Assembly (NCBI GenBank): GCA_021292105.1
Contig: CM037860.1
Coordinates: forward strand, 16,882,698 to 16,946,697
Direction of reading: 5' to 3'
DNA from: Anadara kagoshimensis
Lineage: Eukaryota > Mollusca > Bivalvia > Arcoida > Arcidae
DNA length: 64,000 nt
How positions within the stretch are numbered: the first letter of the stretch is position 1; each line of letters starts with the position of its first letter. The translations under genes were made by a program, and so were the position numbers. This document shows, piece by piece, positions 1-64,000 of this stretch. Under the pieces are notes generated by a model. The model was not told where the DNA came from. It searched no databases and saw only the letters and a program-made list of their open reading frames with translations.

Positions 1-122
1 TTATGTTCCTAAGGAAAATTCACAACTTCAGACGTATAAATTATGTGTTGAATTACAAAGTGGATATATACATGTTACCTATCAACTTAATCAATATAAA
101 GACAGTATTAAACTAGGTGAAG
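1..122 (+). CDS. Exon 1 (partial): LamG-A, first part
   Basis: Open in the frame starting at base 2, encoding a LamG strand segment (LCVELQSGYIHVTYQL) and ending in phase 1 before a consensus donor GTGAGT at 123. The left border is outside the window. The last 22 bases and the donor recur about 167 bp downstream (see repeat at 268). Confidence 0.8.
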
Positions 123-3100
123 GTGAGTATCTTAATGTTTTATAGTGTTAATTCATTATTCAGTTTCATGAATATGAACAAAGTTCTGAAATGCTTTACT
201 ATTCCTGATTTTATTGGAGCTATCTATCTAGTTAGTAAGTACAGGGTATAATATATCCAGTATTAAAGACAGTATTAAACTAGGTTAAGGTGAGTATCTT
301 AATGCTTTATAGTTTCCATTATTCAGTTTCATGTGAACAACTAATTCTGAAACACCCTTGCATCTCTGCTTTTATTGGAGCTGTCTATCTAGTTGTTAAA
401 ACTAATATATTCAATGAGCATAATGGAGTTTGTCGCTGTACCCTCTGACGTTTGTGCTGCACAATTATTTTTATTGGATATGGAATGATATCAGTTCATG
501 TTTTCCCATTTAAACAACATTATTTTGGGAATTTGCAATATAAACCTTTATAAAAATGTTCCGCACAAACATATAAAAGAGGTATTGATCATGTGGTAGA
601 ACGGCGAACCTGATTGTAATGGGAAAATGTGTGTCTTTCTGTAGCTTTTCTGTGTCCATCCTAGAAGAGACCATTGGCTCCTTATTTTGCCAAATTATCC
701 TACTGTTAAGGCCATAGTGAAACAGAGCCATGTTAAACTTAACAAGAATGCAGGAATACTGAAGTTATGGTATTTTTAACGAAAGTTTGTGAAAATGGCT
801 GCTTCTGATTAAATCTTAGATTGAACTCTATTTCCTAATAATAAAATGGAGAAAGACTGGGTTACAAAGGCTTTTGCATCAAAGTAGGATGAAGAATGTG
901 TTAATGGAATGGAATTGAGTGATGATGTTTAACAACCCAGTCAAGATTCTTCACTTATATAGCGACAGTCAGTTCTGGGATGGGAGAGGAAGCTGGAGTG
1001 CCCAGAAAAAAGTTTATCGTGTTATTATCTTCCTAAGTGGTTAGTGGCGAGAGGTACTGTGATCTGTGAGCTTTTGACCTCTCAGCCACCAAGAACCTGA
1101 ATATGTCGATGGGGATAAATATCAGATACATTCATATAGTTTCAACTAATCATGTATCTTTTTATGCTGTAGTTAGTAGTACTACAACATCGATTATAGT
1201 ACAGCATTGATTAGTAGTATTAGAAACAAAAAGATGGAAATAAAAATAAATCAATAACATAACAGATCAATAAGTTTTAATTTACCTGAATAAGTATACA
1301 CATGATATAGTAGTGACTGAATACAATAAATAATAATACATATCTGATTATCAGGGTACAGATCATAAAACTACTTGATGAATAAAAATGTACAAAAGGT
1401 TGTATGTACTGTATGGTACATCATGTTGAGGAAGATAAAATTTTCACATTCCATGAAATTTAATGCTCAGATACATTTCATTGTTTTACAAATTGTAATA
1501 GCATAGCAACCTGATACAGCATAAAAACAAGGTCATGTATGAAATATCTATTTCAAAGAATCTCGGAAAGTAATACTGGAACCGGGAAAATGTTTGTATG
1601 GATTCATTTTTGCATGAATCGACATGTCAAGATATTCACATATTTTTATTTCTTTGTTGTTGGATGGTGGTCATTGCAAATGCAATCGGACTTATTTTGG
1701 ATCATTGACCAAGGGCTTAATTGAGTTGTATTGGTAGTTTTGTACAGATGACATACGCTGTTATTTTGCAATCTTTAGTGTTTTTGGGGCCTCAATATCA
1801 GAATGAATTGCATCATCCGCTTACTCTTGTCATTTAGGTTCAACTCCCACCACAGGCGATTGCTATTTCTAGTATGAGAATGGAAAACTTGCTTTCAGAA
1901 GTATGGAGGGTATCTCCAGGGTTTCATCAACCATAACTGAATACCTTGACTTAGGAGAAAATTCAACGCCATTCCACCAACTCATCATATATTTTCTTGC
2001 TAATTGCAGATTGACATACCGGTAGTTTTGTCTACATGTGGCCTGTCGACCAATTTGCAGACCCTCCTGCTAATCTGGCTGAATAATTTTTGGCCATCAG
2101 CTGAATTTTTTAATAAAAGCTAATACTTTTGTCTAGACTTGTTCAGGATGAACAATAAAGCCTTGGTTGTAAATGCACATGTATGCTGCACTAAATCTTG
2201 ATATAAAGATTTCTGATTAAATAGAAAACTAAATTAATTTATTAAATCATGTTATATTTCCGTGGTAACTGTATTTTGATCTTCATACAAGTGGTCTCAA
2301 TCAGGAAACTTTATCCATTTCTGACTTCAAATTGATTGTTTTTGATTCAGTTGTCATTTATTTTCTGATTAATTTGATAAGAATATCTATATAAACATAG
2401 AGGATTGTCTGTATTATTAAATAAACTTACAACATCTGTTTTATATCACATGGCTGGTTAAAACCTTTGTCTTTATTGGAGAAGTCTGGAATACTTTTTG
2501 CTTTTTCCTTGTGCATGTAAAAACTTTGATTCATCACCACCATTTGCACAGTGTAATTTTGGCATTATAAAGGGGTTTGGCAATAAATCTAGGGAGGTTT
2601 ATATAAAACAAATCACCAAATAGATTTTTGGACTTCAAATAAGTGTGGTGAAAAGCAAGGTAACAAAGTTATCAAGGGTCATTTTAACAAAGTTTTAATG
2701 TACTCTTCTGTCCAAAACAGTCATTCAGCATTAGGGGTGAATGATTAAACTGTTAGCTGGCAGTGTCTAAATTTTGATTGAGATTCTAACCAAATTTTGA
2801 CATTCATATTTGAACATATAAGAAATTTTACAAAATGTTAAAGTCACAACAGAAAAACTGAAGACCAACAAGTCACCACATAATGAACTGGGTCAATATA
2901 TAAAAATATATTATATTAAAATCTGATCATATGGAAATTTACCTTTAGTACTAAATTTATACATTTAAGTGGTTTATGTCAATTACATATAAAGTACAAA
3001 GCTTTTCTTTAAAAACCTATAGGCAATTTCAACTTCAACAAGCTGTACAGAGTTACTGCCCCTGGTTCACAATTTCTTTCAATTTCCATCAACTTGCTTT

Positions 3101-6100
3101 GTAAAATGGTCTACAAAATGAATGCAATTTTCTTTTTGGTTTTTGCAACTTTTGGGTGAAAATAACTAAACTTGGAACATTTGAAGATGTTTCATTTGAT
3201 GTTGATTTAAAATAGCAGTTTTGACAGACAGATCACATGATGAAGTTATCATATATAAAAAATAAGCAAAAAAATTCTAATAAATCACTTAAATTCATCA
3301 AAAATCAAATAACAAGAACATGTCCCTCTAATTTCCTGATTTGTAACATAGTATCAATTAGAAAAACAAATCAATATATCAATATGCCATATATGTTGTA
3401 TAGCCGATAGTAGGAATGATTTAGTTGACATGAAAGGGAAATTTAAACTCCACTTAATGTATATTGGCTCTTCTCACTTCCTTTTATTTTCTTTCTCCCA
3501 TCTGGCAATATATGTTATATTTATCTATTGACAATCATCGTTGTTGTTATTTTTAGATTTAGGATGTTATTTCTGTTGCTCACTACTTTAATTAGTATTG
3601 GTGACAGCTAGTTGTAGTAGAATTTGACTATCTATGCTTTTCATGGCCTTAGTGATTGGATTTTTAGTAGTAGAAGTTTAAGATGCATTTCATGGCTTTT
3701 GCAATTGGATTTTTAGTAGTACAGACTTTACATAAATTAACTGTTTATGGATACACTTGTCATTTATATTGATTTTCTTTATTCTCAACTGACATATTTT
3801 TTGTGTCATCTCCATGATAGCAGCCTCGTTAACCTTTCCAATGGCTCCATATAGTATGTCATTCTGGGTTTGATGTTGATAAACTTGGTATTTTTAGTGT
3901 TCAATAAATTTCAAGTTAGCCAGATAAAATTACTTTCTCAATCACATGTATTCCAGTTTTATGGTTTTTGTGCTAATTACTGTTATTTCTGAGACATGGT
4001 GAATGTTGAAGTTGATTGTTGCCTTTTCAGCTAATAATTATGTTTAAATTGATAATTCAGATGCTTTAAAAATATTTAATTACAGCCTTTGACATTAAGT
4101 GATTTAGATATAAAGATGAAATGTGCATACACACTTGGATGTAAACATGTAACAGAGAGAGAGAGAGAGAGAGAGAGACTTGTTACACAAAATTACATAT
4201 GATTACCACAAGAAGTTTTGCTTAAAACTTGTGTTTTAATTATATTGTCATGAATTAAAAAAAAAGTGAAGGCCGATTTCATCTGTCAAGTTCCATTTTT
4301 TTTTTGCGGAAAAGAAGTGTATTTTGTCATTGTCAGTTTTCTTTAGTGTTATTCTTTTCTTTCTGTCACATTCCTACTTCTACAGTACCTGTAGCTCAGT
4401 TGGTAGCATGCTCAATCTGCATGTGTGAAGTTCATGTTAAAACCCTGGTCGGGTCTGACCAAGGTAGTGACTATTCTTTTGCTAAATATGCAACATTTAG
4501 AAATGTAAATCACATGGCCCTTTAGAAGAGAACTTAAAAACTGATGCTCATGGGACTGTATATGTTGCACACTAAAGAATTCTCCCTGCATATTATCATG
4601 AGCACACTGCAAAGGTACTGGTAATAATTTCTGCCACCTCACTTATAGCTGGTACAAGAAATAATCTTGACTGGAATGGAAACCTGATTCAATCTATTAA
4701 TCACTCAATCCTTCTATTTTCTTTCGCCAAGTGCTCGGCATTATGAAATGAAAGTCATGGTTCTTTCGGATGGGAACTTAAAATAAACGAGGTCCCGTGT
4801 CATGGTGGGCTTGGCACGTTAAAGAACCCTGCTGTATAATGCCATCAGCATAACGCACAGGCAAAATTTCTGCACCTTCACCTATAGCTGGCAATATATC
4901 GATATAAGTGAAATATTCTTGACTGGGGTGTTAAACACCATTACTCAACTCAATCCTTCTATTTCTAAATGAAAGAAATGATCTTGAACTACTTACTAAG
5001 TTACTATATTGTTAATTACTGAATACAGAATGAACACTAATCTAATTATCAATTTTAATTTCCAGAAGAACTAGCCAACTCTAAAGCTGATTTTTACTAC
5101 TATCAGATCATGTAAAATGCCTGCTTCTGTTCTTTTTGAATGCCCAGTATTTTGTTATAATAAAAAATCTACTAATAGTTACTATTTGGTCATTACTCTA
5201 TTAAAAATTAGATTATTTTTTCTATTTTCAGTTTTAAATGATGATAGTTGGCATAATTTACAGATATTGTTAAATGTAGCAGATGGCAGCCTCACCGTTA
5301 ACTTGGACAATTCAACAAAGTCTCACTATTTACAGGCTTATAAATGGAGTAGTCCAAAAACCATTTTAGTGTGGAACAATATACCATCAATTATATTATA
5401 TGGAGGTATGTCTTATTTGGATCTTTGCGAACTTTTCCTATGGAAATCTTTTTCAAAAAATTATTGTAGTTAAAAGCCAAAACCTACAGCTTTAAGTACC
5501 AACTTTATCACTAGTAATTTAGACAAATTCATTCACTATAATTCAGTCTACTTTGAAAGCTGACAGATTGAAAACTTCCACTTAGAGTGTAAGGATGGGT
5601 TTATCAATGTTCTATTAATGAAATGATCATATATGAGGTTTATAAAGCAGTGTAGAAAATACATGTACTACTGTAAGTCACTGGTACTCAATGAAAAAAG
5701 TATATATGTACAAGAAGCAAGGCATGTTTAAGAACACAGACAAGATAAACAATTGTATATACTTGTATAAATGTACTGTTGCTATGGAATATAAAGTAAT
5801 TTTGTATGGTAACTTGACTTGGTTAAAAAATGGTTTTGAAAGGAGTTGTCCCAAAACCTCACATCTTGTTTATAACCAGTACTGGTAACCCAATAAATAT
5901 GAACAGAATTAATTTGATAATTAGCTATTTCAAAAAAAGCATATTGATGCAATCATTGAAAAAAACATATGCAGCTACCTACCAACATATGCAGGAAAAT
6001 CACCATTTTTTTGCCCTTCTTACTTTACAAAAATCCTTGGGGCCATACTTAGAACCACAACATTTTCAAGACTTCCGTTTATTTCAGCTTGCACATTCAC

Positions 6101-9100
6101 GGTCATGGTATTTTTAAGAATTTGTTGTTATTGTTTTTTCCAGGAATTAAAGGTAGCAGTAGTAGACATTTTCAGTTTATAGGTTGTTTAAAAGATATTT
6201 ATTTGTTAGAGAAGAACAATAACAGAACATTGTTACAAGAAGATTCCAATATAGAAATTACAGGTGTGTCACCTGGGTGTCTGAACAGGTGTGAAACTGA
6301 TAATCCGTGCCATAAAGGAACAAAATGTGTTAATTTATATAAAGATGTTGTCTGTGATTGTTTTGGATCTGATCATGAAGGAAAACACTGCCAGGATGTA
6401 GGTAAGTATAAATAAACAATAATAGCCCTGCCCCATCCATATTTACTATAGCCCCCTCCCCATCTATAGTTACTATAGCCCCCATCTGTAGTTGCTATAG
6501 TCCCATCCAATCTGCTGGAGCCCCACCCCATCTACTGCACCAATATTGTAGTTTGCAGTGGATACAGTGAAGCTTCATAAGTTAGATTGACTGTAGATTA
6601 TCAGGATATTTACATTTAACAAATCTTTATGAAACATCACAGAAGCAGTCTTTTGGTTTAGTAAATGTGTCATTAGCTATTCATATTTTGATCATGCACA
6701 TAGTTTGGGATTTTCCATATTGGGGTTGGTTTTAGGGACACTTTTGAAATGGCATCCTATTTCAGTTATAACTTGTTACTGATACTTTTATTTACAGGTG
6801 CTACAGCTATTACCCTGCATGGATATGAATGGATAACGTATAAACAGTATAATGAAGATTATGGAGATGTAGTCTCAGAAAATAGCCGCTATAGTTTAAT
6901 GTTTAAGGTACAAAAATAATTGCACAAAACCTGATATTGTATAAGAAGAAACATTAGCGGCATGAAACTTTTGCTGTTTTTATCTTCTAAATCATTTTCC
7001 GGTAAAATATTTTCATGGTTCTTCTGACTTTAGAGAAAGTGTACAGAGGGAAATAAGAAATTTTTGCTGAAAAGATGTATATAGGGTATTAGAATCACCA
7101 TGAAAATTGTGAATATTTTTTCCTGGCCAATGTCTCTTCTGATACAGTATACAGTCAAACCTGTCTATAAAGGCCACCAATAGGAATCACTAACAGTGGC
7201 CTTTATGTGCAGATAGTGGTTGTATACAGGTTCAAATATTTGATATGAAATTTTACTGGCATTTAAAACCAGGCGGCTCTTTTATTTAGAGGTGATCGTT
7301 CAACTGTACTGACAAACAATTCACTGAAGCTGAGATTAAATAGGAGGGGAGTAATAATGTTTTACTGCATGTCAATATTTCACTTATATGCAGTCAGTTC
7401 AGGGATTGTAGAGGAAACTGAAGTTCCTGGGGAAAAAAAAACAAAAAAAAAACAACACAACAATTTAGCAATCAAACTGACAAATTTTCTCACACTTAAT
7501 AATGGAATGGAATTCAACCTAGACAGTTAGAGGTTTGTGATCTGTAAGCCAGCTCTTTGAACCACTTGACTACTGTTAACTGTTTTAGTTATTATTTAAA
7601 ACTGATCAATCATAAGTTTATAAAATTTAAGTTGGTCTATTATTAGTTAAAAACTGTTTGTAAAATGTAAGAGGAAAATTTTTATTTTCTATTTAACAGT
7701 CAGACAGGCCGGATGGTGTTTTACTTTATGCTGTAGGTGCTTCACCATACCACAGTCACGTGATAGCGTCAGTACATAATGGTATTGTCTTTACATCTGT
7801 AGCCTTTGATGACAATATTCTAGAGGCAGAGTTAGGCCTTGGTGTTGACGATTCCAGGTAAGAAATATGAAATTTAAATGTTCTGCTTCTGCACTTAATT
7901 GATTGCAACTGGTTTTACAATGTTTCAATTTTTTTTAACCAGAGCATTAAATTTGTTAAAGGTGTGCAGTGTGTCTATAGACTAGAACTACTAACATAAA
8001 ATAATTTAACCTGTAAGTCTTTTATACATCTGTCTGATTGTTTTTTTAAAATACTTTCAATTTACCGATAAGCAATGGTGATGATGACCTTTGGATTTTC
8101 CCATTGATACTGAATCAGATCTATCAAAATTTTATGTTTTGTAGATTCAGATTGTTTGGAGTTGTTTATCTAGTTAGTTATTATACAAGTAATAAAGCCT
8201 CAAGTAGATTTTACTATATGATATATAAGTTCCTAATCAGCCATGGATAACTCTGTCGTTATGTAGTTATAACAGGCGTTTCTTGATATCCTTTCTAATT
8301 TGAATAACTTGGCCTGACTGAAAACTCGATGAAAAAAACTTCAAAATTGAAGTTCTCTGTGTTAATTTTGCTGCACTATGGTGTTCCTGTGACAAAAACA
8401 GTGTGTTTATCCTGCACGTTCCTGGGTAATTGTCCTTACCTCATTATAGTTTTTTGCAATATTTTCTGTTTAAACTGTTGTTTTATGAAGTAATTTTGCA
8501 TTGAATTAATTACTTGTGCATATCAGGATTGTTGATGGGTAAGTATGAAATAATTACTGATAAACGTTCACTAATTATACTTGTGTAATTATGTAATATA
8601 ACTCTCTTTCTACGGTGTGGTAAATCTTGTTTGCAGTGTTTGTGTGAATGTTTTTTGTTTGTATTTCAGTATATAAAATTTGCATTGTTCAAAACATTTA
8701 TTGTGATGTACTTTGAATCTTTTTTTATGATTTCATATTTTAAAATTTTTTTGTTGATGAGATGTTTTTTATTTTTTTGGGTTTTTTTTAGTTTGTTTTT
8801 GATGATGATTATTTTTGCTTGTGTTAATGCTGAAGAGGAATGAGTTAAAAGAATTTTTTAAATAATTATTTCCAGAAAATTGCTTTTTTGCATGTGTTTA
8901 TTTCAAATTGAAATTTACTGCATTTCTATCTTACTGTAAGCTCTACTATATTTACATTTTTCGAGTGAAGAAATCCTTTATATGTATGAATTCTTTGTCT
9001 GCTTGTTTATTCAGATAACACTTGCTACATTCTTCCTCTGGCATCCAATTATCACATTTGCCACATATAGGGTCTGCAGAGTTGTGTCCCTTGACAAATA

Positions 9101-12100
9101 ATTATACAGGCTGTTTTTCGATAAAAGTGCATTTTCTTCATATAAAGATGCCAGTTACTTATATGAATTATATATAACTTTAGTTACTTTTTTGTTTTCT
9201 TTATCTTGTGACATCTTGTATAAGTGAAGATACAAAAATTTAATTTAGTCATTGAACCCAATTTAATCAATCATTGTTATCAACAAACACTAGATTTGAG
9301 CACTCCCCAATCTTTAAACAACTACAGATTTCTGATTGATACAGATTATATTGGCAGTATGATTGTTTAACATGCTTTTAAATTTTTATAAAGCCTTACT
9401 TTGTATTTGATTAATTCCTATGGTAACCAACACTTTATCTGATAATATCTGATAATTTGTAGTTCTGCTGTAGTCTTTGGTTTAAAACTTGATTTCAAAC
9501 TAAATTTTTTGTCGTCATGTTTTTGTCATGTTTTGTTTAGCTTATTGTCTTTTTTATGAATTATTTAATGAAAACAAATGTAAACAAATGTCTAACTAAA
9601 ATATTTATAAAACTAATAATTAAAACCATTATAAAAGACAAATTTTGTCCATAGTTTGACGAGACTTCAGTAGAGTGGAGATTAGTGTATTATGCCCCAG
9701 TCAGGAATCTCTTTCTTATATTGAGGCAGTCAGTTATTTGATGGGAAAATCAAATTTCTTGGAGAAATCGCTGACTTTGGACAGCTAAACCGACAAGATT
9801 TCTCACACTGGAATCTGCTGGGGTTGGATGTGAACTTAGGCAATGAAAGATGCTGTAAGCTACCATTTCTTGAGACTGGGTTATTCATTTTAATAGAGAG
9901 ACTCCCAGGATTAATTGTCTTCATCAAACTGCAAGTTGACATAAAAGTAAAATTTGATTAGATATTCTAGATATATTTAACACATATGACAAAACAAATA
10001 GCTTAAGAAAATCATTAGTAAATGAAAGTCAGATGGCCTGGAAGTGGTGGTACCAGTCAATGGGAGTTAATGCCCCTTTTAAGGAAATCTTGCTGTGAAT
10101 TGTGTGATATGTAGTTAGTTACTTGTATGACTATAAAGCATTATGATGTATGTTTTATATGAAGCAGTTATTTTTACAGAGAAATCTTTGTAAGAAATAT
10201 AAAATGGAAAAATCTTACATAACGGAAATCACATTTTTGCATTGAGTTAGCAATTAAACAGCTTGTTCACATTTGGATGTTAAGAACTTAACAAAATTAC
10301 AATATCTAATTAAAATTTAAGAAATTTGCAAAGCTTTTTTGCTTTCAACAGGCTAAACTGAGAATCCTTGACAAAATTAAGAATAACATCTTTGATTTTA
10401 ATAAAATATTCAATTATTGCTCCTCTTAGGACGTCTAGGTAATTAAGCCTTTATCAAGTACCATTAAAGTACTATACGTGTGATACTGATTTTGTTTTAA
10501 TTGTTTTTTCTCTATATTATTGATATTTATACTTACAGATGGCATAACTTAACAATTACTCACAATAAAAGGGAAGTTATATTTGATCTTGATGGACAAA
10601 CTCGAACAAGAAGAGTGACCAGCCAGCACCATTACCTGACCCTTAACCCTAAGATCTACATAGGCGGTGGTGATAACTTAGTCACAACATCAGGTAATTT
10701 TTAATTTGGTTGGCTAGTGTACCAAATGATACCCCTTCCCTAATGTTTTTGCATAACAAATATTTCCATTACAGATGGAATCACTGCAGTGAACATTTTC
10801 CAGTAAAAATGATGTTACTCTGGAAAATTTTGACGTAAATGTTTTCCAAAATGTTCATCACAAACGTTGATCAATTGGGTAAACTTTGAGTATTGATCAG
10901 TTGGTACTCTGAAAAACTCTATTATAAATAAATAATTTTAACTTGATTTTCATTTCAGGGTGTCGGTGTCAGTATCAACATGTTTGATTAAAAATGGGTG
11001 TGTCGTTCAAAATCTTGGTTTATCGCCAAACCCCTTAAAACACTAAAATTTGACTAAACAAATGGTAACAATGAATGATCTTTCACTGTCTTTACGGTAG
11101 TTTTCTCATTGAAATATACATGTAGTTGCTAAAAATGTATTTTAGTATTCATAAAATATTATTTTGATTTCTTTTCAGGAATGAGAGAAAAGAAAAACTT
11201 TGTTGGCTGTCTGAAAAACATCCATGTGAATGAATATTCAGTATTATATCAGTTGAAATCTGAAAATCCTCAATGTCAGTATTCTGGTGGTTCCAATATA
11301 GTATATGGTTGTCGGACAGTAGATAACATTCCACTTTCCTTTCAACAGTCCAGTAGTATGCTTATAGTCAGACGGGATGTTGGAAACTACATGAAAGTTA
11401 ATTTTGATTTTAAGACAGTGCGAGAAGAAGCTATTCTGTTTTATGTAGATTTGGTTACTGGAGATCCCAATGTTTCCATGGACTATGGCTATCTTGAGGT
11501 AATATTATGATGATGTTAATCAATTTCAACAGGGTTTGTGGCTGTACCACGTGATACCCCCTTTATGTGGAACACTTATGGATATGAAATTGCATAAGAT
11601 GGCGTTTTTCTGTAAAAACGATGTTATTAAGGGAATTTATGACCCTAATGTTTTCCAAAATGTTTCACACAAATATCAAGATGTATTGACCATATGGTAC
11701 AGTGGCCAACCACATTGGAGATTGTAAATTGTATTAATGAAAAAAAAGAAATATTTTGCTTGTTTATTGAAATTTAACTAACATGTCTAAATATCATAGA
11801 ATTCAGAGCACTGCTAATGTACATAAAATGGAAGATAATAAGAAGATAATATAGTGGTTTATAGAAACCATCCTGCCTGTATATCAGGTTTTATTTCTCA
11901 GATGAAAGATTTGTTTGTTGACAAAAAATGTCAATTTGATTAACTCACTAGCAGGTTTGTAAAGCACAAGAAAGCAGAAGTGTTATGGCATTTTTGCTGT
12001 GGAAGATTTATGTCTTACCGGTATGTTTTTATGCCATTTTTTCCATTTATATTTTTTTTCCAGGTTTGGATGAGATTTGGAAAAGCAATTTTGAAATATG

Positions 12101-15100
12101 TGCCATCTTCAAAGAATTCAAGCCGTACTCAAACTTGTGAAATCCCTGTTGCCTTTTATAAGAGTCAGTGGCATTCTTTGGAAGTAGAGTTCAATGAGGG
12201 TAAGTGAAAATACATCAAGTAATTATATGAAAAGTGCCTTTTGGTTGAGGAAATTATGGAGGATTGTCTCACCGAGGGAATATGAAAAAGTTCTCAAGGA
12301 GAGGCAATCCTCTATGGTGCTCGCTTTTCCATTTTATTCTGATTAATGTGGTCAGGATATCTGGATGCTCCAAATAAAAAATCAGATATATACAGACAGA
12401 TGCAGGGTTGTGGATTGCTCATTAGTTTTTGTAAGTTTCCATTGCTGGCAGTGACCATTAAAATATCAGATGGCAATGTTGACTGCTGCTTCAAACATTG
12501 TGAATTGTTTCATACCACGTGGTTAGAAATCAACCAATGACAGAATTTTCTGTGAGGTATAAGTTATAATGTTGACCATAGTTTGAAAACATGGCCCATA
12601 TTTATAAGGCCTGGACCAGGATGACCCATCCAACTACAGCATATTTTTGGATTGAACACTTTGTCTGAGACAGATTTATCTCGGTCCAAAAACCAACAAG
12701 AATGCTGAAGTATGTGAAAATATGAAATATCACTCTTACTCCTGCCTATCCATCTCGAGGAATTTTACTTTTACATCCGGGACATAGATAAGTAGCACAA
12801 ATCTACCCCCTTCACATGAAGACATGCAGACAGACAGTATTTTATAAAACCTTTGGTAGGCATTTTCCACAAACATTGCAGTCACTTGCTGATGCTTCTT
12901 TTAATGTCATTTGAATTTCAGTGTTGCTAAACTCTCGGTAGATAAAATATCCAGACCATCATTAGAAGACAAGAAAGGATTACTAAAGGTTTTTGGTAGA
13001 TTGGTTATTGGATATGGACTCAAAAAATATGGAGGTAAGTAAATGGGCCTTTAAGTCTCACCCAGCCCTCAAAGTGTCTTTCAAAACCAGGTGGCCAGTG
13101 GAAATTCCAAGTGGCCAGGCAATCTTTTATTGAAAGAAAATTAAGGCATCTTTTGGGTATGGAAAACAAAAGTGCACTTTTATAAAACTGGTTTACAATC
13201 TATTACATAATCTAATAACAATAATGATGATGTACAGTGTACATTATATTGCCTGAATTGGTAACAATATCATGAAAAAATTTTGACACAGAAATGATAT
13301 GTTCTCTGGTCATAAAAATTCAAATTTAAAGTGGACAAACTGGCCACCATTTACAAATTTTAGGTCACCAGACACAATTCCAGGGCGATTTGGCCACCAA
13401 TTTAGTTGACAAGATTAAGGGCTGTCACCTAGGGAATGGTTACATATAAAATGTATATATCAGTGCTTTGTATGTGTATTATGTGCCAGTTTAATAGTTA
13501 TATAAAATTGACCCTTTTTAGTTTCCAATATATGTATGTATATTGGAGAAAAAATTAAAACAAAATTAAAGGTGTATAAATTTTGTCATTGTAAAGGCAA
13601 AATATTATTTAATTTTCTTTATTTAACAGCAAACGAAGGATTTGTTGGTTGCATAAAGAACTTGTACATCCAGAATGAGGCCATTGACCCAATCAATTTA
13701 TCAGAGTTAAGTGGTATACAAGTGTATGGTGTAAAACTTGATGGGTGTAAGCTGGTTGATCACTGTCTTGGAGGGACTCACTGTGAACATGGAGGGACAT
13801 GTGTGTCTGATTGGGATGGTGTCATATGTGATTGTTCAAAGACACCATACATAGGAAAAGCCTGTCATTTCCGTAAGTAGTAATTATATCGAATATGTAT
13901 ACATTCATACCTGCCTTAAAGGCCACCTCTATATAATATAAAGATCACATGTTTTAAAAGGCCAGTAAATTTTTTTGATTTTTTTTTTAATTCATGTTAT
14001 TTGAGCCTGTATATAAGGGACACCTGCTCATAAAGGTCACTTTTAGCATGAAGAAGTCAATGTAACATTTGTCTCCTATAAGGCCTGAGAAAAAAGTAAT
14101 TACAGATTCCTGGAACTTTTCTTGTATATTCAAGCAACATTGACCTGTCCACTTGACCTTTTATTAGGAATATTCATACAGGAAGGTCAAACAATTAATG
14201 CATGCCTATAATAAAAATACTTGTCCATGAAATTCAATTGAAAGGCCAAGTGAACAGGTTATTGGTTATTATTTTTTCCTATAGCTGGTGAATCTTTGAA
14301 ATAAATTTATACAAAATGTCTCTCTTGTTTGAACACATAAAATCACATTTAATTATTTTTTCAGCCAAATATAAGAGGACATGTGACAGTTATTATCAGG
14401 CTGGGATGACAGAGTCTGGTGTCTATCAGCTTGATCTTGATGGAACAGGTCCGCTTGATCCGACATATGTCAACTGTGACATGGGATACAGATATAGAGG
14501 AGAACTCTACGGGAAGACAGTCATTGACAATAACTTTGATGCTAAAACTAAAATACGAGACACTGCCTTGGTAGATATGAAAATGATAGTGTCTTATAGG
14601 TAAGTCACATATTTTAATAAAAATAACTTAATAAATCAACACCCTTAATGTTTGTGTGGGATGATTTTGGTAATGTTAAGAATTCCTTGAATAGGGTAAT
14701 TTTAATGCGAAAGTATGAACAGATATGATTGCAAATCTAATGGAAATACCGGTAATTGTTCGACACAAACACAAAAGGGGTATCATATTGTACAGTGGAC
14801 ATTCCATTTTAAGTCTGTGACAGACAGAATTCAATATGTATATTGGTAGCTTAGATGATAGAGCATCCTATCAGTTCTTGGTTTCAAGAACAGGTTTGGC
14901 CTCTGCAATTGTTTCATTTTCTGTTACTTTTAAACTTTACCAGCCCTTGGAATAGGCAAATCAACGGATTGATCCAGAGGTTGAACTTGTTTCATATTCA
15001 GAAAATTAAGGAATATGATGGACCAGACTTGATAGGTGACAAAGAAACTCAGTCAGTGGAGTTGCTTACTAGTATTGAGAGTGTTGGGGTTCTGATTTGG

Positions 15101-18100
15101 CTACTACAGCTACAAGCAAATGACTTTCTCTACTTTTAGAGATTTCTTTTATGTTCTACACATCTGTATCAAATTCATTTTGATTTAACTGTTTTAGTGT
15201 TATTATCTTCCATGAAATGTTTGAAAAGGATAAGCAGCTTTGTTTCCTCCAATGTTTACTCACTTCTTCCTCATTGTGTCCAGAAAGCCTTTGTAGCCAA
15301 AAGGTTTGAAGCCCATGCTTATGGCCTAGGTTCAAATTCTCTGAGAAAGTTTGTCACTTGGCTTTTTGAAGGTTGGTAGTTTTCTTTAGCTGAGCCAATA
15401 CAACAATTTTTACTACACTATGACTCAACCCCTTATTATTTTCAGGTGAACTTTTGCTTGATATTTTGCTCCATTTAGTTACTGTTTTAGTATAATGCAT
15501 TTCACATTCACACCACATTTATTTATCTTACAGACATATGAACAGACAACAGTTGTTACAGCTTACCGATCAGTCTACTTGGTGTAGACAGTATGTTCAA
15601 TATGACTGCTATGATGCTCCATTAAGGTAAGTTATGATAGCACAAATCACTTGATTTTAAAGATGTTCCATTTAAAAGGTTCCTTTTGGTTTTTTATTTC
15701 AATAACCAAAGATGAAGTTTCTATGCCTTTTCTATTTTTTGTCACTTCACCTATAGCCGGTGAGGTCTGAATGGAGATGCAATATTCTTGACGTAAATCC
15801 CCATTCAAACTATCGAACCTACGAAAATTGAGTGAATGTTAGTTGTTTTGAAACTGTTTGGCCATGCCTCGGGAGCATTTTACCTGAGAGTTTTAGAGTT
15901 CTTCTGCCAACATTTTGTCTGTCACTTTTCTTGAAAACTATCTAACAGATCTTTATGAAACTTCTCAAGAACAATCTTTGGGCGGATTAGACATGCCATT
16001 GGCTGTTTGTATTTTGATCATGCACATGGTTAGGAAAATAAAAATGTTTTGTTTTCGGGACACTTGAAATGACATCCCATTTTAGTAATATACACATAAC
16101 TTGTTAATTTTATATTTGACAGACTCGGTGATGAGACATATTTCAAAGCAGTTAATGGGGAGGTTATAGAATATATAGGTGCTGATAAACCAGGGAAATG
16201 TCTGTGTTCATTAAATTCATCATGTGCTCAAGATAAAGGTTGTAACTGTGACTCAAGTAAGTATTATTATAATTATACCACATTTGTTAAAAGAGGGGTT
16301 TAAACTGGTTTAACTCTGTCCTTCCATCTGAAACAAAAATTTTTGTAACGTAATGGTCCGATGGGTCAGTGATCCATGGAACTGCTGTTCCTGTGAGCAT
16401 TGCAAGTTACAGACCTGTTTACTATTACGATTTTGGCGTAATTTCTACACTTTTCATGTCTAAAATACGCTATTACACACGCCAGCCCCATATTACGCTC
16501 CTAAACAAATTTCAGAAATTTTACCCGTTTTCGTTTCCAATTGTCATACTAGACACTCCTCGAGTTACTGCCCTTGATCTTAAACATGTACTGTGTGTAA
16601 AATGGTCAATTGCGACTAAATTTACGTTGATTAGTGTTTAACAATGGCTGAAAAACGTGCACATGAGGATGAACTTCATGTTGAAGAACAAGATAATAAA
16701 AGACAATGTATCTATACAAAACAACGGTACAAGACTGAATATAATGCGCTATGGCCATCTTTAGGACCATCCTCGAAGGGCGAAAGTTATGTTCACTGTG
16801 CCATGTATAATTCCGACTTTTCCTGCGCCCACTCGGGATAGTATGACTAGAAAACACATCCAGACGAAATTGCACAAGGATTTTGAAAAAACAAAACTGA
16901 GTCAGAATTCGATAAAAATATGTTTGAGAAGATCGATAACAAAGAATCCAGTGAAAAAAACATTTAGAAGGCAGGTGACGGCTGCCGAAACCAAAAATGA
17001 AAATGTGTGAATTAATTTGTGAATTGATTATACATGTATGTATACAATACAGTTCTGTTTTTCCATGTCTTTAATGACTATATAATAAAAGATTTACTCA
17101 AATTTATATTATTAGTAGTAATATTATCATTTCCAGACAACGTTTAATGCATTACACGTTCAGCCCAAAAATTACACTTATTTTAGAGATTTTCCTCTCT
17201 GATTACACTTCGTCAAAAAAAAAGGGTAAACAGGTCTGAAGTTATGGTCAAACAGGGGTAATCTGACTGACATTAGAACCACAGTGCAAAAATTAAAATG
17301 TGCCCAATACAAGCCTTAGGTTTATTAAAGGTGTCTAATATAGTGAATTGTTCAAAACTCTTTAGTAAATTGCACATTTTTAAACAGTTTTAGCAGGCAC
17401 AATATACACATAGCTTTTACTGCAATAAATGTGTGATTAAAATAGATTTCTGTCTGGATGAAGATTATTTCACTTCTATCAAGAATTTCTTTGAATTGAA
17501 TATGTGAACCAGTTTAGTCTGAAGGTATACCCAGAATTTTTTTCTCATTTTCAGGTATGAAAAATTGGCAGCAAGATTGTGGTTATAACACAAAGAAGAC
17601 ACAACTCCCAATAACAGAGGTAACAGTGTTACAGAGTACTGGTACTAAGAAATCATCAGCCAAAGCTATGTTAACACTGGGTCAACTAGAATGCTGGGGA
17701 ACTAGTAAGTCATTATGTTATATGTACACTTGGTCATCAGCCAAAGCTATGTTAACACTGGGTCAACTAGAATGCTGGGGAACTAGTAAGTCATTTATGT
17801 TAAATGATCAGCTAAAGCTATGTTAACACTGGGTCAACTAGAATGCTGGGGAACTAGTAAGTCATTATGTTATATGTACACTTGGTCATCAGCTAAAGCT
17901 ATGTTAACACTGGGTCAACTAGAATGCTGGGGAACTAGTAAGTCATTTATGTTGAATGTACACTTGGTCATTGGCTAAAGCTATGTTAACACTGGGTCAA
18001 CTAGAATGCTGGGGAACTAGTAAGTCATTTATGTTGAATGTACACTTGGTCATTGGCTAAAGCTATGTTAACACTGGGTCAACTAGAATGCTGGGGAACT

Positions 18101-21100
18101 AGTAAGTCATTTATGTTAAATGATCAGCTAAAGCTATGTTAACACTGGGTCAACTAGAATGCTGGGGAACTAGTAAGTCATTTATGTTGAATGTACACTT
18201 GGTCATCAGCCAAAGCTATGTTAACACTGGGTCAACTAGAATGCTGGGGAACTAGTAAGTCATTTATGTTAAATGATCAGCTAAAGCTATGTTAACACTG
18301 GGTCAACCAGAATGCTGGGAAACTAGTAAGTCATTATGTTAAATGATCAGCTAAAGCTATGTTAACACTGGGTCAACTAGAATGCTGGGGAACTAGTAAG
18401 TCATTTATGTTGAATGTACACTTGGTCATCAGCCAAAGCTATGTTAACACTGGGTCAACTAGAATGCTGGGGAACTAGTAAGTCATTTATGTTAAATGAT
18501 CAGCTAAAGCTATGTTAACACTGGGTCAACTAGAATGCTGGGGAACTAGTAAGTCATTTATGTTAAATGATCAGCTAAAGCTATGTTAACACTGGGTCAA
18601 CTAGAATGCTGGGGAACTAGTAAGTCATTATGTTAAATGATCAGCTAAAGCTATGTTAACACTGGGTCAACTAGAATGCTGGGGAACTAGTAAGTCATTT
18701 ATGTTAAATGATCAGCTAAAGCTATGTTAACACTGGGTCAACTAGAATGCTGGGGAACTAGTAAGTCATTATGTTAAATGATCAGCTAAAGCTGTGTTAA
18801 CACTGGGTCAACTAGAATGCTGGGGAACTAGTAAGTCATTTATGTTGAATGTACACTTGGTCATTGGCTAAAGCTATGTTAACACTGGGTCAACTAGAAT
18901 GCTGGGGAACTAGTAAGTCATTTATGTTGAATGTACACTTGGTCATTGGCTAAAGCTTTGTTTACACTGGGTCAACTAGAATGCTGGGGAACTAGTAAGT
19001 CATTTATGTTGAATGTACACTTGGTCATTGTCTAAAGCTATGTTAACACTGGGTCAACTAGAATGCTGGGGAACTAGTAAGTCATTTATGTTGAATGTAC
19101 ACTTGGTCATTGGCTAAAGCTATGTTAACACTGGGTCAACTAGAATGCTGGGGAACTAGTAAGTCATTTATGTTGAATGTACACTTGGTCATTGGCTAAA
19201 GCTATGTTAACACTGGGTCAACTAGAATGCTGGGGAACTAGTGAGTCATTTATGTTGAATGTACACTTGGTCATTGGCTAAAGCTATGTTAACACTGGGT
19301 CAACTAGAATGCTGGGGAACTAGTAAGTCATTTATGTTGAATGTACACTTGGTCATTGGCTAAAGCTATGTTAACACTGGGTCAACTAGAATGCTGGGGA
19401 ACTAGTAAGTCATTTATGTTGAATGTACACTTGGTCATTGGCTAAAGCTATGTTAACACTGGGTCAACTAGAATGCTGGGGAACTAGTAAGTCATTTATG
19501 TTTTTTGTACTGGTACGTTTGATGTAAAAATAAACTTTTGTAGATATTGATTTAGAATTTATTAAGGAATAATTTTCTTAAGTTGATGGTACCACTGTGG
19601 TAGCTCAGTTGGTAGAATGCTCGCTCCGTAATTGGGAGGTTGTGGGTTCAATCCCGGCCGGGTCTGAGCCAAGACTTGAAAGTGGGTAGTATCTGTTCTT
19701 CTGCCAAGCACTCAGCATTACGAAATGAAAGTCACAGTTCTTTCGAATGGAAACTTAAAATAAACGAGGTCCTGTGTCATGGTGGGCTTAGCACACTAAA
19801 GAATCCTGCTGTATAATGCCATCAGTGCAACCCACTGTCTCGATATAAGTGAAATATTCTTGACTGGGACGTTAAACACCATTACTCAACTCAACTCTTA
19901 CATTGATAGTGTACTGTACCACTACATACCGGTAGGTCAGTGTGTAGAATTCTCACTTTGTATGTGGAAGGTCATGGATTTGAATCCTTGCATGGGTCAT
20001 GGGGTCATTAGTTCATTAATGTTTTGCCAAATGACACCATTGTTAAAGCCTTACTGGGCCATATTAAACATTATCCAAATACAAAATATTTTGATGTTAT
20101 GGTGTTCAAGAGGAAAAATCCTAGATTGAACACTGTTCTTTTATTGTCTTTTAGATCGAAAAAGTCCAGCTAAGTCGGTAACATTTAAAACAGCAACATC
20201 ATTTATACAGTTAATTCCATGGACGTCTGGTGATTTACAGTTTAGTTTCCGTACTCATCAACAGAGGGCACTTCTCTTATATCAGAGTGCTGTTTCAGCA
20301 AACACCAATTATTTGAAAATAACCCTTATGTCAGGTATGTTATATAAATAGACTGAATTGATGACATTTACATGGCAGAAGTCATAGCAACCAAGAACTA
20401 AATAAGAAAAGAAAAGAAAGCAAGTAAACATTAACAGAACAAAAAAGATAATACATGTCATGGATTTTCAACTTTAGTATCGTTTTTTCAATGTTTTATA
20501 AGCCAGATATTTAAAAAAAATCTTGGGTTCAACTCATGAAGAGCCTTTATTTAAAAAAAAAAACCAAACAAACAAACAAACAAAAACACTTAAGATCGCT
20601 GGATTAAATTTTCAAATGTAGTATTCTTAAGTTTTGGAAGTAAAGTTATATTTGATTGAAAAACAATTTGTGGATAGAACTTTGAAAATTGTGTTGTTAA
20701 AAAATTTATCAAAAGTAGCAGAAGTTTACTTGATTTGGCTAATTTCAATAATGCTTTTAAATTGTTTCAGCTACTAAAATTAGATTCCAGTTTCATATTA
20801 GTGGATCAAGATTTAGAAAGGATTTGGAATTTAGTCGGCCATTGAACACAGGAGACTGGCAGTTAGTTACTGTTGAAATAGACAGATATAACATTCGGTG
20901 TAGTGTAAATAGCAAACAGGAGATGTATAATATACCAAAGGTTTTATCATCCAGACCAACATTTAGTGGTGTATTGTTTATTGGTGGACATAAACCTGAG
21001 TAAGTATTATTATAGTCTGCCCATGCAGTGTTTTTTACAGGTTTTATTGATGACCCTCTACCCTGAAAACTGGGGTCATTTATCAGTTTAAGGGGTCATG

Positions 21101-24100
21101 AAACTAATCCTAGATTTTTCGTAATATTGACAATAAAGAGAATATACGGTATACCATAAGACAACCAGGGATATTTGTTAAGCTTTGTAGCCATCACTTC
21201 AAGGTCAGGATTATCACCTTGTGCCACAAGTCTGTCAGGCTAGACTGTTTCCATTATGACAATTTTCAGGATTCGCTGATTAACTTTTATCAGGTTCTGT
21301 ATTTGAATTTGAATGTAACCTAACTAAGACAATTTTCAATTTGAAAGTTAAATATCTTTTCTTATCACCATCACAGAATTAGATTTTACAAAATGTTATA
21401 CATGTACATATTGTAAAATGTGAAATTTTTGTGTAAATTGCGAGTTAGAAAAAAAAATATCCAAAATTGATGTGCAAAAATTAAAATTGATCAAATAAAA
21501 AATGCAGTTCACATGTAAGTACACATGGAGTTGCACCTGATGAAGGGAGAACAGGTGATTTTACTTGCATACCTATACAAATTGAAATAAGGGGCTTACA
21601 ATAAGATACCACAAAATAACTTTGATAGAAGTCTCACGGAAATACCATGTTGCAAAAATTAAGTGCTTTACAGTAGTTTTCACATTTCTTTATTCTATCA
21701 TCTGTTCTTCTATTTTCAGGATCACGCTGGATGATACCACTGGTTTAGTTGGATGTATGCGTGGATTGATGTATAATGACAAATACCATGACTTAACAAC
21801 CTTCATTGATCCCAGGTAATCTAGCAGTAATATGGAATTTTGATTTACCGTAAACTTTTTTTTCTCATAAAGTGCATATTGTATAAGAAGAAACATACAC
21901 AAGGAAATAAAATATTTGCAATTTTAACAGTGTGTCACGTGATACTGCAAATACCCAGGCCTTTTATGGGAAAATGTTTACTAATATCCAATGGAAATTA
22001 TACCTCTTAATTATTTATTTAGTTAATTAATATATTTTCATTCTTTATATGGGAAGTTCTAAAATTTTAACATTTTATTTAACAGTACCACTGGCATTAT
22101 GAAGGGATGTACAGCATCTTGTTGGACAAATCCATGTAAAAATGGTGCAGTGTGCATTGAAGAATGGGGACAGTATAGGTGTAACTGTACCAACCCATGG
22201 GCTCACTCTGGACATAACTGTGGTTTCAGTAAGTACTGGTATACACATCTTATATATATCAGTCCATGCCAAATGGAGGAGTATTTGATATACATAGTGC
22301 CAAGTATACAGAGCTTTTATATGAAGGAGGGGTATTTGATATACATTGTGCCTAGTATACAGAGCTTTTATATGCCAGTTCATACCAAAAGGAGATGTGG
22401 CACCCAGTATACAGAGCTTTTATTTAAGAATTGAATTGCACTTTTTACGTTGTTATCGGGGTGTAACAACGTAAAAAGTGCAATTCAATTCTTATAATTA
22501 CAAACCCAAAATTTAACATTTTTTTAAAGCTGACCTACATTTCTGAACTGATCAGCTGATTTTCAGAAAATCGACGTTACAAGGCTGAACTGCGTAGTGA
22601 TACAATAAATGGCATCTTTATGAAACGATAAAATATCCGATAAAAAAGCTTAAATAGTTTTGAATTTAAATCTTTTTATTCATTTTTTAGTTATTTTCAA
22701 TCAACATATAAATTGTTACATTTTAATTCATTGACAAAAAGGGATTATATTATGTCTCGCAATCATGAAAACAAACAACACTTTGTACAACGTCATACGT
22801 GACGGCCAAACGTTTGTAGGACAGGCGTGTTTACATTTTGATTTTACCCATAACATAAGAAAAAACTGCATTGGTTGAATGAACAGTGTGTTAAACAAAC
22901 CCTGAAACCAACTATTGACATGGAATTAATGTTTTCTTGGATGAATCAATGTTTTACCACCTATGGAACGGATGTGAGATGGATTCTGTCACCGGTGGTA
23001 GCTGTATGGGCTGATCAGGGACATTTTGAGAAGGTAAACAAGCGGTACGGGTGAATTTTAGGTTGGAATATAGATTTAGTATGTTATCAATTTTATTAAA
23101 TTATTATTGGCAGGCCTACCACTGTCATTATCATCAAGATCCAGTTCAGAATCAACCATCTGACTTATCTGCACACTGGCATTGCATTCTTCAAAATATT
23201 TATCCTGATCCCCGGCTATACATTGTCTGGGGGGAAATAAAATGTCTTTGCTTTCAAAAGGATGCGTATGTGATGAATTTCAAACAAAACACCCCGCACT
23301 GAGGTTTGGCATCCGAGAATACCATAGTGCGTGTCATATTGCTTATACTTAGTAGCAAGTAAAATGCTCGGTGACGATAAAATGTCGATTTTGAAAAATA
23401 TTTCATACAATCTTAAATGTAAATTATTAAAAATATCGGTGAAAATTAATCAGAACATGTTTGAATTAATTTTTCAAAATTTGAATTTATAAAAAAATCG
23501 AGGTATTTTAATGTTTCTATGTGAAATCGTTCCCGACCTCCCTGTTTGTTTACAATCTTAAAATGGCTGTTCAGAGATGGGTAATCCCCGAAACAGGCCC
23601 AAAGTAGTTTCGGTAGAAAACGTTGTTATTGGAAAATAACACCGTGTTTTTGCAAGACGACAACCAATGAAAATGCTCCAAACTGTGTAACAACGTGAAG
23701 TTTGTAATTATATGACAATCCATCTCAAAAGGAGAGGTCTTTCATATACATAATGCCTGTTATACAGAGCTTTTATATGACAGTCCATACCAAAAGGAGA
23801 GGTCTTTACATAATGCCTGTTATACAGAGCTTTTATATGACAGTCCATACCAAAAGGAGAGGTCTTTACTATACATAATGCCTGTTATACAGAGCTTTTA
23901 TATGACAGTCCATACCAAAAGGAGAGGTCTTTACTATACATAATGCCTGTTATACAGAGCTTTTATATGACAGTCCATACCAAAAGGAGAGGTCTTTACT
24001 ATACATAATGCCTGTTATACAGAGCTTTTATATGACAGTCCATACCAAAAGGAGGTCTTTACTATACATAATGCCTCTGTGATTGAGGCAGTTGGTTCTG

Positions 24101-27100
24101 CATTTTAGAGGAAACAATAGTGTCTTGAACAATATTTTTAAGGGTTTTTAGTTTGATTGCTTCTCTATACCATTTTGAAAGGCCATGACGAAGAAGTAAA
24201 TGGTACTCTTCAGCTGTTATAAGACATTATAAAGGCAACTTCTTTAGCATCATTCATAATGTTGAAGTTAAATTTGAAAAATTCTTACCTGTACCACACC
24301 TGACTATCAAAGTCACATCTGATTCTACAGGTCATACCAGTTCACATCCGAACTATCGGGGCCATGTCTTGATTCTCAAGGTCAGAATGGCAAGTCATGT
24401 GGAATCTGCTTTGCACTTTTTACCTTATTAAATGAACATCTCTAAGAAATGGTGAACATTGAAATACACCCCTAGTCCAGGGCTTCGGAAATTTCGGTCC
24501 GGCCCGTCGGACATTTTGTACAAGCCCAAAAAAAAAAAAAAGGTCGTCGGCACAGGGCTGTGCAGTGCATGTTGTGGATTATTTTATTTTATTTTGACAA
24601 ACAAACCAACCTATTTCTTTGAGCTACCGCGATTGTCAAGTTTAATCCATGTGCGTTGTTACAAGACTAAGACGATTACTGCTTTTCTAAGCTTCCGCGA
24701 TATGCTGTTATTATCAGTATTCGTTACTGTCCTATTGCATGTCCGCCATATTGTTTACTAACAATAGGGAATTTTCGTATTCCAAAGATACATGAATTGT
24801 AATTAACACATTATCGCGAGAGGTTCTAAATTAGGAATTCAGGTATCACGAATCACGATATAACGGGAACTGCTTGACGAGGTTCCAATATATTTATGTG
24901 AATGACAGATATTAATGCCGAAACTTTTATTGAAATAAAATTTAATCACGTTTCTTTATTTATTAATAAAGAAACAGTCACAAAGCGCGTAGAAGGTAAT
25001 TTTCAACACCCCGCGTGGAACCTCTTTGATGACAAACCGTCACCCTTGACCGACACTCGTTATGGCTTCCGTAATCAACACAGTTACGACCATGCACTTA
25101 TTTTTAAACAAACACACGTTTAAAGAAAGTTATAATGATTCGGACTGGGAAACAAAAGAAAAAGACACGCGGCACGCGACTACTTAAGTCCACAGGTATT
25201 TACTGATTAATAAACAATCACCTGATTATTAGATCTTGTTGTTGACAGGTAAACGCGTGGTAAGGACAAAACACTTACTAGTAGTGAAGTCAGGTAGAGT
25301 TTAAAAGACCGACAGACAGACTAGCGGTAGTTTACTTTTGTCGGACCGAAAAACTGATTTGTCCGTTTAATATTTCTGTTGTAAAATTGAAAATGTCCGA
25401 TAACAAAAAATGTCCGACTGGCGATTTTTCACGTCAGTCAAAATAATTTTTTGTCGGACATGTCCGGCAAATATGACCGTTTCCTGACCCCTGCCCTAGT
25501 CATAAGGTTAGTCTCTCTCTTAATTCAGGTTTCTAGTGACATCATCATAACTGTTAATGTATTGAATTTTTACTCTGCTACACTTAAGATTTCAGCATGA
25601 GGTATTACTTTCTTTACATTTTCAGACATCAATGAAGATACAGTGACATTTAAAGGAACTGCCTCATCATACCTAGAAGTTGACGCACCTATAGATGAAC
25701 ACCTTCTGAAGTCTAACATCATCCTCAGTTTCCGTACCTATAAACCAAGTGCTCTACTTCTGTATATGCACGATGAATTGAATAATTTTGTTCAGCTGGA
25801 AATCAAAGGTGGAAGGCGCTTGGTGTTTAGTTACAACCATTTTGAGAAGATCATTTCAGATAGCATTGAGGTTGAGGGTAAGTTATGTTACATCTACATT
25901 CTTCATATTGTCCATCGCCTTCTAATGATTATATGAGCCGTTCCATGAGAAAAGGGTCCTTAGGGACATTTTTATCGAAAATGGGTTTTTTGCATATTTT
26001 GAAAATAGAGTTTTTTCTGAGCATTATGACATATAACATGTCTTTATATGATGCATATAACATGAGTATATACTGCTTTGAATCTATACCGTTTCAATCA
26101 TCAATGCATGTTTGTGACGTCGTATGACGTTATGTGATATCACAGGGAAGAGACATGTTTATGAGAATCACTTATAGACTCTGAACCTTGTTTTTGTTCA
26201 CGAAATAATATACCATGACAAACTACGTTTTAATCGCCGTAAATTTGAAAAAAAATCCTATTACAGTAAAGACAATGTTTATGCTACCATGTCCAAATGA
26301 ACCTTAATGAGCGGTCTCACACCCCACCCCCACCCCCATATTGGACTAAGTCCAAGGACTTTTTTTTGCCGTAAACCCGAAATAAAACACGTAAAAATCA
26401 ACGGAGTAAGACCTAATGTGAACTTTATCTGTAACTTATTTTGGTTGACTTGCATACCAAAACTAAGTCCAATAGCTAAAGGTTTTAGGTAAAAATGTGG
26501 AACATTGTTGCAGTATAATTATCAAAAACCAGTTGATGTAATAAGCAGAGCGGAAAAAACTACAACCCAAACCATTGTGGTTAATTCACATTTCAAAACT
26601 ATGAAAAAAACTGTGCGGTGAACTTATGATGGACTGACGGACGTACTGGTAAAACTTTATATCCATACTAGCTGGAATAGTTCTGAATAAAACGGACAAT
26701 TCATTCTGTGTCAAGAGTAAGAGTTTGCTTCGATGTTCTTCCAGAATTTCCACGTACACGTGGTACAGTCCTGTGTTCATTATACGTTTCGTATTATGAA
26801 AATCTTAAAAGTATAAAATTCATACTGCGATACTCCCAAATATAGAGATGAGGACACACGAGATTCTGTGGAAATACTAAAACCCGATGATGTGTTTGTG
26901 TCTATAGACATTAAAGTTAAAAGATGGCTACCACATCCCCATTGCGGAAAAAATTGTGATTGTTTAGGATTTAAGTAGCAAAACACTTACTTCCGGTGGA
27001 AAGTTCTACCGTTCGGCCTTAGCTGTTCACCCTTTTAGGCCTATTAAATTTTTTTGTGTTCAAAATCTACGCTTCTACTGAGGCATTTTTGGGTTTTCTT

Positions 27101-27375
27101 AATATATTTTTAAAAATAATTCGTGGAAATGAAATATAATTCGAGGGAACATATTACTAATCCGTGGGAACGAATTTTAATTCGAGGGAACGAATACGGG
27201 AGTTTAACAATTTTATCTCCCTTGATTACTCTCTATGGTTAGAGGTAAGAAAGTGTACCGTCTGCAAGCCAGGGGGCATTCCCCTATTACCTACATGTAT
27301 ACATGTGCTAGTATGAAACTACATATAAATGTATCTACATTATATTTTATTTTCTTAAAGTGTTTCGTCTGAAAA

Positions 27376-27406
<31 letters not shown>

Positions 27407-27684
27407 GACTGAAAAGTAATTTTGACCCAATAAGTACCCACAATGTAATTGAATTATGATTGATGCAAGGTTGAATTATAGATGATTTAAATAAATAAAT
27501 AAATAATTAAAATAAAAAAATAAATACATTTTGAAACATGACCTAGAATGCCGCATCAATATGCACTTTGAATATTTTAAATCTTTATTTTATTTTTTAT
27601 TTTTATTTATTCTTTTATTACTTTTTTCTTTTTTTTCATTGACACACAGTGAAAAAAAAATCATGTCATGTCTATCAATTAAAT

Positions 27685-27723
<39 letters not shown>

Positions 27724-30700
27724 TTTTAAATTTTATTTTGAAAAGTAACTTTATAAGTGAATGGTTAGTTACTTTAGTTAAAATGTTTGAAATAAATACG
27801 GATTTTTTCTAAAAAGTAATGAATCGTTTACCATTTCATATGCCATTTTTTATGAAATCATAAAATACAGATATATTTTATAAATAAATAAAAAAATATG
27901 ACAACCCAAAAAAACCGGATAAAATTATTGGAATCATACAGATATTTAATGTTAAAGTTTATTTTATTTTTTTATTCACATTCTAAATACTTTTACAATA
28001 TTCTCTAACATTCATACATTTCATTTATCAGTTTATATGTTTGATATTATCTTGTATATCAGTGTATATTGAATAAGTTTGATGAAGTTTGTGTAATTGA
28101 TTAAAACGATACTTGTAAATTCTTAATGTTATCGATGGATGCTGACCATAAAGGGGTTCATTTGTCGTTTGTCGGTACGTGTCATGTATTGAGTCATCCG
28201 GTAATGTTGACAGGTGTGCGGAGGTATGTGGATTACGGATACTAATTAACAGATTAAGACTTCAACACCATAATCTTGGTAATACATTAAGGGATAAACA
28301 ATTCATCAATGAGAAACTTTTTAATAAACAGCAATGTAACATGTAGATATGAGGAGCATCATTATTTGTTGGAGCAAATATTGGTTAAGGGAAAGAATAA
28401 AATGTAATTGTAATCGCCATAAGTACATCATAATTTTAGGTTCGTTTAATTAATTAAAATTAGTTTAATGTAATTCTGTCAAAGGCAATTATATACATGT
28501 ATACAGAATATATCGATTCAATTTTCTCCCACATCGGCGTAAACTTTATAAGTTTTAATACTATTTCAAGAAAAGAACAACTGATAAAGTTCTTCCACAA
28601 ACTTGTATGTATTAACAGATTAAAGATTGTTTTTCTAGCTATAGACTGCCTATTATTAGTACCATATCTTTGTCCTTATAGCAAACATAACCATTTTATT
28701 TTATTTTTAAAGTTTAAAATGCTAAACAAAATATATTAATTATACTTCTCTAATTTGGTTTATTCATTTTTATCATCTTTTAATTTTACCTGGTTTTTTT
28801 AATTCTTGATAGTTTTAATTTCTAAAATATTAAATAATACACATATTTGACTTAAAGAAAATATAAATTTATTAGTAAGAAAAAGTTTTGTCACATAAAA
28901 TACATATTTATTCATGAATGAATGTAAATATATCCCATTTACGACAATGTTTAAACATTTAAAAGCGTTACCAGCCTTAGACCTTTATTACGACTGCCCC
29001 CTCGATTGCAAATCACGTTCAATCGCGTCCAATCTCGTAAGGTCACGGACCTTGCGCATGCGTAATAAACAATGTTAAACTCCTCTATTAATAAGGACTA
29101 TTCTGGCAATGAGCGTTTTACTGCTCTAGTATTGACAGCTCAGAAAATTTCCAAGTCCTGAGTGAGGTTCGAACCCATAATCCTTGATTTCGAAAGTCAC
29201 TGACAGTGCCACTCGGTCATTTCCGACTTATAAATACTTGAAGTATTCTCGGAGACTGACTGAGGTCGCCAAAGAATTGAACTAGTGGTTCCAACCTATT
29301 AATTAGTGGAACTACAGTGAGAATGCGATCATCCGGTCAAGAATCAAGAAGCTTTATTTTTTATTTGACTAAACAAAAATCGCCACTCCGCCAACGCACT
29401 ATTTCCGATGTTTCAATGGACTGGATTCTTTGAAGTAACTTATATTTCGAGTTCATCTGTAATAAAAGATAAATTAATTTAAAATAATTATAATAAATGT
29501 TATTTATTCAATTAGCCAACAAATTAAGATGAGAGAGAGAGAGAGAGAGAGAACAACCAGAAGCGTGCCATGTAGTTATACTTTAATTATGTTGTTTAAT
29601 ACTTAAAAACTTAAAAATGTTTCAACCCCCTAGCCCAGTCATAAGCATTTTATTTCAATCAGGACAATGTGCAACAAGAGTTTATTAATGTGCCATGACT
29701 ACCATGACATTTTCTGCTTAAGTCTGTCTCTAACCTAACCCAACTCTATTGTAAATATTTTAGTGCATTTCAACTAACCTACCGTAGATCTGGTGACACA
29801 AGATTTGTCCCCACATTAGTGGTGGTGGTGCCACCATTCTTGTTATGCAGCTAATAAAAGTCCCCAAATCAACAACTGGACCATCTCTCTTCCCCCCTTT
29901 CTCTCTATCTGGTGGCCTTGATGGTTCAGTTGTATAGAGCATCCATGTCGACAGCGGGAGGACATGGGTTCAAACCCGTTGGATGTTTCCGCTTCATTCC
30001 CTGGCATTCGCGTTTAGGAGATCAGAGTATCAACTGGTTCACACAGTTTCAGTATAATGAGACTGGTGGAGTGGTATGCTTGTTTGCAATGTACTGACTG
30101 TAGCCTAGCACCTCAAAGTCGCATATCTCATTTATAAACAAAGCTGTTCTAGACTAATCTTTAGAGATTAATTAAACTTTTCTCAGAAGGCCGCAGTGGC
30201 CAAATCCAGGGTCTTTCACCGCTGTGGAGTTCGAGTCCCGCTCAGACCACATGTAGGAAAGTGAATTTTCCTTGCCGTTGGCCTTTACTGATTCAACTGG
30301 TATCAATATAATTGACTGGGGGAGTGGTACGCTTGTCTGCGGCATACTGACTCTGTGAGCTAGCACGTTAAAGTCGCCCTGAGTGGGCGCTAGTACAAGG
30401 CAGACCATACAACACACTCGCACTTCACATGCATACACAAAATTGTTCATAGATTAATCCATAGAGATTAATAAAATATTTCTCGTCGCGAATAGCTGAA
30501 AAATTGCTAATGCGACGTTAAGCAACATTTAACCAACCATCATACTTGTGACTGGAAATTCCGCGTTTTTACCATGTTGGGTTTCCTTTCTTACCCTAGG
30601 GTTGAGACAGGCTACACGCTACGCCTGAATTTAAACAGCTGTTTTGTGACTTGGAAGCTTTAAATGGATTTTAAAGGAATAAGGTGTGAGAATAAGAATT

Positions 30701-33700
30701 AATCGCTACTGATCATATGATATAGGGAAATCTCAATCCAAGGGCATGTATTTGGTCCAAGACCAGTAGCGATAGATTTATTAGTCCTGTCGTTAGCTTA
30801 GCATAAACTTTGCTAGTGTCATGAGCTACATTTGAATTTTCATAAAATAATACATTTAAAAAAAGCGCATGAAATTGTCATGTGCGACTTTAGAATGTAT
30901 TATTTCATAAAAATTCAAAAGTAGCAAATGACCCTAGCATAACGTGGCGTTAAACTCTTAAACTCTTTCTCTCTCTCTCTGCATTTTCTTGGCAGCATCT
31001 CGATGAAATTTGTTCATTGCAGTATAACATAAAACTAACAATGGAAATTTTAGTATAATATAATTTTTTCAGAAAAATTTAAGTTGAGTTGATCTTTATT
31101 TATTTATTTATTTCCATAAGAAAATGTTTTCACAAATTGCAAACATTCATATGTGAATTGATATTATAAAAAAATAATGTTTTCTCTCCAATGTTCTTTC
31201 ACGTCCGAAAACATCATATTCAGAAAAGTATCGATATTTGGAAAATCGACACTACGCCGGCATGTTTTTAAACACACCGTCATATTTTGTAGTCCCACAA
31301 TCATTCTTGACTTGGGATTAAACTTGATCCACATTGTAAAATCTAAATAATAATAATAATAAAAGTATATTGTCCGTAATATGGAATATAAGGTTACCTC
31401 TGGGTCACTGCAATGATTTCCCCAAAAAGTAGCCCATGTATCTGGTTTTGGAAATCCCTAAATGTTTCTATGAATAACATAGCAACAAAGAAGCTATGTA
31501 GGTCAAGTATAGTCTGCATTTCCGACTTGGATTATTTAAAAGACCTGATCAGTGTTAAATTTATGATTTATAATGGTTATTGGACATTATTTATTATCAA
31601 TAACGTCTCGATATGGACAAATAATCTATTTTAGGATGTCCGACTCCATAATCAATCACTGATTTTCATCAGGACACACCGTCAAAAACAACGTAGATCT
31701 CGACATACATGTATATATTTGTACCCGTTATGTAACAAAGTACACTTACCGTCTAGATATCTACCAAAAATTATTAAACATGAGTAGCAGTGTTCTTATT
31801 TTTATACACAAACGCGATTTGTCTTTAAATTACGTTTGCAGACGGAGAGTGCAGGTGTTTTTCAGAGCACCAAAATTACGACGTCATTGTTTTTGATAAT
31901 TACGTCATTTTATTGTTTTGGCTCTAAGGACCCTTTTCTCATGGAACGGCTCATATCATGTTTACAGGGATTCAAAATTCTTTGAGTCAGAGGTCTCGGA
32001 ACTTTTGATTTCATGTTGGGACTGAAAAAAGCCTGATGGACCTGTCATTTTTAATTATGAGGACCCTATTTTCAGATTATTCTCTGATAACTTTGCTTAT
32101 GGATATTGGAATTTCAAAGCTAAATGTGGGACCTGCGAAAAACAAAGGGAAAAACAGGCCAGACCTTCCATTACAAAGCATAATTTTGAACCCCTGGTTT
32201 GAGATAGTGCATGATAGACTAATTACAAATCATATAATAAAAAGAGGAAAAATAGATTAAAAAGAAAGAAAGGTGACTAGTAATTTTTGTTGTTGTATAA
32301 TATACTCATATTTTATTTATGTTTGAAGGTTTAAGTAATGGAAAATGGAGACAAGTTGTTATAGACAGCAGTTTGGAACACAGTGTTAGAGTAATGGTTG
32401 ATTCTGAAGATCATGTCAAATTTATATCACCAAACAGGCTGGATCTCAACACATATTCAATGTATCCCTTTAGTTCTGATGGTAAATATTTTATGGCCCT
32501 TTAGTTATTTCCCTTTGTTCATGCACTTTATCACCTTAATATTTCATCTACCAATTTACTCATTTACATTTAATAGTAAATATTTTATGACTGTATTTAT
32601 CCCCTTTGTTCATATTGCCTTAAAAGATTTTAGCTCAACAGATATTCAATGTATCTGTTTACTTTTGATTTAGAATATAATGTTCTGCTTTTTCATAATT
32701 TGCAACAACAAAGGATTTAGAATGATGATCACTCATTGATTCCATATGATGTCCTGTGACATTTGTATAACACTTATGTGTATTCTACAATTTTTTTTAA
32801 AAAAACTCCCAAAATATCAAACAGAAAATTTGGAATAACAATATTTGTTTTATACAATGACATTTATGATGGTTCATTCACGTTAAAATCACTATTCACA
32901 CTTATCCAACATTGGGTTTACGCACCATTGATTTAAGATATTATTTACCTGTAGTGTGATCAGTTAGTTTCCCCTAACAGAATAAAAGTTCATTTAATTA
33001 AAAAGTATGTAATAACATGTCATATTTTTATTGAAAGTTTAAAATAGCCAAAATTTTAACTAATATTGAATAAATATGTTAAATTTTAGAAATTCAAGTT
33101 TTATTTCCTACCTTAATAAATTTCAATAAAGTTATATTTAAAGAATAATAATATTTATTCTTAATTGAGAATTAAAAATAACTATAAATAAGAAATAAAT
33201 ATGTCACTTTTTAGGTAATTAAATTTTTTCCCTGCCTAACTAAATTTTGATAACGTAATATTTTGAAAAATAAATATGAATTTCTCTCAAATGTATTCAT
33301 TAATTTATTCTTTCATATAGTTTCCATCATGGAGTGATTAGAGGTTGGATTGATTGAGAAATTGATTATATTGCTTAATCGTTTGAATTTCATGCATATA
33401 TTAATACAATATTACAAAGTAATAGTGCTTTTAAAAATGATGTTACTGTTAAAAATGTGACAGCTGTTTAATGCTTTAACCGAATGGAAAAATAAAATAT
33501 ACTTAATAAAGGTTATGTTCTTGGAATATCTTTTTTTCCAAAATGGAGCTATATTTGGGATTTTTCCAATAAGGTTCCATTCTTGCAATGTTTTTTTTAA
33601 TCAAAAATGGAGAATATTTTATATATTTTCTAATTGGATTGTTTTTTTTGTTCTGAAATGGAGCATAATTTGGATATTATTTTCAAATAAAAGTTATTTT

Positions 33701-34848
33701 GATCTTTTTCCTTTTATATTTTTATATGTTTTCCAAAATAAGTAAGTTGGATTTTTTTAATTCTTAAAAACAATAAAAAATAAATCAATAAATAAATTAA
33801 AAATTCAAAATGAAACTTCAATTTTTAATTTTACCAGGGACCCGGTTTCACAATCATTCCATTACTAAGATTTTTCTAAACTTATATTTAGCGAATTTTG
33901 GCAATCGTTGGAACTTAAAATAAACATTTTTGACAAAGCTTTATGTGATCTTCAAAATTTACAAATTAAACTCCAGGGTATTTTAAAATTTACCAAAATC
34001 ATAAATGTATCAATTTTGCCAGATTTAAATTTAGGAAAATCTTAATAAAAGAATTATTGTGAAACTAGAGCCAGGTATATTTAACCTTCAAAAAGGTAAA
34101 GGTATGAATTTCCATGTTCACAATAACCAAGTCAACCTATTGTTTCCATTTTCCTTTGATGTCATTTATCCAACATAAAATTTACCTTTTTCCATATCAA
34201 AATATCAAATGTTGGATAAATGTGAAGACACCTTTATGATTTGCTTAAGAATAAGTCTATATTTATCAATTATAGAGACTGTTATACCACCAAGAAAAGC
34301 AACCCCGTCACCAACTGAGTTTCTGAAGTTATACATTGGAGGTATAAATACTAATTTTACAACCATTCCAAACTTTGATGGCTGTATGCGAGGATTGAAG
34401 ATTGGTACCAGGGTGTTTGAATTACGTAAAACAGCAAGGAGAACTAATTGTAAGACTATAGATTACATTGTACCGGTATATAACTACATTGTATGCGTTT
34501 TCTGTAGCAAGCGATAGAAATAAGATCTTGTCTATACATGTACATGTATATCTTTTATAAATTTAGTTACACTCACAAAATATGCAAAATTACTGTTGAT
34601 GTGGTTTTATTCCCCAGGGTGAATATTTTCGCTATTTTCGGAAATTGCAAAGTAAATAAAGACCTTGTTATCTACAAAAGAAGGGGTGAAATAACGAAAA
34701 CAACCCCCTTGCAAAATACCAACAATATGATTTTGCAATACGTTTTCACTCACAAAAAAAGTACAGTTAGTATTTAGTATTTTTTTCATGTGTGGGTGTG
34801 GTTTATTTCTTTTTATTTTAATTTTTTGTTTTTAGCTCACCTGAGCCA

Positions 34849-34880
<32 letters not shown>

Positions 34881-37856
34881 GTCCGTTGTCTGTCGTCGTC
34901 GTCGTTGTCGTCGTAAACTTTTCACATTTTCGACTTCTCCTCTGAAAGTACTTGGCAAATTTCAATGAGACTTGGTCAGAAGCATGTCTGGGTTGGTGCA
35001 ATTCAGATTTGTTCGTGGCGTTGCCATGGCTACCATAACTAGGTCAAGGTGACCTAGGGGTGCAAAAATCTTAAAAAATCTTCTTCTCTGAAAGTATTGT
35101 TTGGAGAAAAAATCTGATGAGATATTTGGCTTCTCTAGGGTCTTAAGCCTATAGTTTGTTCATTTTGTGAAATTCGCGTCGAAAAATGGGTTACGCGTTT
35201 TTGCGTTTAATTTTGAAAAAATCGTAAAATAGCTTCAAATTGTTATAACTTGACTACTTGACCAGATAATGACATGGGGTTTTCAGTTTTGACATTCTTG
35301 TTAGTATCTTCAAAATGAGGTCAAGGTCAATTGTGAAGGTCGTGACCTAATTTTTTTTACCTCTGATTATAATTATTATCTCGAAAACTATAAACTTTTT
35401 GTATAGTCATGTATATTAGAATGTTGTAGGTATTGATACAACGATCATTTTGATGTATAGAAAAAGGTCATGGGTTCAAAGGTCAAGGTCACAGATGCGA
35501 AACAATACCAAAATGGTTATTATCTCGAAAACTATAAACTTTTTGTATAGGCATGTATATTAGAATGTTGTAGGTATTGATACAACGATCATTTTGATGT
35601 ATAGAAAAAGGTCATGGGTTCAAAGGTCAAGGTCACAGATGCGAAACAACACCGAAATGGTTAATTATCTCGAAAACTATAAACTTTTGTATAGGCATGT
35701 ATGTTAGAATGTTGTAGGTATTGATACGACGATCATTTTGATGTATAGAAAAAGGTCATGGGTTCAAAGGTCAAGGTCACAGATGCGAATCAATACTGAA
35801 ATGGTTAATTATCTCGAAAACTATAAACTTTTTGTATAGGCATTTATATTGGAATGTTGTAGATATTGATACAACGATTATTTTGATGTATAGAAAAAGG
35901 TCATGGGTTCAAAGGTCAAGGTCACAGATGCGAAACAAATACCGAAATGGTTAATTATCTCGAAAACTATAAACTTTTTGTATAGGCATTTATATTAGAA
36001 TGTTGTAGGTATTGATACAACAATCGTTTTGATGTATATAAACGGTCATGGGTTCAAAGGTCAAGGTCACAGATGCAAATCAATACTGAAATGGTTAATT
36101 ATCTCGAAAACTATAAACTTTTTGTATAGGCATGTATATTATAATGTTGTAGGTATTGATACAACGATCATTTTGATGTATAGAAAAAGGTCATAGGTTC
36201 AAAGTCAAGGTCACAGATGTGAAACAACACCGAATGGTTAATATCTCGAAAACTATAAACTTTTTGTATAGGCATGTTTATTAGAATGTTGTAGGTATGA
36301 TGCAACGATCATTTTGATGTATAGAAAAAGGTCATGGTTCAAAGGTCAAGGTCACAGATGCAAAACAATATTGAAATGGTTAATTATCTCGAAAACTATA
36401 AACTTTTTGTATAGACATGTATATTAGAATGTTGTAGGTATGATACAACGATCATTTTGATGTATAGAAAAAGGTCATGGGTTCAAAGGTCAAGGTCACA
36501 GATGTGAAAACAATACCGAAATGGGTTAATTATCTCGAAAACTATAAACTTTTTGTATAGGCATGTATATTAGAATGTTGTAGGTATTGATACAATGATC
36601 ATTTTGATGTAAAGAAAAAAGTTATTGGGGTTTAGTATTTACGTTTACTTTAAATCTATCAGCTAGCCATTAGTTATCAGGTGAGCGTATAAGGCCCATG
36701 GGCCTCTTGTTTATGATTATGGAATGAAATATTTAAAGACAAATAATATATGATGTAAGTTATTTATATTGGATGTATTTAGCAATTTTCTGTTATTTCT
36801 AATGTACAGCTGTTGAAGTTCAATGTAACAGTGGTTGTGAAAGTAAGCCATGCCTAAACCAGGGATATTGTATAGAGAGATGGGGTCATAGTCAGTTTGA
36901 GTGTGACTGTTCCGAGAGTGATCACGCTGGTAAAAGATGCGAGCTTGGTAAGTTGATCAACTTTGTAGATTTCATTGAGGAATTAATGTATAATATAGGG
37001 TTATTGAACTGATATTGTGCAGAGTTGACTTGACATTTGCACGAGCTTGCGAATGCAAATTTTAGTTAACGAGGGAAAATTATTCACTATATCAGTTCAA
37101 TAACCCTTTCATTATATAGCAAAATAAATTATGTTTACTTTCGTCAAGTATTTCATCGAAAATACCATTTTGTTGTACAATAAATAAATATTACACTAAT
37201 TCTTGTAAATGGATATAAGAACTAGAGCAATATGACAACAACACAGCGATGATGTCGACAACAATTGTATGACGGCATAAACGACAGCGTCATGTGACAA
37301 AGCGTGCAGTATGAAAAAATTGGTTCAGGAAACCTTGAACTGGAACAAAGTTAGCGTGAAAATATCGGTATTTATTGCATGCTAACACCTCTGGATTTAT
37401 TGTTTAATTTCTATGGGAAGCATATATTGCTATATAATAACAAGAAATATTTGCTACATATTGATATTTGCAATTTTCACTGTCAAGTCTCAACCACAAA
37501 ATTATGTACACCAGTAAGTTTTCTACAAATGAGCTTATCTAACTGCTTATCAATCACTAATGTAAGTACATGTGAACACATTTTTGAATGTTAAACTGCA
37601 AAAGTTTTTTTCTCCCAAATATTTTTTGTTGTATAGTATTATGTGGTAAATTTTGAGGATCGCTTTCTTTAACTACCCAGCTTGTGTAATGGAGACAGAA
37701 ACTAGAAAAATTTGATTCTATTCAACTGTTTTGATGATAAACTTTCAGAAATTTGCACCTTTGTCTTTTTAAATGCATTTATTTGAATGAAAAATTAAAA
37801 AAGCAGGTAAGAAGTACTACATGCCATAATCTTTCACAAGAAATTATTTATTTTAT

Positions 37857-37888
<32 letters not shown>

Positions 37889-40800
37889 TTTGTTACAGAT
37901 TTTTTAACAAATCTAAATTTTTACTGTATTTGTTAGTACAATGTATTTGTGAAGAGTTGAATTTTAAAACTTTTAAAATTTGAAAATTCTGTTTCATGTA
38001 ATATTTTCATTTGTTTATCTTACAGAGGCATCTGGAGTATTTACTGGGCGTTCTGTAGTTGAACATAAATTTTCACCGCCAGATTTCTACAAACAAACCA
38101 GAAGAGAAAGGATAGAATTTGTGTTTAAAACTAATGCCACTGGTGATGATTCTATGGTTTTGTTTCTTGTACAGAGTAGTGGGTAATTAAACTTTTATTC
38201 TCCTGAATCCAACTTATAGGGGAATTTTGTTTTTGTTCACTCTCTATCAATGCCACTGGTGATGATTCTTCGGTTTTGATTTTTGTCTTTTATTCTTTTG
38301 TATCAAACTTTCCAACTACATGCATAGGGAAATATTGTTTGTACTCATTCTCTTTCTCTCTCTCTCTCTCCTACTTGAATTTTTTTATCAGATGAACAGA
38401 TAATATTTATATAGAGGTGGTCACTATAGAAAGTTTAATATAGTTTACTTTTACTAAAAAAAGAAATTCTCATTATTATTACTTATTGGTATATTAAGAT
38501 TAAAGTTTACAATATAGTTTAACATTCGGAAATGTTTCTGATAAGAACATCTAAAATAAATTTCTTCACTAATCTGTTTTACTGTAAGTAAATTTTGTAT
38601 AATCAATATTCTATCTGTATATATACTTTGTCTTCTAGGAACAGTCATGATAATGTTATAATCCACATCAAACCAAACCAAGGGCTCTTTGTAAATTCAG
38701 TGGAAGGAATTGCCAGATTTGGACGTAAGTTATTATGAGTACATTATTTTTGATACCGTGTGTTTCATAATGATTAAGGGGTTTATTACTTATTTTATGC
38801 TTATCTTTAACATTTGTGTTTAGTTTTCAAAATTTCATAATGCCTTGCTATTAAAATTGGAACGATGGCACATAATCTTATGATTTCAAAATTAAATACC
38901 ACAGTAACAAGTCAAGTTTTGAAGTAAAGGCAGTTGCAATATGCATTATAAATATTTCTTAGAAAAGTGTTTTATAACAAGAACAGTAGAACCTCATTAT
39001 AATGCCCCTTGATAGCTTTTACACTCTGGTTATCACATTATTTTGAAGTCACAAGATTTATTTCATATATACCACTATGGTAGTTCATTTGGTAGAGTGC
39101 TTGCTTTGTATATGGGAGGTTGTGGGTTAAAATCCTGGCCTGATTGGACCAAGACTTGAAATTGGTAGAGACTGTTTTTTCACAAGGCACTTTGCATTTA
39201 GAAATGAAAGTCACAGGGTCCTTCTGAAGAGACCTTAAAAACTGATTCCCAGTGTCACAGCAGACATGGCACATTAAAGAACCCTTTCTGCACATTGCCC
39301 TTAGCACACTGCAAGGTAAAAAATTCTGCCACTTCATCTATAGCTGATGACATCTTAATATGAGTGAAAAATTCTTGACTGGGACATCAAACCCCATTCA
39401 ATCAATTAATCTATATTCTATACATCTTTCTTTACAAGTCTTCCTCGATTTATCTCCAAACCTTGTTGTACTGTCAAAATTTGATTGAACAAATCATGGC
39501 AATGAATAAAGGTTTTACCTTAGTTTAATCTACTGGGTATAAAACATTATATTTCTTATCTATTACAGATGGACTTGGATTTAATGGGAAGTTTGCTGAT
39601 GGTAAACCCCACCGTTTGGTATATGAGAGATCTGACGAAGAAATGATTCTCAGGGTGAGTGTCTTGGTCCATATATATGTTTTAGTATCGTAATCAATTT
39701 CAGCCTTAACTTCACTATGATACAGATTGTTTTTCTGATTTTAAACCATACTAAGGTCCTCAGGAATGAAATCATTTGAAGGAGAAACACATCTTTTGTA
39801 TTCCCTTAACAAATGACATTTGGAATTATCTCCCTTGTCAAACAGAGGCGTAAAAATTCATTGGATAGTATTCAAATAACTTTTTCTGACATGGGGCACA
39901 AAAAATTACCATTTTTAAGACTTATGGCAGACATAATTTACAAAATCTGAAGTATTTGAAATGTTTTTAAATATAATTATCTCCTTATCATCTAGTGCGC
40001 CATTTTGTAAAATAAAATCATCAAACCTTCATGTACATATCCAGTATTTCAAAATTGATTTTGTATTTAATCAGTAGCATCCATTGCACTGTTTTGGAAA
40101 TTTGTTTAAGTTTGTACAAGGTCTTAATTATAATTTATAGTGGTCCAGACTTGATGTTATTTATGTGTGTTTATGTGTTGACCATAGTGGACATGCTGTT
40201 ATGTGCACTTTTGAGTGGATGTGGATGTTACATGTGTATTTTTTATGTTACTTGTTTGTGTTTTGTTGTGTCCATGACTTTTACATATTTACACATATAC
40301 AATGGTCAATATTGTACCCCCATCCCCAATCTAAAGTTTGATACAGAAGCAAAGGATGACTTTTTAAAATCATCCATTTAACATTTTTAATTTAAGAAAT
40401 TTTATATTTCTTTTTCAAGAGTTGTGCCCATTGAAATTTCAATCATGCTTTTCATTACTACTGAACAAAACAGAACATATTATGGACTAGAGCCCATAGT
40501 TTTTGTTTACTTTTACAGGATACTGCTAAAATATTTCATGCCCCTTTGTACTTTGCCATCATTGCTATCTTTTATAAAAAAAAAAAAAGTAAATGGTCAT
40601 ATCTTGCTCTGCCTAGTAGCATTCTTGTTGTGAAATGTGCTAGAATGTCAGGGTAAAATTGAAATCTGTCATAGAATTTAGAATAAAATAAAGTATGGGG
40701 ATCATATGGATGCCTTAAAAAGGACCATTGTAATATAAATGTGTACCAGTAGTTAATTTACATAGGGGACTGTCTTTAAGATAACTAAAGCTTTAGACAG

Positions 40801-43800
40801 TGTTTTATACCACTTTTCATTTCCCATCTACTGGATTTTGTTGGAGCATGGGACACTGCCATTCATCCCTTCAGAGCATTTAGCCCTATCTTCTTTGACA
40901 TAATTTAGCCCCACTTTCTTTGATGTCACAATAAACAACCCAAACTAAAAACAGAATTGACAAGAAGTTGACAGGTTATGCTAGTTTACTGAAATGTAAA
41001 CATAATTCTTGTCAATAAGTTTATGTAAGAAAAAACTCAGTGATTGTAGATATTATATAATATTCATGGTACAATTCCACAGGTCTATCGTCATCAGTCT
41101 GTACTTGATGTGAGTAAATCTAAACAAGGTTGGAGTTAAATCCAACATTAAGTATAACTAAATTTGCACCACAGTCTCTACCGTTTTTATATGTGTATGT
41201 CTTCACTCCTGCCTACTTCTTCCAACATCAAATAAAATTGCATTTTATAAATCAAAAACAAACATACTAATTTATTTTATAATAATTTTGATTTTTCCAT
41301 TAATTACATACATTTGTGAAAAATCTATGAGGATGTTGTTAAAACTGTGACATTGGCAATTATGATATTCATTTTACAGTCAGAAAACACCTTTTGAAAA
41401 AATCTTTTTTTAGAGTAACTTTAAATTGAAATCCCTGATGGAAATTGGAAATTGATAACACTTCTCTTTAATACATGATAATCAAAAATTAAAAAATTAT
41501 CTTGCACTAAAACTACATTGAATATGCAATTTATTTGTGTTGGAAATTTATTGTTGTCCCAAATGTGTAAAATGTTCAGAAACATTTTTTTGTATTTATG
41601 TCCTTCAGCTGAGGTGTTGTGTTAAATGTTTTAACATGAATGAAGAGTAACCTTTCGTTTTATTTCTATTTTTTAATGTTTTCTTTTTTAACTAGACATT
41701 TTTCCCATGCAGATTTGTTCAAAGTTTGTGTTACTTTTTTATCACTTTTTTACACATTATTAATTCCCAAGGACAGATGAGAAATTGAAGTCCAGTCTAA
41801 TACTTACATGGGTCAGGATTGCTGATTAATGGGGTTAGCTACTGTACCACATGATAACCCTAATGTATGTGCAGAACATTAACTACAATTGGATATGGAA
41901 TAATAAGTTTATTATAACACATTACGTTTTCCAGTAATAATGATGTTATTCAGGCAATTTGCGACATAAACATTTTCTTAAACATTTCACAGACTTTAAG
42001 AGATGTTGATCATGTGGTACAGCTTTGAACCCCATTAAGGCAGTGTATCGGTACCAAAAGTCAAATAGTCTCATAAGATAGAACAGTGTGGGTTCCAGTG
42101 AAATGCAATTTTACTTAAGTACCCTTAATATTTCAGAATGTTTACAACATTTCTTTGTTATGAAAATGTTTTACGGTTAATGTTGCTCCAGATTTTAGGT
42201 AAGGATAATATCCTGCAAATTTTCTACCTGTTTGGTAAGACCTGTAATAATATAATGTACCGGAATACCTTGTTCAAAGAGTACCTGCTTATAAGAACTG
42301 TGTCCCTTCCTTGGTCATTATAATCTGATTGTTATCATATTTGTCTTGCACAGATAGAGAAGATAGAATTATGCATGTTATTGTTGTTCATTAGACCAAT
42401 TGTTTATTTGATTTCTAGGATTTTTTTTGCATTCATTATTAAACAATACTAGGTTTAAACAAAAAATATTAATTAACATTACCTTTACTTTCATAATCAG
42501 AATGATACAAAGTATACATATATAAATGAAATTTCTTCTTTAAAAAATAAAAACCAGCACCTTTTACATTAGGTTTGGCTTTAACTATAATAAGAATGTA
42601 CAATTTCCGTAGTCCAAGATGGACGCAGGACTAAATTTCAGCTTGTTGTATAGAATCACAAGTTGAGGTAGTATGTCAATAAAACGGGCAGCCTTGGTAT
42701 ATCATTTATTTCATATGAAGAAAAATATAGGTCTTTGCAATTTTTTCAAAATGGTTTCAAAAAGAATTTATGTTAAAGAAGAAATGACTCATTTATTTAC
42801 TAACATGATCAAGTTTTGAACAACTGAGGCCTGAAGTGGTTTAAATATGGATGAGTCTAAATCACAGGAACACATAATAACAGGTAGTGAGGTGATTGTT
42901 TTTACATGTATTCACTCCTTATTATGCAATTTTGGTACAACAGCCTTGATATTTACAATACAGGGTAGACAGAATTTATACACTGCCATCATAACCTGAA
43001 TGACCTATACTTTACTATTTTTGTATGTTACATGTAAGTATTTAATATAAAAAGTGTTATGGAAGTTGCTAGGGCCTTGGACTCCAGATCTGAAGGTATT
43101 ATGTCCAAAGCAGACATAGATGTAACACACACTGCCAGTCATGGTAACATTGGAGTAGCCTAGTGCAAATATTAAAATGTGCCCATATTATACAAGTGCC
43201 AAGCTTACTAAAGGTGTCTTATATAGTGAATGAATGATTAACATAATTTGGTAAAACCAGTTTCATTGCAAGCTTTTTCTCCATCACAAAAGGTATGCAA
43301 GTCATAAAATAAAAAAATAAAAAAAAAACTTTTCCTAGTCTCGGGTAATAAGTAATAAATAAATGTCTCAAATGTAGTTTCTGATGAACACTTGGATTTC
43401 CCCCAGCTCTAAATAACATGAATTTAGAGTTTCAGAGAAATTTCAACAATATGCATTGTCTGTTCCAGTTGCACTGGTGCATTGTTTAAATATTTTGTTA
43501 GAGGGCTGAGCTTAAATGAACAGAGTAGAGATTGCATCAGTTCATTTTGGATTTGTTTTTCATTCATTCATTAGTTTGTGTTTATTTTGTTTTAAAGAGA
43601 TGGAGTAAAAATCATATGGGTAAAGTAAGTGTTTAGCACAAGATGTTTATTTTTATGAATTAGTTGGCCAGTCTTTGTTTGTCCTCCGAGCTGATCATGT
43701 TGACATCAATGTCAACTTCAGCTGGTAGTTTTTTGTTGCCATGTGATGTTGACCATGTTGGCTTCATTTGTTTGTGTATTTTGTCACAGTGTATAAAATG

Positions 43801-46800
43801 GTTGACAATGTCAACTAGAGCTGTTTTTGTTGCTATTAATGTTTAAATGTTTATTTAAAGCCTGTTTAATGAAACTGCAATTCTTGTACTTGAGATAGTT
43901 CCGTTGTTATACATGTAAAAACATCTTGTTTCATTAAAATCGGGCATAAATGTAAAATGCAATATATACTTGTCTCGCTAGATTGATAAAATATACAAAA
44001 ATATACAAAAAATGATATGACAATTGTGGATTATAATTTCATTGGTGATCATGTTTGATAAGAATTCACTAGTAACTTCTGAAAAATGGTATTCCAGTAC
44101 TGGTACATATTCTGTAAATATAAAGTTCAAGGTCATAACTTCCTAAAAAACAGTATCCAGGTACCAGTAAATATTCTATAGAAAGTAAAGGTCAAGATCA
44201 TAACTTTCAAAACCAGTATCCAGGTACCCATATATATTCTGTAGAAAATAAAAGCCAAAGGTCAAGGTCATAACTTATGAAAACTATATCTGTTACATTG
44301 TCTGTGGATAGTAATGGTCAAGGTCATGGTTATCATAATTTTCCTTTTTTTCCTCTCTGCTTCTTGAATTTCGTCTTTTATAAGCAAATTATAATTCAGA
44401 CATGGTCACCAAATAATTCTGATTATCCAGTTTCAAATTTTTTGGATATATTTATTTCTTCCTTTATTCCTTTAAATTTTCAACTCTATATTTATTTGTA
44501 TATATACATGCGCTAGTATATTTTAAAATATTTAAAATTGCAGAATAAATTAACAGGTAAAATTAACAGGTTTAAACTTTGATCTGTAAAAGTGAATTGG
44601 TTTAGCTTAAAAACCAAAGATATGGACTGTCACATTTAGTAAAGTGTTGAAATGATATGTAGAGCTAAAGAATTTAACCACACACCTGCTTGTTTTTGCT
44701 AAAAAAGAATACAATTTCTTCAAGATTTTTATATATTCTTACTCAGAATTCACATACATTTTAATGATCATATTCAATGTTTTTACACTTTCTCAAGCTA
44801 ATTTTTTTTTTTTTTTTTTTTTTTGTGCATATTTTAAAAAATATTTAATTTAATACTCTTCTTCTTGGCAATTAATTACATTATACAGCTTTTTTTTGGT
44901 TTCTTTTTGAAGTTACAGTAAGTGTTAAGTGGTTTGTAACTACCGTACTGAACCCTGCATTTACACTACCGTACTGAACCCTGCATTTACAAAATGTAAC
45001 AGTCATGAATTTCTAGAGGTTGCAGGTAAAATCTGATACAACTTCATATAAATTTGCTTTCCCATCAAAACACATTAAAATATCTTTATTCTGCCTTATG
45101 ACCTTTTGAACAGGTCCGCTTCCTTAACTTACTGCTAAAAAGATATTTTTATTTGATTCTGAACATAAAAGGATTTGCACGTTCACAATTAAAGTATTTT
45201 TGATATTTCTGTGTGTTTCACTATAATCTTGAATAAATGCATGTTAGAGCAAGTTTTTTATGAATTAATTCAAACATTTGTTTCAAATGATGTTTAATTT
45301 GTTACTTGTATGTGTATTAACATCATAATCGTTTTATAACCAGTTCATGAGATATTTTTATGTATTTATTTCTCTAATATGTCTTTATTTTTACATGAAA
45401 AATTTAGTTTGCTCATGTATGGCATCGGGAAAAGTAGTGAATGATTTGAACATGCATTTTACGAATTTTGTTATCAAGATTATAATTTGTTTTTAGATAT
45501 AATTACTGCATTTACCAGTAAATTATATTTGATTTTTAATTTTTTAATTTTTATTTAAAGTTGGACCTCCAGGGTATAGCCACTGTACCCCGTACCGATG
45601 ACCCATTGATAGGCCTTGATACAATAATGGTTGGTGGAATCATACCCGACAAGGTCTTTATAGAACAAGTGTCGGCATACAGGAATTTTACGGGCTGTAT
45701 ATCTGGTGAGTGAATACTCTTGTCATCTGACGAAGATTTGTAATAAAAGTATTTACAACAGAACCTTTCCATTTCTGAAAGCAAGTATAGTTGATAAAAT
45801 AAAAAAAAATTCAGATACAATATGGTAATGGAGTAATAATGTTTCACACTATAGTTATAATTCTCATTATATGACAGAATATAGCATTCCCTAATCGAAA
45901 GGTCCCTTAGAACATATCCAATGCAGAAAACAGCAAAATAAAGAAAATATATCAAACATGGCTTTGTGTTTTTGATCATTTCTCCACAACTGTTGGGGTC
46001 ACTTTTATCATTATTTTTGCATAATCCAGTGTTGGTGCTCCAAAAATATAACATAGTGAATTTCTCATATTTTCGACATAAGAAGCCTTTCTGCATAATT
46101 AAGGATGGACAATTGTCTTACAAGAGATATGCATTCTACAAAGCTGCATTTAAAATACTGATAAGAGCAATTGACATATCGCCTGTCATGCCTTTTATGT
46201 TCAGACACTGGCCGCCATCACAGTACTAAAGCAGCATCACAGCAATTAATGATGTACTAGTGTCAGTGACATCATTGAATGGCACAATTCAGACTGAGTT
46301 TTCATTCTTTTTGTGTGTATTTCAAGCATGCCTGGCCTTTGTCGGAACATTGTGGGCGTGGTCAGCGATCCATCAATTTAGCTTCAATGCCTCCAGAGAA
46401 AATCGATGCTTGTTATTTCCTACAACTGAGAACAACTACATGACTGCTATCTTTAGACCTTTAATATGCCAGACAATTATATTCACTTGAAACACTTGCA
46501 GTAAATTTTCAGAATTGATTATAGCTGAATATGATAGGAAACAATTTGTTCTGTCTACTTTTGAAATAAATTTAGAAACTTGTAATGATTATTTCACAGG
46601 TTCTCGCTTTTTTTAACCATCTAAAATGGAACAAAAGTCTTGTTATTTAATTAAATTTTAACTAAAAGTTAATAGTTTGTCAGTAACTTAATACACAAAA
46701 GTTAAATCTGATATGATTGCAATTTGTTTTGGGGAAAGTCATCAAAAGAAATATTGATTACTGTGTGGTTGGAATATTTGACTCAATGCATTTCCTTTTC

Positions 46801-49800
46801 GCAATTTGATAAAACTTCTGCAAAAAAAAAAAAAAAATAACAAAATAAATAAATCCCCTTTTACTAATGTTTCTAACACCTGCTTTGCAAGATAGGATAG
46901 AGCTACATCTGTAGACAGACAGCATCACCTTTTTTCAACACATGACTTACTATTTTCTCTGTTAGTCTCCAAAAACATAATTTCCATGTTGAACATATGC
47001 TAGGAATACTGACAGTGAATAAAGTAGTGAATAGATGATCATCTTATGAAAAGAATTAACCTAAAACATCCTATAAGGTAAAAAAACTAATGATTGAAAA
47101 AAAAAAAAAAATACTCATGCAGAAATGAAAACATTACTTTGTAAAAAAAAATTGCAAAAATGCAATGCACCCATTTGACTTGGACTAGACTTGACTATTG
47201 TAGCTTGCATCTTCCATTGTGTAAAAAAGAAAAAGAGGACAACTCATGTTGCACCCCATATGTGGACATGAATATTATTTTGAATGGTTACACAAACACC
47301 AAATAACAGATTGTTGCAAAGTTTATTTATAATTTTTACATTTTACATTTGTGTATTTACAGAGGTAAAGTTTGTCCCTGTATCTGGAGATACATACAGA
47401 ATACAGTCCATGAAAAATTTACGAAACGGCTTAAATGATATCACTGTGTATGGCGATCAAGTGGTACAGTGCTCTCCATTAGATATGGTACCTGAACTAG
47501 TGACGCCATCACCATCAACAGTTGTTACAACAACTCAAACACAAAGTACACAGGTAAATATTTTAGTTATACAATAAATTCACTCAGGTAAAGAAAAAAA
47601 GAGGTTGGGAGTCAATACACACACATGGACATACAGAGAAAGAGAGAGAGAGAGTAAGTAGATTTCTATTACTAGCAGCCGAAATCGTCATTCAAACCTG
47701 TCTATAAAGGCCACCCAAGGGGAATCGGTTAAAGTGACCTTTATGGACAGGTGGTCTTTACATATAGGTTCAAATAAGATGAATAAAGAACAATTGGGAT
47801 TAAATTTTACTGGCTTTTATAAGCAGGTGGTCCTTATATAGAGGTGGCCTTTAAGACAGGTTGAACTGTTCTTATTTCCTAGCAATTCCTTCAAAAAGTA
47901 ACCTATTTTGGCAAATTTAAAAAAAAATACTTTGAGAATGACTTATATTCTCACAATTTTTTTTTTAATTTAGCTTCTTATAAGTTTTAATTTGTGGAAA
48001 CCTAAGATAGTAATGATTGGAGACAATATATGTGGTAACTCGGAATCCTTTGTCAGGAAAATGTCGTAAAATACTTTTAATGTCTCAAAGTGTATTCTCA
48101 ACAATATTGTCCATTTCCTTCCACAAAATAAGATATGCATTTTAAGTTATATACTTAAAATTTGATATTTGAAATTTACTTTTATTTATCTAGAGTACTT
48201 TGAAGATGCCACCTTGGAATCCTGGTCCTCCAGAGATTATATATTTGAGTGGTACTCCAGCACCACCGACTTTACCCAGTACTACCACAACTACCACCTT
48301 AAGGACAACTTTACAACCCACCACTAAAGGTGCTGGTAGTAGTAACATGACACGGGCCATTATGGATATACCCAGTAATAGTGTTGATGAGAAGACTATA
48401 GGTATGTCATAGGTCAAATGGCTGTCCCAGGTTAATAGGGTTATGGACTAGTACTTATTCTGGTTTTTAGCTCGACTAACTACAGTAATAGTGTTGATGA
48501 GAAGACTATAGGTATGTCATAGGTAAAAGGCTGCCCCAGGTTAATAGGGTTATGGACTAGTGCTTATTCTGGTTTTTAGCTCAACTAACTACAGCAATAG
48601 TGTTCATGAGAAGACAATAGGTATGTCATAGGTAAAAGGCTGTCTCAGGTTAATAGGGTTATCGGACTAGTACTTATTCTGGTTTTTAGCTCAACTAACT
48701 ACAGTAATAGTGTTGATGAGAAGACTATAGGTATGTCATAGGTAAAAGGCTGTCCCAGGTTAATAGGCTTATCAGACTAATGCTTATTCTGATTTTTAGC
48801 TCAACTAACTACAGTAATAGTGTTTATGAGAAGACTATAGGTATGTCATAGGTAAAAGGCTGTCTCAGGTTAATAGGGTTATCAGACTAGTACTTATTCT
48901 GGTTTTTAGCTCAACTAACTACAGTAATAGTGTTCATGAGAAGACTATAGGTATGTCAATGGAATTTCTGTTGTTAGAGGGAAGTACATGTAGTAGTATA
49001 ATGTTGAAGGCTGTCCCAGGCCGATATAGTGATAAAATCAGCACTCATTCTCATAAAATCACATGAGATTGCAACATCCCCCCCTCAGAAAATTATCCAT
49101 TAAAGGATTTTTTTCTTGTTGAAAAATTCAGCATTTACACAAACTTCACCAATAGCATAACATCTGTTGTAAACCTATCTGATTTTCAAAATTCACAAAT
49201 AATTAGATTTTTTATGATTGATATTGCCTTGCATAGTTAAACAATTTGTTATTAAAAAAAATTAGTTCAAAAATTGATCCTGTAAGAGTGGTGTGCAGTA
49301 ATGGTGTTTTATGACCCAGTCAAGATTCTTTCACATACAGCAAGGAGGGCAGCTCTGGGATAGCAGAGGAACCAGAGTGAATGGAGAATACCATCAACTT
49401 TCGGCAAGCTAACTGACAAATTTTATCACACTAAGATTTGCCTGAACAGAATTCAAAACTTGTTGGTGAGAGGTACAGAGATCCATTAACACATGCTCCC
49501 TATTTTGGCAGCAAACAATTGGCAGTACAACTGATGTCACTTTAAACAATAATTTACTCGTTTACTCGCACATCACTCATTCACTCATCATCACACATTC
49601 ACTCAATTTACTCTCTATTTCAGCTATAGCTCTAGCATTAGTGACATTTTTCTTCCTGGCTGCCATTATGATAGCATTCCTATTGATTCGACTCAGACAC
49701 AGGCAAAGTTATAGCTTAAAGAAGAAGAACCCAGATGATTTTGAGATGAAACAGCCACTTAATCAAGCTGCTAGTCCTATGATGAGGTCACACTTGGCTA

Positions 49801-52800
49801 CATTTGATGAATTTAGCATGGTTTCTGCTACAATAGGACGTAAGTATAATGCTCACAAACACACACTACAAAGTTTAATTGGTTAATTGGGGGGGAGGGG
49901 GGGGGGTGATTAGACTAGAGCCTTTGCAATATGGAATTTTTGTTTTGTTTTGGGGGAAATTAGGAAAATCTAATGTTTCAGAACCTAAAAATAATTCTGA
50001 TATACAAATCATAATAAAAAATAAATTTATTTTATCTTCAAAGAATACAGGTTAATTTAAACCCCAAATTAAGCAAAAAATTACTGCACATTCTCTACAA
50101 ATTGTAGCTTTTATTGAAAAGAAACAGCAAGTTATTGGATTTAATTTAATCCGTATTTGTGCATATTTTCAGCTTCAATGAGAAGAAAAGAAAATGGTAC
50201 TAAGTTAGAGGTAAGAGTTTGAATATTATATTTTGGATATTTCTTAGTAAAAAGTTTGTATTATGTATTTAGATTTTAAAAGTATTTATTTCTTATTCCA
50301 TACCATGAAATATGCCAAAACCTTCCTCTGCATTTAGTTCAACTGGCAATTGACAGCTGACAAGGTCTGTGGTTTTCTTTCTGGGTACTTTAATTCCTTA
50401 CCCATCAAAGAACTGATGTCAATATAAGTAAAACAATTTTGATTAGATGTAAAATCCGAATTACCCCATCCTGCCTATTAATATTTGATTTTCATTTCAG
50501 CCATATTCAGAGGATATGCCTCCAGATTATCCAATGCGTTTATTTAATCAAAAGAAAAACAGACCTGCATCATCTATATCTGAAGTATTAGAAGAAATGG
50601 AAAGACAGAGAAAAGCTAAAGGTAAGAGAAGGATTAAAACATATTGTGTTTAAAATAATGACACTGGGGTTCTCCCATATATCTGACCTTCACTCATATG
50701 TTCCCATTATATTTTATTAATTCAATATTGAATCATCTTGAATAGCTGGAAAATTGCTGATGCGACGTAAACAATATTACAATATCAGTTTTGAAGGTTG
50801 TCTTATTTTTTAACAAATAAACATATATCAAGTGTTATCAATAGAATTTTACTCACTAGTTGAGACAGAATCATTTATCAATATTAAATTATACACCTGT
50901 ATCCTGGTAGGTATTGGACGATTTGCCTTGGATAGTTTTAAATGCTCTCTATTACTTCGTAGCAAGGGGTTTCTACTAAAAAACAGTTATAGATTTTAAA
51001 ATTAAATATAAAATATTAATTTTTTAAACAGTCACAACTTTTCTTGTTTCAAAATTGAAATGTCACCTGTATATCATAAATATATTGGTAACAGTTTTTC
51101 CTGACATTTCAGAAAACTTGTTTTAGTTTTATTGTATTTTGGATATCTAATAGCACACCCGAACTGTGTATATTTCTCATAATTGTAACCTTTTCTTTCC
51201 ATTTATGAAATCAGAGGCAATAGAAAATCTAATTCCATTGTTTAAAGAGCTAAACAGTAGTGGATGTTCCACCTCAAATGTGTTTTAAGAATGTTTATGT
51301 TTTCATCAGTTTATGAGGTATATCTTTGTTGAATGTGGATAAACGGCATACTAACTTTATTACACTGGATTGATACAACTATAATCAGGTTTTCTTTGTA
51401 AATGTACTGGATTTTTCCACATCACTATGTAACATAAAATTGCAACCATTCTACAGTTTACCATAACAAAGTTTTTCTTGTTAATGTATTGGGTTTTTCC
51501 GCAACACTTGTGTGTAACATAAAATTGCTGCCATTATATAATATACTGTTTTATGTAAGCTCTAAAGATCTTATATGTTAATGTAAATTGAAAATAATCC
51601 TGAATAATTATGTTTGAGGAGAAAATCAATTTCATGCCCTCTCCAAGCACAACATGCCTGTGAAAAATAGGCAAGGGGGTTAGCAGCTGTGCAATGTGAT
51701 CAACACCCATTAACGTTACTGTGGGACATTTGGGAAAACATTTATCTTGTGAATTCCTGGAATAAAGTAGTTTTTATTTTGAAAACTTGAACTGATATGT
51801 ATATCCAATAAAAAATAATTATTCCACAGAAACATTAAGGGTATCATGTTGTACAGTGGCAAACCTCATTGAATGAAAGTAAGGATAGTTTTCTGGGTGA
51901 ACTAGCATCTTAATATTATCCCTAGTTTGGAAGACCCAGGGCCAATGTTCATACAGCCAGCCAGTTATGGCCGCATCAGGGATCCTAATTTGATCAGACT
52001 GGTGTGGGCTTGTTCAGACCTATGCTCATATGCACAGATAGTTATGGCCACATCAAGGGAGCCTAATTTGATCGGACTGGTGTGGGCTTGTTCAGACCTA
52101 TGCTCATACACACAGATAGTTATGGCCACATCAGGGGAGCCTAATTTGATCGGACTGGTGTGGGCTTGTTTAGACCCCTGCTCATACATACAGATAGTTA
52201 TGGCCACATCAGGGGAGCCTGATTTGATCGGACTGGTGTGGGCTTGTTTAGACCCCTGCTCATACATACAGATAGTTATGGCCACATCGGGGGAGCCTAT
52301 TTTGATCAGACTGGTGTGGGCATGTTCAGACCCCTGCTCATACATACAGATAGTTATGGCCACATCAGGGGAGCCTATTTTGATCAGACTGGTGTGGGCA
52401 TGTTCAGACCCCTGCTCATACATACAGATAGTTATGGCCACATCAGGGGAGCCTATTTTGATCAGACTGGTGTGGGCATGTTCAGACCCCTGCTCATACA
52501 TACAGATAGTTATGGCCATGTCAGGGGAGCCTAATTTGATCAGACTGGTGTGGGCTTGTTAAAGACCATTCCTCACATACAGATAGTTATGGCCACATCA
52601 GGGGAGCCTAATTTGGTCGGACTGGTGTGGGCATGTTCAGACCCCTGCTCATACCTAAAGCTAGTTATGTCCACATCAGGGGAGCCTAATTTGATCAGAC
52701 TGGTACGAGCACTTCAGTAAAGTATTACAAAATGTAGCCAAAACTAATAAATCCTGCACTGTTCTTGGTAGGTAGGGAGAATGGTGATGGTCATGGGATT

Positions 52801-55800
52801 TGTTGTCAGATTGATCACTGGGTTTTGGTGCAAAGATTTGAGTGTGATTGGAACAGATACACAGCACTTTTGTTTGTGATAATACTCCTTGAACCATGTA
52901 TTTGTATATCATATACATGTATCTAATGTCTGGATTTTTAATTAAGATTTTAAAAATAATTTTATTGTTTATTCTTGAAAAAGCCATGTGTTCACTGATC
53001 CCTTATTTTGCTAAATGTCCCAATTGTTAAGGCCATATTTAACATTACATGAATGCAGAATTATTGAAATTATACTGTTTTAGCGAAATGGAATGCTTTT
53101 GAAAATGGACCCTTCTGAATAATATAAAATTGTACACTGTAATTTTATCACATCTTTGCTGTTCCTAAACAACTGAGTGATTTCTTTTTAATGTTAAGTG
53201 TAACAAGCAATAACAATCAATTTGCAGAAATAAAATGCCCCAAATCAAATATTTTTATCTATATATCTACCTTCAAATAGAATTTTCCCATAAAAGCTTT
53301 CAATTAATTTAAAATACATGTATGTATATTATTATGTTTTGAAAATGTATCGGCTAGGTCATAGACCTAGTTTTGGAGATTTTCGAAATATTTAAAAAAT
53401 GAATTAATAATTATACATCATCATTATAGAAATTGGAATGGACATTGGTAAAGATCAGGAGTCACCTAAAAGTGCACACAGTGGTAGTGTTCAAACACAT
53501 GGGGAGGGGGACTTAGAGTGGGACCCTCAAACAGACAGGACTCCTCTTACATGTGTAAGTATTTTCTTATGGATATATCGATATATAAACATGGACATGT
53601 CAATGTGCATTGTTGTCTTCTTTGTGAATGTCATGTAAAAAAATTTCTTAAACTATTGATATAACATTTTAATTCCATCATACTATCATAGTCTAGCCCA
53701 CCTGCATGAGGCTAGCGTCAAAATTCCATATTAAAGGATTTAGTGAAAGTACTGGTATTTTATTTTTATTTGCCAGATGTGCAGGTGTGTCATATTTTGT
53801 CAGTCTTGTGTATCACTTTTACCTGTTAATTGTTTCTCTATATTTTTTTTGTTCTCTCATTTGAGTGAATATTTATGTTATATAAACTTAATTAAATTTG
53901 CTAAATTCATTCATTAAACAACCTTTTAGTTAGATGTTGTATTTAGTATGTATAAAGTTCATAGTGCATGATTTCCAGATTTTAGTTTTAAAAAATTTCC
54001 TTTGTCATTTTGGATGCACCTGTCCATTACTTCATTTCTTCCAACATAAGGACTGTCATTTTGGATGCACCTGTCCATTACTTCATTTCTTCCAACATAA
54101 GGACTGTCATTTTGGATGCACCTGTCCATTACTTCATTTCTTCCAACATAAGGACTGTTTGGTGATCAAAAATCACAATCAAGTCAACAAAAGATTATTT
54201 TTATTTCCATTTTAAGATTGAGCCACCATGACTATCAGTCACAGTATAAAGAAATTAAAATTCATTGATAAAATATATGAAAGAAAATGTTTACATATGT
54301 CCCCAACATAAATTGGGTACCATCTTCTTTAAGAATATTTATATTTTCTCAGTGACCATACAGTATCTCCATGGATAAAGGGAGACAATCATTGACATGC
54401 TATATAGTTTTTGTAAATGGTAGTTATTCCCCTTTGTACATCATATTATCATATAATTTGCATGGTTCTATGTATTCTCATCTTAATATTTATCATTATA
54501 GTCCATATAGTATATACTTTCTGTTTGTGTATTCTTATCAGAATAATATTTAATGTTTCTTGTCTGAAATTTGTCAATCAGCATAAAAGGATGACCCTTG
54601 TAAAAAATTATCGATAATGATCCAATTAGGATGTATAACTTAAAAAAAGATTTATTTTTAATTATAAGGCTCTTCCTCCCTTCCCTTCTACAATATACGA
54701 GGTGGGTAGTTATTATGAGGTTGGTATCTTTATCTTTGTCACTTCAATGTTTGTTATCTTGATTATCTGACCTTAGTAGTAGAACTCTCTAATGTTGGAA
54801 ATACAGAAAGCAGTTTGAGTTGTACATTAGACTATGCAGTGACTTTCGATATTGAAAATGTGAATATTATTATATTTTAAATCATTGATAATATTTTTTT
54901 ATTACTGAAATTTGTCATTAAAAAACAAATGCTATTTTTGACCATATTTTGAAAATTGTGATGTCAATTTGTTGGTGTAATTTTTGAACAACTTTTCCTA
55001 AAAAAAAATATGCTACTTGTCAGATAGAGGTCAGCAAAAAGAGCTCTCAGTATTTTCAGCTTTACATTCAGATAATCATTATAACAGCATTATTGATTAT
55101 TTCTGGCATTGTATATATAATAACTGCCCTATTTTCCTTCAAACTTTTGAGTGTGGGGCTAAACTATTCTATTTTCTACTGCGGACTAAAGATATCATAA
55201 TCAGCTTAAATTCCTCTATTGCTTCTTAGAAAATATCACTTGATACACAATGATACACTTTAGGATTGTTGAGTAGGAAAAATAATTTTTTCTGGTGTTG
55301 TAGTCTTTGTTTTGTATCTGAATATGAAGAAGCTCCCCCAAAATTTGACTTCAAATGACAAATATTGTTGCCACATATATCAAGTAACTTATTGTGGTAT
55401 ATCATTTGATGTTGTCAATCTTCTATAATTTAGGACTGATAAGTTTTGTACTTATTCTATAGAACTGTTGATAAGACTATAAATAAGAAGTCTTGGTGGC
55501 CAAGAGGTCTAATGTGCTAGGATACATGCAGTGCCTCTATTACCTTAGTTTGAATCATGCTAAGGCTAATGTAAGAAGTTTGTTAGTTCATCTTCCAAAA
55601 GCTTGGTCTTCTGTCTGCACTCTGGCTTCTTCCCTCATTCCTGAACTGGCTGTCCAAGTATGAGTGAAATAACCTTGATTGGGAAAAATGTAAAAAAAAA
55701 AAAAAAAAAAAAAAAAACCATTCAAACCAAGCAGCTTTAAATTTTTCCTTCACTATATTAAAATGTTCTTTAAATAGCCTGTTACCTAGACTGCCGTTTT

Positions 55801-58800
55801 CATTAAAATGAACAGACAAGAACATCTTTTAATTAAGGGGGGTGAAAGGGTTGTAACATTTGATTTGAAAAGGGTATAAAAATAACTAGGAGATTTGCAT
55901 GATTCATGTTATATATCAAAAGCACTCTTTGTAATAAGTAATGGAAAGTTACAAAAAAAAATATTTTTGTTTTACTCTTACGTGATATTTCTTAATATGG
56001 TCCAGACATGCACTAAGTGCATGTTTGTTTTATTTGACTTTTGAAATCCCACTTTATACATTAATTAAGGTCACCTTAAGTATGTCACTTTAAAAATGTC
56101 CATGGTTTGCATTTTTTGGAAGTTAAGAGAATGCACATTTTGTATTCATTTTAAAAGTAATTTTTATGAATTGGTGAAGATTTCCTTGGAAAGGGCATCA
56201 GATTAGAAACATGTATAAAATGCTGCCAGATCAAATATACAATATCAGAGCATGAGCTGTTTTGCTTTGTTCCTACTTCACAAAAATTGACGTTAGCAAG
56301 GTCAATTGGTCCTAAAACCCAAAACCATAAAAATAAAACCTAGCATTTCACTGCATTTAGACATAACAAAATGTTTCAAAAAATGTTACTGAACAATGAA
56401 GATATATTGGTTATGAACCTTAAAAAAGTGAACATAACATTTATCATGTGTTATTTTTTACTCATTTTTGGCCACAAATTCGCAGATTAATGAAAATGAT
56501 TTTAAAATTACTAGATAGTTGTATATCGCACACAGCAAAAGATGCTGGGATTTCAATAAGCAGTTAAGCACCATAAGTAAATCCTATGCCCTTAGGTGAG
56601 CAAAAAACTTCATGGACTGCCATCTTCTGGTTTTGCTTTTTTTTCAGGATATATACAAGAGATATACCATATAACAAATGCTAAACAAATTATTTGAGTT
56701 TTGATGTGACTATTCCATTATTGTAGGATTTTATTTATAAGTTTTTACCCCAACCTTCAAAATTGAGTGTAACAGAAGAAGCTGATGAATCCAGTTTAAA
56801 AGTAAATTCTATTAGTAGTGTAGAGGTCTGTATTCATTAAAGTAGCTCACTAGAAATTACTGCAGTTCTCACTCTCAAACCACCTTAATTTAACTAAAAA
56901 AAAAAAAAAAAAAAATTCAAATTACTTTTGTTTTAATGTATAACCTTAATTCCTTACTAACAAAAGTAATATTTATATATACATACATATTTGACTTTAT
57001 TACTAACTATTAACTATAGAAACGAGTGATTTTTTGTTTATTTTTGTCTCTGAACATTTATATTTTAGTCTTTTTTTAGCTGTTAACGGGCCTGAAATAG
57101 TATATTTTGACCAACTTCTCCTGTTGCTTTATGGCAACCTGTACTACAATCTGTACTATAGTCCGATCACTTATTCAGTGATGAAAACCGATGTGGCCTT
57201 AAAAAGACCGTGGATTACTTACCTCAAATTTCATAAATGCTATATGTAGATCTGTTATTTGTATAACATGTGTTTAAATAATTTGATTAAATTTCTTATA
57301 TTAAGTCTAAAAATCAAATAAAACCAGTTTTTATCAGACGCGTGTCTGAATTCAGACAATGCGTATCACGTAGTCAAATGCATTATCACCAATAACTACA
57401 TCTTTTGAGATAAGAATTGCAGCTTTGTTAGATGAGCTTGAAGGTTCTGCAGTTTTAAAACATGAAATTAAAAAACTGTGTTGTTCTAGGCCAAACATGT
57501 GTAATTAATGAATACTATTCATTATTTGGATGTTTGTGCTGTTTTATCTGTTGCCCATTCATAAACAATTGCAGTGGATTAGTCCATGACCTATACTGGT
57601 TAGGAATAGAAACACCTGTATAAACCCGTATTGTGTGAATACGTATTAGCCAATCGGAACCCAGTTATGAATGACTTGTATGAATAAAACTGTCAAATAC
57701 GCCATATCAACATATGAGAGGGACAACAGCTACCTTTCAATTAATTGCTAAATGTTGACTCTTGAAAACTCAAAAACTACAGTGAATATTAACAATTTAA
57801 CCATGGAGATAGAAAAATAGTATTTTTAAATACTTATCTTTAAAACAAGACTGCAAACGAACAAGTATTAATTTCTCAACAAACTTTTATTGAAAAAGTT
57901 TATTAAAATTTATTCATATGAATTAAAAGGAAAAAATTGAAAAAGCTGAGAATATTTGCAAAAAATGTTTAAAATATGAAAAAATATGTTCTAATAACAC
58001 ATGTGAAATTTCAAGTCTATTGAAGTTATATCAAGTGAGATATCTAAGTTTGAATCATAGCACCCATTCAAAACATGTTTTTTCATCACTGAAAATGTAA
58101 TCTGACTATAAAAATTTTACTACATAATTAATTTGCACAAGATTTAGATGTGATTATTGATCCAATATTTGCCCAAAATTCAAGAATATTATAACAACTT
58201 TAACTTGAGTTTCTACATACAGTAAAAGAATTCTGTGCCGACAATAGATTGAAAAAAATGATCACACGTCACAGTGACATGAAGTGATAATTTTTGCCAA
58301 GAATCAAAATATCTTATTATACAGCATCAAGATATGAGTTTTTCAACTTTGGAAAGGTTAGCTGACCTTGGCATTCAATTATTTGTATAAAATTGTGAAG
58401 TCATTCATTCTATGTGCTGTTAATAAAAATGTAAACAGTCTGCAAATTTGCATAGTAAAAAGTTGTATTTATATAAATTGGTGTCACCAGGTAAAAAGTT
58501 TCATTTATCCTATAGAGTTATCTTTCTTTGATCATTAAAACGTTCATACTTTAAGTCTCATTTGGAGCCTGCACGAAGATTTACTTTGTAACTTCATAGC
58601 ATCAGTGCATGGAGAACATATATGAGAAAATGTCGACCTTGTTACTAAACAAGCTTTTTGGGTTATCAATTCCCTCCTGGAGTGGTTTAAAGCCAATGCC
58701 AGTCTGATTTTATGTAAACAGTGTTCAGGGTTTTTTCTACAGGTAAATGTTCTCTAGCTTTTTTTAAGGTCCATGTCATGCATTGTACAAAATATATATT

Positions 58801-61229: not shown

Positions 61230-61263
61230 TAATTTGTGTTTGTTTATAGATTTTTACTTCGTT

Positions 61264-61269
61264 AATAAA
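61264..61269 (+). terminator. Candidate polyadenylation signal AATAAA
   Basis: Lies 35 bp after the stop codon. Other candidates are 61609-61614, 61935-61940, 62490-62495 and 63830-63835; none can be preferred from sequence alone. Confidence 0.3.
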
Positions 61270-63567
61270 TTATTCACTACATTGTTACAAAAGTTTATGT
61301 GACAGCTAGTATTTATATATACACCAAAGATTTATATGATGAAAACATTAGTTTGTGTCTACTTTTTTTTTTTTTTGAAAAACTTTTATTTGTACTAAAA
61401 ATGTTTAAAAGCATTCCAAAATTTAGAATCCAGTATAGGGCATATATGCACTATCATGATTACAATACAAATATATACACTTTATAGTATATATATATAT
61501 ACATGTATGTTGACACTCTTCGAATCAAAATTATGACGCATGGATTGGGAATTACTGATGTAAAGAAAAGGAATATTGGTGATTGTTACTAGGAAATGAA
61601 ATTAATACAATAAATTTGAAGTAAATCCTGCATAAGAACATGTGCTTGATTACAAAATTCAAATTTGCTTTGAATACCAAACAAAGAAAGTATATTATTA
61701 AAAATGTATAGTGATGGAACAGCAATTTGAGAAAGTGAAAAACCAGTATTTTAGGGGAGACTGCTACAAGTTACTGTAAACATTTATTTTATTTTATGGA
61801 AAATTGCTACACGTTGGAGGTCCATTTGAAAATGAAGAAAATCACACTGTAAACTTCAATGTTTAATCATGTAACAGACTAAACCATGATTAGACTTGAC
61901 ATGGTCAGAACAGTTTTTAATAGATGTAATTAATAATAAATGCGTTCATTGCCACAGAAACATGAAGGGAACACTACTTTAATTGTATTTTGTTCTTTTT
62001 GGAAACAAAACTTTTTAACATGTTACAAACAATTTCCTAAGTCATGTTGGAAAAACAATGTCATGACAACATTTTAAAGTTACTGGTACCTCTGTTATGA
62101 AAAAAAAATGTATGAAGTATGGTTGTAGCTGGATATCTTTATTGCGATGATTTGTGAAATGTCCCTAAAAATGGATACTCCAAAGACACATGGTTTTAAG
62201 TCTGATGTAACTTCTTACCATTTTAGAGCACCTGTTAGCAAATTAACTAACACAGAAAAAATGCTGTGTATCTTTGAGTCTTCTCTTCATGTTTTTGTCA
62301 TTCTTTAGACGTTTAGATTTTATGCAACCTATAAGCTGCCTTATTGCTATTGAAATATAATGTGTTTAAATGTTGGTTGGTTCAGTGTTGTAAACTATTG
62401 TTTTAGCAATATGGAATTGTGCAATTATTTGAGATGTAAAAAAATAACTCTAAAATATGCTGATGGTCATCCAAGTCATTAAAATCACTAATAAAAATGT
62501 ACATGAAATCTTTATATTTGTTGCTAAATTCTAGATGGTATGATTTTTTATTTGCCATGATAAGGTCTGATAGGTTTGGGGGGTGGGGGAGATTTGGGTT
62601 TCAAAATGAGTTTTGCAACAGGTTGGGGATAAAAGTTGAGTCTGATAATGACTAACAGAACTCCATGGTGGGAGTTTGATAAGATTTGAATCTCATAATG
62701 AGTTTTGAGACAGGTGGGTGATATGATTTGGGCTTCAAAATGTATTGTCATCATTGAAAATTAAATATTTGGGAGAAGAAACATTATAATTACTTCATGT
62801 TTAGCTTTGTTTTTGTAGACTTTCATTTGAACCTACAATTTCTGAAGATCATTTAGCTCCTTGAAAAAATTTATTCTTATTTCCTGGGAAAATTAATTTA
62901 CCTTATTAAAGTTCACAAAAATATGTCATAACACAGATTCAAATTCAAATACTGCAGATAAATTATGGTACCGGTATATTGTTCTCACTACTTACATATT
63001 CGTAATTAAAATCAAAAACAGAATTTTAAAATTGTACATGTACATCTGTATTGTCCAAAATCTAGTTTTTATTGATAAAGATCTCCTCATATCCCACCAT
63101 TTGATAGAAACATAGATCCTTGTAACAACTAACAATAGTTTTTTTTTTTTTTTTTAAATCCACCAGTTGCAGTATTATTTTTAAAACAATATATTCCACT
63201 GTAGTTATTCATTTGATTGTTCAGAACATGTGTATATAACTATGTTGCAATTGGTGTCACATGTTTTTATAGAGATCCATCTTAGTATTACCATTCATTA
63301 AGTTTCTTCATTTATTTTGAAAAGCTAGAAATAACTGTGCTACTTTGTCGTTGTTGTCATTTTGGTCATCAGCATCATCCATGTTTGTACCATCTTTGTG
63401 TTATGTTCAAATTTCATAGTGCTAGATCATAAATATTTTTACATACCGTAATTTGTTCAAATATAACAACCATGTAGTTCTGTTTTGTCAATTGGTGTAC
63501 ACATCATTACTGTTCACTCATTGGATTGGATTTTGATTTTTCAATCCATTTGCTGTCTCTAAAAGTG

Positions 63568-63632
63568 TGTGTTCGTGTATGTGTGTGTGTTCGTGTATGT
63601 GTGTGTGTTGGTGTGTGTGTGTGTGTGTGTGG
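63568..63632. repeat. (GT)n microsatellite, interrupted
   Basis: GTGTGTGTTCGTGTAT units followed by a pure GT run. Confidence 0.95.
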
Positions 63633-64000
63633 TTTTGTTGAATGTATTTAACTGTTAAAACTGCTTTACTGTTTATTTGATATCTATAGTTTAGTGTTTT
63701 TTACCGGTAGTACATGTTTTTGAGTTTTAACTTTAGGGGGATTAGACATCCTGTTTGATAGTGGAGATCAGTTTAATCATGTTGTTTTACTTGAACTATT
63801 AGTTGGGTATATAAAGTCCACATCAAAAGAATAAATAGTATTATTCAATTTAAGAGTTTCTTCTTCAGTGTCTATTTAGTTTTGATTAAAAAGATATTAA
63901 AGCTCTTATATCCTGGTCATTTTATTTTGTGGTCAGTAAAAGATTAATCACCATGCATGTCTGTCCAGCTGTCTGTCTGTCCCATCCTCCGTCCATCTGT

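Follow-up and report, generated by a model that had tools for sequence, protein, structure and literature searches.

A 24-copy minisatellite across a predicted exon/intron boundary of a laminin G domain gene in Anadara kagoshimensis

The host gene and the structure of the array

The window, a 64,000-nucleotide stretch of the Anadara kagoshimensis genome, carries a gene for which a domain search supports laminin G and EGF domains. Solved relatives of its product are neurexin-1 chains (five matches, the best stretch falling within query residues 110-222; the query included about a dozen intronic residues past the exon end at 16256, which lie outside the matched part). The host looks like an animal gene, possibly CNTNAP, axotactin or neurexin-IV. 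Its predicted exons around the array are given in Table 1; the most upstream of them is one of 38 frame-keeping boundary pairs and was picked for its consensus-like signals. The frame of the 150-nt exon (17557-17704) runs through donor 1 in frame into 20155-20334 and then into 20771-21000.

Table 1. Positions within the window of the array and neighbouring features of the host gene
Feature	Position	Strand	Basis
Upstream coding exon whose frame fits that of the array-seeding exon; flanked by acceptor TTTGACAG and donor CAA/GTAAGT	16123..16256	+	frame enumeration
Coding exon seeding the array, 150 nt; open frame MKNWQQDCGYNTKKTQLPITEVTVLQSTGTKKSSAKAMLTLGQLECWGT	17555..17704	+	ORF and frame analysis
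GTACTGGTAC, first of two 10-bp direct repeats, within the exon and immediately 5′ of the unit; candidate for the founding slippage site	17636..17645	+	flank comparison; suggestive only
Minisatellite: exon 3′ end, donor and short intronic spacer, 24 copies	17653..19502	+	
Donor 1 (CTA/GTAAGT), presumed authentic 5′ splice site	17705..17710	+	use inferred
Donor 2, which if used would add 27 in-frame residues (81 nt) to the exon	17786..17791	+	frame computation
In-frame TAA that transcripts using donors 3-24 would meet	17824..17826	+	residue 89 for each donor; ORF 17518-17826
Donors 3-24, GTAAGT save copy 21	17857..19492 (first bases 17857 ... 19487)	+	core and frame analysis
GTACTGGTAC again, immediately 3′ of the last unit	19507..19516	+	flank comparison
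180-nt coding exon that follows, with acceptor TGTCTTTTAG and donor CAG/GTATGT; a laminin G domain starts here	20155..20334	+	domain, structure-relative and frame searches

The 24 copies lie head-to-tail at a spacing of 70-82 bp, in long (81-82 bp) and short (70-71 bp) units, and adjoin the authentic (predicted) boundary. Each unit spans that boundary, comprising 52 bases of the predicted exon, the donor and a spacer. A sequence-only reading had proposed that the unit was seeded at the exon/intron junction and that the real exon and acceptor are attached to the first copy only, both of which are borne out by core mapping and frames. It had also described the unit correctly as exon end, donor and spacer, but the shared exon part is 52 bases from 17653 rather than about 45. 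Its count of 23 near-identical extra donors stands, except that copy 21 reads GTGAGT (at 19241) instead of GTAAGT. Its further proposals, that the spliceosome must choose among these sites and that array length may vary between individuals and alter splicing, are hypothetical.

The copies have diverged little. The 49-nt core (GCTATG...GTAAGTCAT) occurs 24 times, with starts from 17665 to 19447, and 20 of the 24 cores are identical to the exon copy. Across the 24 x 49 core positions there are six substitutions, confined to copies 9, 16, 18 and 21, and amino-acid changes occur in copies 9, 16 and 18. Donors start at 17705, 17786 and so on to 19487; the GT is intact in all 24 and the hexamer is GTAAGT in 23. 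On the + strand of the whole window GTAAGT occurs 52 times, 29 of them outside the array. Tandem Repeats Finder reports 17811-19502 with period 82, 21.8 copies and 93% matches, its start falling later than the true array start; the program also shows the window to be rich in minisatellites.

Throughout the 1.1-Gb genome, all 24 matches to the repeat unit lie at this locus (the search skips very common words). That the assembler inflated or invented the copy number is very unlikely: although several other loci are present twice, so that the assembly may be imperfectly clean, this locus is found once, within a 59-Mb contig, its unit variants are interspersed rather than copied as one block, and the 1.8-kb array is shorter than usual long reads.

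Donor choice and reading frame

Splicing in silico from donor 1 keeps the frame, as does splicing from donor 2, with its 81 added nucleotides. The other 22 of the 23 extra donors lead to one and the same premature stop; a frame read through copy 1 ends in copy 3. The calculated pairing of the array donor with the 5′ end of U1 is -5.6 kcal/mol, weaker than that of two other donors of the gene (-8.3 and -7.0). Its intron side matches the consensus, and CTA/GTAAGT departs from the usual consensus at exon positions -1 and -2. With a donor context this moderate, competition with the other 23 copies could be relevant. When 5′ splice sites were duplicated in classical experiments, the intron-proximal one was reportedly able to win; late donors would then be preferred, counter to use of donor 1.

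Because the real acceptor precedes copy 1, exon definition would pair the first donor with the acceptor before 17555; together they would define the 150-nt exon, and splicing of the intron would remove the downstream copies. Any leakage to donor 2 would extend the product by the 27 residues in frame, and leakage to donors 3-24 would lead to the stop at 17824 and probably to NMD. Excerpts of two papers describe amphioxus "mirages", minisatellite-like duplications of exon/intron boundaries that are said not to disturb regular splicing (PMC3087553, PMC3902484). We consider it very probable that the array is a recent, near-neutral mirage in which exon definition favours the first donor, with minor leakage. 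Most likely it is harmless, and it would persist because the extra copies are intronic.

A more active role is unlikely. If donors 2-24 took a fraction of the transcripts, the array could act as a functional rheostat, yielding an isoform with 27 extra residues and NMD-bound transcripts, with copy number tuning the output. Such a role is suggested by the uniformity of the donors, 23 being identical and the one in copy 21 also good, by the exact frame of donor 2 and by the single stop shared by donors 3-24. As far as the excerpts go, exon-intron boundary repeats elsewhere accompany altered splicing (PMC2812944), and an intronic VNTR of ABCA7 is stated to affect splicing (PMC5954066). Yet the intactness of the donors is accounted for by youth: six random core substitutions would be expected to hit a GT dinucleotide about 0.25 times (2/49 x 6), so that 24 intact GTs of 24 need no selection. 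Intact donors thus reflect the youth of the array rather than demonstrated selection. An added unit is in frame by chance one time in three. Strong use of the extra donors is further disfavoured because 22 of the 23 reach the same stop and because published mirages are reported, in the same excerpts, as splicing normally (PMC3087553, PMC3902484).

Units might also serve as micro-exons, those with a CAG before CCAAAGC or CTAAAGC each supplying the acceptor as well as the donor of a 45-nt in-frame cassette. A CAG is rightly placed at 14 of 23 pattern-matched sites (one of which is the exon itself; the pattern missed copy 19), and the distance between CAG and donor is 45 nt, both ends being in phase 1. 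We regard this arrangement as extremely improbable, since pyrimidine content before the CAGs is 0.45-0.60, as against 0.75, 0.80 and 0.60 at three real acceptors, and the introns between neighbouring units would be about 25-37 nt, which is too short.

Origin of the array and boundary duplications elsewhere in the genome

Minisatellites can be born by slippage between short direct repeats. The mirage favoured here would have begun as a local tandem duplication that by chance took in both a coding exon's 3′ end and the adjoining donor. Slippage between the two 10-bp GTACTGGTAC repeats may have started it, and growth to 24 copies would have followed by unequal exchange or slippage. A shared stretch of at least 10 was found in 1 of 2000 shuffled flank pairs, as against 45 of 3715 real pairs of window stretches, and slippage between these repeats is offered as a suggestion. 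A trace of the founding junction expected from exchange between the GTACTGGTAC repeats was sought in the long spacer and gave no significant signal: 1507 of 20000 shuffles scored as well, and the score of the spacer middle was equalled by 1366 of 20000 random 21-mer draws from the window (draws landing in the array were skipped, yet kept in the denominator). A dispersed origin of the unit was ruled out, there being one genomic locus only in a search that skips very common words.

Smaller boundary duplications were found at 6 of 130 exon loci surveyed (107 independent by similarity), amounting to five independent cases: one affects an acceptor and the other four exon 3′ ends. The donor is doubled at L058, and is single in its near-identical sister L059; it is also doubled at L078. 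Both L126 and L127, sister copies counted once, have the exon end twice, the second copy having lost its donor. L067 has five exon ends, including the exon's own, at a boundary assigned by hand (AAG/GTGGTT) that would be a weak donor, and L120 has two acceptors. L058 and L078 (C4, 25.86 and 26.05 Mb) probably belong to a gene and to its sister copy. The sister loci L053 and L054 carry arrays of 2.9 and 4.9 units.

The loci surveyed were taken from the domain matches listed: 50 of the 63 for laminin G, without the match in the window itself, 60 of the 141 for kinases and 20 of the 150 for phosphatases. The kinase loci, mostly partial-domain matches, were picked by hand and exclude the C2 cluster; no boundary duplication was found at the 20 phosphatase loci sampled. 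PF00005 was left out, 15 of its 19 listed matches being on C22. C22 looks bacterial. L095/L096, where minisatellite blocks flank a kinase-like fragment that contains an in-frame TGA, passed the filter and were set aside by eye, and the 14-15-bp matches at L094 and L139 were dropped as below the 35-bp limit. The rate per true boundary is approximate because the end of a match is not always the end of an exon.

Of 395 points sampled in the window, 36 fall in direct repeats, or 24 of 383 once the array is set aside; for points in the flanks the figure is 20 of 330. Exon-boundary duplications are no commoner than this background, a rough comparison because the point test and the exon-end test are similar, not identical. 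This small survey suggests that a genome rich in minisatellites can produce such duplications as a matter of course. We think it doubtful that the array is, beyond this, a nursery of splice-site and coding variation, with gene conversion into the exon, a donor 2 isoform and copy number tuning the NMD share, and that boundary duplications are a routine, reversible step in the exon/intron evolution of this genome. The variant exon ends that gene conversion could feed back are those of copies 9, 16 and 18.

Comparison with known boundary repeats

A single intron here contains 24 near-identical 5′ splice sites, set apart chiefly by how far each lies from the acceptors upstream and downstream. The array is thus a natural experiment on exon definition versus site proximity in donor choice, and the predicted products, 27 added residues from donor 2 and one common stop from donors 3-24, can be counted in cDNA.

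Several published systems resemble it in part, as far as their excerpts go. In human segmental-duplication genes, internal tandem repeats also sit at exon-intron boundaries and have reported effects on splicing pattern, but these genes are paralogues with transcript support and novel introns, whereas the present case is one locus with no new intron (PMC2812944). Splice signals were likewise copied by tandem duplication in potato RdRp (PMC4974935) and Cryptococcus (PMC2395259); here, unlike there, an existing intron is lengthened and no new intron within a coding segment is predicted. The ABCA7 VNTR, compared by title and start of abstract, is likewise an intronic repeat array linked to splicing (PMC5954066). 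C. elegans minisatellites near alternative exons, as excerpted, are only loosely related (PMC4039745). For amphioxus mirages normal splicing and allelic instability are reported; at the present locus the frame is compatible with donor 1, and the assembly contains one copy of the locus.

The sequence-only reading had presented the structure as singular, but the class is already known from amphioxus, and smaller cases recur in this same genome. Canestro et al. 2002 is reportedly the source of the term "mirage". The amphioxus genome is about half the 1.1-Gb size of this one. Judged by its predicted exon, the array has the marks of a mirage: a boundary-spanning unit, several head-to-tail copies and a splice signal in the copies. 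Excerpts of the amphioxus papers name Adh3, the globins BflGb6 and BflGb9 and troponin C, with similar imperfect repeats in PGBD5 (PMC3087553, PMC3902484), and one adds that the extra splice signals could serve as cryptic sites (PMC3087553). The reported mirages that we found in the literature seen in part are those of amphioxus; published cases in other animals are possible. As described there, the likeness lies in tandem repeats across a boundary (donor or acceptor side), beside an authentic exon, with many copies carrying usable splice signals (PMC3087553, PMC3902484). The present array differs in being in another gene, in having 24 copies rather than the 6 and 3 units excerpted for two BflGb6 haplotypes, and in keeping all of its donors intact where many, not all, amphioxus copies carry the signal. 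What is new is the number of copies, 24, and the recurrence of the class within one genome.

Structure and setting of the array

The minisatellite is built head to tail from a unit comprising the last 52 bases of a predicted coding exon (first row of the table), its donor CTA/GTAAGT and a spacer. We counted 24 copies including the exon's own, as the sequence-only reading had reported, at a spacing of 70-82 bp and with the array end at 19502. In the genome (1.1 Gb in 36 contigs; that of amphioxus is about half this size), all 24 of the 24 matches to the unit lie at this locus. The 49-nt core is the same as the exon copy in 20 of the 24 copies, the other four holding 6 substitutions. Spacers come in a long and a short form about 11-12 bp apart in length; both are interspersed in copies 1-15, and copies 16-23 are 82 bp each.

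The seeded exon is in frame with downstream exons at 20155-20334 and 20771-21000, and with an upstream exon at 16123-16256 that we picked among 38 frame-compatible boundary pairs. A laminin G domain starts in the gene part downstream of the array, EGF matches fall in other reading frames of the region, the solved-structure relatives are neurexin-1 chains, and a membrane-spanning stretch with a short tail was read by eye at 49470-49886. We take the gene to encode a neurexin-superfamily membrane protein, possibly CNTNAP-like.

Just upstream of the seeded exon lies a dispersed repeat (17000-17239) with at least 39 other copies, 91-99% identical, among the 40 of 332 candidates scored; beside it, the frame at 16635-16841 resembles, by eye, a transposon-derived fragment. 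Just 3' of the array, 19590-19890 appears SINE-like by eye, with a tRNA-like head and a tail; ARAGORN, under bacterial settings, found no tRNA there. Further on, minisatellites at 22275-22420 and 23708-24076 have a common unit and bracket a segment of about 1.3 kb that opens with an inverted repeat (about 22425-22495). By eye, this segment resembles a mobile element that has entered a single older array, which starts some 45 bp past the donor of another exon.

Donor choice and donor intactness

In silico, donor 1 leaves the reading frame unchanged with nothing inserted, use of donor 2 lengthens the product in frame by 27 residues (81 nt), and donors 3-24 all run into a stop at 17824-17826. Thus, one of the 23 extra donors could lengthen the protein and 22 would truncate it, the truncated transcripts presumably being NMD-sensitive. 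The 24 array donors have computed U1 5'-end pairing energies of -5.6 or -5.7 kcal/mol, compared with -8.3 and -7.0 kcal/mol for two other donors of the gene. Because the array donors are nearly equal in strength, what distinguishes copy 1 is exon length, 150 nt via donor 1 versus 231 to 1932 nt via the others; exon definition would therefore be expected to favour donor 1. The earlier reading called all the extra donors consensus; 23 of the 24 donors read GTAAGT, and donor 21 is GTGAGT. More broadly, the observation behind that reading stands, and its interpretation is too strong; support for a functional role in this sequence goes no further than the presence of the sites.

GT is intact in all 24 donors; given only 6 core substitutions, about 0.25 changes would be expected on this dinucleotide, so selection is not needed to account for its retention.

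Boundary duplications elsewhere and the origin of the array

We surveyed 130 exon loci, 107 of them independent by similarity, via three Pfam families (50 laminin G loci, as 30 + 20, 60 kinase and 20 tyrosine phosphatase). Six of the 130 carry a duplicated boundary, amounting to five independent cases, evidence that this class recurs in the genome. L095 and L096, which also passed the filter, were left out; they are a fragment that contains an in-frame stop.

The seeded exon of the array and duplicated exon boundaries at surveyed loci (slash, exon/intron junction)
Feature	Position	Description
Seeded exon	17555-17704	coding, 150 nt, predicted from sequence
L058		41-bp duplication spanning CAGAG/GTATAT; second donor GTTTAT
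L078		exon end and donor ATAAG/GTAAGAG again 71 bp downstream, with second GTAAGA
L126/L127		exon end again 66 bp downstream; second copy without donor
L120		acceptor boundary again 166 bp upstream
L067		exon end CCAATGGCATAAG/GTGGTT five times including the exon's own; ATT runs in between

The L058 duplication is missing in the near-identical sister locus L059 and thus seems to be a two-copy case that has only just arisen. Among the boundaries present in two copies, the second donor is weakened at L058, absent at L126/L127 and retained at L078.

Direct repeats occur at 36 of 395 sampled window points, 12 of them within the array, and at 20 of 330 points in flanks of laminin G loci. Boundary duplications, at 5 of 107 exons with two ends each, are not above this background, and rather below it, the exon-boundary and background-point tests being similar, not identical. 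The 24-copy array therefore looks like the far end of an ordinary process.

GTACTGGTAC lies on both sides of the array, at 17636 and 19507. Shuffling the flanks gave a shared stretch of at least 10 in 1 of 2000 pairs, but 45 of 3715 real stretch pairs from the window also have one, so birth by slippage between short direct repeats is suggested, no more. The array spacer holds no significant trace of the predicted founding junction.

Several other features of the genome were observed. At L057, an array with CAGGTCTGA, 22 copies at 20 bp, spans 2136-2584; it starts shortly past an EGF-like exon and does not overlap the exon that was matched. On C2, tandem kinase-domain frames occupy 37.368-37.477 Mb, many at 1.84-kb spacing, and 19 tie on the top score. 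Many gene pieces have a second copy 0.2-2 Mb away that scores the same or almost the same (C14 68.1/70.2 Mb, C15 40.26/40.48, C17 49.98/50.37, C4 25.86/26.06, C19 28.37/29.84, C8 49.04/49.72), and would be either retained haplotypes or recent segmental duplications. Contig C22 (18324-717109) holds 15 of 19 ABC-transporter matches, among the matches listed; six have TGA read in frame, and a kinase match there has two. It looks like a bacterial symbiont or contaminant contig, perhaps Mollicutes-like (TGA = Trp).

Comparison with known boundary repeats

The array has the structural features of amphioxus mirages, minisatellite-like duplications of exon/intron boundaries, and is a long member of this known kind; with respect to the open-licence literature, we do not claim it as the first such case outside amphioxus. 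Amphioxus mirages are reported to be unstable between alleles and to leave regular splicing undisturbed (PMC3087553, PMC3902484); the globin paper (PMC3087553) also states that the extra splice signals could act as cryptic sites, and proposes mirages as an origin of new introns. In humans, tandem repeats at exon-intron boundaries are tied to altered splicing (PMC2812944), which leaves room for a functional reading of the array.
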